Shown here piece by piece: positions 1 through 64,000 of a stretch of DNA of 64,000 nt; the first letter of the stretch is position 1; every line of letters begins with the position of its first letter. The translations under genes were made by a program, and so were the position numbers. This stretch comes from Aureimonas sp. SK2 (GTDB lineage: Bacteria; Pseudomonadota; Alphaproteobacteria; Rhizobiales; Rhizobiaceae). The notes under the pieces are model-generated. The model was not told the origin of the DNA. It saw only the letters and a program-made list of their open reading frames with translations, and made no database searches. The stretch is taken from assembly GCF_029813115.1 (NCBI RefSeq), contig NZ_JAPZDS010000002.1, forward strand, positions 62,001 to 126,000, read 5' to 3'.

Positions 1-2
1 CG

Positions 3-1232
3 GTCGGCCTGTGCGGCGGCTGGGCGGCCTTCGCCCATGTCAACGCGGCGGTGGTGACGGCCGGGACCTTCGCGGTGGAATCGTACCGCCAGACGATCCA
101 GCATCTGGAAGGCGGCATCGTGGAGGAGATCCTGGCGCGCGACGGCGACCGGGTGGAGGCGGGCCAGGTGCTCCTGCGCCTCGACACGACGCGCAGCCAG
201 GCCGCCGCCGCCGCCGCCGCGCAGGCGCTGGCCGGCGCGCTCGCCACCGAAGCCCGCCTCGTCGCCCAGCGGGACCTGGCCGACTACATGGTCCTGCCCG
301 AGGAGGCGGCCTCGCTCATGCGCGGCCTCGATGGGGGCGAGCTGCAGGACAACTATCGCGAGTTCGAGGAGCGGCGTCAGGTCCTGGCCGGCTCGCTGGA
401 GCTTCTCGACACGCAAGCGCGCCAGGCGCGCAACGAGATTGCCCAGACCAAGCTCGACGCGCAAGCGGCCTCAGATCAGCTCTCCAGCATCGCGCGCGAG
501 CTGAAGAGCGTGAAGCCGCTCTACGACAAGGGCCTCGTCGCGCTCAGCCGCGTCACCACCCTCGACCGTCAGAAGGCGCAATACGAGGGCGTGATCCGCA
601 AGAGCCGCAACGACGAGCGGAAGGGCATGGACAAGCTGGCCGAGATCGACCTCAAGCGCGAGGCGCTGCGCAAGGAGTATCGGCAGGAGGCCTCGGCCAA
701 GCTGATCGAGGTCGGACGCCAGATCGCCTCGCTCCGCCAGGAGCGGCAGGTGGCGCTCGACCTCCTGTCGCGCTCGGCCATCCGCTCGCCCGTGGCCGGC
801 ACCGTCCAGTCCTCGCGCGCCTTCACGGTGGGCGGCGTGGTGCGTCCCGGCGAGCCGATCCTGGAAGTGGTGCCCGAGGGCGAGGAGATGCGCGTGCGCG
901 TGCGCATCCCCCCGGCCGAGATCGACCGGGTCCACGAAGGCATGATGGTCGAGGTCCATCCGGGCTCCTTGATGAAGTACCGCCGCGAGAAGGTGACGGG
1001 TCGTCTCGTCGGCCTGTCGCGCGACACGGTGGCCGGCCCCGACCCGGCCCAGCCGCCGGCCTACGCCGCCGAGGTCGAGATCGACCAGTCCACCCTGCCT
1101 GCAGAGGTGCGCGGCCGGCTGGTCGCCGGCATGGCCGCCTCCGTGGTGATCCCGACGGAAGGGCGCTCGGTGCTCGAATACCTGATGGAACCGGTGCTCA
1201 AGAACGTCGAGGAATCGCTGCGCGAGCGGTGA
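3..1232 (+). CDS. HlyD-family type I secretion membrane fusion protein (5' end missing)
   Basis: Periplasmic adaptor linking an inner-membrane ABC exporter to an outer-membrane channel in type I secretion. The frame is already open at the left window edge, so the true start lies outside. The visible protein opens with the end of a membrane segment (GLCGGWAAFAHVNAAVV), followed by the biotinyl-lipoyl-like half-motif IQHLEGGIVEEI, typical of HlyD/PrtE adaptors. A long helical, coiled-coil-prone region follows, then the second half-motif around AIRSPVAGTVQ and a C-terminal beta-barrel region. The stop is TGA at 1230-1232. The partner ABC exporter is presumably just upstream, outside the window. 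Family is clear; the exported substrate is not visible. Confidence 0.9.
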   Translation, partial: VGLCGGWAAFAHVNAAVVTAGTFAVESYRQTIQHLEGGIVEEILARDGDRVEAGQVLLRLDTTRSQAAAAAAAQALAGALATEARLVAQRDLADYMVLPEEAASLMRGLDGGELQDNYREFEERRQVLAGSLELLDTQARQARNEIAQTKLDAQAASDQLSSIARELKSVKPLYDKGLVALSRVTTLDRQKAQYEGVIRKSRNDERKGMDKLAEIDLKREALRKEYRQEASAKLIEVGRQIASLRQERQVALDLLSRSAIRSPVAGTVQSSRAFTVGGVVRPGEPILEVVPEGEEMRVRVRIPPAEIDRVHEGMMVEVHPGSLMKYRREKVTGRLVGLSRDTVAGPDPAQPPAYAAEVEIDQSTLPAEVRGRLVAGMAASVVIPTEGRSVLEYLMEPVLKNVEESLRER

Positions 1233-1262
1233 GGGGCGGACCTCGCTCCCCTGTCCGAAAGG

Positions 1263-2996
1263 TCAGGCCCTGGAATCGTCCTGCCAGCGCGCGGCGAAGG
1301 GGGCCGTGGGCAGGCCCTGGCCCGTCAGATAGGCCGGGGGAAGGAGAGCCTCCAGCCCGGCCGCGTCCAGCCGCTCGATCCGTCCGAAGAGCTGGCGCTC
1401 CACGCACATGCGCACGAGGCGCAGGCCGAAGCCCGGAAGGCAGGGGCGTTCGCCTTGCGCGCCCGGGAGCCGCCAGGTCAGGCGCACGCCCCCCGGCTCG
1501 ACGGCGGTACGCAGCACCGCCCCGTCGGCATGGTTCCGACCGTGCCGGCGCTGGTTCACGCTGAGTTCGTGCAGTACCTGCGCCATCGGGGCGACGGCCT
1601 CGGCCCGCAGATGGATCTCCCGCCCCTCGAAGACGATGGGCAGGCCTTCTGCCTCGCTCGTCCGGCGCACGAGGTCCGACAGGGCGACGGGCGACCATTC
1701 GGCATGGGACAGGAGGTCGTGCGCCCGCGACAGGGCCATGATGCGCCCGGTGGTCTTGCGCGCCAGCGCCTCGTCGCCGCCCGAGCGGATCGTCTGGTTG
1801 ACCACCGCCAGAAGCACGCTCAGCGTGTTGCGGACGCGGTGGTTGAGTTCGGCCAGCAGGAGATCGCGCGTCCGGTTGCGCTCGAGGAGGGAGGCGTCGG
1901 AGGCGCGCAGGGCCGCGGCGATCGCCTCCAGCTCGCGCACATGCCCCGGCCGACGCTCCGGGGCGGTGCCCGTACCGGTCGCGGCCGCCATGGCCTGCAG
2001 CGAGGTAACCTCGCGCTCCAGCCGGAGCGAATACAGGCGGGCGAGGATCGTCGAGATCCCCAATGCCAGCAGCGCGGTGCCGGCGATCGTCAGGACGAGG
2101 ATGCGGAACGGGGCGTTGAGAACCGCGTGCGGCACGCCCACCACCACGCGCCAGCCCGCGTTGTCGAGCGTGTCGAAGGCGGCGAAGTGCGGCTGTCCGT
2201 CGAGACCCGTCACCTTGGGCACGACGCCGCTGCGCAGGCCTTCGATCTCGCGGAGGAATTCGGACGACGCGCCTTGCCCCAGAAAGCGCTCCTGGTTGCG
2301 CGAGCGCGCCACGATGCGGCCCCGGGAATCCAGCACCGTCGATGTCCAGGTATCGGGCAGGCGCGTCCGGATCAGGATATCCTGGATTGCGGTGGGTTTG
2401 AGCGCCATGCTCATCGCGTAGCGGGTCCGATCGCCGACCACGAGCGGGACGATCACGGCGGTGTAGAATTCCGACGTGACCTGCCCGACGAAGAGGTCGG
2501 AGACCGCGGCTTCTCCATCGTCGATCACGCGGGCGTCGGCGGCCGCCAGCACCGGATCGACCGCGGTGGGCAGCGGTTGCCCGAGCGGCACGAGCGAGTT
2601 CAGGACCTGCCGGCCGTCGCGGTCGCGCACGGCCAGCATCGCCCCGTGCTCGGCCAGCAACTGCTGCGACTGCTGGCGAAGGGCGGGAAAGTTCTCCGAC
2701 GTGGCGTTGGGCGAGGTCGCCAGCGCCCGAAGCGCGGCCTTCATCGCCTCCAGCTCGCGGTCGAGCTGGTCGCTGACGGTGGCCGCCGCCGCGACCGCGC
2801 TGGCTTCCAGGCGCTCGTGCTCGGCCTTGGAGTACCACCAGCCGAGGCACAGGCCGAGCCCGATCTGCGGCAGGAGAACCAGGGCCGCGAAGACCACGAG
2901 ATGCCAGCGGATGGGTAGGGTGAAGCGCCGGGCCGCAGAGACTTGCGCGCCTTCCCCGGACGAAGGGGAGGCGTTGTGGGCGGCCTCGCGCTTCAA
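1263..2996 (-). CDS. Membrane sensor histidine kinase, HWE/HisKA_2 type
   Basis: 577-residue sensor kinase. Membrane segments lie at about residues 34-55 and 298-319 and bracket an extracytoplasmic Cache-like sensor. The cytoplasmic part has the H-box LAELNHRVRNTL with H386 as acceptor, typical of HisKA_2/HWE kinases. The ATPase domain is degenerate: the N-box reads LHELSVNQRRHG, the usual W-x-E motif is W-R-L, and the G-box is GFGLRLV. The start is taken as TTG at 2996, which shares TTGA with the stop of the upstream hybrid kinase; no ATG or GTG occurs in frame before the first membrane segment. The overlap implies translational coupling. An alternative is GTG within the membrane segment, which would truncate it. 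Confidence 0.8.
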   Translation of the reverse strand: MKREAAHNASPSSGEGAQVSAARRFTLPIRWHLVVFAALVLLPQIGLGLCLGWWYSKAEHERLEASAVAAAATVSDQLDRELEAMKAALRALATSPNATSENFPALRQQSQQLLAEHGAMLAVRDRDGRQVLNSLVPLGQPLPTAVDPVLAAADARVIDDGEAAVSDLFVGQVTSEFYTAVIVPLVVGDRTRYAMSMALKPTAIQDILIRTRLPDTWTSTVLDSRGRIVARSRNQERFLGQGASSEFLREIEGLRSGVVPKVTGLDGQPHFAAFDTLDNAGWRVVVGVPHAVLNAPFRILVLTIAGTALLALGISTILARLYSLRLEREVTSLQAMAAATGTGTAPERRPGHVRELEAIAAALRASDASLLERNRTRDLLLAELNHRVRNTLSVLLAVVNQTIRSGGDEALARKTTGRIMALSRAHDLLSHAEWSPVALSDLVRRTSEAEGLPIVFEGREIHLRAEAVAPMAQVLHELSVNQRRHGRNHADGAVLRTAVEPGGVRLTWRLPGAQGERPCLPGFGLRLVRMCVERQLFGRIERLDAAGLEALLPPAYLTGQGLPTAPFAARWQDDSRA

Positions 2997-5752
2997 GCGT
3001 GGTCCCCGTCCAGAAGGGCGCCGATGCGCCGTCCGAGCTCGCGCATGTCGAAGGGCTTGGTGACGACCGCCATGCCCGGCTCCAGGTCGCCCCGGTTCAG
3101 GACGGCGTTCTCGGCATAGCCGGTGACGAACAGCACCTTGAGCCGGGGGCGGAGCTGGCGCGCGGCGTCGGCGACCTGCCGCCCGTTCATGCCGTTGGGC
3201 AGGCCGACATCCGTGATCAGGAGGTCGATCCGCTGGTCCGAGCGCACGATGGCCAGCCCCGACGGGCCGTCCTCGGCCTCCAGGGCCGTGTAGCCGAGTT
3301 CGTCGAGCACGTCGACGACGAGCATGCGCACCAGGGGCTCGTCGTCGATCACGAGGACCCGGCGCCCCCCACCCTCGGCCGGCGCCGCGTCGGCGGGCGG
3401 CCCGGCGTCGGGTTCGGCCGACCCGGCGTGAAGCGGCAGCACGAGGCAGGCCTGCGTCCCCTGGCCCGGCGCCGAGCGGATCCGGACCTGCCCGCCCGAC
3501 TGGCGGGCGAAGCCGTAGATCATCGACAGGCCGAGCCCGGTGCCCATCCCGATCGGCTTGGTGGTGAAGAAGGGCTCCATCGCCCGTTCCAGAACGGCCG
3601 GCTCCATCCCCGTCCCGTCGTCCGTCACGCAGATCGAGACGTAGGGACCGGGGGCGAGGTCGAGTTCGCGCGCCTCGCGTTCGCCGAGCTGCCGGTTGTG
3701 GATCGCGATGCGCAGCCGTCCCCCGTCCGGCATGGCGTCTCGCCCGTTGATGCACAGGTTGAGAAGGGCGTTCTCCAGCTGATTGGGATCGACGAGCACG
3801 GCGCCGACCGCCCCGCCGACCTCCGTCTCCACCACGATGGACGGGCCGACCGTGCGGCGGACCAGATCCTCCAACCCCGCCACCAGGGCGGGCGCGTCGG
3901 TGGCCCGGGGCGCCAGCGTCTGGCGGCGGGAGAAGGCGAGCAGGCGATGGGTGAGCGCTGCGGCGCGCCGGGCGGCCCCTTGCGCGGCCGCGACATAGCG
4001 CCCGACCTCCTCGCCGCGCCCCTGGGCCAGGCGCGTCTCGATCATTTCCAGGCTGCCCGAGATGCCGGCGAGGAGGTTGTTGAAGTCGTGCGCGATGCCG
4101 CCCGTGAGCTGGCCGACGGCCTCCATCTTCTGGCTCTGGCGCAACGCGTCCTCGGCCTGGGCCTGCTCCGTCACGTCGCGCCCGACCATATGGAAGACGC
4201 CCGCCTCGACATCCGGGGTCGCCGCCCACTGGATGGTCCGCAGGACCCCCTCCCGGGTCCGAAGACGGTTGACGTACCCGTCCACCCGCTCGCCCGCCGA
4301 GAGGCGTGAGAGGACCGCGGCCATCTCTTCGTGGCCTTGCGGATCCACGAGGCCGGCCGGGTCGAGGGACAGGAGTTCCGCCTCGCTCCGTCCGAGCAGG
4401 CGTGTCCAGGCCGGGTTGATCGCGCGCAGCCGGCCGTCGAGGCCGGCCGTGCCCATGAGGTCGTTGGTGGTCTGCCAGACGCGGTCGCGCTCGGCCGTCC
4501 GCTGGGCGAGCTCCTCGGCCTGGCGGCGCATCGCGGTGACGTCGCGCACGGTGCCGTAGATGCGGCCCTCGCGCGGCACCGCGTTCCAGGACAGCCAGCG
4601 GTAGGAGCCGTCCTTGCAGCGGTAGCGGTTCTCGAAGGCGAGCGCCGGCACGCCTCGGGCGAGGCCGTCGGCGGCGGCCGCGGTGGCCTCCCGGTCGTCG
4701 GGATGGACGAAGTCGTGGAAGGGCCTGGCCTTCAGCTCGGCCTCGCTCCAGCCGGTGGTGGCCGTCCAGGCGGGATTGATCTCGATCATCCAGCCCTGGA
4801 GGTCGGCCACGCACAGGAGGTCGGTGGAGGCCGCCCAGATCAGGTCGCGCTCGCGCGTGCGCTCGGCGACCTTGTCCTCCAGCGTGGCGTTGAGGCGCGC
4901 GAGCTCGGCCGTCCGGCGCCGCTTCTCGTCGATGTCGGTGCTGGAGCCGACCGAGCGGATCACCGCGCCCGCTTCGTCGCGCACCGGCAGGGCACGCGCC
5001 AGGAGCCAGCGATAGGCGCCGTCGTGGCGGCGCATCCGGAACTCGTGCTCGAAGACCTCGCCCGTGGACAGGCTGCGCCACCAGAGCTGCCTCATGTCCG
5101 GGAGATCGTCGGGATGAATCAGCGGTTCCCAGGCGCCGCGCCCGTCCAGCGAGCCGGGTTCGTGGCCCGTATAGGCGTAGACCGCGTCGTTGAACCAGTC
5201 GAGAGTCCCGTCGGCCTGCGCGGCCCAGACCTGGTTGGGCATGGCCTGCGCGAAGACGCGGAACCGCTCCTCGCTGCGGCGCAGCTCCTCCTCGGCGGCC
5301 CGGCGCGCGCTGATGTCGTTGAACAGGAGGCCGACGCGATGGAGGGCGGGCTCGTCCACCGGGAAGGCGTAGACCTCGAACCAGCGGCCCATGGCCTCCG
5401 ATCCGCTCTCGAAGCGCGTCGCCTCGCGGCTGGCGTCGACGGCGGCATAGGTGTCCACCCAGGCCTGTTCCAGGCCCGGCACCAGCGCGCGCGCCGTCCG
5501 GCCCACCGCGTTCCGCAGGCCCGTCTCGCGCTCGAAGGCCGGGTTCGTCTCGACGAAGCGGTAGTCCACCGCCCGGCCCGCTCCGTCGTGCAGCATCTCC
5601 AGGACGCAGAAGCCGATCTCGGTGTTGTCGAGGATGGCACCGTAGCGTCGGTGCGGCGGGGCGGAACCGGGTCGAACCGGGTCGGGAACGCTCATCCGGG
5701 ACAGCCTGCTTTCGAGTTCCTGGTCGTCGGTCGGGACGCAGTCCGCCGCCAC
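2993..5752 (-). CDS. Multi-PAS hybrid sensor histidine kinase with C-terminal receiver
   Basis: 919-residue soluble hybrid kinase. About four PAS/PAC modules fill roughly residues 30-540, ending in repeated conserved PAC-type sequences. A HisKA domain follows with the H-box [15 protein letters not shown], then a HATPase domain (N-box [20 protein letters not shown]-box GTGLGLSM). The C-terminal receiver begins [11 protein letters not shown], and the phospho-acceptor Asp is in LLITDVGLP. No membrane segment is seen, so the input is probably cytoplasmic (redox, light or ligand). The start given is GTG 5752; an ATG at 5695 (MSVPDP) has a better-spaced AGG and removes only unstructured sequence. 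Its stop overlaps the start of the HWE kinase downstream, so the two are probably made together. Confidence 0.85.
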
Positions 5753-5969
5753 CCGTCCTGCAAGCGGTGCGAACTGAGATAGCCCTGGCCGGCTCCATGG
5801 CGAGGGAGCGATCCGAAGATCGCGGGGGACTTATGTCTTCGGCCTCCCGCGGCAATGAAGGGAGGGCCGAAGGCGGGTGCGTAGCCGGCGAAAAGACCAG
5901 ACGCCGGCCGGGCGCGTCAACCTTTCCCCGCCTCGGCGCGTTGGGACGCGACCAACGAGGAGAGCACCC

Positions 5970-6209
5970 GTGACCGACGCCCCCGACGCCACCGCCATCC
6001 AGGCCCGCCGCCGCGAGATCGCGGCCGAACACGTCCTGTTCAAGCTGATCGAATATGTCGAGGCCCGCCATCCCGGCCTCCTCGACTTCGTCGAGGGCAG
6101 CCTCGACCATCTCGGCGACCCCGCCCGCGACGGGACGAAGGACGACGAGGCCGTGCGCGACATCGCCCGGCGCATGATCCGGGGCGCTCGGCGGCAGGGC
6201 GCGGACTGA
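5970..6209 (+). CDS. Hypothetical small protein (79 aa)
   Basis: Short acidic and basic helical protein beginning MTDAPDATAIQARRREIAAE. The GTG start at 5970 has a GAGGAG seven bases upstream, which is why it was preferred over the upstream ATG in the same frame. The composition (HVLFKLIEYVEARHPGLLDFVEG) suggests a helical fold, with no transmembrane segment and no Cys. It stands alone between a minus-strand kinase and a minus-strand oxidoreductase. I do not recognise a family. Codon use matches the genome, and the ribosome-binding site supports a real gene. Confidence 0.6.
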   Translation: MTDAPDATAIQARRREIAAEHVLFKLIEYVEARHPGLLDFVEGSLDHLGDPARDGTKDDEAVRDIARRMIRGARRQGAD

Positions 6210-6216
6210 CCCGGCC

Positions 6217-7251
6217 TCAGGCGTCGAGGAGTTCGCGCACGCGCGGGGCGACCACCCCGCCATAGAGCTCGATGCAGCGCATCAGGCGATCGTGCGGCAG
6301 GGGGCCGGCGCTGTATTTCAGGTCGAATCGGGACAGGCCGAGCGCCGAGGCCGTGGCCGCGATCTTGCGCGCCACCGTCTCGGGCGAGCCGACATAGAGC
6401 GAGCCGTGCTCGATCTCGCGCTCGAAGGCGGCGCGCTCCAGCGGCGGCCAGCCGCGCTCGGCGCCGATACGTGCGTGCATGGTGCGGTAGTCGTCGAAGA
6501 ACTCGGCGCGCGCCGCCTCGTCCGTCTCCGCGACGTAGCCCGGCGAATGGACGCCGAGCGGGCGGACCGCGCCGCCGATCTCGGCCACAGCGCGATGGTA
6601 GAGGTCGACATAGGGACGGAAGCGTCCGGGGGCGCCGCCGATGATGGCCAGCATCATGGGCAGGCCGTAGCGCGCCGCGCGCACCACCGATTCCGGGCTG
6701 CCGCCGACGCCGATCCAGGCGGTGAAGCCGTCGCCCTCCGGTTCGGGATAGACGCCGGGCACGGCGAGCGGCGGACGCACCGATCCCTGCCAGCGGACCG
6801 GCCCGCCCTTCAGGAGCTGCGCGAAGAGGTCGAGCTTCTCCTCGAAGAGGCGCTCGTAGTCCTCCAGCTCGAGGCCGAACAGGGGAAAGGACTCGGTGAA
6901 GGACCCGCGTCCGAGGATCGCCTCCGCCCGCCCGTTCGACAGGGCGTCGAGCGTCGAGAAGCGCTGGAACACGCGGATCGGATCGTCCGACGACAGGACG
7001 GTGACGGCCGAGCCGAGGCGGATCCGGCTGGTGCGCGCGGCCAGGGCCGCCAGCACCACCTCCGGCGCGGACACGGCGAAGTCGGCGCGGTGATGCTCGC
7101 CGACCCCGAAGAAGGCAAGGCCGAGCTCGTCGGCCAGCACGCCCTGGTCCACCACCTCGCGGATCACCGCCGCGTGGGAGCGAGGGGCGCCGTCCGGCCC
7201 GCGAGTCACGTCGCCGAACGTGTCGAGGCCGAGTTCGAGGGGCTGGCTCAT
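6217..7251 (-). CDS. LLM-class flavin-dependent oxidoreductase (luciferase-like)
   Basis: 344-residue bacterial-luciferase-like monooxygenase expected to use reduced FMN/F420-type flavin. It starts MSQPLELGLDTFGDV and carries the family pattern LGLAFFGVGEHHRADFA, SAVTVLSSDDPIRVFQ and the strand-turn around WIGVGGSPESVVRAARYGLP. Length agrees with the TIM-barrel family. The stop lies 7 bp from the convergent small gene at 5970-6209. No neighbour points to a substrate, so the specific reaction (alkane, sulfonate or xenobiotic oxidation) cannot be named. Confidence 0.85.
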   Translation of the reverse strand: MSQPLELGLDTFGDVTRGPDGAPRSHAAVIREVVDQGVLADELGLAFFGVGEHHRADFAVSAPEVVLAALAARTSRIRLGSAVTVLSSDDPIRVFQRFSTLDALSNGRAEAILGRGSFTESFPLFGLELEDYERLFEEKLDLFAQLLKGGPVRWQGSVRPPLAVPGVYPEPEGDGFTAWIGVGGSPESVVRAARYGLPMMLAIIGGAPGRFRPYVDLYHRAVAEIGGAVRPLGVHSPGYVAETDEAARAEFFDDYRTMHARIGAERGWPPLERAAFEREIEHGSLYVGSPETVARKIAATASALGLSRFDLKYSAGPLPHDRLMRCIELYGGVVAPRVRELLDA

Positions 7252-7423
7252 GGGATCGTCCCGGCAGGAGGGGGCGCCGCGGCGCCGTCGGGACGACCTT
7301 TAGACCCTGGCGCGCGATGCGAACAGCTTTGAGGCGGCCGCCGGCACGCGACGCTGTGTTCAGTCCTGCGGGACCCTCGGCCGGGCGGCGTGCGCCGGGA
7401 TGCCGAAGCGCCCGGGATGCCGG

Positions 7424-9151
7424 TCAGGCGGCGCTCGAGGCGACCCGGTTCCGGCCGCTCCGCTTGGCGCGGTAGAGGTGGTCGTCGGCGATCCGGTGGA
7501 ACGCCTGCCAGTCGAGCGGCTGGCCCGGCGCCACCCAGTGGACGCCGAAGCTCGCCGTCACGCGGAGCCGCGGCGTCGCGAGGATGCGGGCGGCCTCCAG
7601 CCGGGCGCGCAGCGCTTCCACGAAGGGGTCCAGTTCGCCCCGGCCGATATCGGGCAGCGCCATGACGAACTCCTCGCCGCCGAAGCGGGCGACGAGCGCG
7701 CCGGGCGGCAGCTTGCGCGTCAGGAAGCGCCCTACTTCGCGCAGGACCTCGTCGCCGGTCCCGTGACCGAACCGGTCGTTGATCGACTTGAAGTGGTCGA
7801 TGTCGATCATCACGATGCCGAAGCCGACGCCGATCCCCCCGGCGCCCTCGAAGAGGTCGGCGACCCCGTTCTCGAAGGCGCGGCGGTTGAGAAGGCCGGT
7901 CAAGGCGTCGGTGGAGGCGAGGCGCCGCAACTCCCGCGAGAGGGTCTCGCGCTCGCCTTCCAGGCGCCGCAGGTCGATCTGGTGCCGGCGCAGGGTTTCG
8001 ATGTCGCGCTCCAGCGCGTCGATCTCCAGGAACACCGTCGTCTCCTCGCGCGTCTCCTCCGCGAGGTCGCCGGAAAGGATGCGCGCCATGCGCTCGCGGG
8101 CCACGACCAGCGGGCGGACGATGCCCCGCTCCAGGACGGACAGCGCCAGGAGGGCGAGAAGGCCGAAGACGGCCGCGCCGGCCGCGCTGCCCACTGCCAG
8201 CTGCAGGCTCCGGTCGCGCGCGGCGATGAGCCCGGCGCGGGCGACGTCGAGAAGCGCCTCGCGCAGGGCCTCGGTGGCGCGCAGGCCCGGATCGTACCGA
8301 TCGTTGAAGGTGTCGACGTTGGCTTCCGAGCTTTCGAGCCGGCTGGCGAACAGCGTTTGGGCATAGGCGCGCGAGCCGGCGAAGTAGCCGAAGTTGACCG
8401 CCGTGATCGCGCGCTCCACCCCCTGGTCGCGGATGAACGGGGCGACATAGTTCTCGATCTGGCGCTGCAGCGTGTCGGTGAGCGACAGCATGGCCGCGAA
8501 TTCCCCTATGGTGGCGCGGCTGCTCCACCCGTCGGCGTTGATCTGCATGACGACCAGGGAGCCGAGCCGGCCCGCATAGTCGCGAAGGTCGCTGACCGAG
8601 ACCGCGGCCATCAGGAGGGGAACGAGCTCGGGCGACAGGCCGACCAGGACCTGGCCGAGATCGTCGCGCAGCACCTGCGCGCCATCGGCGACGCGGAACA
8701 TCGTCAGGATGGCCGCAGAGATGTCGGGAGCCGATCGATCGCGGGTGGGAATCGCGATCTGCGCGTCCACCGCTTCGCGGCCCCCCTTCAGCACCCTCTC
8801 GAAGCTTTGCGCGTCCGAACGCAGCACGTCGCGCTGGCCGAACTCCTGCGCGAACTGCCGGACCAGAGCACCGTAGAGCGCGTCCACCCGGGCACGGGCC
8901 TCGCTGAGCTTTGCCGTTTCCTCGGACGTTTTCTCCGCCGCGCTCAGAAGCACGTTGGCCAGCGCGCGCTCGGTCGAGGCCGCGGCCATCAACTGGAGCG
9001 AAAGGGCGAAGCGATCGAACTGGATGAGCGCCTGTGCATGCTGGCGATAGGCGGTCAGGTGCCACAGCGCCACCAGCCCGGCCAGGAAGAGGCCGGTCGC
9101 CAGCACCCCGGCGACGCCGATGCGCGAGATGCGCTGCAGTCTGAGCTTCAT
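7424..9151 (-). CDS. Membrane-bound diguanylate cyclase (GGDEF)
   Basis: 575-residue c-di-GMP synthase. A membrane segment at about residues 11-31 and another at about 318-341 enclose a mostly helical periplasmic sensor of about 285 residues. A HAMP-like linker, a coiled-coil stretch (about 375-410) and a C-terminal GGDEF domain follow. The active site is intact as GGEEF at 491-495, and the nucleotide/metal residues in MIDIDHFKSINDRFGH are present. The allosteric I-site, normally RxxD five residues before GGEEF, is PPGA here, so product inhibition is probably absent. Monocistronic, with about 90 bp to the dehydrogenase gene upstream of it. Confidence 0.9.
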   Translation of the reverse strand: MKLRLQRISRIGVAGVLATGLFLAGLVALWHLTAYRQHAQALIQFDRFALSLQLMAAASTERALANVLLSAAEKTSEETAKLSEARARVDALYGALVRQFAQEFGQRDVLRSDAQSFERVLKGGREAVDAQIAIPTRDRSAPDISAAILTMFRVADGAQVLRDDLGQVLVGLSPELVPLLMAAVSVSDLRDYAGRLGSLVVMQINADGWSSRATIGEFAAMLSLTDTLQRQIENYVAPFIRDQGVERAITAVNFGYFAGSRAYAQTLFASRLESSEANVDTFNDRYDPGLRATEALREALLDVARAGLIAARDRSLQLAVGSAAGAAVFGLLALLALSVLERGIVRPLVVARERMARILSGDLAEETREETTVFLEIDALERDIETLRRHQIDLRRLEGERETLSRELRRLASTDALTGLLNRRAFENGVADLFEGAGGIGVGFGIVMIDIDHFKSINDRFGHGTGDEVLREVGRFLTRKLPPGALVARFGGEEFVMALPDIGRGELDPFVEALRARLEAARILATPRLRVTASFGVHWVAPGQPLDWQAFHRIADDHLYRAKRSGRNRVASSAA

Positions 9152-9243
9152 GGGCGCCGGGGTCCGGATCGATCGCGGGCCACTCTAAGGAGAAAGTCTC
9201 GCCGAATTCTTATGCCATGACACTTTTTTTCGCGGCGGCCGCG

Positions 9244-10269
9244 TCAGGCGCCTTCGGCCTCCAGCCGGCCGAGAAGGGCCGTCTCCTCCGCCGACAGGGC
9301 GATCCCCTGCCGCAGGGAGGTTTCGCGCGCCCCGAACCGACGCTGCGAGGGCAGCCGCGCGCCTTGGCCGAGAATCGCCTCGAACAGCGTCTCGGCCGCC
9401 GCGAACGGGTCCCCCGGCCGGTCGGCGGCAAAGCGCTCCGGCGAGAACGCCAGGATCAGCTCTCCGTGGCGGGGGGCGAGGGTTGTGGTGCCGAGCGCGT
9501 CCAGCGCGCCCCGGCTGGTCAGGTCGCCGATCATGGCGCCGGCGAGAAGCTCGACCATGGTCGAGATGGCCGATCCCTTGTGCCCCCCGAAGGGCAGCAT
9601 GGCGCCGGCCAGTGCCTCGGCAGGATCGGTGGTCGCGGCGCCCTGCGCGTCGATCGCCCAGCCGGCGGGCAGGGGCCTGCCGGCCCGGCGGTGCAGCTCG
9701 ATCTCGCCGCGCGCCGCCACCGAGGTCGCGAAGTCGAAGACGTAAGGGGTGCCGCCCGGCCGGGGCCAGGCGAAGGCGAAGGGGTTGGTGCCCAGAAGCG
9801 GCCGCGTGCCGCCCGCCGGCGCCACGGTGGCGTAGCTCGGGCAAAGGGCGAGCGCGGCGAGCCCTTCGGCGGCCAGCGCCTCGACCTCGGGCCAGAGCGC
9901 CGAGAAATGGACGCAGTCGTTGATGACGAGAGCCGCCAGCCCCTGCGCGCGCGCCCGCTCGGCGAGAAGCGGCGCGCCGAGCTCGAAGGCGGCCGGCGAA
10001 AAGGCGCCGCCCGCCAGCACCCGGATCACGGCCGAGCCGTCGTCCAGAAGCTCCGGCACGGCATCGGGCGAGACCTTTCCGGCCGCCAAGGTGCGCAGGC
10101 AGCCCTCGATCCGGTAGAGGCCGTGCGACTTCGCGCCGTCGCGCTCGCCGGCCGCGATCACCCGCGCCAGCGCCGCCGCGTGGAGCGGCGCCAGGCCGGC
10201 GCGCGCGAAGATCGCCTCGATCCGCCCTTTCAGCGTGTCGAAGTCGAGAAGGGTCGCCGCGTCCGTCAT
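9244..10269 (-). CDS. Ldh_2-family malate/lactate/ureidoglycolate-type dehydrogenase
   Basis: 341-residue NAD(P)-dependent 2-hydroxyacid or imine dehydrogenase of the Ldh_2 fold. The sequence shows LARVIAAGERDGAKSHGLYRI, the family cofactor region NPFAFAWPRPGGTPYVFDFATS and FGGHKGSAISTMVELLAGAM. The ATG at 10269 was chosen because GGGAGAG lies just upstream; an earlier in-frame ATG at 10470 lacks support and runs into the divergent gene. Members act on malate, lactate, ureidoglycolate, delta-1-piperideine-2-carboxylate or 2,3-diketogulonate. With no catabolic neighbours, the substrate cannot be assigned. Confidence 0.85.
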   Translation of the reverse strand: MTDAATLLDFDTLKGRIEAIFARAGLAPLHAAALARVIAAGERDGAKSHGLYRIEGCLRTLAAGKVSPDAVPELLDDGSAVIRVLAGGAFSPAAFELGAPLLAERARAQGLAALVINDCVHFSALWPEVEALAAEGLAALALCPSYATVAPAGGTRPLLGTNPFAFAWPRPGGTPYVFDFATSVAARGEIELHRRAGRPLPAGWAIDAQGAATTDPAEALAGAMLPFGGHKGSAISTMVELLAGAMIGDLTSRGALDALGTTTLAPRHGELILAFSPERFAADRPGDPFAAAETLFEAILGQGARLPSQRRFGARETSLRQGIALSAEETALLGRLEAEGA

Positions 10270-10428
10270 GCCGTCTCTCCCGCCTGCGGGAGCGCCGCGC
10301 GGCGCTCGCCTTTGGGACGGGCATACGCGAGCGGTGCGCCGGCTTGAAGTCCCGGCGCGTCCGCTCTTGAAGAACCGATTGAAACGCCTCAGATTCTTTA
10401 TCGGAAGACGATTTCGGAGGGCGGCTTC

Positions 10429-10872
10429 GTGACGACGCTGAAGGAGTTCGAAGAAGCGCTGAAGGCCCATGGCCTGCGTTCGGCGCTAGATGTCCTGGAG
10501 CTTCTGCGCCGGCGCGACAAGGCGAAGCGCTCGCTCAGCCCCGCCCGGCGTGTGACGGGCCGCAAGATGACGCCCGACCTCGCGCGCCAGATCCTGCACC
10601 TGCACGAGACCACCGGCCAGACGCAGCAGGAGATCGCCTTCCAGCTCGGCGTCAACCAGGGCCGGGTGAACGAGGTGATCAAGCGCGGCAAGTGGCTCAC
10701 CGAAAACCCGGAGGCGCCCGAGGCCAAGGCGCGCGACGCCGCGCTGAAGCGCATGCGGGACAAGCCCGCTGCGGCGTCCCGCAATGCGCGTCCCCCAGGC
10801 AAGGCGGCCATGGTCCCCAAGCGCCGCCCGCCGACGAAGCCCTCGCCGCAGCTCAGCCTCGGCGACTTCTGA
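10429..10872 (+). CDS. HTH protein with basic tail, unknown function
   Basis: 147-residue basic protein. Residues about 45-85 form a predicted helix-turn-helix: TPDLARQILHLHETTGQTQ leads into EIAFQLGVNQGRVNEVIKRG, which resembles resolvase or sigma region 4 type HTH units. The C-terminal part is Lys/Arg/Pro-rich and disordered, and the chain ends SPQLSLGDF. The GTG at 10429 starts the frame; an upstream GGAGGG (about 10408-10416) could serve as ribosome-binding site. It probably binds DNA. The final QLSLGDF loosely resembles a sliding-clamp-binding peptide, which is speculation. Confidence 0.65.
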   Translation: MTTLKEFEEALKAHGLRSALDVLELLRRRDKAKRSLSPARRVTGRKMTPDLARQILHLHETTGQTQQEIAFQLGVNQGRVNEVIKRGKWLTENPEAPEAKARDAALKRMRDKPAAASRNARPPGKAAMVPKRRPPTKPSPQLSLGDF

Positions 10873-10878
10873 CCGGGT

Positions 10879-11382
10879 TCAGCCGGCCAGAGCCTTCTCG
10901 AGCTGCGCCTTGCTCATCGAGGAGCGGCCCTTGATGTCGCGCTTCTTCGCCTCCGCATAGAGCTCGGCCTTGGTTGCCTCGCGGTCGTGCTTTCGGAACG
11001 GCGCGGTCTTCTCGGCGACGTCCGCCGGCTGGGCCGAGAACTGCTTTCCCCGCTTCGTGTCCCGGCGCTTCTTGGCGGTGGTGCGGGCGTAGTCCTCCTT
11101 CGAGAGATGCTCGCGGGCCTCCTTCGGCAGGTAGCGCTCGCCCGTCTTGCCGCTTTCCCGGCCGGACTTCGTGCCCCAGTCCTCTTCCGACCATTGGTGC
11201 AGGCTGTTGTCGTCGGACTTCTCGCCCTTGTAGCCGCCGCCTTCGGCCTTGTACTCGTGGACGGCGAGCTGCGCCTTGCGGGCCGACCATTGGCCGGGCT
11301 TTCCGCCCTTGGCCCCCTTCGTCACCGCGCGCTTCACCTTGTCCCACAGCTTGGGGTCGGTCTTTTCCGCCGTCTCGCTCAT
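10879..11382 (-). CDS. DUF5872-type protein with C-terminal SAP/Rho-N-like helix pair
   Basis: 167-residue, very hydrophilic, Lys-rich protein starting MSETAEKTDPKLWDKVKRAV. The N-terminal part with KAQLAVHEYKAEGGGYKG matches the pattern I associate with DUF5872 proteins. The C-terminal segment EATKAELYAEAKKRDIKGRSSMSKAQLEKALA looks like a Rho-N/SAP helix-extended-helix motif used for nucleic-acid contacts. No membrane or secretion signal. It converges on the HTH gene with a 6-bp gap. Chromatin or stress association is inference from composition. Confidence 0.75.
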   Translation of the reverse strand: MSETAEKTDPKLWDKVKRAVTKGAKGGKPGQWSARKAQLAVHEYKAEGGGYKGEKSDDNSLHQWSEEDWGTKSGRESGKTGERYLPKEAREHLSKEDYARTTAKKRRDTKRGKQFSAQPADVAEKTAPFRKHDREATKAELYAEAKKRDIKGRSSMSKAQLEKALAG

Positions 11383-11456
11383 GCCGGGCCTCGTCGATCA
11401 TGGTTTCCCGCGCAACGATCCCGGCGCCGATTCGATGCGCGCTGCGGCAGGATGGC

Positions 11457-11873
11457 TCAAGCGCGGCTGCTCTCAGCCAGCGACGAGACGATCGGGCAGG
11501 GGCCGGGTGCGCCCGTTCGGCAGGCGGAGGCGAGGTGTGACAGGGCATCGCGGGCAGCCTGCAGTTCGGCGATCCGCGCGTCGAGCGCCCGAACGCGCGC
11601 CTCGGCGAGTTCGCGCGCGCGGGCGCGGTCCGCGACCGCGTCCAGCCGCAGGAGTTCGACGATCTCCTCCAGGGTGAAGCCGGCGGTCTTGGCGGCACGC
11701 ACGAAGCGCAGGCGCTCGGCGTCCGCCTCGTCGTAGCGCCGGAAGCCGCCGCCGGCGCCCGGCCCCGCCGGCCGCTCGGGCCGATCGAGGAGGCCGCGCC
11801 GCTGGTAGAAGCGCACGGTCTCGACGCCGATGCCGGCTTCGCGCGCAAGGCCGGCGATGGTCCAAGTGGTCAT
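11457..11873 (-). CDS. MerR-family transcriptional regulator
   Basis: 138-residue regulator with an N-terminal winged helix (TIAGLAREAGIGVETVRFYQ, then GGFRRYDEADAERLRFV), a dimerisation helix and a short C-terminal metal/thiol loop. It carries C118 and C126, spaced C-X7-C and followed by PIVSSL. The spacing resembles CueR; mercury MerR has C-X8-C. The position equivalent to MerR Cys82 is Arg83, so the three-cysteine mercury site is incomplete. ATG 11873 was chosen because upstream residues lie inside the divergent promoter. It faces the glutaredoxin-MauE gene and most likely controls it through the operator at 11877-11907. The effector may be a soft metal or thiol/redox signal. Confidence 0.88.
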   Translation of the reverse strand: MTTWTIAGLAREAGIGVETVRFYQRRGLLDRPERPAGPGAGGGFRRYDEADAERLRFVRAAKTAGFTLEEIVELLRLDAVADRARARELAEARVRALDARIAELQAARDALSHLASACRTGAPGPCPIVSSLAESSRA

Positions 11874-11876
11874 GGC

Positions 11877-11907
11877 TTGACTCCGTACCGGGGTACGGAC
11901 CCTATAT
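11877..11907 (+). promoter_or_regulatory. MerR-type promoter/operator with 19-bp spacer
   Basis: The -35 TTGACT (11877-11882) and -10-like CTATAT (11902-11907) are separated by 19 bp, the over-long spacing characteristic of MerR-activated promoters. The spacer holds a perfect dyad, CCGTACC-GG-GGTACGG (11883-11898). TTGACT plus CCGTAC/GTACGG closely recalls the classical mer operator. It points rightward, with transcription expected near 11914 and the glutaredoxin-MauE start at 11942. The left edge is 4 bp from the regulator start codon, so the site would also autoregulate. Confidence 0.85.
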
Positions 11908-11941
11908 GGGGTGCGGCCCCCCAATCCGAAAGCCGCCCGTC

Positions 11942-12712
11942 ATGTCCTCTTCCGCCGCCGCCAGCCCTCGCCGCGCCGCCATCCACCGCATGGTGATGGA
12001 GACGCACACCTGCCCCTATGGCCTGAAGGCGCTGGACCTTCTGAAGCGCGAAGGGTTCGCCGTCGAGGATCATCCGCTGCGCACGCGCGAGGCGGTGGAC
12101 GCCTTCAAGGCCGAGCACGGCGTGAAGACGACGCCGCAGATCTTCATCGACGGGGAGCGCGTCGGCGGCTACGACGACACGCGCCGCTACCTCGGCAAGC
12201 GCGTCGCCGACCCCAAGGCGACCACCTACAAGCCCGTCATCGCGATCTTCGCGATGAGTGCCCTAATGGCGCTCGCCATCGCCTATGCCGTGCTCGGCAC
12301 GCCGTTCTCGGTGCGGACGGTGGAATGGTTCGTCGCCGTCGCCATGTGCCTCCTCGCCGTCCAGAAGCTCCAGAACGTCGAGAGCTTCGCGACCATGTTC
12401 CTGAACTACGATCTCCTCGCCAAGCGCTGGGTGCCCTATTCCTACGTCTATCCTTTCGCGGAAGGCCTAGCGGGCGTCCTGATGCTGGCCGGGGCGCTGA
12501 CCTGGCTGTCCGTGCCGGTCGCGCTTCTTATCGGGACGGTGGGCGCGGTCTCGGTGTTCAAGGCGGTCTACCTCGACCGGCGCGAGCTGAAATGCGCCTG
12601 CGTCGGCGGCGCGTCCAACGTGCCGCTCGGCTTCGTCTCGCTCACCGAGAACCTGATGATGATCGCCATGGCCCTCTGGATGGGCGTTCACGCCTTGGCT
12701 TGGAGCGTCTGA
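11942..12712 (+). CDS. Glutaredoxin-like domain fused to MauE/DoxX-like membrane protein
   Basis: 256-residue fusion. Residues about 15-85 form a glutaredoxin fold with TCPYG at 23-27: a single active Cys (C24), the usual second Cys being Gly, plus the cis-Pro loop TTPQIFIDGERVGGYDD. The remainder has about four membrane segments (from about residue 96) and ends like MauE/DoxX redox proteins, with KCACVGGASNVPLG carrying two Cys spaced C-A-C. Function is probably membrane thiol-disulfide transfer or thiol-linked metal/toxicant handling. It lies directly downstream of the MerR-type operator. Start codons at 11990 or 11996 would remove only a disordered leader. Confidence 0.82.
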   Translation: MSSSAAASPRRAAIHRMVMETHTCPYGLKALDLLKREGFAVEDHPLRTREAVDAFKAEHGVKTTPQIFIDGERVGGYDDTRRYLGKRVADPKATTYKPVIAIFAMSALMALAIAYAVLGTPFSVRTVEWFVAVAMCLLAVQKLQNVESFATMFLNYDLLAKRWVPYSYVYPFAEGLAGVLMLAGALTWLSVPVALLIGTVGAVSVFKAVYLDRRELKCACVGGASNVPLGFVSLTENLMMIAMALWMGVHALAWSV

Positions 12713-12772
12713 CAAGACCTCCGGGCGGAGGGCTGGCGAGGGAATTGCCGCCGCGGCTAGAAGCCGAGCGGA

Positions 12773-12791
12773 GCCTATGCAGCGCATAGGC
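12773..12791. repeat. Perfect inverted repeat, 8-bp stem with 3-nt loop
   Basis: GCCTATGC-AGC-GCATAGGC lies in the 149-bp gap between two convergent genes (ends at 12712 and 12862). It has no U-tract on either strand, so it is at best a weak bidirectional terminator or RNA end structure. Confidence 0.5.
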
Positions 12792-12861
12792 GAGCATCGG
12801 CGACGACGCATCGGCGGCAAAGACCCGTCAGACCGACCCCGCGAGGTTTTGTCAGGCGCTC

Positions 12862-13506
12862 TTAATCACCCCGCCAGAGGGAAGCGATCGGCTCGCCCGC
12901 CCGGTCGGGCTTGGAATCGCCGATGAAGACCACGACCGGGCCGGGCGTCTCGGTCCGCGGGTCGTAGAAGTCGAGAAGGCCGGGATGGCGCGCCTGGAAG
13001 AAGGGCGGCAGGCGGCCCGCCTCGCGCAGGAGGTGGTCGACCACGACTTGGTCGCCGTGGACGCTGTTGGGCACCTGTCCGCAGGAGCCGGGCCGCATCC
13101 AGCGCTCCGGCTCGGCGGCGAAGCGCTCGTAGAGGAAGGCGAGCTCGTCGCCCTCCCAGCGCAGGAGGGCGGTGGAGACGCGGCCCGTCAGGAAATAGTC
13201 CTCCATGGCCGCGAGCCCCGGCTCGGCCAGCGCCGAGGCATCGCCCGCGAACACCGTGTCGAGATCGCACAGGACCGTGGTGCCCTCCGACAGGCCAGGC
13301 CGGAAGGCTTCCATCTTGGACCACCAGACCGGCCAGTCGTGCCGGAGCGGCACCCTCTCGACGCCTTCGACCGCAAGGTCCGTGTCGGTGAGGCAGAGGA
13401 CGCGCCGGAAGGCCGGCGCGTGCCGGCGCACCCCGCGGGCCAGGCGCTCGACCCAGAGGGCGTCGTAGCGCCCGCCGCCGCGCAGGACGGTGAGAAGCGT
13501 CGCCAT
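12862..13506 (-). CDS. Putative glycosyltransferase, DxD type
   Basis: 214-residue protein starting MATLLTVLRGGGRYDALWV. It resembles a GT-A fold nucleotide-sugar transferase: an N-terminal Rossmann-like start, DWPVWWSKMEAFRP, then TTVLCDLDTVFAG with a DLD (DxD) metal motif. NSVHGDQVVVDHLL follows, comparable to the donor/acceptor loop in GT8-like families. The stop is 149 bp from the glutaredoxin fusion. Its start lies 6 bp after the end of the UDP-glycosyltransferase-like gene upstream, so the two form an operon. The sugar transferred is unknown. Confidence 0.7.
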   Translation of the reverse strand: MATLLTVLRGGGRYDALWVERLARGVRRHAPAFRRVLCLTDTDLAVEGVERVPLRHDWPVWWSKMEAFRPGLSEGTTVLCDLDTVFAGDASALAEPGLAAMEDYFLTGRVSTALLRWEGDELAFLYERFAAEPERWMRPGSCGQVPNSVHGDQVVVDHLLREAGRLPPFFQARHPGLLDFYDPRTETPGPVVVFIGDSKPDRAGEPIASLWRGD

Positions 13507-13512
13507 GCCCCG

Positions 13513-14655
13513 TCAGCCGACGACCTTGAGGGCGGGCGTGGCGCCCGCGTCCGACTCGGCCCCGTCCCAGAGTTCGTCCGTCAGTCCCTCCAGCCAGCCG
13601 GCGGCGCGGCGCGCGGCCTCGGGATCGTGGAGGGTGCGGATCGTCTCGCCGTCGAGGGCGCGGGCCTCGGCGAGCAGCGCCTGCCAGCCTGCCAAGTCTC
13701 CCGGCCAGGCGGGGGCGGTGACGGCCGCGCCGAGCTTCACCAGCGCCTCGGCCTTGCGGGTCTGCTCGCCGAAATAGCGCCATTCCGGCATCACGATCAG
13801 CTTGGCGCCGACGCGCGCCACCTCGTGGATCGTGTTGTCGCCGGCCGAGGCGATCACGATGTCGGCCGCCGCGAGATAGTCGGTCACCCCCGGCACCCAG
13901 CCGAGTTCGGTGAGGTTGGAAAAATCCGTCTCGTGCCCCTCGCGATGCGTGGGCCCGAGCGTCAGCCAGAGGGCGTCGGGCGCGGCGCGGGCGGCCACCG
14001 TCAGGGGCGCGTAGGGGGTGCCGCTGCCCCCGCCGCCGGTCACCGTGACGACGATCTCGCGCGCCGGATCGAGTCCGAGCCGGCGGCGCGCCTCCGCCTT
14101 GTCGGGCACTGCGTCGAGCGTCGTGCAGAGGCCGCCGGAATAGAAGGTCTTGGCCCTCAGATGCGCGGGATAGTCGTCCTGCTCCAGCCGCTCGTCGAAG
14201 GGGGCGAGCATGCCGACCGAGGCCTCGTAGGAGCCGACATGGCCGATGTCCGAACGGTCGCCGTGCATGCGGATCTGGACGGCGGGAACGCTCGCGATGC
14301 GCGACAGGAGCGCGATCTCGGCCGAGACGTCGACCACGAAGAGGCCGATGGCGCGATCGTCGAGATGGTCGAGGATGGTGCGCATCGTGCGGCGCATCTC
14401 GGAAAGGCCGAGCGGCACGCAGTGCATGACCTGCGGCGTCGGCTCGGCATAGAGGCGGGGGGTCGGCACGCCCGCGCCGATCATGTTGGGCAGGGGCACG
14501 ATCTCGATGTCGCGCCCGAACCCGTCGAAGAGATGCGGCCCCGCGGTCAGCACCGACACGGGCCGGTCGCGCGAGAATTCCGAGACGAGCGCCATGGTGC
14601 GGTTGGCATGGCCCCGCCCCTGGTGATGGACGAAGAAGGAGATCGGCTTCGGCAA
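13513..14655 (-). CDS. MurG/GT28-like glycosyltransferase
   Basis: GT-B fold transferase. The N-terminal domain begins ISFFVHHQGRGHANRTMALVSE (Gly/His-rich acceptor loop, as in MurG and other GT28 enzymes). The C-terminal donor-binding domain has VVTVTGGGGSGTP and ADIVIASAGDNTIHEVARVGAKLIVMP. The start is uncertain. I use TTG 14655 because the 30 residues gained from the ATG pair at 14742/14745 are low-complexity and use AT-ending codons unlike the gene. A 6-bp gap to the next gene implies co-transcription. It diverges from the GT29-like gene. Confidence 0.72.
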   Translation of the reverse strand: MPKPISFFVHHQGRGHANRTMALVSEFSRDRPVSVLTAGPHLFDGFGRDIEIVPLPNMIGAGVPTPRLYAEPTPQVMHCVPLGLSEMRRTMRTILDHLDDRAIGLFVVDVSAEIALLSRIASVPAVQIRMHGDRSDIGHVGSYEASVGMLAPFDERLEQDDYPAHLRAKTFYSGGLCTTLDAVPDKAEARRRLGLDPAREIVVTVTGGGGSGTPYAPLTVAARAAPDALWLTLGPTHREGHETDFSNLTELGWVPGVTDYLAAADIVIASAGDNTIHEVARVGAKLIVMPEWRYFGEQTRKAEALVKLGAAVTAPAWPGDLAGWQALLAEARALDGETIRTLHDPEAARRAAGWLEGLTDELWDGAESDAGATPALKVVG

Positions 14656-14839
14656 ACGGACGGCCCCCGTGCTTGAATCGGCCGGACCCCCGTCCGGCCG
14701 GTTGCGAGCGGGTGAATCTATGTCTCCCCTGCGGTTCGTCATCATGGATGGGCGAAGTGACGCGGGCACCCCCTTTCCTTTCGGCTCCCTTGAGTCATCT
14801 AGGGGCGGGAGGAACGGCGGCGGAAACGAGGATCGGCCC

Positions 14840-15478
14840 ATGTCGGAAGGCCTTTGCGCGATCTCCGCGCCACCCCGCCGCACGCCCCGGCACATCGCGA
14901 TCGTCGGCAACGCGCCCGAACTCGGGGCCTGCGGCGAGGCGATCGACGCGGCCGACTGGGTCGTGCGCTTCAACAACGCTGCCGGCTTCGGCGCCGCCTC
15001 GGGCCGGCGCGTCACGCATCTCGCCCTCGTCAACCACGGCGGCCAGATGCGCGAATGGCTGGAGGATCCCGGCTTTCTCGACCGCCCCGTGGTGCGCGCG
15101 GCGGGCGCCTTCCTGTTTCCCTTCGCCCGAAAGCCGCCGGCCCCCGCGGACGAGGACGGGCGCGACTGGACCGAGGAGGCCGAGGCCCGGCTGGCGCCGC
15201 TCGGGGCCCCGATTTCCGTCCTGCCCGCCAGCGTCCACCGCGAGGCGGCCGCGCTCCTCCACACGCCGGGCCGCCGCCCGCCGGCACCCAGCACCGGGTT
15301 CCTCGTTTCGCTGCACCTCCTGCGCCGCTTCGGCGGCACCGTGACGATCGACGTCCACGGCTTCGGCTTCGAAGGGTGGGACGGGCACGACTTCGTGCGC
15401 GAGCGGCGCTGGTTCGAGGCCATGGCGGCGGGCGGCCTTCTGCGCCTCCATCCGCTCGAAGCCTCGCTCGCCGCGTGA
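14840..15478 (+). CDS. GT29-like (sialyltransferase-type) glycosyltransferase
   Basis: 212-residue protein with a clear L-sialylmotif-like segment at about 19-50: HIAIVGNAPELG, then IDAADWVVRFNNAAGFG. An S-motif-like segment at about 150-180 reads PSTGFLVSLHLLRRFGG then VHGFGFEG. A C-terminal HDF...HP region is also present. GT29 enzymes use CMP-activated sugars in animals; the bacterial homologues are mostly uncharacterised, so donor and acceptor are unknown. ATG 14840 has GAGG eight bases upstream. The TGA shares GTGA with the next gene's start, giving translational coupling. It sits in a run of transferases. Confidence 0.75.
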   Translation: MSEGLCAISAPPRRTPRHIAIVGNAPELGACGEAIDAADWVVRFNNAAGFGAASGRRVTHLALVNHGGQMREWLEDPGFLDRPVVRAAGAFLFPFARKPPAPADEDGRDWTEEAEARLAPLGAPISVLPASVHREAAALLHTPGRRPPAPSTGFLVSLHLLRRFGGTVTIDVHGFGFEGWDGHDFVRERRWFEAMAAGGLLRLHPLEASLAA

Positions 15479-16440
15479 GCCTTTCGGATCACCGCTGCTT
15501 CCTGTGCGGCGGGCGGGCGCTGGCGCCGACGCAGCGCACGCTGCGCTGGCCGGACGGCACGAGGCGCCGCTTCGCGCTCGCCTGCGGCTTCTGCGGCGTC
15601 CTCACCGACGAGCCGCAAGGGCCGGCCGCGCTGGCGCAGCTCGGGAGTGCGATGGCGGGCGACCGGTTCCGGCTCGAAGCCGACGCGCCCTACGGGCTCG
15701 ACGCCTTTACCCTGCGCACGGCCGCCACGCGCTGGCGGCGGGCCGCGCGACCGGCGGACGCCGTGCAGCGGGCGGCTCTCGCGAACCCCCACGCCGAGCC
15801 TGCCGGCGAGGCCGACCTCGCCGATCTCGCGGCCGGGACGGGGTTGCCGGTCGCGATCGGCCTCCTGTGCCGGGCCGACGAATGGGAGCGTGCCCTGGAA
15901 GGGCTCCGCCCGCATCTCGCCTGGGGCTCGGAGATCGTGATCCTCGCCGACGAGGAGGGGCCGACCCTCGCGCCAGAGCCGAATGTCCGCATCGCCCGGC
16001 GCCCGCTTGCGGGCGACTTCGCCGCCCAGCGCACCGCGCTGCAGGATCTCTCGCAGAGCCCCTGGATACTGCAGCTCGACAGCGACGAGACCTTGGCGCC
16101 GGACGTCGGCGCCCTTCTGCCGGCTCTTGCGGCGCTGGCCGACGCGGGTGGCGCCGTCTCGATCGGCCTGCCCCGGCGCAACCTCGTGGACGGCACCCTT
16201 GCCGACCTCTACCCCGACACGCAGTACCGACTGAACCGTCGCGACGTCCGCTTTGACGGACGGGTCCACGAGCGGCCGGACCGGCCCTGGCAGCAGAGCT
16301 TCATCGCCCTTCACGGTGCGATCGACCACCACCTGTCCCGCGAGCGCGTGGAAACCCGCTCGCAAGGCTACGAGGCCATGGCGCCCGGGCGCGGGCGCCT
16401 GGAGGAGGCGGACGCCCTGCTTCAGCCCTTCCGGGCCTGA
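15475..16440 (+). CDS. GT2-like glycosyltransferase with N-terminal zinc-ribbon-like Cys pairs
   Basis: 321 residues, starting GTG 15475 inside the stop of the GT29-like gene. The N-terminus has two CxxC pairs (C8-C11 and C37-C40), a probable zinc ribbon. A GT-A domain follows from about residue 118, with a DSD metal motif at 202-204 (LQLDSDETLAPD) and the acceptor-side pattern YRLNRRDVRFDGRVHE found in GT2 enzymes that extend surface glycans. The 3' end overlaps the 3' end of the convergent GT4 gene by 19 bp. Likely partner of the GT29-like protein; the role of the zinc ribbon is unknown. Confidence 0.75.
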   Translation: MSLSDHRCFLCGGRALAPTQRTLRWPDGTRRRFALACGFCGVLTDEPQGPAALAQLGSAMAGDRFRLEADAPYGLDAFTLRTAATRWRRAARPADAVQRAALANPHAEPAGEADLADLAAGTGLPVAIGLLCRADEWERALEGLRPHLAWGSEIVILADEEGPTLAPEPNVRIARRPLAGDFAAQRTALQDLSQSPWILQLDSDETLAPDVGALLPALAALADAGGAVSIGLPRRNLVDGTLADLYPDTQYRLNRRDVRFDGRVHERPDRPWQQSFIALHGAIDHHLSRERVETRSQGYEAMAPGRGRLEEADALLQPFRA

Positions 16441-17621
16441 AGGCGGGCGATCGCCTGCTCGTAGAGGGCGAGCGTTTCCCGGCCCAGTGTTTCACGTGTG
16501 AACCGACCGGCGGCAGCAAGCGCCCGTTCGCGAAGGGCGGCGCGGAACGACGGGTCGGCGATCACCGGGCGCAGGGCGTCGGCGAGGGCGTCCGCCGTGG
16601 TCTCGCGCGCCATGGAGCCGGCGCCCGTCGAGCCGACGAACTCGCGCGCGCTGGCGTCTTCGTCGGAGGCCACCATCGGTCGGCCATAGGCCATGCCCTC
16701 TTGGTAGACGAGGCCGAAGCTCTCGTAGCGCGAGGGGGCGAGAACCGCGTGAGCGCCTTCGTATTCCCGCGCGAGATCGGCCTCGGGCAGCCGGCCAAGG
16801 GGCACGAAGCGATCGCGCACCCCCTGGGGCAGATCGGCGGGAAGGGCGTCCGCCTCGACACCGGCAAGGCGGATCGCGAAAGCGGGCAGGGTGCCGGCCT
16901 CCACCTCCCGCGACAGGAGGATCGCGGCGCCGAGGATGGCGTCGAACCCCTTCCGATGCTCCGGCCGGCCGACGAAGAGGAGCCGGATCGGCGTTCCCGC
17001 CGGCGCATCGGGATAGGGCGCCGCGCCCGCACGGGCCAGCATGGCGGGCGCGAGGCTGAGGCCGATCACGGCATGCGGCCGGTCGCCCTCGGCGAGCCCG
17101 TATTCGGCCGCGATGCGCCGGCCGTGCTCGGCCGTGTTGGAGATCAAGGCATGGCTGCCACGCGCCTGGGCCCGCTCCAGCCGGTCGGTCGCCCACCCGT
17201 CGATCCGGTCGCGCAAGGTGGAAGCCGGATCGCGCGAGAAGGCGGCGGGCGTCGAGTTGCGCGTGACCAGCGCGAAGGGCGGGCGCCGGGCGAGGAGCGC
17301 GGCGGGCGCGTACCAGTTGGTCGCCTCCACCACGTCGAACGGGCGGCGGGCGTGCTCGGCCAGGATCGCCCGGCGAACGGCGAGGGGCGCCGCGAGATGC
17401 CCGGCCCCGCCCCAGAGGCGCAGGCGCGCGATGCCGCCGCCCTTGGCGGGTTCGGCGCCGACGATCCGCACGCCCCCGGACTCCGAGACGCCCGTGCGGT
17501 CGAGCGTTAGCACCGTCACATCCGCGCCGCAGGCGACGAGGCTCTCGGCGATCTCGCGCGCGGCGGTGGAAAGGCCGCTCGGGGCGGGCGGATAGTCCCA
17601 GGCGATCAGGGCGGTGCGCAT
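16422..17621 (-). CDS. GT4-family glycosyltransferase
   Basis: 399-residue GT-B retaining transferase. The N-terminus MRTALIAWDYPPAPSGLSTAAREIAESL gives the acceptor-domain Gly loop. The C-terminal half has IRLLFVGRPEHRKGFDAIL and the EX7E region ESFGLVYQEGMAYGRPMVASDE that binds the nucleotide-sugar. The ATG at 17621 overlaps the upstream stop as TGATG, so it is coupled to the second GT4 gene. Its end overlaps the convergent GT2 gene. Likely works on a surface polysaccharide or soluble glycoside; substrates not deducible. Confidence 0.85.
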   Translation of the reverse strand: MRTALIAWDYPPAPSGLSTAAREIAESLVACGADVTVLTLDRTGVSESGGVRIVGAEPAKGGGIARLRLWGGAGHLAAPLAVRRAILAEHARRPFDVVEATNWYAPAALLARRPPFALVTRNSTPAAFSRDPASTLRDRIDGWATDRLERAQARGSHALISNTAEHGRRIAAEYGLAEGDRPHAVIGLSLAPAMLARAGAAPYPDAPAGTPIRLLFVGRPEHRKGFDAILGAAILLSREVEAGTLPAFAIRLAGVEADALPADLPQGVRDRFVPLGRLPEADLAREYEGAHAVLAPSRYESFGLVYQEGMAYGRPMVASDEDASAREFVGSTGAGSMARETTADALADALRPVIADPSFRAALRERALAAAGRFTRETLGRETLALYEQAIARLQARKG

Positions 17622-18694
17622 CAGGCCTCCAGAAGCTTTCGGTAGAGGGCGAGATAGTCGGCCGCCATTCGCTCGGCGGTGAAGCGCGCCTCGAAGCGCC
17701 GGCGCACGGCCGCCCGGTCGAGCGCGCGCGCCTTGGCGATCGCCGCGACGGCCTCCTCCTCGGAGGACACCACGAAGCCGGTCACGCCGTCGTCGACGAT
17801 CTCGCGCACCGAGCCCCTGTCCCAGGCGACGACGGGCGTGCCGCAGGCCATGGCCTCGATCATCACGAGGCCGAAGGGCTCCGGCCAGTCGATCGGGAAG
17901 AGAAGCGCCTCGGCGCCGCCCAGCATCTCGCCCTTGGCCCGGTCGCCGAGCGGGCCGACATAGGTGGCTGCGTCCGACAGGAGAGGGCGCACCTCGCGCT
18001 CGAAATAGGTGGGGTTGCCGACGTCGACCGTGCCGGCGAGCCGGATCGGCCGGCCTGCCGCGTTCGACACGCGGATCGCCCGGTCGGGTCGCTTCTGGTC
18101 GGTCATCCGCCCGACAAAGGCGAGGTAGCCGCCCGCGCCGCCCTGCAGCGCGTAGCGGTCGCGGGCGATGCCGTGATGGACGGTGCCGGCCCGGTTGGAG
18201 GCGGGGAGCATCGCGCCTTGCGCCGCCGAGATGGCGGCGACGGGCAGGTCGGGAAAGGTCTCGAAGAAGATCTTCCGGTCGAGCTCGTCCACCCGCCAGT
18301 GGATGGTGGTGAGGCTGTGCCGGCGCCGCGGCCCGAGGAGCGCCGCGTGGAAGAACTCGCCGTGGCAATGGACGATGTCGAACCGGTCGAGCCGCAGCCG
18401 GAGGTCCTCCATCCGGGCGGCCTCCAGCACGGCGGGGATCGACGGCGGCACGCTTCCGTGTTTCGCTTCCAGGCTAAACAAACTCGGCCAGATTCCGACG
18501 CGAGGTACATCTGTCGCACTGTCCGAGGGAGCCAGCAGCGTTACCTCGACTCCGAGATCCCGTAGCGCAATGGAGAGATCGTGGATGACTCTCTCCGTCC
18601 CGCCGTGATCTTTGGGTGGCACCGGAAATATTGTCGGAGCAACTTGAGCGACCCGGATATTTTTCGGGGAGCTGGCCGTTGAATTTGCCTGCAT
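17621..18694 (-). CDS. GT4-family glycosyltransferase
   Basis: 357-residue transferase. It shows VAQVAPTIFPVPPKDHGGTERVIHDLS (N-terminal loop), VHCHGEFFHAALLG, YLAFVGRMTDQKRPDRAIRV and PEPFGLVMIEAMACGTPVVAW with the EX7E catalytic region. It is close to the family annotated as glycosyl transferase group 1 with mannosyl- or glucosyltransferase members. ATG 18694 is 54 bp from the divergent synthase-phosphatase gene, so a compact shared promoter region must serve both. Codon use at the 5' end (about 18440-18660) is less GC-rich than the rest, possibly easing initiation. Confidence 0.85.
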   Translation of the reverse strand: MQANSTASSPKNIRVAQVAPTIFPVPPKDHGGTERVIHDLSIALRDLGVEVTLLAPSDSATDVPRVGIWPSLFSLEAKHGSVPPSIPAVLEAARMEDLRLRLDRFDIVHCHGEFFHAALLGPRRRHSLTTIHWRVDELDRKIFFETFPDLPVAAISAAQGAMLPASNRAGTVHHGIARDRYALQGGAGGYLAFVGRMTDQKRPDRAIRVSNAAGRPIRLAGTVDVGNPTYFEREVRPLLSDAATYVGPLGDRAKGEMLGGAEALLFPIDWPEPFGLVMIEAMACGTPVVAWDRGSVREIVDDGVTGFVVSSEEEAVAAIAKARALDRAAVRRRFEARFTAERMAADYLALYRKLLEA

Positions 18695-18748
18695 GGACCG
18701 TTGCTCTGTTCTGTTCGTGTGGTTTTGCGTCAAGCGTTGGAGAGAGCC

Positions 18749-20824
18749 ATGTTCATTCTTCATGTCGCACTTCAAGGGTGCCTGCGCGCAAAGGACGTGG
18801 AATACGGGCTGACGGCCGACACCGGCGGCCATATCCGCTACCTCCTCGACCTGGTGGACGCCTCGGCAGGAGACCCGGCGATCGGCCGCATCGTGGTCGC
18901 CACGCGCGCCTTCCAGGACGCTCGTCTCGGAGCCGCTTACGCGCAACGGTTCGAGCGGATCGGCGAGAAGGCCGAGATCGTCCGCCTGCCGACCCGGCAT
19001 CCCGGCTATCTCGAGAAGGAGGCGCTCCACACGGAGGTGGAGAGCTTCGCGGAAGCCCTGATCGCCTTCATCGAGGGTGAAGCCGAGCGGCCGGCCGTCA
19101 TCCACGCGCACTATGCCGACGCCGCGTCCGTCGCGGCCATCGTCGAGGCGCGGCTCGGCATTCCCTTCGTCTTCACCGCCCATTCGCTCGGCCTCGTGAA
19201 GCGCGACGCGCTGGGCCTCCTGCCCGGCGCCGACGCCGCGCTCGACCGGCGCATCGGCGCCGAGAACGAGGCGCTGGCGCGGGCCTCGCTGGTGATCGCC
19301 TCTTCGCGCGACGAGGCAGAGGTGCAGTGGATGGGCTATCCCGCCTACGAGCCCGGCCGCATCCGCATCCTGGCGCCGGGCAGCGACCTCCAGCGCTTCG
19401 CCGGCGCGCCGACCTGTCCCGCCGTCGACGCCTCCATCGCGCGCTTCCTGCGCGAGCCGGAGAAGCCCGTGATCCTGGCGCTGGCCCGGCCGGTCGCCAA
19501 GAAGAACCTCGCCGCCCTGGTGCGCGCCTATGGCGAGAGCCCGGCGCTTCAGGCCGCCGCCAACCTCGTGATCTTCGCCGGAGCGCGGGAGGACTACGCC
19601 GATCTCGACGGCGACATGGCCGAGACGGTCCGGGAGCTTCTGGCGCTGATCGACCGCTACGACCTCTACGGGCGCGTCGCCTACCCCAAGCAGCACCGGC
19701 CGGAGGACGTGCCGGCGATCTACGCCCATGCCAAGGCGCGCGGCGGCATCTTCGTCAACCCGGCGCTCAACGAGCCCTTCGGCCTGACGCTGCTCGAAGC
19801 CTCCGCCGCCGGCCTGCCGCTCGTCGCCACCGATTCCGGCGGACCCAACGACATCGTCGAGATGTGCGGCAACGGCATCCTGGTCAATCCGCGCGCCGAC
19901 GCCGCGATCGCCGAAGCGGCCCTCGGCATCCTCTCCGACCCGGAGCTTCACGCCCGCTACGCGGCAGCGGGAGACAAGGTCGCGGCGGCCTACGACTGGA
20001 CGCGCCATTCGGCGCGCTACCATGCGCTCCTCGCCTCGCTCGCGGCGGAAGAGGAGGCCGCGGCCCACCCGGAGCAGCTTCTGATCTGCGACATCGACAA
20101 CACGCTGGTCGGCTGCACGGAAGGCATCCGCACCTTCGGCTCCTGGCGCGAAAGGCAGCCCGGCCTCGCCTTCGGGGTCGCGACGGGCCGCTCCTTCCAT
20201 TCGGCGCTGGCGATCCTGGAGCAGCAGGACGCGCCGCGCCCGCAAGTCGTCATCTCGTCGGTCGGCTCCGAAATCCACCATCTCGATCCGAACGGCACGA
20301 CCTACCGCCAAGATCCCGAATGGCGCGCCGTCGTCTCGCGCGACTGGAGCCGCGACGAGGCGCGCCGGGCGCTCGCCAAGGTGCCGGGCCTCCGGCCCCA
20401 GGCGCCGTTGGAGCAGCGCGCCCACAAGCTGAGCTACTTCACGGAAGGCCAGCCCGGCATCGTCGCCCGCGTGCGCGCCGCCTTGGAGCGGGCGGGGCTG
20501 CGATGCTCCGTCATCCACAGCCACGGGCGCTATCTCGACATCCTGCCGATCCGCGCCTCCAAGGGAACGGCGGTGGACTTCGTGCGCCGCCGCCTCGGCC
20601 TCGCCCACGACGCCGTGTTCGTGGCGGGGGACTCGGGCAACGACATCGAGATGCTGCGCACCATCCCGCAGGCGATCATCGTCGGCAACTTCTCCGACGG
20701 GCTGGCGGCCATGCCGGCGCTCCGCCATTCCTATGTCGCGCGCAACACCCATGCGCGCGGCGTGATCGAGGGCGTCGTCCACTTCCGCGACAAGGCGAGG
20801 GCCGCATGCAAGCCAGCGTCCTGA
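18749..20824 (+). CDS. Fused sucrose-phosphate-synthase-like GT4 and sucrose-phosphatase-like HAD enzyme
   Basis: 691-residue two-domain enzyme. Residues 1-440 are an SPS-type GT4: DTGGHIRYLLDLVD at 24-37, ALARPVAKKNLAALVRAYGE, YPKQHRPEDVPAIYAHAK and FVNPALNEPFGLTLLEASA. Residues about 444-685 are an SPP-like HAD hydrolase with all catalytic motifs: DIDNT at 448-452, K605 in ASKGTAVDF, and GDSGND at 627-632. The enzyme could make and dephosphorylate a glycosyl-fructose phosphate (sucrose or mannosylfructose) in one chain, usually a compatible solute. Start ATG 18749 has GGAGAG five bases upstream, better than an ATG 48 bp earlier. Its 3' end overlaps the next gene by 19 bp. Confidence 0.85.
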   Translation: MFILHVALQGCLRAKDVEYGLTADTGGHIRYLLDLVDASAGDPAIGRIVVATRAFQDARLGAAYAQRFERIGEKAEIVRLPTRHPGYLEKEALHTEVESFAEALIAFIEGEAERPAVIHAHYADAASVAAIVEARLGIPFVFTAHSLGLVKRDALGLLPGADAALDRRIGAENEALARASLVIASSRDEAEVQWMGYPAYEPGRIRILAPGSDLQRFAGAPTCPAVDASIARFLREPEKPVILALARPVAKKNLAALVRAYGESPALQAAANLVIFAGAREDYADLDGDMAETVRELLALIDRYDLYGRVAYPKQHRPEDVPAIYAHAKARGGIFVNPALNEPFGLTLLEASAAGLPLVATDSGGPNDIVEMCGNGILVNPRADAAIAEAALGILSDPELHARYAAAGDKVAAAYDWTRHSARYHALLASLAAEEEAAAHPEQLLICDIDNTLVGCTEGIRTFGSWRERQPGLAFGVATGRSFHSALAILEQQDAPRPQVVISSVGSEIHHLDPNGTTYRQDPEWRAVVSRDWSRDEARRALAKVPGLRPQAPLEQRAHKLSYFTEGQPGIVARVRAALERAGLRCSVIHSHGRYLDILPIRASKGTAVDFVRRRLGLAHDAVFVAGDSGNDIEMLRTIPQAIIVGNFSDGLAAMPALRHSYVARNTHARGVIEGVVHFRDKARAACKPAS

Positions 20825-21666
20825 CGCTGGTGCGCGGCCGGCGCGACCATCTGGCCAACCTCATGAGCGGCCTCGCCCGCCAGACGGAGCGCCCCGCCGA
20901 ACTGGTGATCGCCTGGATGCAGGAGGCGCCCTTCGCGGATCTGCCCGATCCCGGCTGCCCGGTGCGCCACGTCCCGGTGCCGGGCGACCCGATGCCACTG
21001 GCCGAGGCGCGCAACCGCGCCGCACGGGCGGCGAGCGGCGACCTCCTCGTCTTTCTCGACGTCGACTGCATTCCGGCGCCGACGGTGGTGGAGGCCTATC
21101 GCCGGGCCGCCGAAGGGCGGGACGGCCTGTTTCTCGGCGAGGTCCTGTACCTGCCGGCCGGCGCGACGGCGGGCGGGCTCGACTTCGACCGGCTCGACCG
21201 GCTGGGAACCGTGCATCCGTCCAAACCGCCAGTGCCGGAAACGGGCGTGCGGGAGGAGCCGGATGCGGGCGAGCTCTGGGGCCTGTCCTTCGCCCTCTCC
21301 GCCACGCGCTGGCATGCGATCGGGGGCATGGACGAGCGCTTCGTCGGCTATGGCGGCGAGGAGACCGACTTCGCCCTGCGCCTGTCGGCCTCGGGCGTGC
21401 CCTTCTTCTGGACGGCGGGGGCGCGGTGCTATCACCAGCACCACGCCGTGCGCGTGCCGCCGCTCCACCATTTCGACCACATCCTGCGCAATGCGGCCCT
21501 GTTCCGCGAGCGGCACGGGCGCTGGTGCATGGACTACTGGCTCGGCCAGTTCCGGGACGCGGGGCTGATCGACTGGCGCGAGGACGCGATCCGGCTCCTG
21601 CGCCGGCCGACGGAAGCCGAGTTCGAGGCGTCGGGCGCGGGCGCGGCGGACCGCCTCTTCTCCTGA
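20806..21666 (+). CDS. GT2-family glycosyltransferase
   Basis: 286-residue GT-A transferase. It shows VLTLVRGRRDHLANLMSGL, then LVFLDVDCIPAP with a DVD metal motif, and a C-terminal GMDERFVGYGGEETDFALRL, the GGEE/ED acceptor-binding signature of GT2/GT27-like enzymes. ATG 20806 is inside the 3' end of the synthase-phosphatase gene with GAGG just upstream, so the two are co-translated. This links it functionally to the glycosyl-fructose-type product: it may extend that product, or use a shared sugar pool. Confidence 0.85.
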   Translation: MQASVLTLVRGRRDHLANLMSGLARQTERPAELVIAWMQEAPFADLPDPGCPVRHVPVPGDPMPLAEARNRAARAASGDLLVFLDVDCIPAPTVVEAYRRAAEGRDGLFLGEVLYLPAGATAGGLDFDRLDRLGTVHPSKPPVPETGVREEPDAGELWGLSFALSATRWHAIGGMDERFVGYGGEETDFALRLSASGVPFFWTAGARCYHQHHAVRVPPLHHFDHILRNAALFRERHGRWCMDYWLGQFRDAGLIDWREDAIRLLRRPTEAEFEASGAGAADRLFS

Positions 21667-21670
21667 CGCG

Positions 21671-22327
21671 TCAGCGCCGGTGGTCGAGCCGGGCCACCAG
21701 CCGGTCGCCCGCCCATTGCAGGGCGCAGACGAGCACCACGAGCACGGCCACCACCGCCACCATGACCTCGGTCTGGAAGCGCTGGTAGCCGTAGCGGATG
21801 GCAAGGTCCCCGAGGCCGCCCGCCCCGATGGCGCCCGCCACGGCCGTCGCGCCGACCAGCGTGATCAGCGTCACCACGAAGCCCGCGACGAGGCCGGGCA
21901 TCGCCTCCGACAGGAGGACGTGGCGCACGATCGTCCAGCGCCCGGCGCCCATGGCCCGCGCGGTCTCGACGAGGTTCGGGTCGACCTCGCGCAAGCTCAC
22001 TTCGGCGATGCGCGCATAATAGGGAATGGCGGCGATCGAGAGCGGCACGATCGCGGCATGGGTGCCGATCGAGGTGCCGACCAGAAGGCGCGTCAGCGGG
22101 ATCAGCGCGACGAGCAGGATGATGAAGGGGACGGAGCGGAAGGCGTTGACGAAACCGCCGAGGATGCGGTTCGTCCAAGGCTCGGCCAGGATGCCGCCTT
22201 TGGCCGTCACCGTCAGGAGGAGGCCGATCGGCAGGCCGACCAGGAGCGAGACGAGGCCGGACGCCCCCGTCATCAGGATCGTCTCCCACGTCGCGCGGAT
22301 CAGGAGGTCAGTCAGCGCGGAGGACAT
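21671..22327 (-). CDS. metI: Methionine ABC transporter permease
   Basis: 218-residue inner-membrane permease with five predicted membrane spans. The cytoplasmic coupling loop reads EVDPNLVETARAMGAGRWTIVRHVLLSEAMPG (EAA motif) and contacts the ATPase. Length and N-terminus (WETILMTGASGLVSLLVGLPIG) fit MetI. It overlaps the end of metN by 20 bp, and order metQ-metN-metI on the minus strand is preserved. Imports D/L-methionine with MetN and MetQ. Confidence 0.93.
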   Translation of the reverse strand: MSSALTDLLIRATWETILMTGASGLVSLLVGLPIGLLLTVTAKGGILAEPWTNRILGGFVNAFRSVPFIILLVALIPLTRLLVGTSIGTHAAIVPLSIAAIPYYARIAEVSLREVDPNLVETARAMGAGRWTIVRHVLLSEAMPGLVAGFVVTLITLVGATAVAGAIGAGGLGDLAIRYGYQRFQTEVMVAVVAVLVVLVCALQWAGDRLVARLDHRR

Positions 22328-23345
22328 GGCCGAGATATTCCGTGCGGATGGTGGAGGCGGAAAGATGCGCGAGGATGGGCGCGAGGTCCTGTGGGTTAGC
22401 CGGCGTCACGGCGACGAAGAGGCGCCCGACCGGCACGCCGCCGACCCGCTCGATGCCGCCCGACACGATGCGGGTCGAGGCGCCGAACCGGGCGCCGAGA
22501 TCCGATAGGAGCGGCGCGCCGGCGCTCGTGCCCCCGAGGTCGAGGCGCAGGAGGGCTTCGCCCGAACCGTCCGGCGCGAGGACGAGGCCGAGCGGCAGGC
22601 CGGCCGCCTCGTGCCCGAGGAGGCTGCGCGTCACGCCGGCCTGCGGATCGGCGAAGACGCGCCAGGTCTCGCCCGCCTCCGCGACCCGGCCGTTCTCCAG
22701 CACCACGACGCGACCGGCGATGCGTCGCACGACGTCCATCTCGTGGGTGATGAGAAGGATGGTGAGGCCGAGGCGGCGGTTGATGTCGGCGAGAAGCTGC
22801 AGGATCTGCTCGGTGGTCTCGGGGTCGAGCGCCGAGGTCGCCTCGTCCGACAGGAGGAGCGCCGGCTCGGGCGCCAGCGCGCGGGCGATGCCGACGCGCT
22901 GCTTCTGCCCGCCCGAGAGCTGGGCGGGATAGCGGTCCTCGCGGCCCTCCAGCCCGACGAGCTGCAGGAGGTCGCGCACGCGGCGCCGCCGGGCCGTCCG
23001 GTCCATCCCTGAGATGATGAGCGGCAGCTCGACATTCTCCGCCGCCGTCCGGTTGGCCAGCAGGTTGAAGTGCTGGAACACCATGCCGATGCGCCGGCGA
23101 ACCGGCTTGAGCGCGCTTTCGCTCAAACCCTGGATCTCGCGGCCCTCGATCGCGACCGTGCCGGCGTCCGGCCGCTCCAGCCCGTTGATGCAGCGGATCA
23201 GCGTCGACTTGCCGGCGCCGCTCCGGCCGATGATGCCGACGATCTCGCCGGGCGACACGTCGAGATCGATGCCGTCGAGCGCGGCATGGGCGCCGAAGCG
23301 CTTGGACACGCCGGACAGGCGCAGGATGGGCGGGACGGTGGTCAT
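22308..23345 (-). CDS. metN: Methionine ABC transporter ATP-binding protein
   Basis: 345-residue ATPase. Walker A is GRSGAGKST, the signature is LSGGQKQRV, and Walker B is LLLSDEATSALDPET. The C-terminal about 80 residues form an NIL-type regulatory domain, which in MetN binds methionine and mediates trans-inhibition. Start ATG 23345. The 117-bp gap to metQ contains a GC-rich hairpin (23407-23435) that could lower metNI expression relative to metQ. Confidence 0.93.
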   Translation of the reverse strand: MTTVPPILRLSGVSKRFGAHAALDGIDLDVSPGEIVGIIGRSGAGKSTLIRCINGLERPDAGTVAIEGREIQGLSESALKPVRRRIGMVFQHFNLLANRTAAENVELPLIISGMDRTARRRRVRDLLQLVGLEGREDRYPAQLSGGQKQRVGIARALAPEPALLLSDEATSALDPETTEQILQLLADINRRLGLTILLITHEMDVVRRIAGRVVVLENGRVAEAGETWRVFADPQAGVTRSLLGHEAAGLPLGLVLAPDGSGEALLRLDLGGTSAGAPLLSDLGARFGASTRIVSGGIERVGGVPVGRLFVAVTPANPQDLAPILAHLSASTIRTEYLGHVLRAD

Positions 23346-23406
23346 CGGGGGAAATGTCGGAACGGGGCGCCGCCTGGGAAGGGCCGGGCGGCCGGAATCG
23401 GGAGAA

Positions 23407-23435
23407 GGCCCGCCGCCCGGTCGGGGCAGCGGGCC
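23407..23435 (-). terminator. Intercistronic hairpin between metQ and metN
   Basis: On the minus strand GGCCCGC-T-GCCC pairs with GGGC-G-GCGGGCC around a 5-nt loop, 28 nt after the metQ stop. The following bases TTCTCCC are only weakly U-rich. It is more likely an mRNA-stabilising or attenuating structure that keeps the binding protein in excess than a full terminator. Confidence 0.55.
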
Positions 23436-23462
23436 TGAGAATGCTCTTGCGGCGGACGCAGC

Positions 23463-24272
23463 TTACCAGGCGGGCTGCGCGGCGCCCTTGTAGGCCTCAT
23501 CGAGCGCCTGCTTCACCGCGTCGGTCTGGTAGGCCGCGACCAGCGTCTTCACCCAAGGGGCGTCCTTGTCGACAGTGCGCACGGCGATGAAGTTGCGATA
23601 GGGGTTGTCGGTGAGGGACTCCTGCGCGATCCGGTCGTCGGCCTTAAGCCCGCTCTTGGCCGCCCAGTCCGTGTTGACGACGCCGGCATCCAGATCCTCG
23701 ATCGAGCGGCCGACGATGCCGGCGTCGAGCTCGCGGATCTGGAGATTCTTCGGGTTGGTCTCGACGTCGAGCGCGGTCGCGAGGATGCCCGCCCCATCGC
23801 GCAGGGTAATGAGCCCCTGCGCCGCCAGGAGATTGAGCGCCCGGCCGCCGTTGGACGGGTCGTTCGGAATGCCGACCGAGCCGCCGTCGGGAATCTCGGC
23901 GACGCTCTCGTGCTTGCGCGAATAAAGGCCGATCGGCTGGATCAGCGTGTAGCCGGCCGGCTCGATCTCGTAGCCGTGCTGCTGGATCTGCGCCTCGAGA
24001 TAGGGGCCGTGCTGGAAGGCGTTGGCCCCGATCTCGCCGTTCGCCAGCGCCTCGTTGGGCTGGACGTAGTCGGAGAAGGGCACCGTCTCGACGGTCAGCC
24101 CCTTCTTGGCGGCCTCTTCGGCGACGACCTGCCAGACCGCCTCGTCCTCGCCGGCCATGATGCCGACCTTCACCGTCTCGGCCATCGCGGCCCCGGCCGT
24201 GCCCATCAGGAGCGCGGCGGACAGGGCGCCGAGGACGGTGCGGCGGGACAGGGCGAAGGCGATGCGGATCAT
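23463..24272 (-). CDS. metQ: Methionine-binding protein of ABC importer
   Basis: 269-residue NlpA/MetQ-family solute receptor. KVGIMAGEDEAVWQVVAEEA, FSDYVQPNEALANGEIGANAFQH and VGIPNDPSNGGRALNLL are family hallmarks. The N-terminus MIRIAFALSRRTVLGALSAA has a signal peptide with Arg10-Arg11 and a predicted cut after AMA (31/32). There is no lipobox cysteine, unlike classic MetQ, so it is probably a soluble periplasmic protein. It is first gene of the metQNI unit; two direct repeats (24329-24339 and 24375-24385) lie upstream. No SAM riboswitch was recognised. Confidence 0.93.
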   Translation of the reverse strand: MIRIAFALSRRTVLGALSAALLMGTAGAAMAETVKVGIMAGEDEAVWQVVAEEAAKKGLTVETVPFSDYVQPNEALANGEIGANAFQHGPYLEAQIQQHGYEIEPAGYTLIQPIGLYSRKHESVAEIPDGGSVGIPNDPSNGGRALNLLAAQGLITLRDGAGILATALDVETNPKNLQIRELDAGIVGRSIEDLDAGVVNTDWAAKSGLKADDRIAQESLTDNPYRNFIAVRTVDKDAPWVKTLVAAYQTDAVKQALDEAYKGAAQPAW

Positions 24273-24328
24273 GGAAGTCTCCAGGGCGGGTGGGGATGGC
24301 GGCGCGAGCCGTCACAAGGGCAACTTAT

Positions 24329-24385
24329 CGTTCTGCAACGCAGCATGAGAAGGATCGGCTGCCCAAAAACCCGGCGTTCCGCAAC
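24329..24385. repeat. Direct repeat pair upstream of metQ
   Basis: CGTTCTGCAAC (24329-24339) and CGTTCCGCAAC (24375-24385) are identical at 10 of 11 positions and lie 46 bp apart in the divergent metQ/GTPase gap. They could be half-sites for a regulator of metQNI. No match to a known methionine regulator site was identified. Confidence 0.4.
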
Positions 24386-24439
24386 AAATTCGACCACGCC
24401 TCGGCAGACGGGTGGGCGGGCGCGATGACCGCTTGCGAA

Positions 24440-24454
24440 TGTTATAAAGTAACA
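24440..24454. promoter_or_regulatory. Zur-like operator
   Basis: TGTTA-TAAAG-TAACA is a perfect 5-5-5 inverted repeat, extended by a near-symmetric AA/AT on each side. It agrees with the Zur consensus core GTTATA-N-TAAC seen in proteobacteria. It lies 34 bp before the start of a COG0523 GTPase, a known class of zinc-starvation gene. It stands out as the most AT-rich run in the region. Confidence 0.7.
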
Positions 24455-24487
24455 ATATGAAGGGCGTTCCATTCCTGGAGAGGTTCC

Positions 24488-25690
<1,203 letters not shown>

Positions 25691-25767
25691 CCGCATCGCG
25701 CCCGGCCCGCATCGTGCTTGCGCCGGCTCGCCCTATCTGAGCGGCGAGCACCCCCGCGCGAGGACCG

Positions 25768-26748
25768 ATGAAGCCGCCCCTGCCCGAAACCGACCGCCTG
25801 AAATCCATTCTCGACGCCGTGGTGGAGGAGGTGCGCGACGCCGCGCCCCGCCTCCACGCACAGGCGGTGGACGAGGCGCAGGCCGCAGGTCAGCCGGCAC
25901 CCCGCAAGGGCGACTTCGACCGCTTCGGGATCGCCGTCTTCACGCGCGACGGCGACCTCGTCTCGGCCGGCAACGCGGGCATGCTCTTTCCCATCCAGTC
26001 GATCTCCAAGGTCTTCGCGCTGGAGGTGGCGCTGGAGGCGCTCGGCGAAAGTCTCTGGCAGCGGCTGGGGCGCGAGCCCTCGGGCGATCCGTTCAACTCG
26101 ATCATCGATCTCGAACGCTGCAAGGGCATTCCGCGCAACCCGTTCATCAACGCGGGCGCGCTGGTGATCTGCGACGTCCTCGTCGGACTCGGCGGCGCCT
26201 CCGGCCCGAACGACCATGTGGTGGACTTCGTGAGGCGGCAGATCGGCGGCGAGCGGCTGGCGATCGACGGGGAGGTCGAGGCGAGCGACCGCGAGGGCGG
26301 CCATCTCAACCGTTCGCTGATGTCCATGGCCAAGCACCACGGCAACCTCCATCACGAGGTGGAGGCGGTGATGGACGCCTATGTCCGCCAATGCGCCATC
26401 GCCATGGACTGCAGGGGCCTCGCCAAGGCGGGCCGCTTCCTGATGCACGACGACCCGCGCGACAGCCGTGAGCCGGGCATCGCGGCGTCCAGGCGGGCGC
26501 GGCGCGTGCTGGCGGTGATGATGCTGTGCGGCCTCTACGACGGGGCGGGCGACTTCGCCTACCGCGTCGGCCTGCCGGCGAAGTCCGGCGTCGGCGGCGG
26601 CATCCTCGCCATCGCCCCGCACCGGGCCTCCGTCGCGGTCTGGTCTCCGGCGCTGGATCCGACGGGCAACAGCCATCTCGGCGTGCTGGGCCTGGAAAGC
26701 CTCGCGCGGCGCACCGACTGGTCGGTCTTCGGCGCCGCGCGCGACTGA
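25768..26748 (+). CDS. glsA: Glutaminase
   Basis: 326-residue serine-type glutaminase, L-glutamine to L-glutamate plus ammonia. The beta-lactamase-like catalytic tetrad begins with S78-I-S-K81 in FPIQSISKVFALEVALE. Family strings GDPFNSIIDLE, PRNPFINAGALVICDVL and PAKSGVGGGILAIAP are present, and length is normal (about 310). Start ATG 25768. It lies 77 bp after the GTPase gene, possibly with its own promoter. Usual roles are acid resistance and glutamine use. Confidence 0.95.
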   Translation: MKPPLPETDRLKSILDAVVEEVRDAAPRLHAQAVDEAQAAGQPAPRKGDFDRFGIAVFTRDGDLVSAGNAGMLFPIQSISKVFALEVALEALGESLWQRLGREPSGDPFNSIIDLERCKGIPRNPFINAGALVICDVLVGLGGASGPNDHVVDFVRRQIGGERLAIDGEVEASDREGGHLNRSLMSMAKHHGNLHHEVEAVMDAYVRQCAIAMDCRGLAKAGRFLMHDDPRDSREPGIAASRRARRVLAVMMLCGLYDGAGDFAYRVGLPAKSGVGGGILAIAPHRASVAVWSPALDPTGNSHLGVLGLESLARRTDWSVFGAARD

Positions 26749-26755
26749 TCCCGCC

Positions 26756-27460
26756 TCAGGCCGACAGGACGCGGTACCGGAGATGCACCGCGCCGCCCTC
26801 GATCGTCTGGGCGGACTGGAGCGAAAGCTGGAACCGGCCCTTGAGGCCGCCGTCGAAGGCGACGATGCCCTCGACGTCCGTGCCGCCGTCGAGCGCCGGG
26901 GCGAGGACGACGCTCAGCTCGTCCACCAGGCCGGCGGCCAGGAAGGAGCCGTTGATCGCCGCACCGCCCTCGACGAGGAGGCGCTTCACGCCGAACTCGG
27001 CGGCCAGGATTTCGAGCGCGCGGGGCAGATCGACCTCGGCGCCGTCCGACACGAGATAGGAGACGCCGTCCGCCGCGAGCTCCGCCAGATGGGCGTCGGA
27101 CACGCCGTCGCCGAGCAGGACCAGCACGGGATCGCCGCCGACGTCGGGGCCGCGGAAATGCAGCCGCCCCTGCGTGTCGGGGGCGATGGCGAGCGGGCGC
27201 CTTTCGCTGCCGGCGGCGCGGTGGAGCGGCCGGGCGGGCGTCTCGAAACTCGCCGGCGGGTGCGCCTCGCCCTTGGCCATCTCGGCCATGGTGGTGCGCC
27301 CGACCAGCCAGGCGTCGCCCTCCAGCCTGTCGTGGATCGCCTCGTAGGCGCCGCTCCAGTCCTTCACCGCGCCGTCGGGGCTCTGCGTGTAGCGGCTGGG
27401 ATGGAGCCGGCCGTCGATCGAGGAGGTCATGTGGCAGACGACATGGGGGCGCTGGGTCAT
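26756..27460 (-). CDS. RibD C-terminal / dihydrofolate-reductase-like oxidoreductase
   Basis: 234-residue NADPH-dependent reductase with the RibD_C fold: HVVCHMTSSIDGRLHPSRYT at the start, WLVGRTTMAEMAKGE, LLVEGGAAINGSFLAAGLVDELSVVLAP and a C-terminal beta bulge. As a stand-alone domain it is not by itself proof of riboflavin synthesis; many such proteins are of unknown reductase activity. ATG 27460 was chosen over an ATG 57 bp upstream because homology begins here. It converges on glsA with a 7-bp gap. Confidence 0.85.
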   Translation of the reverse strand: MTQRPHVVCHMTSSIDGRLHPSRYTQSPDGAVKDWSGAYEAIHDRLEGDAWLVGRTTMAEMAKGEAHPPASFETPARPLHRAAGSERRPLAIAPDTQGRLHFRGPDVGGDPVLVLLGDGVSDAHLAELAADGVSYLVSDGAEVDLPRALEILAAEFGVKRLLVEGGAAINGSFLAAGLVDELSVVLAPALDGGTDVEGIVAFDGGLKGRFQLSLQSAQTIEGGAVHLRYRVLSA

Positions 27461-27520
27461 GCGAGGAAATCCTTGTTGGGGTGCCCTCGAAATCCGTCGG
27501 CGCCCCGGTGGTTGCACCCG

Positions 27521-27613
27521 TCAGGCGGCCGCGGCGAAGGCCAGAAGCGGGAGGGCGAGGGCCAGCATGCCGATGGCGATGCCGAGCCGGGGCGAAGGGG
27601 GCGAGCGGCGCAT
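27521..27613 (-). CDS. Small single-span membrane protein (30 aa)
   Basis: A 30-codon frame encodes a basic N-terminus (MRRSPPSPR) followed by one hydrophobic helix rich in Leu, Ala and Ile that runs to the stop. GGAG lies seven bases before the ATG at 27613, which is the main support. Such tiny membrane peptides are commonly missed. It lies between the RibD-like gene and the 100-aa gene, in the same orientation as both. Function unknown. Confidence 0.5.
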   Translation of the reverse strand: MRRSPPSPRLGIAIGMLALALPLLAFAAAA

Positions 27614-27673
27614 GATGCGTCTCCGGTCCGTTTCGGGAACCGGCAAGCCTTGATCGTGGCGGTTAACGAAGGG

Positions 27674-27976
27674 TTACCGCGTCCGGTCCGGCCGGAAGCC
27701 GAGCACGAACTCGGCCACCACCTCGGCCGGCATCTCGCATGGGCGCAGAAGGGTTTCGCCGCTGCCCAGCCGATAGAGGTTGGCGCTGACGAAATCGCCC
27801 CCGCCGCGCTCCTCGCCATAGAGCCAGAGGCGGCGTCCGTCGGCGGACCGGTGCAGGGTGACGCCGAAGCGGCGCCCTTCGAAATGCCCTTCGAAATGTC
27901 CGTCCGGCCATTCGGACAGGCGTTCGAGGAGGGCCTCAGCGTCGGGTGCCCCCTGGTCGCGGTCAGTGGTTGGCAT
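27674..27976 (-). CDS. Hypothetical protein (100 aa)
   Basis: 100-residue soluble protein, MPTTDRDQGAPDAEALLERL at the start. It holds a short internal repeat (HFEGHFEGRRFG), a beta-rich middle (VTLHRSADGRRLWLYGEE) and a conserved-looking end (PAEVVAEFVLGFRPD). Its ATG at 27976 lies inside the 3' end of the small lipoprotein gene (14-bp overlap), so the two are probably coupled. No recognised family. Confidence 0.65.
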   Translation of the reverse strand: MPTTDRDQGAPDAEALLERLSEWPDGHFEGHFEGRRFGVTLHRSADGRRLWLYGEERGGGDFVSANLYRLGSGETLLRPCEMPAEVVAEFVLGFRPDRTR

Positions 27977-28154
27977 GGGCGGGATCGCCGCCGCTGCCGT
28001 CGGAGGCGGAGGACTGCTGGCTCTGCGTCAGGGTCTGCTGGGTGGCCGAGCCGGCCCCAGGTTGGGTCTCCACCGTGCCGTTGTCCTTGCAGGCGGCGAG
28101 CGACAGGAGGGCGAGAAGGGCGGCGGCCGTCGTGGTCTTGCGAAGCGTCATCAT
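27963..28154 (-). CDS. Small lipoprotein (63 aa)
   Basis: Begins MMTLRKTTTAAALLALLSLAAC. The signal peptide ends in a good lipobox, LAAC, with Cys as the lipidated residue, followed by a Gln/Ser/Thr-rich disordered tail (TQQTLTQSQQSSASDG). AAGGAG sits four to seven bases before the tandem ATGs at 28154/28151. No domain; probably an outer- or inner-membrane anchored small protein. Overlaps the 100-aa gene by 14 bp. Confidence 0.75.
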   Translation of the reverse strand: MMTLRKTTTAAALLALLSLAACKDNGTVETQPGAGSATQQTLTQSQQSSASDGSGGDPAHANH

Positions 28155-28212
28155 GGGTCTCCTTGGCGAAGGAGGCAACGCGCGAGACCGGCGGCGGTTC
28201 GCCGCCCGGCTC

Positions 28213-29283
28213 TCAGGACGGCTCGTGGTAGGGGCAGCCGTTGAATCTCGCCCGGAAGTCGGCCGAGTGGCGATAGGGGTCGCGCCGCGCCCGGTTGATG
28301 TTGCCGAGCGGGCGGTGGTCGGCGATCCCGGTCCAGACGGAAAAGCGCATCTCCTCGTTGACCGCCTGCACCCGCGCCTCGTCCCAACTGTCCTGCGCCC
28401 GGGCGCGGACGGTGCCGACGCGCTGGAACGGCGCTTCCTCTTCGTCCCATTGGACGGTCGCATCCTCGACGGGTTGGCGTTCGAGGTCGCGGCAGAGCTG
28501 GACGCGGAACTCCCACTCGGCGTCGAGGCCCGCCATCTCGCGGCGCACCTCCTCGCGCACGGCATTGTCGCGGCCGTCCACGTCGATCTCCTTGGCCGTC
28601 AGCGCTGTCATAGAGGGGGCGACGGGCTTCAGGCTGAACTTGGCGATGTGCTCGCCGTAGCGGAAGGGCGTCGTGGAATAGTAGGTCTCGCCCAGAGGCT
28701 CGACATTGGGCGCGCCGCCGAGCGTATTGACCGTCGGGCTCTCGATCCCGACCGTCTCCAGCGCCGAGCGCACGCCGCGCAGGACGGCGGAGGCGACCTT
28801 CTTCGTACCCTCGATCCGATCCGTTGTGGCGGCGAGAAGCTTGAGGCTGCCGAGGAACTCCTGCGCGCTCCTGGCCTGGAAGACCGGCGCGTTGACCATC
28901 ACGAAGTCCTGCGCCGAGCCTTCCGAGCCCGGCAGCCGCTCCCCGGCCACGTCGAGGACCTTCATCGCCAGCCCGCGCGGCAGGCTGATCGCGTCCGGCA
29001 GGATGTCGCCGGCATTGGTGGACAGGCGCAGGAACACCTTGTGGGTGCCGGCCCTGGCGAAGAGGCCCTGCGCGAGTTCGGGCGGCAGGCCGTCGTCCAC
29101 CGTCAACTCGCCCTCCAGGATGCCGTGCGACTTCGCGTGGACCGCGCGCACGGCATGGCCGTAGTCGGCGGCGGTGCGCTCGAGGATCGTGTCGAACGTG
29201 TCGGTGAGACCCTGGACGGTCTCCGCCTCGCCGGGATCGACGAACTCGACCTCCGGCCGGTAGCGTACGGGTTGCGCGATCAT
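28213..29283 (-). CDS. Catalase-family (SrpA-like) heme protein
   Basis: 356-residue minimal catalase-fold protein. The distal-side His is in AVHAKSHGILEGELTV and the Asn region in AQDFVMVNAPVFQARS. The later segment has DPYRHSADFRARFNGCPYHEPS in place of the long classic C-terminus. Such small catalase-related proteins may be peroxidases or peroxygenases and not true catalases. Start ATG 29283 has GGAG six bases upstream; the ATG at 29295 is alternative. An EcfG-like promoter (29314-29338) lies just upstream, consistent with stress induction. Confidence 0.8.
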   Translation of the reverse strand: MIAQPVRYRPEVEFVDPGEAETVQGLTDTFDTILERTAADYGHAVRAVHAKSHGILEGELTVDDGLPPELAQGLFARAGTHKVFLRLSTNAGDILPDAISLPRGLAMKVLDVAGERLPGSEGSAQDFVMVNAPVFQARSAQEFLGSLKLLAATTDRIEGTKKVASAVLRGVRSALETVGIESPTVNTLGGAPNVEPLGETYYSTTPFRYGEHIAKFSLKPVAPSMTALTAKEIDVDGRDNAVREEVRREMAGLDAEWEFRVQLCRDLERQPVEDATVQWDEEEAPFQRVGTVRARAQDSWDEARVQAVNEEMRFSVWTGIADHRPLGNINRARRDPYRHSADFRARFNGCPYHEPS

Positions 29284-29313
29284 ATCCTGCTCCATGGAAA
29301 TGGCATGGAGCCC

Positions 29314-29338
29314 AACTCCCGATGGAGACCGGAGTTCC
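29314..29338 (-). promoter_or_regulatory. EcfG-like promoter for the catalase-family gene
   Basis: On the minus strand GGAAC (29334-29338), 16 bp, then AGTT (29314-29317). The general-stress sigma factor EcfG of alphaproteobacteria prefers GGAAC-N16/17-CGTT. It lies about 31 bp upstream of the start codon. The -10 has one mismatch, so this is a moderate prediction. Confidence 0.45.
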
Positions 29339-29348
29339 GGCCTGCCGT

Positions 29349-30401
29349 TCAGGCTGCGAGGCGCGGCATGGCCTGCGGCTTGGCGTTCGAGGCAGACGCC
29401 GGGCGTGGCCGAAGGAGCCGGCCGAGCGGAGCCTCGATCAGGAGATGGAACAGGATGCCGGCGAGGGTGCAGGCAAGAACGGCGGCACCGACATAGAGGA
29501 GGGCCGTGCCGCCTTCGGCACCGATCCCGGCCTGGCGCCAGACGATCTGGACCACCGGCAGAACGGGAAGATGGACGAGGTAGATCGCATAGGAGGCATC
29601 GCCCAGGAGACCCATCACCGGCAGCCGGAGGGGGCCGGAGGCGCGCTCCAGGAACACGGCACCGAGCACGATCATCGCTGCCGGCAGGCCGGCTGTCGGC
29701 AACCGGTTCGCTTCCTCCGCGCCCGCCATCAGCAGGATTCCCGCGGCCAGAAAGGCAAGGCAGGCCCTGCGTGGCAGGCGCAGACCAGAGGCATAGATCA
29801 TGCCGACCACGAGGCCGAGCGCGAATTCCAGGATCACCGGATCGGTGTAGAAGCCGGCGACGCCCCCTGGCCGAAGGATGCGACCAACGAGGGCCACGAG
29901 GACCAGCGCGGCGAGCGCGGCTGGAACCTGGACGCGCCGGGGCAGAACGAGGGCCAGCGCGAAGAGCGCGTAGAAGGCCATCTCGTAGTTCAGGGTCCAG
30001 CCGACCACGAGAAGCGGGTTGTAGAGGTCGAGCGTCGGGTGGAGTGCCGGCCAGAAGGCGAAAGAGGCGAGCGCATGCGCGGGCTCGAACACCGTGGAGC
30101 CCATCAGGCCGGGGAAAAGAACGGCCGCATTGGCCAAAAGTGCGGTGAGAATCCAGTAGGGTGGGACGACGCGCAGGATGCGCCGTTCCAGGAAGGAAAC
30201 CGGCCGGCCGGCGGCGCCGCTGCGCGTCGTCACGCAGATGATGAAGCCGGACAGGACGAAGAACAGATCGACACCGACGAAGCCGAGCGCGAAATGCGGC
30301 AGATCCACGGTTCCGCCGAGGCGGCCGGCGGAGTCGGTGACGTGGAAGATCACCACCATGAGCGCGGCGATCCCGCGCAGGTACTGAAGATTCCAGATCA
30401 T
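29349..30401 (-). CDS. Acyltransferase 3 family membrane protein (OafA/YrhL-like)
   Basis: 350-residue integral membrane acyltransferase with about ten membrane spans. It starts MIWNLQYLRGIAALMVVIFHV, the catalytic His being in the FHV motif. The conserved basic loop after the second span, ERRILRVVPPYW, corresponds to RxxR-type acyl-donor binding. Such proteins O-acetylate surface polysaccharide, LPS or peptidoglycan. Its proximity to the glycan island (about 8 kb away) is not operonic. Ends 54 bp from the catalase-like promoter region. Confidence 0.88.
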   Translation of the reverse strand: MIWNLQYLRGIAALMVVIFHVTDSAGRLGGTVDLPHFALGFVGVDLFFVLSGFIICVTTRSGAAGRPVSFLERRILRVVPPYWILTALLANAAVLFPGLMGSTVFEPAHALASFAFWPALHPTLDLYNPLLVVGWTLNYEMAFYALFALALVLPRRVQVPAALAALVLVALVGRILRPGGVAGFYTDPVILEFALGLVVGMIYASGLRLPRRACLAFLAAGILLMAGAEEANRLPTAGLPAAMIVLGAVFLERASGPLRLPVMGLLGDASYAIYLVHLPVLPVVQIVWRQAGIGAEGGTALLYVGAAVLACTLAGILFHLLIEAPLGRLLRPRPASASNAKPQAMPRLAA

Positions 30402-30543
30402 CGTCTCGACCCTGCGTCCCGATCGCCCGGCGGTATCTTAGGCAGCGCAGGATTAGGAGACCGTTTAGAGCCCCTGCCAGCCCTTGTGACGCTCCGCCCT
30501 TTCCGGCAAGGAAGGGCACCTTTCCCTCCCGTATCCGGTTCCC

Positions 30544-31212
30544 ATGGCGCAGCATCCCTTTCCCGGCCGACGCTTCGGCGGCTTCCTGTTCGACATGGAC
30601 GGCACGATCCTGAACTCGATCGTGGCGGCCGAACGGGTCTGGGGCGCCTGGGCACGGGGCCAAGGCCTCGACGCCGACAGCTTCCTCCCGACGATCCACG
30701 GCATGCGCGCGGTGGAGACGATGCGGCGCGTCGGCATTGCCGAAGAGGTGCTGGAGGCGGAGATCGCCGCGCTCGTCCAGGCGGAGATCGACGACGTGGA
30801 AGGGATCGTGGAGATCGCGGGCGCCGCGATCTTCCTGAAGTCCCTGCCGCCGGAGCGCTGGGCGATCGTCACCTCGGCGCCGCGCGCGCTCGCCGAGAAG
30901 CGCCTCGCCGTCGCCGGTCTGCCGGTGCCACCGGTCATGGTGACGGGCGAGGACGTGGCGAACGGCAAGCCGGCGCCCGACTGCTTCCTGCTCGGCGCTA
31001 GGCGGCTCGGCCTCCCGATCGCCGACTGCCTGGTGTTCGAGGACGCCCCGGCCGGCATCCAGGCCGGGGAGGCGGCCGGCGCGGCGGTGCTCGTCATCGA
31101 CGCCACGCACCGCCACCGTCTGGAGACGGCCCATCCGAGCGTCTCGGGCTACGACGCGCTCGCCGTCTCCACCGCCCCGGACGGGACGCTGGAGATCATC
31201 GCGAAGGACTGA
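30544..31212 (+). CDS. HAD-superfamily phosphatase/phosphoglucomutase-like (subfamily IA)
   Basis: 222-residue hydrolase. Motif I is LFDMDGTILNS (nucleophile Asp, acid Asp), motif II is IVTSAPRA, and motif III/IV is GKPAPDCFLLGARRL then LVFEDAPAGIQAG. The helical cap after motif I and the DxDGT motif fit sugar-phosphate phosphatases (DOG/mannitol-1-phosphatase/beta-PGM-like). It is adjacent to, but convergent with, the polyol locus; a sugar-phosphate substrate is plausible but not shown. Start ATG 30544. Confidence 0.88.
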   Translation: MAQHPFPGRRFGGFLFDMDGTILNSIVAAERVWGAWARGQGLDADSFLPTIHGMRAVETMRRVGIAEEVLEAEIAALVQAEIDDVEGIVEIAGAAIFLKSLPPERWAIVTSAPRALAEKRLAVAGLPVPPVMVTGEDVANGKPAPDCFLLGARRLGLPIADCLVFEDAPAGIQAGEAAGAAVLVIDATHRHRLETAHPSVSGYDALAVSTAPDGTLEIIAKD

Positions 31213-31215
31213 CCC

Positions 31216-31989
31216 CTACCAGCAGGTGAAGCCGGCGTCGGCGAGCACGGTCGCGCCGGTCATCAAGCTGGAGGCGTCGGAGGCTAGGAAGTGAACCACG
31301 GAGGCGATCTCGTGGGGCTGGCCCATGCGATGCATGGGCGTGTCGCGCAGCCAGACCTCGATCATCCCCTGGTTGTCGCGGTTGTAGCTCGTCATCTCCG
31401 TCTCGATATAGGTCGGCGCCACCGCGTTGACGCGCACGCCCCGGTCGGCCCATTCGGCGGCGAGCGAGGACGTCATCTGGTGCACGGCCGCCTTGGAGGC
31501 GTTGTAGTAGGTCTGCTTCTGCGGCCGGTTGGAGATATAGCCCGACATCGAGCCGATGTTGACGATCGAACCGCCGCCGGCCTTCAGCATGTGCCGGCCG
31601 AAGGCGCGGTTGCACCAGAAGACGCCGTTGTAGTTGACGTCGTTGACCTTCAGCCAGCGCTCGTCCTCCGTGTCCTCGGCCGCGACGCCCGACATCGCGA
31701 TGCCGGCATTGGCCACCAGGACGTGGACACGCCCGTGCGCCTCGACGATTCTAGCCGCGAAGGCCTCGACGTCCTGCGGGCGGGTCACGTCGAGGACATG
31801 CGCCTCGGCCTCGTATCCCTTGCCCCGCAGAGCCGCGAGACCGGCGTCGGCGACCCCCTGGTCGATGTCGGCGATCACGATCCTCGCCCCGAACTCGGCC
31901 AGCGCCTCGCCGATCGCCAGGCCGATGCCGCGCCCGCCGCCGGTCACGACGGCCGTGCGGCCGTCCAGCCTGAACTTTTCCTGAAACAC
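31216..31989 (-). CDS. SDR-family polyol/sugar dehydrogenase
   Basis: 257-residue classical short-chain dehydrogenase. The NAD(P) loop TGGGRGIGLAIGE, an aspartate after beta-2 (ADIDQG, favouring NAD), NAG (VANAGIAMSG) and catalytic Y-x-x-x-K in TYYNASKAAVH are all present, as is the end SLMTGATVLADAGFTCW. GTG 31989 is preferred over TTG 31995 because GAGGAG is seven bases away. It is last in the minus-strand polyol operon after the aldolase. Substrate probably a sugar alcohol or ketose. Confidence 0.85.
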   Translation of the reverse strand: MFQEKFRLDGRTAVVTGGGRGIGLAIGEALAEFGARIVIADIDQGVADAGLAALRGKGYEAEAHVLDVTRPQDVEAFAARIVEAHGRVHVLVANAGIAMSGVAAEDTEDERWLKVNDVNYNGVFWCNRAFGRHMLKAGGGSIVNIGSMSGYISNRPQKQTYYNASKAAVHQMTSSLAAEWADRGVRVNAVAPTYIETEMTSYNRDNQGMIEVWLRDTPMHRMGQPHEIASVVHFLASDASSLMTGATVLADAGFTCW

Positions 31990-32000
31990 GGGCAAACTCC

Positions 32001-32678
32001 TCAGCGGTCGATGAAGGGATGGCGGCCGGGGGCCGGGAAACGCTGGTTCTTCAGCGCGACCAGCCGGTCGACCTCGTGTTGGTCGAACTCGTGGGCGCCG
32101 CCGTATTGCGAGGCGAGGAAGACGACCTTGGCGTAGTAGTCGAGCGCTTCCATCTTGAACCAGGCCGACTGGAGGTCGTGGCCGCAGGTCAGGGCGCCGT
32201 GGTTCTGCAGGAGCATCGCGTCGTGGCGGGCGAGATAGGGACGGATCGCGTCCGACAGCTCGTCCGTCGACGGCAGGCCGTAGGGTGTCAGCGGCACCTC
32301 GCCGAGGAACATCGTGGATTCGGGCATGATCTGCTGCGTCAGCGGCTTGCCGCAGATCGCGTGGACCGTGGCATAGAGCGGATGGGCGTGGACCACCGCG
32401 CGCACGTCGGGCCTCGCCTCGTAGACGGTGAGATGCATGCGCGTCTCGGACGAGGGCTTCCAGCGACTGTCCTCGACGGGCGCGCCGGTGCGGTCGATCC
32501 GACAGATCATCTCCGGCGTCATGAAGCCCTTGGACGTGTTGGTCGGCGTGCAGAGCAACGTGCCGTCGTCCAGAAGAACGGTGACGTTGCCGTCGTTGGC
32601 GGCGCCCATGCCCTTGTCCCAGGCCCGGCGGCCGATGTCGCAGATCGTGCGCTTCAGGGCGTCGATGTCGTCGGTCAT
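32001..32678 (-). CDS. Class II aldolase/adducin family protein
   Basis: 225-residue zinc aldolase-like protein. The zinc ligands are in HAHPLYATVHA and in the later LQNHGALTCG; the phosphate-binding loop GNVTVLL replaces the more usual GNVS. Relatives include L-fuculose-1-phosphate, L-rhamnulose-1-phosphate and 3-oxo-tetronate-4-phosphate enzymes and L-ribulose-5-phosphate epimerase. No ketose kinase is encoded nearby, so the phosphorylated substrate, if any, is made elsewhere. It lies between two SDR genes in the same direction. Confidence 0.85.
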   Translation of the reverse strand: MTDDIDALKRTICDIGRRAWDKGMGAANDGNVTVLLDDGTLLCTPTNTSKGFMTPEMICRIDRTGAPVEDSRWKPSSETRMHLTVYEARPDVRAVVHAHPLYATVHAICGKPLTQQIMPESTMFLGEVPLTPYGLPSTDELSDAIRPYLARHDAMLLQNHGALTCGHDLQSAWFKMEALDYYAKVVFLASQYGGAHEFDQHEVDRLVALKNQRFPAPGRHPFIDR

Positions 32679-32736
32679 GGCGGACGGTCCTCGGCAGGAT
32701 GGCGGGAGGGCGGGGGCGCCTTCCCGCCCTTCGGTT

Positions 32737-33464
32737 TCAGGCGATCATGAAGCCGCCGTCCACGGGCATGGACAGGCCGTGGACCATGGCGGCCGCGTCC
32801 GACAGGAGGAACAGGATCACCTCCGCGATGTCGTTGGGCTCGGCAAAGCGCCCGAGCGGGATGCGCTGGAGCATGCCCGCCGCCTTGTCCGGATCGCTCC
32901 AGGCCTTCACCGCCATCGGCGTCAGGGTCACGGTCGGATGGAGGCCGTTGACCCGGATCCCGCGAGGGCCGAGCTCCTTGGCCATGACGCGGGTCAGCCC
33001 GTCGAGCCCGGCCTTGGAGGCGCAATAGGCGGCGTGGTCGGGGATGCCGACGAAGGAGGCGCAGCTCGACACGTTGACGATGGCGCCGGGTTTGGCCGCC
33101 GCTACCCGCTCGCGCGCGTATTCCTGGGAGACGATCATCGGCGCGCGGGTGTTGACGGCGTAGAGGCGGTCGAAATTCTCGACCGACACGTCGAGAAAGG
33201 ATTCGAGTTCCGTCGTGCCGGCGCAATTGACGAGGAGGTCGGCCGGCAGCGCCCGCCGTGCGGCTTCGCGTGTGGCTTGTGCATCGGCGAGGTCCACGAC
33301 GATCGTCTCGCAGCCGGTCTCGGCCTGCAGGGTTTCGAGATCGGCGCCCGAGCGGGTGAGGGCGATCACCTGGGCGCCGCGCCGGGCCAGCATCAGCGTC
33401 GTGGCGCGCCCGATACCCTTGCCGGCGCCCGTGACGACGACCCGCTTGCCCGTGAAATCTCCGC

Positions 33465-33468
<4 letters not shown>
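32737..33468 (-). CDS. DCXR-like SDR (L-xylulose reductase type)
   Basis: 243-residue SDR. Resemblance to dicarbonyl/L-xylulose reductase is strong: VVVTGAGKGIGRATTLML at the start, catalytic AAYCASKAGLDGLTRVMAKE, and the C-terminal HPTVTLTPMAVKAWSDP then RIPLGRFAE, which recalls the vertebrate enzyme nearly block for block. Expected reaction is xylitol/L-xylulose interconversion with NADP(H). The GTG start at 33468 overlaps the ATPase stop as GTGA, so it belongs to the importer operon. Confidence 0.85.
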
Positions 33469-34526
<1,058 letters not shown>

Positions 34527-34576
34527 GGGGAACCTTGGAAAACGGGAACGCGGGGGAGCGGGAGCTTGCGGCCCGC

Positions 34577-34813
34577 TCAGCCCTTCCAGACGATCAGCGC
34601 GCCGAGCGCGATCGCGATGACGTGGCAGACGGTGAGCGGGATCGCCTGCTCCAGGAAGCGCATCCAGAGAAGCTCCAGCGCGACGAAGAGGTAGATCCCG
34701 ATGAAGAGCCGGTCGAACCAGTTGGTGGCGATCGGCAGGAAGCCGTGGCGCTCCGGCGCCGGCTTGGCGGAGGCTTCCTCGTCGGCGGCGTCGAGGTCGA
34801 CGGTCTTGTCCAT
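34577..34813 (-). CDS. Small two-span membrane protein of the polyol ABC importer
   Basis: 78-residue protein with a charged cytosolic N-terminus (MDKTVDLDAADEEASAKPAPE) and two hydrophobic segments (WFDRLFIGIYLFVALELLW and VCHVIAIALGALIVW). It lies 4 bp after the second permease gene and 50 bp before the ATPase gene. The position recalls the small DUF2160-type membrane subunits of glycerol and polyol importers. It may stabilise or regulate the permease complex; family membership is inference from position and size. Confidence 0.75.
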   Translation of the reverse strand: MDKTVDLDAADEEASAKPAPERHGFLPIATNWFDRLFIGIYLFVALELLWMRFLEQAIPLTVCHVIAIALGALIVWKG

Positions 34814-34817
34814 GGCC

Positions 34818-35654
34818 TTACTCCTTCACCGCGCCGAAGGTGAGGCCGGCCACGATGTGGCGCTGCACGACGGCGAAGACGACGAGGGCGGGAATGAGCG
34901 TGATGATGGCGATGGAGGCCATCGTGCCCCATTCGGTGCCGGTGGTGGTGACGTATTCCGAGAGACCCGTGGTGATGGTGCGGGCGTTGAAGCTCGTCAG
35001 CGTCGCGGCGAGCAGGAACTCGTTCCAGGCGAAGACCCAGGTGAGGATCAGCGTGACCGCAAGGCCTGGGCGCGCCAGCGGGAAGATCACCTCGCGGATC
35101 ACCTGCCAGGTCGAGGCGCCGTCCACCGTCGCTGCCTCGTCGAGCTCCTTGGGCAGCCCGTCGATCGTCGGCCGCAGCGTCCAGATCGCGAAGGGCAGGT
35201 TGAAGGTGCAGTAGAGGAGGATCATGCCGATCCGCGTGTCGTAGAGCTTCCAGTCGCCGATCGTGAAGACCTGCGTGAACAGGAGGAAGAACGGCAGGAG
35301 GAAGACCGCGGCCGGGGCCATGCGGTTGGTGATGGTCCAGAAGAAGATGTTCTCCTTGCCGGCGAGGTCGTAGCGCGACAAGGCGTAGCACGCCATGAAG
35401 GCGAGCGTCGTGCAGAGCACCGCGTTGCCGGACGAGATGATGATCGAGTTGATCATGTAGCGGCGCAGCGTCTCGTTGGTGAGGACGCTCGCGTAGTTGT
35501 CCCAGAACACGGTGTCGAGGATGATGCTCGGCGTCGTGAAGAGGTCGACCGCCGGCTTCACCGAGATCACGAAGAGCCAGTAGATCGGGAACAGCGTCAG
35601 GAAGGAGAGGGCGATCCAGAGGAGGACCGTCGCGAAGGGACGGGACTGGCGCAT
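34818..35654 (-). CDS. Carbohydrate ABC permease (MalG-like)
   Basis: 278-residue inner-membrane permease, six spans. Starts MRQSRPFATVLLWIALSFLT; coupling helix ELDEAATVDGASTWQVIREVIFPLARPG (EAA-G motif). ATG 35654 overlaps the first permease's stop as TGATG. CUT1-family sugar or polyol import with the MalF-like partner. Confidence 0.92.
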   Translation of the reverse strand: MRQSRPFATVLLWIALSFLTLFPIYWLFVISVKPAVDLFTTPSIILDTVFWDNYASVLTNETLRRYMINSIIISSGNAVLCTTLAFMACYALSRYDLAGKENIFFWTITNRMAPAAVFLLPFFLLFTQVFTIGDWKLYDTRIGMILLYCTFNLPFAIWTLRPTIDGLPKELDEAATVDGASTWQVIREVIFPLARPGLAVTLILTWVFAWNEFLLAATLTSFNARTITTGLSEYVTTTGTEWGTMASIAIITLIPALVVFAVVQRHIVAGLTFGAVKE

Positions 35655-36538
35655 CAGAACGTCCTCTTCTTGCGGGTTCGGGGGGTGACGAGCGCGACGT
35701 AGAGGATCCAGCACATGACGAGCGTCAGGTAGAGGACGACCACCGAGATCGCCGAGCCGTAGCCGTAGTCGGTCTTCGGGAAGACGACCTTCCAGATGTG
35801 GAGGCCTATATAGCGGGTGGCGGCGCCGGGGCCGCCGCCGGTCAGCATCCAGACCTCGTCCACGGTGCGCAGCGCGTCCATCAGGCGGATGAAGACGGTG
35901 GCGAGGATCGCCGGGCGGATCATCGGCAGGGTGATGTGCCAGAACACCTGCCAGCGGCTGGCGCCGTCGATCTGGGCCTGCTCGAAGGGCTCCTTCGGCA
36001 GCGACACGAGGGCGGCGAGCAGCGTCAGCGTGACGAGCGGCGTCCAGTGCCAGATGTCCATGATCACGGTGAGGATGAAGGCGGCGTTGGCGTCGCGCCC
36101 GATGTTCAGCTCGTAGCCGAACCAGGCGTTCAGGTAATAGGGAATGATGCCGATCGAGGGCGTGGTGAGCAGGCGCCAGACCGAGCCGACGACGATCGGG
36201 GCGACGATCAGGGGCAGGGTGTGGATGGTGCGGAAGAAGCCGCGCCCCGGAAACTCCTTCATGAAGAGCTGGGCGAGGAGGTAGCCGATCACGAGTTCCG
36301 AGAAGACGGCGAAGAAGGCGAACTTCAGCGTGTACCAGATGGCCGTGAGGAACGCCTTGTCGAAGACGAGGCGGCGGAAGTTGTTGGCGCCGTTGAAGAT
36401 CATGTCCGGGCTCGCGCCGAACGGGTTCCACTGGTGGAACGCGACGTAGAGCACGTAGATGAACGGCAGGATGCCGAAGGTCGCCAGGATCAGGATCGTC
36501 GGGGCGAGGAGCAGCCAGCCGACCTTGTTGGAACGCAT
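35654..36538 (-). CDS. Carbohydrate ABC permease (MalF-like)
   Basis: 294-residue permease, six spans, starting MRSNKVGWLLLAPTILILAT. Coupling helix EPFEQAQIDGASRWQVFWHITLPMIRP. AGAGG lies eight bases before ATG 36538. It follows the solute-binding protein gene after a 122-bp gap with a strong hairpin (36626-36652), and is translationally coupled to the MalG-like permease. Confidence 0.92.
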   Translation of the reverse strand: MRSNKVGWLLLAPTILILATFGILPFIYVLYVAFHQWNPFGASPDMIFNGANNFRRLVFDKAFLTAIWYTLKFAFFAVFSELVIGYLLAQLFMKEFPGRGFFRTIHTLPLIVAPIVVGSVWRLLTTPSIGIIPYYLNAWFGYELNIGRDANAAFILTVIMDIWHWTPLVTLTLLAALVSLPKEPFEQAQIDGASRWQVFWHITLPMIRPAILATVFIRLMDALRTVDEVWMLTGGGPGAATRYIGLHIWKVVFPKTDYGYGSAISVVVLYLTLVMCWILYVALVTPRTRKKRTF

Positions 36539-36625
36539 GAAACCATCCTCTTCGAGAGGCGCGCGGCCGGGGGCGGGCGTCGAGCCGAGACCCTGGCCGC
36601 GGGCGGCGGCGATGCGGCAAGGAAA

Positions 36626-36652
36626 CGGACCGCCGGGGGCGCCGGCGGTCCG
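36626..36652 (-). terminator. Intercistronic hairpin after the solute-binding protein gene
   Basis: Perfect 11-bp stem CGGACCGCCGG / CCGGCGGTCCG with a 5-nt loop, nine bases after the TAA of the binding-protein gene. No U-tract follows on the minus strand. Typical of structures that protect the binding-protein mRNA 3' end and reduce permease expression. Confidence 0.7.
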
Positions 36653-36660
36653 TCGCCGGC

Positions 36661-38094
36661 TTACTTGCGGTAGCCGAGGTTGGTCAGTTCCTCTTCCGTG
36701 GCGGCCGCCATCTCGTCGAGTCCCTCGTCCGGGCCGACCTCGCCTGTCAGGATGCGGTAGAAGATCGGGGCGACCGTCTCGCGCACCTGGGCGTGGAACG
36801 GATACTTCGGAGCGCCGGCGAAGAGCTTCCCGTCGTTCTTCAGCATCGTGTAGTAGCCGCCGAGCGTGGTATCCATCTCCTTCACCTTCGGATCGTCGTA
36901 GGTGGCGGTGTTGGTGATGCGCGGTGCGGCGACGGCCCAGTCGGGCTGCACCGAGTTCTGGCCGATGAACTGGAGGAAGAGGAGCGCCGCCTCCTGGTTC
37001 TTGGCGGTGACCGGCACGCCGAAGGCGCCGCCGTCGTAGTAGCCGATATAGCCCTTGCCCGATTCCGCGTCGGCCATCACGCCGTCGGAGAGCGGCGGCA
37101 GGGCGATGCCGACCTTGCCGACGACCTTGGACTTGGACTGGTCCGACGCGATCCAGGCGGCGTTCTCGCCGTAGACGAGGCCCTGCGCCGCCCGGCCGGC
37201 GGCAAAGGTCGTGGCGACCTCGGACCAGGTGCTGGCGGCCGATTCCGGCGGCGCGATGTCGCGCAGGTGCAGGAAGTACTTCAGCGCGGCCTTGGCCTTG
37301 TCGCTGTTCATCGTGCCGCCGTGCTCGACGCTGGCGCCGTAGTTGTCGTCGGCGTTGATGCCCCAGTTGTAGACGCCGAAGGTCGGCGCGACGGATTCGA
37401 CGTATTCGTACCAGGAGGCCGGGTGGCCGGTATGGGCCTGGGAGGTCGTGCCCCAGAGCTGACCGCCGTTCTCCTTGCCCCATTCGGTGAAGAACTCGGC
37501 GATCTGCGTGTAGTCCTCGTGCGTCTTGGCGGGCGCGAGGTCCTTGCCGGTCTTGGCCTTGAACGCTTCCTGGATCTTCGGATCGTCGAAGAGGTCCTTG
37601 CGGTAGAGATAGACCTTGATGAAGGCCTCCATCGGCACGCCGAAGAGGTGGTTGTCCGTGCCGCGGAAATAGTCGGCGAAGGTGGTGAAGTTCGCCTCGT
37701 CGAACTCGGGCGCCTTCAGCTCCGGCTTGTCGGCGAGCGTCTTGGTGATGTCGGTCAGGAAGTTCCGCTGCAGGTAGGCGTAGACGATGTCCTGCTCGAT
37801 ATAGACCATATCATAGATGCCGGTCTTGGCCTCCATGTCCTTGATGGCCTTGTCGTACATCTGGTCCCAGGACGTGGTCTCCAGCTCGACCTTGATGCCG
37901 GTCTTCTCCTCGAACTGCTTGGCCAGGACGTCCTTGACGTAGTTCGAGGGCGGCGTGCTCTCGGTCACGCCGTGCAGCGTCACGCCCTTGAACTTGGCGC
38001 CCGCATCGGACCAGAAGTCCGCATGCGCGGCCGACAGGCCGCTGAGGAGGCCGATCGTCAGGGCGATCAGGCTTGGTGCCAGTTTGCGCTTCAT
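36661..38094 (-). CDS. ABC transporter sugar/polyol-binding protein
   Basis: 477-residue CUT1-type extracellular solute-binding protein. Signal peptide at residues 1-25 ([15 protein letters not shown] onward, cut after SAAHA), then [23 protein letters not shown] and [20 protein letters not shown]. First gene of the importer operon, 380 bp from the divergent epimerase gene. GGGAGGA lies six bases before ATG 38094. Length is at the long end for the family. Ligand inferred to be a pentitol or related ketose from the enzymes alongside. Confidence 0.92.
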
Positions 38095-38474
38095 ATTGTG
38101 TCCTCCCGAAGGCCCGCCTTGGCCGGCGGATCGTTGCTCCCACCCTGTTGCGTCGGGCGGTTTCTCCTCTGGAAAGCCGGGCCTTCTCGCCGCCGGACGC
38201 GCCGGGCAGGGGGGCCGTGCCCTTATGCGTAGCCGATCGAAAAGCCGGAGACAATATTTGTTGCGCACTCCGTCAAATTACGTTGCACGGGGCGCAAGAA
38301 AGGTTGGACAGGTCCACAATCCATAACCAGACCGCTTGTCACTGCGGCCACGAGATCGCAACTCCGACCAATTTGCACCGCAGCAGGCACCTATCGCGCC
38401 GCAACACACCCTCATCCTTGACAAATCTTGGTTGTGGCGATTTTGTTGCATTATTCAACAATAAGGGGTGTGCG
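38095..38474. other. Divergent regulatory region of the polyol locus (380 bp, no gene)
   Basis: Holds leader and promoter sequence for both arms. It is AT-richer than its surroundings. Two segments share a TTGTTGC motif: one at 38251-38266 (ACAATATTTGTTGCGC), facing the binding-protein gene, and one at 38441-38461, next to the epimerase gene. These are candidate ROK operators. No small ORF with a convincing ribosome-binding site was seen. Confidence 0.6.
38418..38461 (+). promoter_or_regulatory. Promoter with overlapping inverted-repeat operator
   Basis: The -35 is TTGACA (38418-38423), followed 17 bp later by TTTTGT. Overlapping it is the inverted repeat TTGTTG-N7-CAACAA (38443-38461), 14 bp before the epimerase ATG. 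The overlap implies repression, most simply by the ROK regulator encoded downstream. Confidence 0.55.
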
Positions 38475-39359
38475 ATGAAGCGGCTGGGGATCCATTCGTT
38501 CGTCTGGACTGGCGGCGGCTCGCAGGACGAGCTCGAGCGGGCGCTCGAAAGCTCGGCCGAATGCGGATACCGGCTGATCGAATTCGCCTATCTGCGGCCC
38601 GAGAAGTTCGACCTCGATCGCCTCGGCAGGAAGGCGAGCGACCTCGACATCGAGATCGCCGTCACGATGGGCCTGCCGCTGTCGGCCGACGTCTCGAGCA
38701 CCGACGGGAGCGTGGTGAAGGCCGGCGAGGCGCTGCTGGCCGACGCGGTGCGCGCGGTGCGCGACGTCGGCGGCAAGACGCTCGGCGGCATCCTCTATTC
38801 CGCCCACACGAAATACGGCGCGATGCCGACCGAGCGCGGACGGCAGAATTCGATCGCCGCCATCGCCAGGACCGCCGACATCGCGCGGGACGCCGGCGTC
38901 GACCTTGTCCTCGAGGTGGTCAACCGCTTCGAGAGCAACGTGCTCAACACGACGGCGCAGGGGCTCGACTTCATCGAGAAGACCGGCTCCGACCATGTCC
39001 GGCTCCACCTCGACACGTTCCACATGAACATCGAGGAGGCGAACCCCGCCGCCGCCCTGCGCCTGGCCGGCGACAAGCTCGGCTACTTCCACATCGGCGA
39101 GAGCAACCGCGGCTATCTCGGCGACGGCGTGATCGACTTCGAGCTGATCTTCGACGCGCTGCTCGACATCGACTACGGCCGCAACATCACGTTCGAGTCC
39201 TTCTCCTCGGCGGTGGTGGACGAGGCCCTGTCGCTCGCCTGCGCCATCTGGCGCGACACCTGGACCGACAACCGGCCGCTCGCCCGCCACGCCAAGACCT
39301 TCATCGAGCTGAAGCAGGACGAGGCCAGGCGCCGCCGCGCCACGGTCGCCCGTCCCTGA
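38475..39359 (+). CDS. Ketose 3-epimerase-like protein (D-tagatose/D-psicose 3-epimerase family)
   Basis: 294-residue TIM-barrel epimerase. The four metal ligands of the family are present and evenly shifted by five from the reference numbering: E147 (LVLEVVNRFE), D180 (HLDTFHMN), H206 (GYFHIGES) and E241 (ITFESFSS). Enzymes of this family epimerise C3 of free ketoses (D-tagatose/D-sorbose, D-fructose/D-psicose, D-ribulose/D-xylulose). With a ribitol-dehydrogenase-like gene nearby, D-ribulose to D-xylulose is a reasonable proposal. ATG 38475 has AAGGGG upstream. Confidence 0.85.
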   Translation: MKRLGIHSFVWTGGGSQDELERALESSAECGYRLIEFAYLRPEKFDLDRLGRKASDLDIEIAVTMGLPLSADVSSTDGSVVKAGEALLADAVRAVRDVGGKTLGGILYSAHTKYGAMPTERGRQNSIAAIARTADIARDAGVDLVLEVVNRFESNVLNTTAQGLDFIEKTGSDHVRLHLDTFHMNIEEANPAAALRLAGDKLGYFHIGESNRGYLGDGVIDFELIFDALLDIDYGRNITFESFSSAVVDEALSLACAIWRDTWTDNRPLARHAKTFIELKQDEARRRRATVARP

Positions 39360-39387
39360 CGGCCCGTCTCAAGGACCCGAGGCGCCC

Positions 39388-40587
39388 GTGTCGCACGCCG
39401 TTCCCCTCGAGCCCGCCCCCCGCCGGATCCGGCAGGGCAGCGACATGGCGGCGCTGCGTGCACTCCACCGCTTCGGGCGGTTGAGCCGCGCGGATCTGGC
39501 GCGCGTCCTCGGGCTCAACCGCTCCTCATCCGGCCATATCGTGACGGCGCTGATCGCCGAAGGGCTGGTGCGCGAGGTGGACGACAAGACGGACGGGCCG
39601 TCGCGCGGCGGGCGGATCCGGGCCGGGCGCCCGGGCATTCTCCTGGAACTGCGGCCGGACGCCGTGGTGTTTGCCGGCGTCGAGATCGGCGTCGAGCATA
39701 TCAGCTTCGTGGCGATCGACCTGTCCGCCACGGTGATCGCCCGGCGGCTGCAGCCCTTCGCCGCGTCGGACGCCGGGCTCGATGCGGCCTTCGAGGCGGC
39801 GGCACGGCTGGCGACCGAAGTCCTGCCGGCCGAGGGCTGGACCCGATGCGAGGGGTTCGGGATCGCGATCCCCGCGCAGATGGAGCGAGGCGGGCGCGTG
39901 CGGGTCGCCCCCCTCCTCGGCTGGCGGGACGTCCACCCCGCCGCGATGATGCGCGCGCACCTGCCGGCCGAGGTGCCGCTCGTCGCGGAGAACGACGCCA
40001 ACGCCTTTGCCATCGGCGACGCCTATGGGCGCGACGCCGCGCGGCCGGGCGTGACGCTGGCGCTGGTGCTGGAATCGGGTGTCGGCGGCGGCATCCTGGT
40101 CGACGGCGCGCTGTTTCGCGGCGGCCACGGGCTGGCCGGCGAGATCGGCCATCTCCTTCTGCCCCAGCCGGACGGCGCGCTCCTGCGCCTGGAGGAACTC
40201 GTCGGCCTGGAGGGGGTGCTCTCCGCCTATCGCGCCAGCTTGCCCGACGGCGAGGCGACCTTGGAGGCGTTCCTCGGCGAGGTGAAGGACCGGGCGCCCG
40301 GCGCCGTCGCCATCGCCGAAGGCTGGGCTCGTTCGCTCGCCTTCGGGCTGGCGCAGGCCTGCCGGCTCGTGGATCCCGACCAGATCGTGCTCGGGGGCTC
40401 GCTGGCCGCGCTCTATCCGCTGGTCGGCGCGCGGGTCGCGGCCCATTGGGCGCGGATCCAGGACGCCGGCTTCCCGCTGCCGGGCATCGTCGTCAACGCC
40501 GATCCGAGCTTCGGCGCGGCGTTCGGCGCCGCCTGCATCCTGCACCAGCGGTTCCTGGCCGCCGATGCCGAGCCCGCCAATGCCTGA
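39388..40587 (+). CDS. ROK-family transcriptional regulator lacking the Cys zinc motif
   Basis: 399-residue repressor. N-terminal winged helix at about residues 22-75 (LRALHRFGRLSRADLARVLGLNRS), then a ROK sugar-kinase fold with FAGVEIGVEHISFVAID, AENDANAFAIGDAYG and ESGVGGGILVDG. The usual CxCGxxGCxE zinc loop after GEIGH is replaced by LLLPQPDGALLRLEELVGLEG with no cysteine. The fold could still bind sugar. GTG 39388. It likely controls the divergent polyol operons. Confidence 0.88.
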   Translation: MSHAVPLEPAPRRIRQGSDMAALRALHRFGRLSRADLARVLGLNRSSSGHIVTALIAEGLVREVDDKTDGPSRGGRIRAGRPGILLELRPDAVVFAGVEIGVEHISFVAIDLSATVIARRLQPFAASDAGLDAAFEAAARLATEVLPAEGWTRCEGFGIAIPAQMERGGRVRVAPLLGWRDVHPAAMMRAHLPAEVPLVAENDANAFAIGDAYGRDAARPGVTLALVLESGVGGGILVDGALFRGGHGLAGEIGHLLLPQPDGALLRLEELVGLEGVLSAYRASLPDGEATLEAFLGEVKDRAPGAVAIAEGWARSLAFGLAQACRLVDPDQIVLGGSLAALYPLVGARVAAHWARIQDAGFPLPGIVVNADPSFGAAFGAACILHQRFLAADAEPANA

Positions 40588-40599
40588 GGGGGACACGAC

Positions 40600-41361
40600 A
40601 TGACGGATCGATTTCGACTGGACGGAAAGGTCGCCCTCGTCACCGGCGGCAATCGAGGCATCGGGCTCGCCATCGCGAAAGCCTTCGGGCAGGCTGGCGC
40701 GCGCTGCCTGATCACCGCCCGGCGCGACAACCCGGAGGGCGAGGCGGACCTTGAGGCGGCGGGCATCGAGTTCAGCGTGGCGCGCGGCGACGTGCGCGAC
40801 GCCGACATGCCGGCGCGCGCGGTGGCGCAGGCCATCGAGCGGTTCGGCCGGATCGACGTCCTCGTCAACAATGCCGGCGTCGCCTCGCATGGCGACACCG
40901 AAGGCTTCGACGACGAGCGGCTGGAGCTGATCCTCTCCACCAACGTGACCCAGGTCTTCCGCTTCGCGCGCGCCGCGCTGCCGCACCTGCGCGCGGCCGG
41001 CGAGGGCGTCATCCTCAACATCGGCTCGGTCTCGGGCTTCATCGCCAACATTCCGCAGAACCAGGCCGCCTACAACGCGTCCAAGGCGGCGGTGCATATG
41101 CTGACCAAGAGCCTCGCCAGCGAGTTCGCGCCCGAGGGCATCCGGGTCAACGCGGTGGCGCCCGGCTATATCGACACGGACATGACGCGCGGCGGCTTCG
41201 ACAACCCGGACTGGGACCCGGTCTGGCGCCGCATGACGCCGATGGGCCGCTACGGCCGGCCGGAGGAGGTCGCGGCCTGCGCCCTGTTCCTGTGCTCGCC
41301 CGCCGCGAGCTACGTCACAGGCGCCGTCCTGCCCGTGGACGGCGGCTATCTCACGCGCTGA
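40600..41361 (+). CDS. SDR-family oxidoreductase
   Basis: 253-residue classical SDR. Cofactor loop TGGNRGIGLAIAK followed by ARRD (basic residues after beta-2, favouring NADP), NNAG, catalytic Ser in NIGSVSG, and YNASKAAVH. The C-terminal YVTGAVLPVDGGYLTR is typical. GGGGG lies ahead of ATG 40600. It falls between the ROK regulator and the ribitol dehydrogenase and is probably part of the same polyol/ketose pathway. Confidence 0.85.
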   Translation: MTDRFRLDGKVALVTGGNRGIGLAIAKAFGQAGARCLITARRDNPEGEADLEAAGIEFSVARGDVRDADMPARAVAQAIERFGRIDVLVNNAGVASHGDTEGFDDERLELILSTNVTQVFRFARAALPHLRAAGEGVILNIGSVSGFIANIPQNQAAYNASKAAVHMLTKSLASEFAPEGIRVNAVAPGYIDTDMTRGGFDNPDWDPVWRRMTPMGRYGRPEEVAACALFLCSPAASYVTGAVLPVDGGYLTR

Positions 41362-41397
41362 GGGCGCGGATCACGATCCAAAGGGAGGGGAAACCAC

Positions 41398-42126
41398 ATG
41401 ACCGGAAAACTCGCGGGCAAGGTCGCGGCCGTCACCGGCGGCGCCTCGGGTATCGGCCTCGAATGCGCCCGCATCATGCTGGCGAACGGCGCCCGCGTCT
41501 TCGTCGTCGACAACCATGACGGGCGGCTCGAAAAGGCCGTGGCCGATCTCGGGGAGGGCGCGCACGCGCTGAAGGTGGACATCACCGACGGGGCGAGCAC
41601 TGAGACCATGCTGCCGCGCATTCTGGAGGCGGCCGGCCAGCTCGACATCTTCCACGCCAATGCCGGCTCCTATATCGGCGGCGACCTCGTGGACGGCAAC
41701 GCGGACGCCTTCGACCGGATGCTGAACCTCAACGTCAACGCCGTGTTCCGGGGCGTCCATGCCGTGCTGCCGCACATGATCGGGCGCGGCACGGGCGACG
41801 TGATCGTGACGAGTTCGGTCGCCGGCCACCAGGCGATCCCGTGGGAGCCGGTCTACACCGCCTCCAAGCACGCGGTGCAGGCCTTCGTCCACGCGGTGCG
41901 GCGGCAGGTCGCCAAGCACCGCGTGCGCGTCGGCGCCATCGCGCCAGGGCCGGTGGTGACCCCGCTCGTGCAGGACTGGCCGGCCGAGAATCTCAAGCGC
42001 GCCATCGAGAACGGGGCCCTGTTCGAGCCGGTGGAGGTGGCCGAGGCCGTGCTCTTCATGCTGACGCGCCCGCGCAACACGGTGGTGCGCGACCTCGTGC
42101 TCCTGCCGCAGAACTTCGACATCTGA
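41398..42126 (+). CDS. rbtD: Ribitol 2-dehydrogenase-like SDR
   Basis: 242-residue SDR. Similarity to enterobacterial ribitol dehydrogenase extends along the chain: VAAVTGGASGIGLECAR, LDIFHANAGSYIGGDLV, WEPVYTASKHAVQAFVH, GPVVTPLVQDWP, and the characteristic end VRDLVLLPQNFDI. It should oxidise ribitol to D-ribulose with NAD. AGGGAGG lies upstream of ATG 41398. Ends before the terminator at 42156-42187. Confidence 0.78.
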   Translation: MTGKLAGKVAAVTGGASGIGLECARIMLANGARVFVVDNHDGRLEKAVADLGEGAHALKVDITDGASTETMLPRILEAAGQLDIFHANAGSYIGGDLVDGNADAFDRMLNLNVNAVFRGVHAVLPHMIGRGTGDVIVTSSVAGHQAIPWEPVYTASKHAVQAFVHAVRRQVAKHRVRVGAIAPGPVVTPLVQDWPAENLKRAIENGALFEPVEVAEAVLFMLTRPRNTVVRDLVLLPQNFDI

Positions 42127-42155
42127 CGAGAGCGCCTTTCCGCTTGAAACCTCGG

Positions 42156-42187
42156 AGCCGAGCCGCCATGTCGCGGCTCGGCTTTTT
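42156..42187 (+). terminator. Rho-independent terminator of the polyol plus-strand operon
   Basis: Perfect 11-bp stem AGCCGAGCCGC / GCGGCTCGGCT around a 6-nt loop (CATGTC), followed by TTTTT. It ends only about 19 bp before the htpG start codon. An htpG promoter must therefore overlap or precede the hairpin: CTTGAAA at 42143-42149 and CCGCCATG at 42163-42170 resemble heat-shock sigma-32 elements. Confidence 0.85.
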
Positions 42188-42205
42188 CATTGGAGGCGAT
42201 ACGGA

Positions 42206-44098
42206 ATGACGGCGGAAACGCTTGGGCAGGAGACGGTGCAGAGTTTCGAGGCGGATGTCGCGCGGCTCCTGCACCTGATGGTGCACTCGGTCTATTCGGA
42301 CAAGGACGTGTTCCTGCGCGAGCTCGTCTCCAACGCCGCCGACGCCTGCGAGAAGCTGCGCTTCGAGGCGATACGCGCGCCGGACCTTCTCGGCACCGGC
42401 GGCGAGCCGCTGATCACGCTGACGATCGACGAGGCGGCGCGTACGCTCGCCGTCGAGGACAACGGCATCGGCATGAGCGAGACCGAGATGGTGGAGGCGC
42501 TCGGCACGATCGCGCGCTCCGGCACCCGCGCCTTCATGGAGCGGATGGGCGAGGAGGCCAAGGGCGGTGAAAGCCGGCTCATCGGCCAGTTCGGCGTCGG
42601 CTTCTATTCCGCCTTCATGGTGGCCGACCGGGTGGACGTCGTCTCGCGCCGCGCGGGCGGCGAGGCGGCGGCGCGCTGGAGTTCGGACGGACTCGGCACC
42701 TATACGGTCGGCGCCGCCGACCCGGCCGAGGCGCCGGCGCGGGGCACCCGCGTGACGCTGCACCTGAAGGAGGAGGCCGGGGCCTATCTCGACCCCAACA
42801 CGCTGGAGCGCACCGTGCGCGCCCAGTCCGGCCATGTCCCCGTCCCGATCGCGCTGAAGACCGCGCCGGACGCTGAGCCGGAGCGCATCACCGACGGCGC
42901 CGCGCTCTGGACCAAGCCGAAGTCCGAGGTGAGCGAGGCCGACTATGCCGACGCCTATCGCACGCTCGCCGGCCAGTTCGACGACCCGGCGCTGACGCTC
43001 CACTACCGGGCCGAGGGCCTGCACGAATACACGGTGCTGGCCTTCGTGCCGGGCTCCAAGCCCTTCGATCTCTTCGATCCCGACCGCGCGGGCCGGATGA
43101 AGCTCTATGTCCGTCGCGTCTTCATCACCGACGAGACGGAGATCGCGCCGCGCTGGCTCCGTTTCGTGCGTGGCCTCGTGGATTCGGCCGACCTTCCGCT
43201 CAACGTCTCGCGCGAGATGATCCAGGAAAGCCGGGTGCTCGCCGCCATCCGCAAGGGCGTGACAAGCCGCATCCTGTCGGAGCTCGGCAAGCTCGCCGAA
43301 AGCGAGCCGGCGAAATACGCCGAGGTCTGGGAGAACTTCGGCGCCGTCCTGAAGGAGGGGCTCTACGAGGACGCCGACCGGCGCGCGAGCCTTCTCGGCC
43401 TCGCCCGCTTCCACACCACGACGGGCGGCACGGACCTTCGAAGCCTCAAGGACTACGTCGCCGACATGAAGGAGGCCCAGGCAGCGATCTACTACGCCGT
43501 CGGCGCGGACGCCGAGCGCCTGCGCGCCTCGCCCCAGCTCGAGGGCTTCGCCGCGCGGGGGCTCGAGGTCCTGCTCCTGACGGACCAGGTCGACGGCTTC
43601 TGGACGTCCATGGTCTCGGAGTTCGAGGGCAAGCCGCTGCGCTCGGTCACGCAAGGGCTGGCCGATCTCGGCGCGGTTCCCTTGAAGGACGGCACCGACG
43701 AGCCGGCCGCTGAGACCGCGCCGGAGGTCGAGACCTTCATCGCCTATCTCAAGGAAACGCTCGGGGCCGACGTGTCGGACGTGCGCGCCAGCGAACGCCT
43801 CACCGACAGCGCCGTCTGCCTCGTGGCGAGCGACCGGGGCATGGACCGGCAGCTGGAGCGGCTTCTCGCCAGCGCCGGGCGTCTGGGCGGCGCGGCTTCG
43901 AAGCCGATCCTGGAGGTCAATCCGCGGCACGACCTCGTCGCGCGGTTGGCCAGGCTCGATGCCGGCGAAGCCTCCCTGCGCGAGGACGCCGCGCGGCTCC
44001 TTCTGGACGAGGCGCGCGTCGCCGACGGCGAGGCGCCGGCGGATCCGCGCGCCTTCGCCGGCCGTCTCGGACGTGTGCTCGCCCGGGCGCTCGGCTGA
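42206..44098 (+). CDS. htpG: Molecular chaperone HtpG (Hsp90)
   Basis: 630-residue bacterial Hsp90. GHKL ATPase domain: FLRELVSNAADACEKLR, VEDNGIGMS, FGVGFYSAFMVAD. The middle domain has the catalytic Arg region RGLVDSADLPLNVSREMIQESR, and the C-terminal dimerisation domain is present. Full family length. GGAGG lies ahead of ATG 42206. Cytosolic ATP-driven chaperone. Its promoter may lie in the overlapping terminator/heat-shock element region immediately upstream. Confidence 0.95.
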   Translation: MTAETLGQETVQSFEADVARLLHLMVHSVYSDKDVFLRELVSNAADACEKLRFEAIRAPDLLGTGGEPLITLTIDEAARTLAVEDNGIGMSETEMVEALGTIARSGTRAFMERMGEEAKGGESRLIGQFGVGFYSAFMVADRVDVVSRRAGGEAAARWSSDGLGTYTVGAADPAEAPARGTRVTLHLKEEAGAYLDPNTLERTVRAQSGHVPVPIALKTAPDAEPERITDGAALWTKPKSEVSEADYADAYRTLAGQFDDPALTLHYRAEGLHEYTVLAFVPGSKPFDLFDPDRAGRMKLYVRRVFITDETEIAPRWLRFVRGLVDSADLPLNVSREMIQESRVLAAIRKGVTSRILSELGKLAESEPAKYAEVWENFGAVLKEGLYEDADRRASLLGLARFHTTTGGTDLRSLKDYVADMKEAQAAIYYAVGADAERLRASPQLEGFAARGLEVLLLTDQVDGFWTSMVSEFEGKPLRSVTQGLADLGAVPLKDGTDEPAAETAPEVETFIAYLKETLGADVSDVRASERLTDSAVCLVASDRGMDRQLERLLASAGRLGGAASKPILEVNPRHDLVARLARLDAGEASLREDAARLLLDEARVADGEAPADPRAFAGRLGRVLARALG

Positions 44099-44101
44099 AG
44101 C

Positions 44102-44308
44102 TCAGCGCGCGTGAAGGCTCGCGGCCTCGCGCTGGATCCGCGCCTGCAGGACGCGGATGCGCGCGGCCAGCGCGTCGAAGTCGCGGCGGATCGTCAGGTC
44201 CGCCGCGCCGTTGGTGACGACGCGGCCGGCCGGGCGCGGCGCCTCGGCCTCCATCTGCGGAGCCGAAAGAGACACGGAGCGCGAGGCGCCGGAACGGAAG
44301 CTGACCAT
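44102..44308 (-). CDS. Hypothetical protein (68 aa)
   Basis: 68 residues, MVSFRSGASRSVSLSAPQME at the start and a C-terminal helix FDALAARIRVLQARIQREAA that looks like a short coiled coil. Converges on htpG with a 3-bp gap. No signal peptide or family recognised. The frame has genome-like codon use but no strong ribosome-binding site. Confidence 0.5.
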   Translation of the reverse strand: MVSFRSGASRSVSLSAPQMEAEAPRPAGRVVTNGAADLTIRRDFDALAARIRVLQARIQREAASLHAR

Positions 44309-44458
44309 GGGCCGATCCTCGGATGATGGGCGGACGACGAAGGTCTAGGCCTCCGGGCTTGGCCTTGGCTGACCACACCGTCGTCGCCGGCCGCCTTTTC
44401 AAACGGCCGCCAAGGGCCTCTAGGATGGCGCCTCCCGCGTCAGCCTTCGAGGTGCCCC

Positions 44459-44836
44459 TTGCTGTTCGGCCTCTTCGTCCTCCTCGCCTGCCAGCTCGCG
44501 GGCGAGACCGTGGTCCGGCTTCTCGGCCTGCCCGTGCCCGGCCCGGTTCTCGGCATCCTGTTCCTCCTGGCGCTGCTCGGCCTGTCCGAGCGTCGGCGCC
44601 GGAACGGCATGGCCGATCCGAAGGCTCCCGTCGGCCAGGCGGCGGACGGGCTGCTCGCCCATCTCGGGCTCCTGTTCGTGCCGGCGGGCGTCGGCGTCGC
44701 GCGCTCGCCCGACCTTCTCCTCGCCAACGGGCCGGGCCTCCTGGCGGCGCTGGTCCTGTCCACCGTCCTCACCCTTCTCGTCACCGTCGGCACCTTCCGT
44801 CTGGTGCGCCGGCGCTCGGGGAGGGACGCGGCATGA
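44459..44836 (+). CDS. CidA/LrgA-family membrane protein
   Basis: 125-residue holin-like membrane protein with four predicted spans. Characteristic: QLAGETVVRLLGLPVPGPVLGILFL, and LGLLFVPAGVGVARS. TTG 44459 has GAGG seven bases upstream. LrgA/CidA proteins act with LrgB/CidB in murein-hydrolase control or pyruvate/organic-acid export. The next gene starts inside its stop codon (ATGA). Confidence 0.85.
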   Translation: MLFGLFVLLACQLAGETVVRLLGLPVPGPVLGILFLLALLGLSERRRRNGMADPKAPVGQAADGLLAHLGLLFVPAGVGVARSPDLLLANGPGLLAALVLSTVLTLLVTVGTFRLVRRRSGRDAA

Positions 44837-45558
44837 GCGGCGGCGCCTCCTTCTTCGAACTCTGGGTCTATCTGTCGGCCAGCCCGCTTCTCTGGCTGAC
44901 CCTGACGATCGGCGTGTTTCTCCTCGGCCGGCGCGTCGCCCAAGCGAGCGGCAACCATCCGCTGGTCAACCCGATCCTCCTGTCCATCGCCGTTCTGGTC
45001 GCGCTTCTCCGGGCGACGGACACGCCCTACGAGACCTTCTTCTCCGGCGCGCAGTTCGCCCATTTCATGCTGGGACCGGCGACCGTCGCGCTCGCCGTGC
45101 CGCTCTGGCGCAACCGGGCGCTGGTCGGCTCCATGCTGGCGCCCGTCCTCCTCGCGCTGCCGGCCGGGGCGCTCACGGCCGTCGTGTCGGCGGTCGGGCT
45201 GGGGCTTCTCTTCGGCGTGCCGGAGCCGCTGCTCCTGGCGCTGGCGCCCAAGTCCGTCACGGCCGGCATCGCCATGGGCATCGCTGGCGAGATCGGTGGC
45301 GATCCCGCGCTGACGGCCGTCTTCGTGATCTCCACGGGCATCATCGGCGCGATCCTCGTCACGCCGCTGATGAACGCGCTCCGCGTTCGGGACTATGCCG
45401 CGCGGGGCTTTGCCGCCGGTCTCGCCTCGCATGGCATCGGCACGGCCCGCGCCTTCCAGGTGGATGGCGTGGCCGGCACCTTCGCGGGCCTCGCCATGGC
45501 GCTGAACGGCCTCCTGACCGCGCTTCTCGTGCCGCTGGTGATTGGCTTCCTGCGCTGA
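44833..45558 (+). CDS. LrgB-family membrane protein
   Basis: 241-residue LrgB/CidB homologue with seven or so spans. Family strings: NPLLLSI-like NPILLSIAVLVALL, FMLGPATVALAVPLWRNR, LALAPKSVTAGIAMGIA and GLASHGIGTARAFQVD. Overlaps the LrgA-like gene by 4 bp. Together the pair forms an LrgAB-type membrane complex. Confidence 0.9.
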   Translation: MSGGASFFELWVYLSASPLLWLTLTIGVFLLGRRVAQASGNHPLVNPILLSIAVLVALLRATDTPYETFFSGAQFAHFMLGPATVALAVPLWRNRALVGSMLAPVLLALPAGALTAVVSAVGLGLLFGVPEPLLLALAPKSVTAGIAMGIAGEIGGDPALTAVFVISTGIIGAILVTPLMNALRVRDYAARGFAAGLASHGIGTARAFQVDGVAGTFAGLAMALNGLLTALLVPLVIGFLR

Positions 45559-45567
45559 CGGGCGCCC

Positions 45568-45825
45568 TCAGCCGCGCCGCTCCAGGCTGAACTCGACGGC
45601 GGCGTGCGGTCGCAGCGGCAGGCGCTGAGCGTAGAGGCGCGAGGGGGTGTCCTCGCGCGGGGCAACGACGGCGTCCGGCCGGCCGATCCGCTCGCGGATC
45701 AGCCGCTCGGCCTCCTCCCAGTTTTCCGCAAGGACCGCGAAGAGCCGGGTTCCGTGCCGGGGCTCGCGGTCGCGCGCTTCGGGTTCGGCCGCGCCGACGA
45801 ACAGGGATGGGGAATCGGTCATCAT
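45568..45825 (-). CDS. Hypothetical protein (85 aa)
   Basis: 85 residues: MMTDSPSLFVGAAEPEARDR, then a compact alpha/beta-looking segment (TRLFAVLAENWEEAERLIRERIG). Short soluble protein. GGAGG lies before ATG 45825. It converges on the LrgB-like gene and diverges from the Crp/Fnr regulator. No family recognised. Confidence 0.6.
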   Translation of the reverse strand: MMTDSPSLFVGAAEPEARDREPRHGTRLFAVLAENWEEAERLIRERIGRPDAVVAPREDTPSRLYAQRLPLRPHAAVEFSLERRG

Positions 45826-45898
45826 GCCTCCGTTTGGAAGGGAGGATGGAGCGCGGCCTTTAGACGGCCAGTCGTCTTTCGATAGGGCACGGTCGAAC

Positions 45899-45911
45899 TT
45901 AACCTAGTTAA
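45899..45911. promoter_or_regulatory. Palindrome at the start of the Crp/Fnr gene
   Basis: TTAAC-CTA-GTTAA, a perfect 5-3-5 inverted repeat, ends on the A of the ATG at 45911. It is unusually AT-rich for this genome and could be an autoregulatory operator placed over the initiation region. Alternatively translation starts downstream at TTG 45965, which has GGAGGA seven bases before it. Confidence 0.45.
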
Positions 45912-46735
45912 TGGACGAATCCGCCCTGATCCATTCGGAAGAGCCGGCCCCGGAGGAATGGTTCTTGGTCGTGCATCTCATCCGCAAACTGCAGAACTAC
46001 GCGCCCCTTTCGGAGGAGGAGCGATCGGCCCTCCACGACCTCGGCACCCGGCGGCAGCGCGTGCTCAACAGCCGCGACGACGTGATCGCGCAGGGCGAGC
46101 GTCCCGGTTTCGTCAATCTCGTGCTGGAAGGCTTCGCCTGCCGCTACAAGATCCTGCCGGACGGCCGCCGGCAGATCCTGTCCTTCTTCATTCCCGGCGA
46201 TCTCTGCGACCTGCACAACGACGTCCTCGGCGTCATGGATCATTCGATCGGCGCCATTTCCCCCTTGCGCATCGCCCAGATCGGCCCGGATGAGATCGAG
46301 GCGCTGATGACGCGCCTGCCGCGCCTGCGCCGAGCCTTCTGGTGGAACGAGCTGGTGGGCGAGGCGACGACGCGCGAATGGCTCACCAATCTCGGCCAGC
46401 GCACGGGGGCGGAGCGCGTCGCCCATCTCCTGTGCGAGACCTTCGTGCGCATGCGCTCCATCGGCCTCGTGGACGAGACCGGCGCCTGCCCCTTTCCCAT
46501 CACCCAGGCGGACCTGTCGGACGCGCTCGGCATTTCCATCGTCCACACCAACCGGATGCTGCAGGACCTGCGCGCCGAGGGGCTGATCGTCCTCAAGGGC
46601 CGCACGCTCCAGGTCGACGACTTGAACGCGCTGATGCGCCTTGCCAATTTCGAGCCGAGCTATCTGCATCTGCGTCGTCCCGGAACCGAGGAGCCCGGCG
46701 GCGCCACGGAGCCGGACCGGGAGACCACCGCTTGA
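45911..46735 (+). CDS. Crp/Fnr-family transcriptional regulator
   Basis: 274-residue regulator. A cyclic-nucleotide-binding-type beta roll at about residues 35-150 (VIAQGERPGFVNLVLEGFACRYK, IPGDLCDLHNDV) precedes a helical linker and a winged helix with ITQADLSDALGISIVHTNRMLQDL. It has no N-terminal Fnr Cys cluster. Beta-roll residues for cAMP are not clearly present, so the ligand is unknown. It is coupled through TTGA to the HWE-like kinase gene. A start at 45965 would give 256 residues. Confidence 0.88.
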   Translation: MDESALIHSEEPAPEEWFLVVHLIRKLQNYAPLSEEERSALHDLGTRRQRVLNSRDDVIAQGERPGFVNLVLEGFACRYKILPDGRRQILSFFIPGDLCDLHNDVLGVMDHSIGAISPLRIAQIGPDEIEALMTRLPRLRRAFWWNELVGEATTREWLTNLGQRTGAERVAHLLCETFVRMRSIGLVDETGACPFPITQADLSDALGISIVHTNRMLQDLRAEGLIVLKGRTLQVDDLNALMRLANFEPSYLHLRRPGTEEPGGATEPDRETTA

Positions 46736-47700
46736 GCGACGCGGGCATCCAGATCGAACCTCCGGAGGCGATGGCCGCCGGCCACCGGCACATGTTCCGG
46801 GCGGGCGCCGACGGCGGCTGGGTCTCCGTCGGGCCGTCGTTTCTCCATCGCACCGGGCTCGACCTCGAATCCTGCCTCGGCTCGGGCTGGATGCGCGTGG
46901 TGCACGGCAGCGATCGCGACGCCCTGCGCAGCGGCCTTGCCGCGCCCGATGCCGGCGCGCAGGCGCTGGCCGCCCGCGCCCGCCTCTGGAGCGCCCCGCA
47001 GAACCGCTTCGTGCCGAGCCTCTTCTTTGCCGAGGCGGTGATCGATCCGGACGGCGCGGTGCGCGAGTGGATCGGCAGCATCACCGACGCCTTCGCGCAG
47101 TCGCAGGCCGGGGGCGAGACGTTCCTGTGCCGCGAGGAGGTGCGGGACGTCCTGTCCACGGTGCGCACCATTCTCAGCCTGTCGGCCGAAACCGCGAGCG
47201 ACGTCGCGGAACTCGCGATCCATCTCGATGGACGCCTCACCGCCCTGGCTCGGATCCGGTCGGCGCTTCTGCGGCGGCCGGGCGCCGGCCTGCCGCTCTT
47301 CGACATCGCAATGGACGAGCTGCGCGCCTTTGCCGGGCATGGCGAGCGGCACCTGAGGCTGGACGGGCCGGACGTTCGGCTCGGCGGCCGGCAGGCCGAG
47401 CTCGTCGCGTTGGCCCTGCACGAACTGGCCACCAACGCCGTGAAGTTCGGATCGCTGCGCTCGGGCACCGGGCGCATCGCCCTTGCCTGGTCGGTGGAAC
47501 GGGGCGAACGGCTGGTGATCCGTTGGTGCGAGACAGGCGCCGCGCCGGCCGGCGCGCCACGCCGGTCGGGCTTCGGCACCGACTTCCTGACGCGCATCCT
47601 GCCCGATGCCCTGACCGCGAAGGCCAGGGCCGAATGGCGGCCGGACGGCGTGTGCTGGACGATCGACGTGCCGCTGGAGGACGCCCGGTCCTCCGCCTAG
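46732..47700 (+). CDS. HWE-family histidine kinase homologue lacking the acceptor His
   Basis: 322 residues, TTG start overlapping the Crp/Fnr stop (TTGA). N-terminal PAS-like domain (GGWVSVGPSFLHRTGLDLES, ending EAVIDPDGAVREWIGSITD). The C-terminal HWE ATPase core is clear: LALHELATNAVKFGSL, W-C-E in IRWCETG, and GFGTDFLTRI. The H-box, normally NHRVKNTLATV, reads REEVRDVLSTV (134-144), with Glu135 at the His position. The protein is probably unable to autophosphorylate and may bind ATP as a pseudokinase or regulate its partner. Whether it acts on the coupled regulator is inference. Confidence 0.85.
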   Translation: MSDAGIQIEPPEAMAAGHRHMFRAGADGGWVSVGPSFLHRTGLDLESCLGSGWMRVVHGSDRDALRSGLAAPDAGAQALAARARLWSAPQNRFVPSLFFAEAVIDPDGAVREWIGSITDAFAQSQAGGETFLCREEVRDVLSTVRTILSLSAETASDVAELAIHLDGRLTALARIRSALLRRPGAGLPLFDIAMDELRAFAGHGERHLRLDGPDVRLGGRQAELVALALHELATNAVKFGSLRSGTGRIALAWSVERGERLVIRWCETGAAPAGAPRRSGFGTDFLTRILPDALTAKARAEWRPDGVCWTIDVPLEDARSSA

Positions 47701-47713
47701 ACGCGCCCCGTGC

Positions 47714-50056
47714 TCACGCGGGCGGCGCGGTGAGGCGGATGTCCTCCGAGCGCAGCCGCTCGAGCAGCGTGAACAGGACATGGCTGCGCGTGCCGTAGAC
47801 CTGGCGCGGGCCGCCCACGAAGGCGAAGGACTTGAACGTCACCTTGCCGTCGTCGATGCCGTCGATGAAGACGGACGGGGCGGGCTCGGGCAGCACCGCC
47901 TCGTGAGCGGCGAAGGTTTCGAGGATCGCCGAGCGCACCGCCGCGACGTCGGCGTCGATCGGCACCGAGAAGACGATCTGGATGCGGCCCAGCGGGTCGG
48001 CCAGCGTCATGTTGCGGATCGACTTCGTCACCAGCTCGGAATTGGGCACGATCAGGGTCGAGCGGTCGGCGATCTGGATCTCGGTGGAGCGCACGCTGAT
48101 GCGCCTCACGTCGCCCTCGTCGGTGCCGATGCGCACCGTGTCGCCGATCTTCACCGGGCGCTCGGCGAGGAGGATCAGGCCCGAGACGAAGTTCTGGGTG
48201 ATCGCCTGGAGGCCGAAGCCGATGCCGACCGACAGGGCCGAGACGACCAGTGCGATGCGCTCGACGCCGATGCCGAGCGTGGTGATCGCCCAGAAGCCGG
48301 CGAGCAGGATGCCGGCATAGCTGACGATGGTGGAGACCGAGTTGCGCGCGCCGGGATCGAGGTCGGTCGCCGGCAGGTAGCGCTCCTCCAGCCAGGAGCG
48401 CACGACGCGCATCAGCCCGATGCCGACCGCCAGCACCACGGCCGCCTTGAGGATCGCGCCCGGCACGATGGTGAAGCCGCCGATCTGGATCTCGGCCGAG
48501 GAGCCGATCTGGTAGAACAGCGAGCTCGCGCCCGGCCCGAGCGGCCCCGAGAGCAGAAGCGCCGCCCAGACCAGGATCGCGATGCGCAGGAGCGCCGACA
48601 AAAGCACGCCGAGCTGGCCGACCTGCGCCCGGCGAAGGCCGAGGCCGACATGGAGCGAGCGCCCGAGCCGGCTCTCGCCCGACAGGAAGGTGGTGCAGAG
48701 ATCGTCCACCACCACGAGGAGGAGATAGGTCGCCGCCGAGACCACGGCGGTCCAGATCACCTGCCGGGTCAGGAACAGCGCGAGGTTGACGTAGCCCTGG
48801 AGCGCGGCGACGAGGCTGGCGGCGACGCACCCCCAGGCGAGGAGCGTCGCGATGGTCACGAGCGTCGTGCGCGTGCTGGGCTGGCGGCTGGCGGCGTCGG
48901 GATGGGCGCGCCGGATGCGGCCGAGCGTGACGAGGACGGCGACGATCAGCCCGCCATAGATCAGGGCGACGACGTAGTTGACAACGATGGCGGCGGGCTG
49001 GCTGACGCCCACCGCCCGGCCGCCCTCGACCAGGAGCACCCCGAGAAAGGTGAGGACGGCGGCGAGCGTCGGGAAGGGCCGCAGCCGCTGCACGGCTGCC
49101 TCGTCCAGCGGGAGAAGTCGCCAGGACGGCTGGCCGACGAGGAGCAGCCCCGCACCGAGCGACAAGACGAAGGCGCCGAGCGCGGCGGTTTCGGCCAGCG
49201 AGACGGCGAGCGGGCGCACGGTGCGCGTGAGCACCCCGGCCCAGCCGAGACCGTAGAAGAAGATCGTGACGCCGAGCGCGGCGGTGAGCGTGCCCACCAC
49301 CACGAACCAGAGCGCCAGCGCCGAGCGGCGCGCGCGCGTGCTCGGCACCTGTTCGGAGGCGATGCGCCGGCCGGTCTCCCGCAGGCGCCGGCGCAAGGGC
49401 AGCGCGAGGAGAAGGGCGAGCGCCAGCGAGCCGGCCACCGCGCCGACCCGCGCGGCCGGGCCGGACTGCGGGATCTGGTTGCGCCAGTCGCGCGCGAAAT
49501 CGCCGAGCCGTGCCAGATCGTCGGGCAGGCGGTCCGCGACCTGGGTCCAGAGCAGCGGCGACAGGGGCGAGGCGACCTGCTTGAACGTGTCGCGGCTGAA
49601 GGCCTCGTTGATCTCGCGGATCATCCGGTCGATCGTTTCCTTGGCGTCGGCGGCCACCAGCCGGCCGCGCTTGATCGCCGAATCGATGTCGCCGCGCTGC
49701 GCGCCCAGCGCGTCGCGCTGCGCCTTGACGTCGGGCGCCTCCGTGTCGCTCGGCTCGCCGAGTTCGGCGATGCGGGCGTCGATGGCGGCGAGCTGCGGCT
49801 CGAGCTGGCCCACTGCCTCGTTGGCCGCGGCCCCGACCGTCATGGCGCGGTCGCGCAGATCCGCCTTGGCCTCGACGCTCGGGTTCCCGTCGGCGGCTTG
49901 CCGGATGGCGGCAAGCTCGGCCGCATGCGCGTCCACCGCCGCGATCGCGGGCGCCGCCGCGCCGCCGTCCTGCGCCCCCGCCGGCACGGCGCCGGCCATG
50001 GCGCAGAACAGGAGGAGAGCCAGGCAGGCGAGGCGCCCGCGGATCGATCGCATCAT
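47714..50056 (-). CDS. Mechanosensitive-channel (MscS) family protein with DUF3772-type N-terminus
   Basis: About 780 residues. Signal peptide (MMRSIRGRLACLALLLFCAMA onward), a periplasmic coiled region (about 45-190, DUF3772-like), roughly eleven membrane spans, then the MscS pore and beta domain: VVSALSVGIGFGLQAITQNFVSGLILL, RPVKIGDTVRIG, DRSTLIVPNSELVTKSIRN. Acts as a large-type osmotic safety channel. The start is unclear (ATG 50056, or 50113 with 19 more residues). It converges on the kinase gene with a 13-bp gap. Confidence 0.88.
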   Translation of the reverse strand: MMRSIRGRLACLALLLFCAMAGAVPAGAQDGGAAAPAIAAVDAHAAELAAIRQAADGNPSVEAKADLRDRAMTVGAAANEAVGQLEPQLAAIDARIAELGEPSDTEAPDVKAQRDALGAQRGDIDSAIKRGRLVAADAKETIDRMIREINEAFSRDTFKQVASPLSPLLWTQVADRLPDDLARLGDFARDWRNQIPQSGPAARVGAVAGSLALALLLALPLRRRLRETGRRIASEQVPSTRARRSALALWFVVVGTLTAALGVTIFFYGLGWAGVLTRTVRPLAVSLAETAALGAFVLSLGAGLLLVGQPSWRLLPLDEAAVQRLRPFPTLAAVLTFLGVLLVEGGRAVGVSQPAAIVVNYVVALIYGGLIVAVLVTLGRIRRAHPDAASRQPSTRTTLVTIATLLAWGCVAASLVAALQGYVNLALFLTRQVIWTAVVSAATYLLLVVVDDLCTTFLSGESRLGRSLHVGLGLRRAQVGQLGVLLSALLRIAILVWAALLLSGPLGPGASSLFYQIGSSAEIQIGGFTIVPGAILKAAVVLAVGIGLMRVVRSWLEERYLPATDLDPGARNSVSTIVSYAGILLAGFWAITTLGIGVERIALVVSALSVGIGFGLQAITQNFVSGLILLAERPVKIGDTVRIGTDEGDVRRISVRSTEIQIADRSTLIVPNSELVTKSIRNMTLADPLGRIQIVFSVPIDADVAAVRSAILETFAAHEAVLPEPAPSVFIDGIDDGKVTFKSFAFVGGPRQVYGTRSHVLFTLLERLRSEDIRLTAPPA

Positions 50057-50252
50057 GGTCGTGTCGTCGGCGGCTCCGCGCGCCGTCCCCTCGATGAAGC
50101 CTGCTTTTCGCATGCGAAGCGTTCCCCAGGCCGCCCGCCGCGCGAAAGGCCGGGTTCTCACCCGATCCGATGGGCCGAAATGTGGCTGTCTCCGCGCATT
50201 TGCCCGTCCTTCGCAGCTCGACAAACCGCCTCGCGGCGCCACATGCCCGCCC

Positions 50253-50486
50253 ATGGACCGCGACGAAGACATCCTTTGGCTGCGCGACGAGCTGACCCGC
50301 CGCTTCGACCTCGTGCTTCGGCCCTCCGCCGCCGAGATCGAGCTGTTCCGCGAGGAGGCAAGACGCTTGAGAGCGCTGGTCGGCGACCCTGAGGCCGCCG
50401 AACGCGCGGCAGCGCGCGCGGTGTTCCTGATGCCGGCCGAGCCGGCGATCGAGCGGCCGGAATTGGACATGCGCAGCGCCGCCTGA
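50253..50486 (+). CDS. Hypothetical protein (77 aa)
   Basis: 77 residues, MDRDEDILWLRDELTRRFDL, then an acidic helix-rich middle (AEIELFREEARRLRALVGD) and an Ala-rich end. Soluble. Convergent with nikR (12-bp gap). No family recognised; the chain could be a small helical regulator. Confidence 0.55.
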   Translation: MDRDEDILWLRDELTRRFDLVLRPSAAEIELFREEARRLRALVGDPEAAERAAARAVFLMPAEPAIERPELDMRSAA

Positions 50487-50498
50487 GGCGCGCGTGCG

Positions 50499-50933
50499 TC
50501 AGTCGTGCCCGTGCCCGTGCGGCTTGTCCGCGACCGCCCCGTCGGGGATCAGCACCAGCTCGCCGTGCCGCACCGAGCGCTCGGCGATGACGCCATCCGC
50601 GAAATGGCGGACCTCCCCGATCGCGCCCTTCAGCACCGACACTTCCATGCAGGTCCCCTGGTCGAGATGGACGTGGAGGCTGGAGACCGAAAGGTCGTGG
50701 TGGTCGTGATGGGCATGGGTCAGCCGGCGCGACAGGTCGCGCGCGGCGTGGTCGTAGACATAGACCAGCGCCGCCACGCACCGGCCCTCGCCCGTCTCGG
50801 CGCGCGAGCGCGCGAGGCCCGCACGGGCGAGATCGCGGATCGCCTCCGACCGGTTGGCATAGCCGCGTGCGGCCATGATCGCGTCGATCTCCGTCATCAG
50901 CTCGTCGTCGAGCGTCACCGTCACGCGCTGCAT
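50499..50933 (-). CDS. nikR: Nickel-responsive regulator NikR
   Basis: 144-residue ribbon-helix-helix repressor. N-terminal RHH (MQRVTVTLDDELMTEIDAI, NRSEAIRDLAR), then an ACT-type tetramerisation/nickel domain. The high-affinity Ni ligands H76, H87, H89 and C95 fall at exactly the reference numbers (HHDHHD..., LHVHLDQGTC). A His-rich tail (HGHGHD) is extra. GGAGGGAG precedes ATG 50933. Divergent from nikA with the operator between. Confidence 0.95.
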   Translation of the reverse strand: MQRVTVTLDDELMTEIDAIMAARGYANRSEAIRDLARAGLARSRAETGEGRCVAALVYVYDHAARDLSRRLTHAHHDHHDLSVSSLHVHLDQGTCMEVSVLKGAIGEVRHFADGVIAERSVRHGELVLIPDGAVADKPHGHGHD

Positions 50934-50997
50934 GGAAGGGCTCCCTCCGTTCCTGAAGTCCGCCCCTTCTAGACCAAGCCATGACGGAAGCGACAGG

Positions 50998-51025
50998 GTA
51001 TGACGAATCCGAATAGACGTCATAC
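50998..51025. promoter_or_regulatory. NikR operator
   Basis: GTATGA (50998-51003), 16 bp, TCATAC (51020-51025) equals the NikR consensus GTATGA-N16-TCATAC exactly. It lies 54 bp before nikA and 65 bp from the nikR start, so Ni-NikR would repress nikA and perhaps nikR. Confidence 0.93.
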
Positions 51026-51078
51026 TCCTCGTCCCATAGGATCGCGCCGATTCGGGGAACGGACCACGAGGGTAAGGC

Positions 51079-52644
51079 ATGATGGGACACGTCCTGAGAG
51101 CAGGCGTCGCGCTTCTGTGCCTTCTGGCGCCCGCGCTCGCCGCGCCCAAGACCGACCTCGTGCTGGCCATCGGCGGCGAGCCGGAAACCGGCTTCGACCC
51201 GCTCTTCGGCTGGGGGGGCTACGGCCACCCGCTGTTCCAGTCGACGCTGCTCAAGCGCGGGCCGGACCTCGAGACGCAAGGGGACCTCGCCACCGCCTGG
51301 TCCCTCTCGGACGACCGGCTGACCTGGACCGTCACGATCCGCCCCGACGCCGTCTTCTCCGACGGGACGAAGCTGACGGCGCGCGACGTCGCCTTCACCT
51401 ATCTCCGGGGCCGCGAGACGGCCGGCGCGCTGGACCTGTCGGTCCTGGCGGGCGCCGAGGCGATTGACGACACCACCGTTCGCATCCGCCTGACGAAGCC
51501 CTGGATCACCTTCACCGAGACCTTCTTCACCCTCGGCATCGTGCCCGCCGCATCCTACGGGCCGGACTACGCCCGCCGGCCGGTCGGCTCCGGCCCCTAC
51601 CGCCTCCTGTCCTGGCGCGAGGGCGAGCAGCTCATCGTCGAGCGCAACCTGGGCTATTACGGGCCGAAGCCCGCCTTCGAGCGCGTCACCTTCCTGTTCA
51701 CGGGCGACGACGCGGGGCTTGCCGCCGCGCGGGCGGGCGCGGTGGACCTCGTGTCGGTGCCGGCACCCTTGGCCGACGCCGTGCCGGAGGGCTTCGCCGC
51801 CCTGCCGGTGAAGACCGTGGACAATCGCGGCCTCAGCCTGCCTTTCCAGCCGGACGAGGGGCGCACCGCGCCGGGTGGCGGCCGCATCGGCAGCGCGGTG
51901 ACCTCCGACCCCGCCATCCGCCACGCGATCAATCGGGGGCTCGACCGGCAGGCGGTGGTCGAGGTCGCGCTCCACGGCCACGGCACGCCGGCCTACGGCC
52001 CGGTGGACGGCCTGCCCTGGGCGGGCGCGGACGACAGGGTGTCCTACGACCTCGACGCGGCGAGCGGACTTCTCGACGCCGCCGGCTGGGTGCCCGGCGC
52101 GGACGGCGTGCGGGCGAAGGGGGGCGTGCGCGCGGCCTTCCCGATCCACTACCCCGCCTCCGACGCGACGCGCCAGGCGCTGGCTGAAACCGTCGCCGCG
52201 CTCCTCCAGCCGCTCGGGATCGAGGCGGTGCCGAAGGGATCGTCCTGGGACGCCATCGGGCGCGTGATGCACGCTGAGCCGGTGATCTTCGGCTTCGGCA
52301 GCCATTCGCCCTACCAGCTCTACAGCCTCTACCAGTCGGAGCTCGGCGGGGTGGAGTACCAGAACCCTACCTACTACGCGAACTCCACGGTGGACGCCCT
52401 GTTCGCGCAGGCGCAAGGGGCACCGAGCCTCGAGGCCTCCTATCCCCTTTGGTCGCAGGCCGCCTTCGACGGGCGGACGGGATACGGCCTCAAGGGCGAC
52501 GCCGCCTGGGCCTGGCTCGTCAACCTCGACCACGTCTATTTCGTGAACCGCTGCCTCGACGTCGGCCGCCCGCAGATCGAGCCGCACGGCCACGGCTGGC
52601 CGATCACCGCCTCCATCGCCTCCTGGACATGGACCTGCGATTGA
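51079..52644 (+). CDS. nikA: Nickel-binding periplasmic protein of ABC importer
   Basis: 521-residue NikA/DppA-type solute receptor; signal peptide to about residue 22 (ALAAPKTDL). Family strings LVLAIGGEPETGFDPLFGW and SDGTKLTARDVAFTYLRGRE. Length matches E. coli NikA (524). Binds a nickel-metallophore complex in the family. First gene of nikABCDE, controlled by the NikR operator. Overlaps nikB by 16 bp. Confidence 0.92.
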   Translation: MMGHVLRAGVALLCLLAPALAAPKTDLVLAIGGEPETGFDPLFGWGGYGHPLFQSTLLKRGPDLETQGDLATAWSLSDDRLTWTVTIRPDAVFSDGTKLTARDVAFTYLRGRETAGALDLSVLAGAEAIDDTTVRIRLTKPWITFTETFFTLGIVPAASYGPDYARRPVGSGPYRLLSWREGEQLIVERNLGYYGPKPAFERVTFLFTGDDAGLAAARAGAVDLVSVPAPLADAVPEGFAALPVKTVDNRGLSLPFQPDEGRTAPGGGRIGSAVTSDPAIRHAINRGLDRQAVVEVALHGHGTPAYGPVDGLPWAGADDRVSYDLDAASGLLDAAGWVPGADGVRAKGGVRAAFPIHYPASDATRQALAETVAALLQPLGIEAVPKGSSWDAIGRVMHAEPVIFGFGSHSPYQLYSLYQSELGGVEYQNPTYYANSTVDALFAQAQGAPSLEASYPLWSQAAFDGRTGYGLKGDAAWAWLVNLDHVYFVNRCLDVGRPQIEPHGHGWPITASIASWTWTCD

Positions 52645-53624
52645 CGATCGTCCGACCCGCCCTTGGCCTCCTGCGCCTCGTCGCGCTGCTTCTTGCCGTC
52701 GCGCTCGCCGCCTTCACCCTCCTGCGCCTGTCGCCGGTCGATCCCGTCGCGGCCTATCTCGGCCCCGGCATCGCGCGCCTCCTGCCGGAGCAGCGCGCGG
52801 CGCTGGAAGCGGCCTGGGGGCTCGACCAGCCGGCCGCGGTCCAGTTCTGGCGCTGGCTCGGCCATGTCCTTTCGGGCGACCTCGGCTGGAGCACCAGCCA
52901 CAACGCGCCCGTCGCCGCGGTCATCGCCGAGCGGGGCGGGGCGACCTTGCGCCTCGCGCTCCCCGCCCTGGTCCTGTCCGGCCTCCTCGGCTTCGCGCTC
53001 GGCCTCATGGCCGGGGCGCGGGAAGGGGGCCGGCTCGACCGCGCGGTGCGGCTCTACGCTTATGTCTTGGCGGCGACGCCGACCTTCTGGCTGGCGATCG
53101 TTGCCCTCGCCGTGTTTTCCGTCGGGCTCGGCTGGGCGCCGCTCTGCTGCTCCGGCCCGATCGGCGTGACGCCGGACGCGGTCACGCTCGGGCAGACGCT
53201 TGCCCATCTCGCCCTGCCGCTCACGGTGCTCACGCTTTTCGGCACCGCGCAGGTGACGCTCCACACCCGCGCCAAGGTCGCCGAGGTCATGCGCTCCGAC
53301 CACGCGCTCTTCGCCTTCGCGCAAGGGGCGAGCCGCCGGGACGTCGCCTGGCGCCACGGCGCGCGCGCGGCGCTCACGCCCGCCCTCACGATCCTCTGCG
53401 CCTCCATCGGCGAGATCCTGGGGGGCACGATCCTGGCCGAAGAGGTCTTCGCCTATCCCGGCCTCGGCCGCGCGACCGTGGAGGCCGGCGTCGGGGGTGA
53501 CGTGCCGCTCCTTCTCGCGCTGACGCTCCTCGCCGCCGCCCTCGTCGCCGGCGGCAACTGGGCGGCCGACCGCCTTTATCCCCATGTCGACCCGCGGTTG
53601 CGGGCGGGCGAGGGGCCGGCATGA
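52629..53624 (+). CDS. nikB: Nickel ABC transporter permease
   Basis: 331-residue DppB-type permease, six spans. MDLRLTIVRPALGLLRLVAL at the start. EAA-type loop: FAFAQGASRRDVAWRHGARAALTPALTI. ATG 52629 sits in the nikA 3' end; nikC overlaps its stop as ATGA. Confidence 0.9.
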   Translation: MDLRLTIVRPALGLLRLVALLLAVALAAFTLLRLSPVDPVAAYLGPGIARLLPEQRAALEAAWGLDQPAAVQFWRWLGHVLSGDLGWSTSHNAPVAAVIAERGGATLRLALPALVLSGLLGFALGLMAGAREGGRLDRAVRLYAYVLAATPTFWLAIVALAVFSVGLGWAPLCCSGPIGVTPDAVTLGQTLAHLALPLTVLTLFGTAQVTLHTRAKVAEVMRSDHALFAFAQGASRRDVAWRHGARAALTPALTILCASIGEILGGTILAEEVFAYPGLGRATVEAGVGGDVPLLLALTLLAAALVAGGNWAADRLYPHVDPRLRAGEGPA

Positions 53625-54469
53625 GCGCCGTGCCGCTCGACACCCCGGCGGTGCCGGTCCGCGCCTCGGGAGGGCGGCGCCTCCCGCTCGCCGCGCTGGC
53701 GCTCCTGCCGATCGCGCTCGCGGCCCTCGCGCCTGCCCTTCTCGGCAGCCACGGCCTGACGCCCGACCTGACCGCTCGGCTCCTGCCGCCGACGGCAGCC
53801 CACCCGTTCGGCACCGACGCGCTCGGCCGGGACATGCTGGCCCGAACGCTCCAGGGCCTGTCGGTCAGCCTGCGGATCGGGCTCCTGGCAGCCACCGTCT
53901 CCGCCGCCATCGCGCTGGCCCTGGCGCTCCTCTCCACCCTGTCGCGCGCGGCGGACGCCGCCGTCTCGTTTCTGATCGACGCCGCGCTCAGCCTGCCGCA
54001 TCTCGTCGCCCTGATCCTGATCGCCTTCGCGCTCGACGGCGGGGCGGAGGCGGTGGCGGCCGCCGTCGCCCTGACGCATTGGCCGCGTCTTGCCCGCATC
54101 CTGCGCGCCGAGCTCCTCGGCGTGCTGGCCAGCGACTATGTCGCGGCGTCGCGGGGATTCGGGCGCTCGCGCCTCTTCGTCGCCCGCGCCCATGTCCTGC
54201 CCCATCTCCTGCCGCAGCTCGGCGTCGGGCTGGTGCTCCTGTTTCCGCACGCCATCCTGCACGAGGCGGCGCTGACCTTTCTCGGCTTCGGCCTGGAGCC
54301 CTCGAAGCCCGCGATCGGCGTGCTCCTGTCCGACGCGATGCGAACCTTGAGCGCCGGGCGCTGGTGGCTCGCCTTGTTTCCGGGGCTGGCGCTCCTTGTC
54401 CTCACCCTCAGCTTCGAGGCGCTGGGCTCGGCCGTGCGGCGCCGGCTCGACCCGCGAGGCGCGCGGTGA
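53621..54469 (+). CDS. nikC: Nickel ABC transporter permease
   Basis: 282-residue DppC-type permease with HPFGTDALGRDMLARTLQGL and coupling loop AASRGFGRSRLFVARAHVLPHLL. Forms a heterodimer with NikB. ATGA overlap upstream, GTGA overlap with nikD. Confidence 0.9.
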   Translation: MSAVPLDTPAVPVRASGGRRLPLAALALLPIALAALAPALLGSHGLTPDLTARLLPPTAAHPFGTDALGRDMLARTLQGLSVSLRIGLLAATVSAAIALALALLSTLSRAADAAVSFLIDAALSLPHLVALILIAFALDGGAEAVAAAVALTHWPRLARILRAELLGVLASDYVAASRGFGRSRLFVARAHVLPHLLPQLGVGLVLLFPHAILHEAALTFLGFGLEPSKPAIGVLLSDAMRTLSAGRWWLALFPGLALLVLTLSFEALGSAVRRRLDPRGAR

Positions 54470-55245
54470 GCCCTCTCCTGTCGGTCCGCAACATGTCGCT
54501 CGGCTTTGCCGCGCGAGATGGCCGGGAGGCGACGCCCGCCGTCCTGCGGGACCTGTCGCTCGACCTCGATCGCGGCGAGATCCTGGCGCTGGTCGGCACG
54601 TCGGGCGCCGGCAAGAGCCTTCTCGCTCACGCCGTCCTCGGCCTCCTGCCGCCGGGCGCCATCATGTCTGGCGAAATCCGCTTCGAGGGGATCCGGCTCG
54701 ACGCCGCCTCGCTGCGACCTTTGCGCGGGCGGCGCATCGCGCTCCTGCCGCAGTCCGTGACCCATCTCGATCCGCTGATGCCCGCGGGCGCCCAGGTGGC
54801 GCTCGCCGCCCGGCGCGCCGGTGCGCCCGATCCGGGGCCGGAGGGCTTCCGGCGCTTCGGCCTCGACCCCGCCTTGCGCGCCGCCCATCCGCACGCGCTG
54901 TCCGGCGGCATGGCGCGCCGCGTGTTGACGCTGGCGGCGCTGGCGGGCGAGCCCGACCTCGTGCTCGCCGACGAGCCGACCGACCATCTCGACCCGGAAA
55001 GCGCGGCGGTGGTTCTCGAAGCGCTGGAGGGTGTCGCGCGGCGGGGCGGCGCCGTCATCCTCATCACCCACGACCTCGTCTCCGTCCTCCCCCATGCCGG
55101 GCGCATCGCGCTCCTGCGCGATGGGCGCCTGGCCGGCATCGAGCCGGCGAACCGCTTCACGGGGACGGGGGAGGCGATCGCCAGCCCGTTCGGGCGGGAA
55201 CTCTGGCAGGCTCTGCCGCAGAACGGTTTCGGGCGGAATGCTTGA
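54466..55245 (+). CDS. nikD: Nickel ABC transporter ATPase
   Basis: 259-residue ATPase of the oligopeptide/nickel class. Walker A GTSGAGKS, signature LSGGMARRV, Walker B LVLADEPTDHLDP. GTG 54466 overlaps the nikC stop; NikD pairs with NikE. The signature has M-A-R where Q-R-Q is common. Confidence 0.88.
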   Translation: MSPLLSVRNMSLGFAARDGREATPAVLRDLSLDLDRGEILALVGTSGAGKSLLAHAVLGLLPPGAIMSGEIRFEGIRLDAASLRPLRGRRIALLPQSVTHLDPLMPAGAQVALAARRAGAPDPGPEGFRRFGLDPALRAAHPHALSGGMARRVLTLAALAGEPDLVLADEPTDHLDPESAAVVLEALEGVARRGGAVILITHDLVSVLPHAGRIALLRDGRLAGIEPANRFTGTGEAIASPFGRELWQALPQNGFGRNA

Positions 55246-55834
55246 GGGGATCAGCCTGACCTTCGCCCACCGGCCGGGCGAACCCGTCCTGCGGGACGTC
55301 TCGCTTCGCGTCGCGCCGGGCGAGGTGGTCGGCCTGTCCGGCCACTCCGGCATCGGCAAGACGACCCTCGGCCGCCTTCTCGCCGGTCGCCTCCGGCCCC
55401 AGGCCGGCGCGGTGCATCTCGACGGCCGGCCGCTGGCATCCCGAGGCTTCCGTCCGGTCCAGTACGGCGCGCAGCACCCCGTGCTCGACATGAACCCGCG
55501 CTGGCGCGTCGGTCGGATCTTGAGCGAGGCCGGCGTGCCCGATCCAGACCTTGCCGAGCGGCTCGGCGTCGATCCCGGCTGGGCGCGGCGCTTTCCGCAC
55601 GAGCTCTCCGGCGGCCAGTTGCAGCGCGTCGCGCTCCTGCGCGCCCTTCGCCCGGACACGCGCTTCCTGGTGGCCGACGAGATTTCGGCGCCGCTCGACG
55701 CCATCGCGCAAGCCGAAATCTGGCGCCTGCTGCTTCGGCTCTGCTCCGAGCGCGGCCTCGGCATCCTGGCGATCAGCCACGACGCCGCGCTGCTGACGCG
55801 CGTCGCCTCACGCCAGGTGGTGCTCGGCGGCTGA
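55238..55834 (+). CDS. nikE: Nickel ABC transporter ATPase, short
   Basis: 198-residue ATPase. Walker A GHSGIGKTT, signature LSGGQLQRV, Walker B FLVADEISAPLD, switch His in ILAISHDAALL. About 70 residues shorter than E. coli NikE, lacking its C-terminal extension but keeping all catalytic motifs. Overlaps nikD by 8 bp, ends 6 bp from the convergent M15 gene. Confidence 0.85.
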   Translation: MLEGISLTFAHRPGEPVLRDVSLRVAPGEVVGLSGHSGIGKTTLGRLLAGRLRPQAGAVHLDGRPLASRGFRPVQYGAQHPVLDMNPRWRVGRILSEAGVPDPDLAERLGVDPGWARRFPHELSGGQLQRVALLRALRPDTRFLVADEISAPLDAIAQAEIWRLLLRLCSERGLGILAISHDAALLTRVASRQVVLGG

Positions 55835-55840
55835 CCGCGA

Positions 55841-57421
55841 TCAGTCGATGTGCCGGACGGGCAGGAAGTTGACCGCACGGCCCGTGAAGCGCGCGGTGCT
55901 GCCGGGCTTGGCGCCGGTCGGCGCGAAGCCGAGGGCGAGAACGTCGTGCGGCCGGTCGGCCACCAGCTTCTCGGCGCTCGGAAGGGCGGGCGCCTCCTCC
56001 AGCGCGCGGCGCTCGGGATCGGCGAGAAGCGCGGCGATGGCGAACTGCGAGCCGTGCGGCCGTGCGGCGACACGCTTCTGAGGCTTCGGTGTTCCCGCGA
56101 CGCGCCCGCCGCGCCCGGTCGGGCTGGCGACGGCGGCCGGCGGGGCGCGCCGGTCGAGCGAGGCTTCCAGGACCGGAGGCCGGGCGTGCGGCATGGGCGC
56201 ATGGAGGGCCGGGGCGAAGGCCGCCGCCAGCACCGTGGGCTCGGGCGCCGGGGCCGGAGCGGCGGCGGCCAGCTCGGCGGCGATCTCGGACGCCGCGGTC
56301 GAGGCGGCGGGCCGCTCGTGGGGCATCGGGATGGCGTGCGGCAGGGCGGCCGGCGTGGCCGCATCTTCCGCCAGCGCTGCCACCAGGACCGCGTTGATCG
56401 GGTCGGGCTCGGCCGCCTCGGGCTCGGGGGTGCGGGCCGGGGCATGGGTCGGCAGCGGCACGCGCTCCGGGGTGGCCAGGGCCGCGACCGCAACGGCGGC
56501 GGCACCCTTGGGCGCGGAGGCGTCGAAGGCCCCGGCATCGGCCATGGCGACACCCGGCGGCAGTTCGGCGGGCTTTGCCGGAACCGGTTCGGGCGCGGCC
56601 GGCGGCGGCGGCGCGGCCTTCTTGGCCAGCATCGGCGCGGCCTCCGTATCGGCCTCGTCCTCCGCCTCGTCGCGCCCGCCGCCGAACAGGGCGGCGAGGA
56701 ACGAGCGGCGCGGCGCCGTCGAGCCGGAATCGGCCACCATGAGGTCGGAGGCGCCCTTGCGCTTCTTGTAGGAGGCCATGGCCTCGGCATAGCCCGGCAG
56801 CGGCTTGCCGTCGGCCGGCAGGTGGATCGTCTTGCCGTCGGGGAAGATGCGCGTCAGCTCCTGCCGGCTCATGCGCGGCCAGTAGCGCCCGGAGCCGACG
56901 TCGAAATGCACGAAGGGCGCGCCCGAGCGCGGATAGAAGCCGACGCCGCCGATCTGCATCTTGAGGCCGATCTCTCGCAGCTTGGCGAGCGGCACGTCGG
57001 GGATGAAGAAGTCGACCGCCTTGCCGAGCATGTGCTGGGAATGCTCGGCGACGCCCGTATGGGCCGAGCGCGAGCGCAGCATCTTGTTGGTCTCGGGCGC
57101 CCGGAAGCCGCCGATCACATGGATCGGCAGGTGCGAGCCGCTCTTCTGGTAGGCCTCCCAGAGGAGGTCGAGAAGACGCGGGTCCATGGTGGTCGGCTGG
57201 TTGCGGCGCCAGTCGCGCAGCGCCCAGTTCGCTTTCTTCAGCCCGTCCGGCAGATATTTGCCGTCGCGCTTGAAGGTGATCTCGGACGCTTCGTGGAGGT
57301 TGATGTGGTAGAGGCGCAGGGTGCGCGTCTCGGGGCGCGCGGTGGCCGTGGTGCCGAGCGCCACGCCCATCAGGCCGGCCGCCAGCGCGGCCGCGTGCTT
57401 CAGGCGCATGCGCGGTCGCAC
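55841..57421 (-). CDS. DUF882 / peptidase M15-like exported protein with long Ala/Pro-rich tail
   Basis: About 526 residues. Signal peptide (MRPRMRLKHAAALAAGLMGV), then an M15-type core at about 30-220 with zinc/catalytic residues in HIGGFRAPETN-like HVIGGFRAPETNKMLR and HSQHMLGKAVDFFIP. GGVGFYPRSGAPFVHFDVG follows. The last 260 residues are Ala/Pro-rich and disordered. Probable murein (L,D-/D,D-) hydrolase. GTG 57421 was chosen because GGAGGGGG is close; ATG 57409 is alternative. Confidence 0.85.
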   Translation of the reverse strand: MRPRMRLKHAAALAAGLMGVALGTTATARPETRTLRLYHINLHEASEITFKRDGKYLPDGLKKANWALRDWRRNQPTTMDPRLLDLLWEAYQKSGSHLPIHVIGGFRAPETNKMLRSRSAHTGVAEHSQHMLGKAVDFFIPDVPLAKLREIGLKMQIGGVGFYPRSGAPFVHFDVGSGRYWPRMSRQELTRIFPDGKTIHLPADGKPLPGYAEAMASYKKRKGASDLMVADSGSTAPRRSFLAALFGGGRDEAEDEADTEAAPMLAKKAAPPPPAAPEPVPAKPAELPPGVAMADAGAFDASAPKGAAAVAVAALATPERVPLPTHAPARTPEPEAAEPDPINAVLVAALAEDAATPAALPHAIPMPHERPAASTAASEIAAELAAAAPAPAPEPTVLAAAFAPALHAPMPHARPPVLEASLDRRAPPAAVASPTGRGGRVAGTPKPQKRVAARPHGSQFAIAALLADPERRALEEAPALPSAEKLVADRPHDVLALGFAPTGAKPGSTARFTGRAVNFLPVRHID

Positions 57422-57619
57422 CGATCCCCCTCCGGCCATACCCTGTCGCCCCGCTCTCGTTTCCGTGATGCCATCATGACACAGCGATTGCGTCGGCACG
57501 AGGGCATGGGTTGCGTGAAGCTGGATGCGTCCGCAACGGTGGCGTGCATCGCGGCCCATACGGGCGTCGAAGCGGCGCCGCCCGCCCGGCGTGGAGAATC
57601 AGGCCCGATCCGGGCCGCG

Positions 57620-58156
57620 TCACCGGCGGGCGGCGTCCCCGGCGGGGGCTGCCCGGCGCCGCGTCTCCAGATGGCGCATGACGTCGTCGGCCAGCGCCCG
57701 CAACCGCTCGGCCTGCTCGGGCGACAGGCCGGCGGGCCGGGGCACGTCGTCCACCACGCAGAGCGTTCCCAGCACATGACCGTTGGGCGCCACCAGCGGG
57801 GCGCCGGCATAGAAGCGCAGGTGCGAGCCGCCGGTGACCAGCGGGTTGGCGGCCGTGCGTGGGTCCTGGCTGAGATCGGGGATCACGAGGAGGTCGCGAC
57901 CGCCGAGCGCATGGGCGCAGACCGACTGGTCCAGCACCGTCTCGGTCTGGTCGAGCCCGTGGCGCGCCTTGAACCACTGCCGCTCTCTGTCCACCAGGGT
58001 GACCAGCGCGACGGGCGCGGCGCAGGCCAGCGAGGCCTCGCGCACGATGGCGTCGAACCCGGCCTCGGGCTCGGTATCGAGCACGCGGTATTCGTGGAGC
58101 GTGCGAAGCCGCGCCTCATCCGTGGCACAGGCTTGGGGCGAAGGGGTGGACGGCAT
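57620..58156 (-). CDS. GAF-domain protein
   Basis: 178-residue soluble GAF domain: LRTLHEYRVLDTEPEAGFDAIVREA, RQWFKARHGLDQTETVLDQSVCAHAL, RFYAGAPLVAPNGHVLGTLCVVDD. This matches stand-alone GAF sensors usually attached to kinases or cyclases. Ends Arg-rich. Stop 57620 is 199 bp from the M15 gene's start; unclear regulation. Confidence 0.88.
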   Translation of the reverse strand: MPSTPSPQACATDEARLRTLHEYRVLDTEPEAGFDAIVREASLACAAPVALVTLVDRERQWFKARHGLDQTETVLDQSVCAHALGGRDLLVIPDLSQDPRTAANPLVTGGSHLRFYAGAPLVAPNGHVLGTLCVVDDVPRPAGLSPEQAERLRALADDVMRHLETRRRAAPAGDAARR

Positions 58157-58246
58157 GCGCGATCCTCGAATGTCTCGGGAATACCGGCGCCGGGGCGCCG
58201 GGCATGGGAAAGTCAGGCGGCTTCCGGCGGGCCGCGGAAACCGCCG

Positions 58247-58747
58247 CTAGTTCGCCGGCTGGGGCGGAATGTAGGGGCGCGGCGGGCCGCCGGCTGCCGG
58301 CACGGCCCGACCGCCGAAGGCGCGGCCGACATCGATCCCCGGCTGTCCGCCCTCCACCGCGCGCGGCGGCGGCGGATCGAGGCGTGGGTTGCGGACCGGG
58401 GGCGATTCGGCGATGCGCGGCGGCGGGGGCGCCGGCCGATCGAAGCGGGGACGGTCGGGCCTGTCGTAGCGCGGACCGCGGTCACGCGGACCGTCGTAGA
58501 AGCGACGGTCCTCGCGGTAGCGCGGCCGGTCGTAGCGCCCGAAGCGGCGATCGTCGCGCCAATAGGGGTCGCGGCCGGGGCGATAGACGGGCCGCGGGCG
58601 ATAGCGGTCCTCGTAGACCACGACCGGCCGGGCGTCGTAGATGCGCGGCCGCGGTTCGTAGACAGGGTAGTCGTCGTAGACCGGATAGTCCGATACGCAG
58701 CCCGACAGGCCGACAAGGGCGAACCCGAGCACCAGAAGACGTTTCAT
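58247..58747 (-). CDS. Arg/Tyr/Pro-rich lipoprotein
   Basis: 166 residues. MKRLLVLGFALVGLSGC gives a lipoprotein signal with lipobox LSGC. The rest is low-complexity, RPxY, YDRPRY and RRFYDGPRDRG repeats, cationic and probably disordered. GGGAGG lies five bases before ATG 58747. Likely an envelope protein contacting anionic polymers; no catalytic domain. Confidence 0.78.
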   Translation of the reverse strand: MKRLLVLGFALVGLSGCVSDYPVYDDYPVYEPRPRIYDARPVVVYEDRYRPRPVYRPGRDPYWRDDRRFGRYDRPRYREDRRFYDGPRDRGPRYDRPDRPRFDRPAPPPPRIAESPPVRNPRLDPPPPRAVEGGQPGIDVGRAFGGRAVPAAGGPPRPYIPPQPAN

Positions 58748-58825
58748 CGAAGCCTCCCAAACCGCAGAACAGAGATAAGGCGGACCCGGCGGGCTGTCGA
58801 TCCGGTGCCGGCAAAACGCTTCGTC

Positions 58826-58851
58826 GGAACGGCGGCGGACCTTGGCGCGTC
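58826..58851 (+). promoter_or_regulatory. EcfG-like stress promoter
   Basis: GGAAC (58826-58830), 17 bp, CGTC (58848-58851) against consensus GGAAC-N16/17-CGTT. It lies 23 bp before the small disordered protein at 58874, in the position expected for general-stress control. The -10 mismatches at one base. Confidence 0.55.
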
Positions 58852-58873
58852 TCCCAGCCGAAGGAGACATGCC

Positions 58874-59137
58874 ATGGCGAATGAGACGAAGGCGATGGAA
58901 GACAGCGAGGCGGCCGCTCGGGACAAGGCTGCTCAGGACAAAGCCGACCACGGCGGGGGCATCGGCGACATCGGCCGCCAGCCCCTGGACCGGACGTCGG
59001 AGAACCCCGGCCAGGGCACGCCCGCCGCCCAGCCGGGCGGCACCGGCGGCACGGGCCTCGCGACGGACGCGGACCCCGCGCCGTCGGGAGAGAATCCGGA
59101 CACGGACGCCGACGAGACGCTGGGAACGGTGGTCTGA
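58874..59137 (+). CDS. Small disordered hydrophilic protein (87 aa)
   Basis: 87 residues, MANETKAMEDSEAAARDKAA at the start, then Gly/Pro/Asp-rich (GIGDIGRQPLDRTSENPGQG). No hydrophobic core, resembling stress-induced hydrophilins. AAGGAG is seven bases before ATG 58874, and an EcfG-like promoter lies upstream. Convergent with the following gene. Confidence 0.7.
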   Translation: MANETKAMEDSEAAARDKAAQDKADHGGGIGDIGRQPLDRTSENPGQGTPAAQPGGTGGTGLATDADPAPSGENPDTDADETLGTVV

Positions 59138-59179
59138 GCCGCATTTGGTTCGGCGGGCACGCCCGCCGGACCGGTCTCT

Positions 59180-59470
59180 TCAGAGCCGGCTCTCGTCGAG
59201 CTGCGCCCGGAGCGTCATGGCGAAGGCGTTGAGGGCGGCGCGTACGTCGGCCAGGTGCCGGTCGTGGCCCTCAAAACCGTCCTCCTCGTCGGCGGAGAGC
59301 GCGGCGCCGAGGCCGAGCACCTCCTCGGCCGCCTCCTGCGGAAAGGTGCCGCGCTGGAGCGCGCGCTCGGCATAAAGGCCGCGCAGGAGAAGATCCTGCG
59401 CCTGGAGCTGCGCCTGCAGCTTCATCACCGCGCCGGCCATGACACGGATCGTATCGTCGGATGTGGGCAT
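59180..59470 (-). CDS. Hypothetical helical protein (96 aa)
   Basis: 96 residues, MPTSDDTIRVMAGAVMKLQAQLQAQDLLLRG: a helical coiled-coil start, acidic middle (SADEEDGFEGHDRH) and helical end. AAGGA lies upstream of ATG 59470. It follows Mn catalase on the same strand after the hairpin at 59546-59576, so it may be a separate transcript. Confidence 0.65.
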   Translation of the reverse strand: MPTSDDTIRVMAGAVMKLQAQLQAQDLLLRGLYAERALQRGTFPQEAAEEVLGLGAALSADEEDGFEGHDRHLADVRAALNAFAMTLRAQLDESRL

Positions 59471-59545
59471 TGCTGGTCCTTGCGGAACGCGCCGGATGGA
59501 GCCGGCTTCGCCCCCATCCATAGCGATCCGCGTTTCGACGGCAAG

Positions 59546-59576
59546 GGCGGCGGGCGCCGTCACGGCACCCGCCGCC
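59546..59576 (-). terminator. Strong GC hairpin after Mn catalase gene
   Basis: 13-bp stem (GGCGGCGGGYGCC / GGCRCCCGCCGCC, one wobble) with a 5-nt loop, 25 nt beyond the stop. Lacks a U-tract; likely Rho-assisted terminator or 3' stabiliser. Confidence 0.55.
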
Positions 59577-59601
59577 CGCGTTCAAGCGAGGCCGGAGGGC
59601 T

Positions 59602-60483
59602 TCAGAGGTTGCGCTCGATCGCGCCCTCGACCTTGCCGAGGATGCCGGTGGTGCCGGACTTGGAACTCTGCCGCGCCTGCGCGCCGCCGTCGGGCCGCGC
59701 CGGGGCGAGGGCGGGCTTGTCGCCCATCGGCGCGGACTTCATCGCCGAGAACTCCGCGCGCCCGTCCATCGACGGGCCGGCGCTCCAGCGCCCTTCCGGG
59801 ATGGAGCCGTCCACCATGTGCCCGAAATAGGCATAGCTGTATTCGCCGGCTTCCTGCGACTGCGGGAAGGAGTTCGGGATCGGCAGGTTCTCGGCCGCCC
59901 CGCCCATGTCCTCGATCGCGGCCAGCCACTGCTGCTGGTGCATCGTGTCGCGGGCGATCAGGAAGCTCAGCATGTCCTTCATGCCGGGATCGTCGGTCAT
60001 GTTGTAGAGCCGCACGGCGAGCACCCGGCCCGAGCTCTCGGCCGTCACGTTCGCGTACATGTCGGCGGCAAGGTTGCCCGAGGCGTAGACGTGCGAGCAG
60101 TCGAAGGGCACGCCGTTGGCGTCGGACGGCAGGGCGGCCAGGCCTGTCGACAGGATGTGGCGCATGTCCATGCCGTTCAGCACGGCGCCGCCCATGGCGT
60201 CCGCCGAGACCTCCTCCTGGAAGGACAGGGGGGCGTTCTCGAGGTTGAGCGCCACGGCGGTGGAGAGCATCTCGATATGGCCGAGTTCCTCGGTCGCCGT
60301 GTTGAGAAGCATGTCGCGGTACTTGGCCGGCCCGCGCGCGCCGAAGGCCTGGAACATGTATTGGAGGGCGACGCGGATCTCGCCTTCCACGCCGCCGATC
60401 GCCTGCTGGAGGGCGCGGGCGAAATGCGGGTTGGGGCGCTCGACACGCACGGGATATTGCAGCTTGCCATCGGTGTAGAACAT
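59602..60483 (-). CDS. Manganese catalase
   Basis: 293-residue dimanganese catalase, 2 H2O2 to O2 and water. Ferritin-like helices with metal ligands in GGVEGEIRVALQYMFQAFG, ATEELGHIEMLSTAVAL and DTMHQQQWLAAIEDM. Tail disordered. First residues MFYTDGKLQYPVRVERPNPHFA are family-typical. Downstream of the YciF-like gene on the same strand. Confidence 0.93.
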   Translation of the reverse strand: MFYTDGKLQYPVRVERPNPHFARALQQAIGGVEGEIRVALQYMFQAFGARGPAKYRDMLLNTATEELGHIEMLSTAVALNLENAPLSFQEEVSADAMGGAVLNGMDMRHILSTGLAALPSDANGVPFDCSHVYASGNLAADMYANVTAESSGRVLAVRLYNMTDDPGMKDMLSFLIARDTMHQQQWLAAIEDMGGAAENLPIPNSFPQSQEAGEYSYAYFGHMVDGSIPEGRWSAGPSMDGRAEFSAMKSAPMGDKPALAPARPDGGAQARQSSKSGTTGILGKVEGAIERNL

Positions 60484-60517
60484 GGGGTCGTCCCTTTCGG
60501 TATGGGGGAAGCGCGGC

Positions 60518-61018
60518 TCAGGCCGCAGCCTCGGAGCGCTCGTAGGCGAGGCCCTCGGCGATCTGGTTGAGGAGATCGTCGGTCTTCTTCTCCTCCTGGA
60601 GGGTCTGGTCGAGGAGATCAGCGGCCTCGTCGTAGCCGAGCTTGGTCGCCCACGACTTCAGAAGGCCGTAGCGGGCGATCTCGTAGTGCTCGATCGCCTG
60701 GGCGCAGCCGATCAGCACCTGGTCGGCGGCGTCGGTCTCGCCGAAGTCCTCGAGGTCCTCCTCCATCTCGGCGGTGAGGCCCTGCATCGCCTCGCAGGTC
60801 TTGCCCCGCGCCGCCTTGCCGATGATCTCGAACACGCGCTGAAGCCGCTCAACCTGGCCCTGGCTTTCTTCGGCGTGTGTCTCGAAGGCGTCGCGCAGAT
60901 CGTCGGCCTGCGCGGCCTTGGCGGACTTCTTGAGCGCGCGCACGGACGCCTTCTCAGCGTAGTAGACGTCCTTGAGGGTCTCGTAGAAGGCGTCGTTCAG
61001 GGTCTTCTCTCTGGCCAT
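60518..61018 (-). CDS. YciE/YciF-family ferritin-like protein (DUF892)
   Basis: 166 residues: LNDAFYETLKDVYYAEKASVRALKK at the start, ETHAEESQGQVERLQRVFE, LIGCAQAIEHYEIARYG. Ferritin-like four-helix bundle with E/H metal ligands. AAGGA seven bases before ATG 61018. Stress-induced in relatives. Sits between DUF4142 and Mn catalase genes, same strand. Confidence 0.92.
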   Translation of the reverse strand: MAREKTLNDAFYETLKDVYYAEKASVRALKKSAKAAQADDLRDAFETHAEESQGQVERLQRVFEIIGKAARGKTCEAMQGLTAEMEEDLEDFGETDAADQVLIGCAQAIEHYEIARYGLLKSWATKLGYDEAADLLDQTLQEEKKTDDLLNQIAEGLAYERSEAAA

Positions 61019-61093
61019 CGGGTGGTCCTTGTCTGAAGCGAAGAGGGGCGGCCTCGCCCGGCCGGCCGGCAGGGCGAGGGGCACGGAAGCCGA

Positions 61094-61588
61094 TCAGGCG
61101 ATCTGGCGCCGGATGTTCTGGAGCAGGAACAGATGCGTCTCGATGCCGGTGACGCCGACGATGGAGGCGCCGCGCGCCATCGGGTCGGAGCCGTTCCGGG
61201 CATAGCGGCGATGGAGGTCGAGAAGCTCGCGGTGGCCGGCGATCTGGCCGTCGACATACATCATGTCGAACATGGAGCCGCGTGCCGCCTCGAGTTCGGC
61301 GACGATCGCGGCCTGGTCGGGTCTGAGGCCGGCAGCGCCCGGGCGGGCACCGAAGGCCTGGGCCACGGCGGCCTGCTCTGTGATCTCGAGCTTGGCGAAC
61401 TCGCGCACCGCCGGGCTCCGCGCCATGCGCGCCGCGAGCTTGCTGGTCGCGGTGGAGAAGTCGCCGCCCATCAGGATCGGCATCTTCATCCGGTCGGCCG
61501 GGGCGCGCCGCTGGGCCAAGGCAAGGCCGGGGGCCGCACTGAGCACCGCCGCGCCGAGGAGGCCGCCGGCCAGTTGTCGTCTGTTCAT
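61094..61588 (-). CDS. DUF4142-family exported protein
   Basis: 164 residues. Signal peptide MNRRQLAGGLLGAAVLSAAPGLALA with RR, cut before QRRAP. DUF4142 ferritin-like helices follow: FSTATSKLAARMARSPAVREFAKLEITEQAAVAQAF, and HRELLDLHRRYARNG. No lipobox. Preceded by an EcfG-like promoter at 61625-61650. Likely first gene of the group with YciF-like protein and Mn catalase. Confidence 0.88.
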   Translation of the reverse strand: MNRRQLAGGLLGAAVLSAAPGLALAQRRAPADRMKMPILMGGDFSTATSKLAARMARSPAVREFAKLEITEQAAVAQAFGARPGAAGLRPDQAAIVAELEAARGSMFDMMYVDGQIAGHRELLDLHRRYARNGSDPMARGASIVGVTGIETHLFLLQNIRRQIA

Positions 61589-61624
61589 GTCCGCTGTCCT
61601 TTCCGAGCGTCCGTCATGGCTCAG

Positions 61625-61650
61625 AAAGCGGTGGGGACCGGTGGCGTTCC
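61625..61650 (-). promoter_or_regulatory. EcfG-like promoter for the DUF4142 group
   Basis: On the minus strand GGAAC (61646-61650), about 15-16 bp, then CGCTTT (61625-61630), 36 bp before the start codon. The -35 is perfect, the -10 is approximate. Confidence 0.45.
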
Positions 61651-61773
61651 CCCTCGGAAGCGGCTCTTTACTTGGCTGGAGCCGGGTTATGTTTTGCCGC
61701 GAAACATCCTATGCATTTCGCCGGGCAAATATCGCCTGCCAAGTATTTCCATATCAAAGGTCTGAAACGCGAA

Positions 61774-61797
61774 AAGGCCGGGCGATGCCCAGCCTTT
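61774..61797 (-). terminator. Rho-independent terminator of cspA
   Basis: On the minus strand AAAGGCTGGGC-ATC-GCCCGGCCTTTT: a stem with one wobble or mismatch and a run of T, about 60 nt after the cspA stop. Confidence 0.8.
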
Positions 61798-61858
61798 CCT
61801 TCCGAAGACCGGTTCCCTCGCGCCGGTACATCCGCGGTCGCAAGGGAAGGTGCGGTCT

Positions 61859-62068
61859 TCAGAGAGCCTTGATGTTTTCGGCGGCGTTCTTGCCCGAGCG
61901 GCGGTCGGCGACCACCTCGAAGCTGACCTTCTGGCCCTCGGCAAGGCCCCGCATCCCCGAGCGCTCAAGCGCCGAGGCGTGGACGAAGACGTCGTTGCCG
62001 CCCTCGTCCGGTGCGATGAAGCCGAAGCCCTTGGTTTCGTTGTAGAACTTCACGGTTCCGTTGGTCAT
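61859..62068 (-). CDS. cspA: Cold shock protein
   Basis: 69-residue CSD protein. RNP1-type KGFGFIAPD and RNP2-type DVFVHASAL present, with C-terminal [25 protein letters not shown] chaperone. It has a predicted promoter at 62207-62235 and thus a leader of about 130 nt, as in temperature-responsive csp mRNAs. Confidence 0.95.
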
Positions 62069-62485
62069 GACGATGCCCTTTCAAGACACGCGCAAATTGC
62101 TCGCCGCGCCGAATGCGAAGCGATACAGAAATCGACAGTGCAGAAGAGGATCGTTCGGGCGCATCAGCGCCGGGAATAGGATCGACCGACAAAGTTCGAT
62201 CTGCAGAACCTATGTGTTTATTGTGGAAATAACAACCGGCAACCAAAAATGATTCTTGCAAATCCTGTCGCGACACGCGAGACGAGCGCTTCGCGCGGTC
62301 GCCAAGCGGTCATCCGGCATCCCGTCCGGCATCGCGGCAGGAACGGATGGCTTTCTGTCGGGCCGGGGACGGGAGGCGAGGTCCAGACCTTACGGCGCCG
62401 CGCAGCGACATCGGGCCGGTTGAAGAACGATCGTCGGTAGAAACGGAGAGAAGCCGTGCGATCCATCGCCTCGGACTTCGGGAAG
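62069..62485. other. cspA leader/promoter region and spacer (417 bp, no protein gene)
   Basis: The cspA-proximal part holds the predicted promoter and the long 5' leader, AT-rich around 62215-62255. The part next to the tRNA (about 62290-62485) shows nothing recognised except GC-rich spacer that could hold the 3' processing site of the tRNA transcript. Short frames here lack ribosome-binding sites. Confidence 0.6.
62207..62235 (-). promoter_or_regulatory. Predicted cspA promoter
   Basis: Minus-strand TTGTTA (62230-62235), 17-bp spacer, TAGGTT (62207-62212). Transcription would start near 62200, giving about 130 nt of leader. One to two mismatches at each box. Confidence 0.5.
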
Positions 62486-62561
<76 letters not shown>

Positions 62562-62655
62562 ATCGCCGCCGAGGCGGACATTCCGTCGGGACCCTTGGGC
62601 AGGCCCCGCGACCGGTGTGGCGGCTAGGTATGACAATGCGGACGGGAGATCAAGC

Positions 62656-62694
62656 GAAAAAAGAAGGGGCGGGAGGATTTCCCTCACCGCCCCT
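62656..62694 (-). terminator. Rho-independent terminator of the FYDLN-acid gene
   Basis: Minus-strand GAGGGGCGG...CCGCCCCTTC hairpin (arms about 62666-62694) followed by TTTTTT (62656-62662), about 24-60 nt after the stop at 62718. Confidence 0.8.
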
Positions 62695-62717
62695 CGTGGC
62701 ACCGCATTCCGGCCTGG

Positions 62718-64000
<1,283 letters not shown>

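Follow-up and report, generated by a model that had tools for sequence, protein, structure and literature searches.

In Aureimonas sp. SK2, a MerR-family gene with a mer-like operator stands beside a gene for a glutaredoxin-MauE membrane fusion (Grx-MauE), and its product has Arg in place of a mercury ligand. To which signal does a switch of this kind respond, and what does its output do? We analysed the window, a 64,000-nucleotide stretch of contig NZ_JAPZDS010000002.1, together with related loci from other genomes.

The locus and its promoter

The two genes are divergent and share the promoter region between them (Table 1). This layout, with the operator between regulator and output gene, had been proposed in the initial annotation and was confirmed by coordinates, Pfam matches and a pattern search. 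The intergenic promoter reads TTGACT-CCGTACCGGGGTACGGACCC-TATATG (11877-11908) and contains the operator TTGACTCCGTACCGGGGTACGG (11877-11898). The window has a single match to the dyad pattern CCGTACN4GTACGG, and 100 shuffles gave no match, a control that, like the other shuffles used throughout, is not phylogenetic. The dyad had been described as a perfect 7-2-7 repeat; it is perfect, and its arms are one base longer. A repeat search of the operator region listed no repeats, and the 64-kb window held no further matches to the copper queries, the mercury queries or the regulator profile.

Table 1. Features of the MerR/Grx-MauE locus, numbered by window position.
Feature	Position	Strand	Remarks
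Class-A MerR-family regulator, 138 aa	11457..11873	-	DNA-binding part and hinge of Hg-MerR type, C-X7-C loop, Arg replacing Cys82
Arg83 codon, position of the third mercury ligand Cys82 of Tn501 MerR	11625..11627	-	
Metal-binding loop Cys118-Cys126, C-X7-C, GPCPI	11496..11522	-	
-35 TTGACT of the Grx-MauE promoter	11877..11882	+	
Operator dyad TCCGTACC-GG-GGTACGGA, mer type	11882..11899		Arms perfect over 8-2-8
Probable -10 TATATG, 20 bp past the -35	11903..11908	+	Comparative
Grx-MauE membrane fusion, 256 aa	11942..12712	+	Domain make-up of S. meliloti SmGrx3
Glutaredoxin domain, monothiol C24-P-Y-G27, T64-P65, G75-G76	11996..12163	+	Cys24 codon 12011-12013
MauE domain	12311..12682	+	C218-A-C220 at 12593-12601, between predicted membrane helices 4 and 5

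As a mer reference, we used a deposited plasmid record with a MerR that is 100% identical to the Tn501 MerR query. At the mer operator position this plasmid reads TTGACTCCGTACATGAGTACGGAAGTAAGG, and therefore all 18 fixed bases, TTGACTCCGTAC-N4-GTACGG (TTGACT followed by the dyad pattern), agree with the window operator (18/18), as its description as mer-like had implied. The 19-bp spacer to CTATAT that had been assigned did not hold. Among 71 distinct sites (consensus TTGACTCCGTACYATGGTACGGAACCTATAT), a hexamer matching at least four of the six TATAAT positions was found 20 bp after TTGACT in 54, against none at 19 bp (one at 17 bp, none at 18 bp), so the true -10 of the window promoter is more likely TATATG at 11903-11908. 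With 20 bp, the class-A spacer is one base longer than that of Tn501-type mer promoters (19 bp) and lies inside the 19-20 bp range of MerR-family spacers (PMC9909328, excerpt).

A MerR subgroup paired with the operator and Grx-MauE

The window regulator exceeded the Pfam gathering scores of MerR_1 (57.5 bits against 21.6) and MerR-DNA-bind (54.9 against 25.4). In NCBIfam it was nearest to Hg MerR and below every cut-off, with 100.8 bits for TIGR02051 (Hg-responsive MerR; curated cut-off 150.85), 103.4 for NF010315 (cut-off 261) and 83.4 for the CueR model TIGR02044 (cut-off 147.4). On the last score and its different operator, it was ruled out as a CueR orthologue. The Cys82/Cys117/Cys126 tri-thiolate site is absent. 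When a profile of 11 relatives was aligned with Tn501 MerR (PDB 5crl), ungapped from the conserved Gly-Phe to the first loop Cys, R83 fell at the Cys82 position, and Cys118 and Cys126 are the only cysteines of the protein. The Cys82-to-Arg replacement and the two-Cys C-X7-C loop had both been read correctly from the window alone.

We defined class A as proteins scoring at least 150 bits against the profile of the 11 relatives; in the class-wide search, scores drop from 174 to 128. Of 81 distinct class-A sequences, 80 were readable at the Cys82 position (the MerR of L045 is truncated), with Arg in 72, His in 8 and Cys in none. The C-X7-C loop was present in 78 of the 80 readable proteins and GPCPI in 66, while the matched stretch held exactly two Cys in 78/81. 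Where the hinge could be read (57 of 71 class-A rows; the anchor failed in the others), it had the Hg-MerR length of 18, against 20 in CueR. Ser77 of CueR, contributed by the other protomer, has no counterpart in class A, which has Arg or His instead. Hg MerRs recovered by the same searches (L139, L141 and L232) had Cys at the site, a loop of 8 and adjoining mer genes.

In a tree of 121 MerR proteins, a quick one built on few columns, the 70 class-A rows were split from the rest by a branch with SH-aLRT 96, and class A joined three Hg MerRs with a support of 90. By this phylogeny, class A is one clade, sister to Hg MerR, and the closest relatives of the window regulator are from Aureimonas. 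A copA-linked MerR of Alteromonas (PMC8478169, excerpt) was also considered for class A and rejected, as it scored 51 bits against the class-A profile.

We examined the pairing from both sides. In the GTDB family of the window, Grx-MauE was found in 39 of 151 genomes, at 47 loci. A divergent class-A MerR was present at 8 of these and the mer-type operator at exactly the same 8, both being missing at the remaining 39/39, and shuffled upstream regions yielded the operator in 0/940 cases. A phylum-wide sample contained Grx-MauE in 54/398 genomes; among the best 31 of 67 matches, 12 had MerR and operator and 19 had neither. Among the best 80 of at least 592 Grx-MauE loci in named genomes, 54 had a class-A MerR, and the operator was found at all 54, at 53 by pattern and at L075 by eye with one core mismatch. 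The loci read were the best-scoring ones, and the sets come from separate searches that share genomes and are not independent. Grx-MauE also occurred in 298 PLSDB plasmid records.

Searches from the MerR side, independent of Grx-MauE and covering overlapping sets of 385, 199 and 398 genomes, gave 27 class-A loci. Grx-MauE was divergent at 25 of them, one copy being frameshifted (L212). Of the two others, L137 has the operator followed by a MauE-end remnant and L227 has another gene. The operator was present with up to three mismatches at 27/27; among the 81 class-A loci that of L118, with five mismatches, was scored as missing. The conserved pairing that had been put forward as a check is thus present at 25 of 27 MerR-side loci and is not universal, as the 8 of 47 family loci demonstrate. 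In the 27 class-A whole genomes, the operator was found at 28 places with up to two mismatches (reversed control, 3): 24 genomes had a single site, G717 and G800 two each and G779 none. This suggests a single target for the circuit in most of these genomes. The circuit is also patchy, since the two other searched genomes of the window's genus had no class-A MerR.

A mer operon was present at none of the 54 class-A loci examined. MerT was absent from 54/54, and the only MerA/MerP match among them was a weak one at L108 (45-48 bits), which we attribute to the heavy-metal domain in a CopA-type ATPase. The possibility that the window locus is the remnant of a mer operon was dropped, as mer genes are not beside it and it pairs strictly with another gene. 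These comparisons support the view that MerR and Grx-MauE form a dedicated circuit, conserved across genomes and other than a mer operon. The initial annotation had called the circuit distinct from mer, which stands in this respect; descent and DNA site, by contrast, are shared with mer.

The output protein and copper-type contexts

Both Pfam domains of the window Grx-MauE were above cut-off, Glutaredoxin at residues 19-74 (PF00462, 34.7 bits against 22.9) and MauE at 124-247 (PF07291, 51.2 bits against a gathering score of 27). Cys24, Thr64-Pro65 and Gly75-Gly76, which we take to be the active-site Cys, the cis-Pro and the Gly-Gly glutathione-binding motif, were kept in 156/156 aligned rows; from alignment A2, L024 was left out for its in-frame stop. 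Gly27 replaced the second active-site Cys in all 156, so the domain is not of the dithiol CPYC type and the earlier reading as a monothiol glutaredoxin-MauE fusion holds. Cys218 and Cys220 were invariant, part of the row set having been found through that motif; in the 80-locus set, the CxC conservation is by construction, because those loci were found through KCACVGGxS-type patterns.

In the AlphaFold2 model of Grx-MauE (mean pLDDT 82, pTM 0.61), the MauE part forms five long helices, and the loops that carry Lys/Arg are the one preceding helix 1 and those connecting helix 2 to 3 and helix 4 to 5. From this loop pattern, the glutaredoxin domain and the CxC loop are both expected at the cytoplasmic face and, going by this one model, should share that side. 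The integral-membrane thiol relay that had been suggested as the output is accordingly unsupported and was set aside, as the model places both thiol sites on one side. In a Foldseek search against the PDB, glutaredoxins led the 50 best matches listed, among which no membrane protein aligned convincingly to the MauE part. Membrane Met columns were conserved at 95% or more in 5/8 cases, against 9/36 for Leu/Ile/Val columns (Fisher p = 0.087); at this p value, a Cu(I) route along membrane methionines is not claimed, and the idea was dropped.

The same make-up, an N-terminal glutaredoxin with CPYG and a C-terminal MauE, is found in SmGrx3 (SMa0280) of S. meliloti. In the excerpt of PMC6315971, this protein has low deglutathionylation activity and its function is open; the Smgrx3 mutant is without phenotype, and heat shock is listed as inducer of the gene, with neither a regulator nor a copper link given there. 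The copy on pSymA of S. meliloti strain ml59, which has a divergent MerR, shares 70% identity with the window protein; the figure is for that copy, not for the published SMa0280 sequence. A Synechocystis copper paper (PMC4182526, excerpt) was dropped as a precedent, as it concerns a CGFS glutaredoxin and not a Grx-MauE fusion.

At other loci, the same output gene lies behind a different promoter. The CueR-type site TTGACCTTCC-N7-GGAA was found with 0-1 mismatch at 12/47 family Grx-MauE loci, none of which has a class-A MerR. Matches with three mismatches (L167 and L179) were set aside as noise, because shuffles gave 11/940 at that threshold. CueR-like genes were divergent from Grx-MauE at L030 and, in Methylobacterium, at L103 and L114-L116, with loop X7 and Ser or Asn at the third position. 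With queries for CopA ATPase, multicopper oxidase, CopB, DUF411 and DUF305, a copper-type gene was found within up to 6 kb at 21/54 class-A loci and 18/26 other loci; the remaining 33/54 class-A loci had none of these within 6 kb. DUF411 was near 13/54 class-A loci; for comparison, 61 whole genomes of the order contained 27 copies, the two counts coming from different search programs. A DUF305 gene lay near many other Grx-MauE copies. The genome of the window itself has a second Grx-MauE, 73% identical to the first, in an island that we read as CopZ, CueR, CopA, DUF411 and DUF305; its DUF411 and MerR genes are Pfam matches, and CopA, DUF305 and CueR are our own reading.

We further examined what else the mer-type operator controls in one sphingomonad family, where it occurred with at most one mismatch in 90/342 genomes. 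We read 105 sites, counting L361 and L363, which are from other genomes and have the same sequence as L359. Grx-MauE was directly behind the operator at 84 sites and Cys-rich peptides of about 25-45 aa at 10; four of these peptides were searched and matched no Pfam or NCBIfam model. Three sites were followed by His/Met-rich exported proteins without a Pfam family (L274, L293 and L356), two by a CopA-type ATPase with YHS and heavy-metal domains (L267 and L294) and one by CopC (L305; PF04234, 1e-21). The other targets were a weak DUF6010 match, another MerR gene and an unidentified one (1 each). Real mer operons with a Cys82-type MerR accounted for 2/105 sites, and therefore the signal cannot be told from the operator alone. 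A class-A MerR was present at 80 of the 84 operator-bearing Grx-MauE sites; of the four exceptions, L282 and L347 are at contig ends, the MerR of L351 is broken or divergent, and L341 is truly without one. In six genomes with an extra operator site, the class-A MerR was present in the stretches read. A homologue of the L227 target is on a Sphingobium plasmid, in a cluster annotated with MerR, glutaredoxin, DUF305 and a heavy-metal P-type ATPase.

The signal and its alternatives

Class A and the Hg MerR/Tn501 mer system are sister clades with a common hinge length, 18 fixed operator bases and a divergent layout. Hg MerR has Cys82 and loop X8, a -10 at 19 bp and mer genes, whereas class A has Arg/His and loop X7, a 20-bp spacer, copper-type targets and no mer genes at the loci read. 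With CueR/HmrR, class A has in common the C-X7-C loop followed by Pro-Ile, and CueR-type sites front the same output gene in other genomes; class A differs from CueR in operator, in Ser77 and in the hinge, which is two residues longer in CueR.

We regard it as reasonably probable that the locus is a one-promoter copper-stress circuit built on the chassis of a mercury switch. The signal is likely copper, because the same operator fronts copper-type targets and CueR-type promoters front the same output gene; the metal specificity is deduced from these genomic contexts, which suggest that evolution rewired a mercury switch to answer copper. The metal or thiol stress proposed initially is thereby sharpened to copper-type stress. 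The absence of Ser77 of CueR and the hinge of Hg-MerR length speak against copper, as do the 33 class-A loci and the window itself, where the searches gave no neighbouring copper-type gene, and the lack of a phenotype in the Smgrx3 mutant. Silver or gold would likewise be compatible with CopA-type pumps and thiol peptides, and the two regulator cysteines could form a disulfide instead.

A sensor dominated by silver or gold, with copper secondary and a selectivity presumably like that of GolS/CupR, seems very improbable to us. Linear two-thiolate sites also serve Ag(I) and Au(I) (PMC5027573 and PMC9909328, excerpts), and DoxX-type membrane proteins are found in gold-/copper-induced Gig operons (PMC10304878 and PMC5413113, excerpts), but the CopC targets and the DUF411 and multicopper-oxidase neighbours indicate copper, and no sign of gold or silver exposure of the hosts was seen. 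The regulator might otherwise be a thiol-oxidation switch, in which Cys118 and Cys126 would form a disulfide or be glutathionylated under copper, oxidant or electrophile stress, the basic residue lowering the pKa, and Grx-MauE would reverse the damage and reset the sensor. Such a switch would suit the exactly two Cys (78/81) with Arg/His nearby (80/80) and the glutaredoxin with an intact domain as output. We nevertheless consider it unlikely: beyond Grx-MauE, the operator controls metal pumps, CopC and thiol peptides and not oxidant defence, CueR-type sites stand in for the mer-type site at other loci, and class A has Cys-Pro-Ile/Leu at the second loop Cys in common with Hg MerR and CueR.

It is likewise conceivable, although decidedly improbable, that class A still senses mercury or organomercury, holding Hg(II) linearly between two Cys and controlling a thiol-repair protein. 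MerA was above cut-off in just 3/27 class-A genomes, mer genes are missing at 54/54 class-A loci except for the weak match at L108, the operator targets include CopC and a CopA-type ATPase, and C82Y in MerR seriously impairs mercury binding (PMC5027573, excerpt). These points outweigh the sister-clade relation to Hg MerR (support 90), the common operator and the one genome with a true MerA about 14 kb from the class-A MerR.

For the copper circuit, we infer the inducer, the DNA binding and the biochemical role of Grx-MauE as follows. A resting MerR dimer on the mer-type dyad in the 20-bp spacer would keep the Grx-MauE promoter off. Within one protomer, Cys118 and Cys126 would bind cytoplasmic Cu(I) (or Ag(I)/Au(I)) in linear geometry, as two loop thiols without a third would give a linear site by analogy with CueR. 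Arg or His from the other protomer, where Hg MerR has Cys82, would make a third thiolate impossible and could neutralise the negative S-Cu-S centre. The metal-bound dimer would then untwist the spacer, and RNA polymerase would start; in the MerR family, the resting dimer holds an over-long spacer that the metal-bound dimer distorts (PMC9909328 and PMC5027573, excerpts). The product would be a membrane-bound monothiol glutaredoxin with a CxC site at the cytoplasmic face, which may use glutathione to free copper-attacked protein thiols or pass Cu(I)-glutathione on. More tentatively, class A may represent a MerR design of its own, in which two loop thiolates and an Arg/His cap from the partner serve copper-group metals on an Hg-MerR body, with the mer operator and a separate regulon that includes the tiny Cys-rich peptides as a previously undescribed family of micro-metallothioneins; we hold this wider proposal to be quite possible, if somewhat short of probable.

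Two described systems resemble parts of this circuit. In Bordetella pertussis, copper stress acts on the copZ-prxgrx-gorB operon through a divergent copper regulator of the MerR family, and this operon too encodes a glutaredoxin fusion; there the fusion is peroxiredoxin-glutaredoxin with CueR and a CueR box, whereas the window has a membrane MauE fusion and a mer-type operator (PMC7794356, excerpt). The Gig operon (GigT) of Cupriavidus metallidurans and Legionella encodes a small DoxX-type membrane protein, is gold-/copper-induced and has a proposed glutathione link (PMC10304878 and PMC5413113, excerpts). It is without a glutaredoxin domain and differs in gene content.

The Grx-MauE fusion was already known as SmGrx3, and the regulator subgroup and its regulon are new as far as we found: our searches of the open-access PMC literature, and the excerpts consulted, showed neither the class-A subgroup nor its sharing of the mer operator, its copper-type regulon or the Cys-rich peptides, an absence limited to that body of text. 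These findings separate DNA-site specificity from metal specificity within one of the best-studied bacterial sensor families and supply natural examples with Arg or His at the place of the mercury ligand Cys82 (80/80 readable). They also caution against inferring mercury from a mer-type operator or from a MerR annotation. The function of SmGrx3, open in the excerpt of PMC6315971, becomes directly testable as copper defence, and attention is drawn to tiny Cys-rich peptides as operator targets. If the Arg/His-capped design is true, cells that acquire mer transposons would have two sensors for different metals competing for one DNA site.

Genomic surroundings of the pair and a copper-type island

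The two proteins encoded next to the divergent MerR/Grx-MauE pair in the window match DUF5872 and, marginally, sigma-70 region 4, respectively, and neither shows an evident connection to metals. Elsewhere in the same genome, we read the genes of a copper-type island as encoding a CopZ-like protein, CueR, CopA, a DUF411 protein, two DUF305 proteins, and a second glutaredoxin-MauE fusion (Grx-MauE). The island is followed by ORFs resembling site-specific recombinases.

Features by location (L numbers, loci compared with the window)
Feature	Location	Strand	Remark
Copper-type island, own genome	L043, contig C34		close to contig end
DUF5872-matching protein	window 10879-11382	-	domain match; neighbour of the pair
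Protein with marginal sigma-70 region 4 match	window 10429-10872	+	neighbour of the pair
Short Cys-rich peptides	L269, L284, L329, L337, L338, L340, L342, L344, L345, L346		immediately downstream of operator
Exported-looking protein, His/Met-rich start	L234:5772-7364		mer-type operator
Exported-looking protein, His/Met-rich start	L293:163-1449		mer-type operator
Exported-looking protein, His/Met-rich start	L356:799-2226		mer-type operator

Individual operator sites

At L137:1900-2000, the mer-type operator is followed by the apparent final residues of a Grx-MauE gene, a fragment that looks like a deletion remnant, and the reading frame of the adjacent regulator gene is still open. The mer-type operator of L309, with one mismatch, lies upstream of another MerR-family gene transcribed in the same direction, whose product scored 124 bits against the profile of class A (the window regulator and its relatives). 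At position 194 of L302, a mer-type operator was found approximately 1 kb upstream of a second one, which serves Grx-MauE.

Other genes under the operator

The His/Met-rich protein genes occupy the place of Grx-MauE behind the operator, and a Pfam search with the three proteins returned no family above the cut-off. Four of the Cys-rich peptides were searched against Pfam and NCBIfam models, and none matched. Most of the ten peptides end C-terminally in C-x-C-x-P-C-T-C-K-x-C-x-C, and a motif scan across 2.17 Mb of loci gave eight matches, all at operators of Cys-rich peptide loci. These peptides look like micro-metallothioneins.
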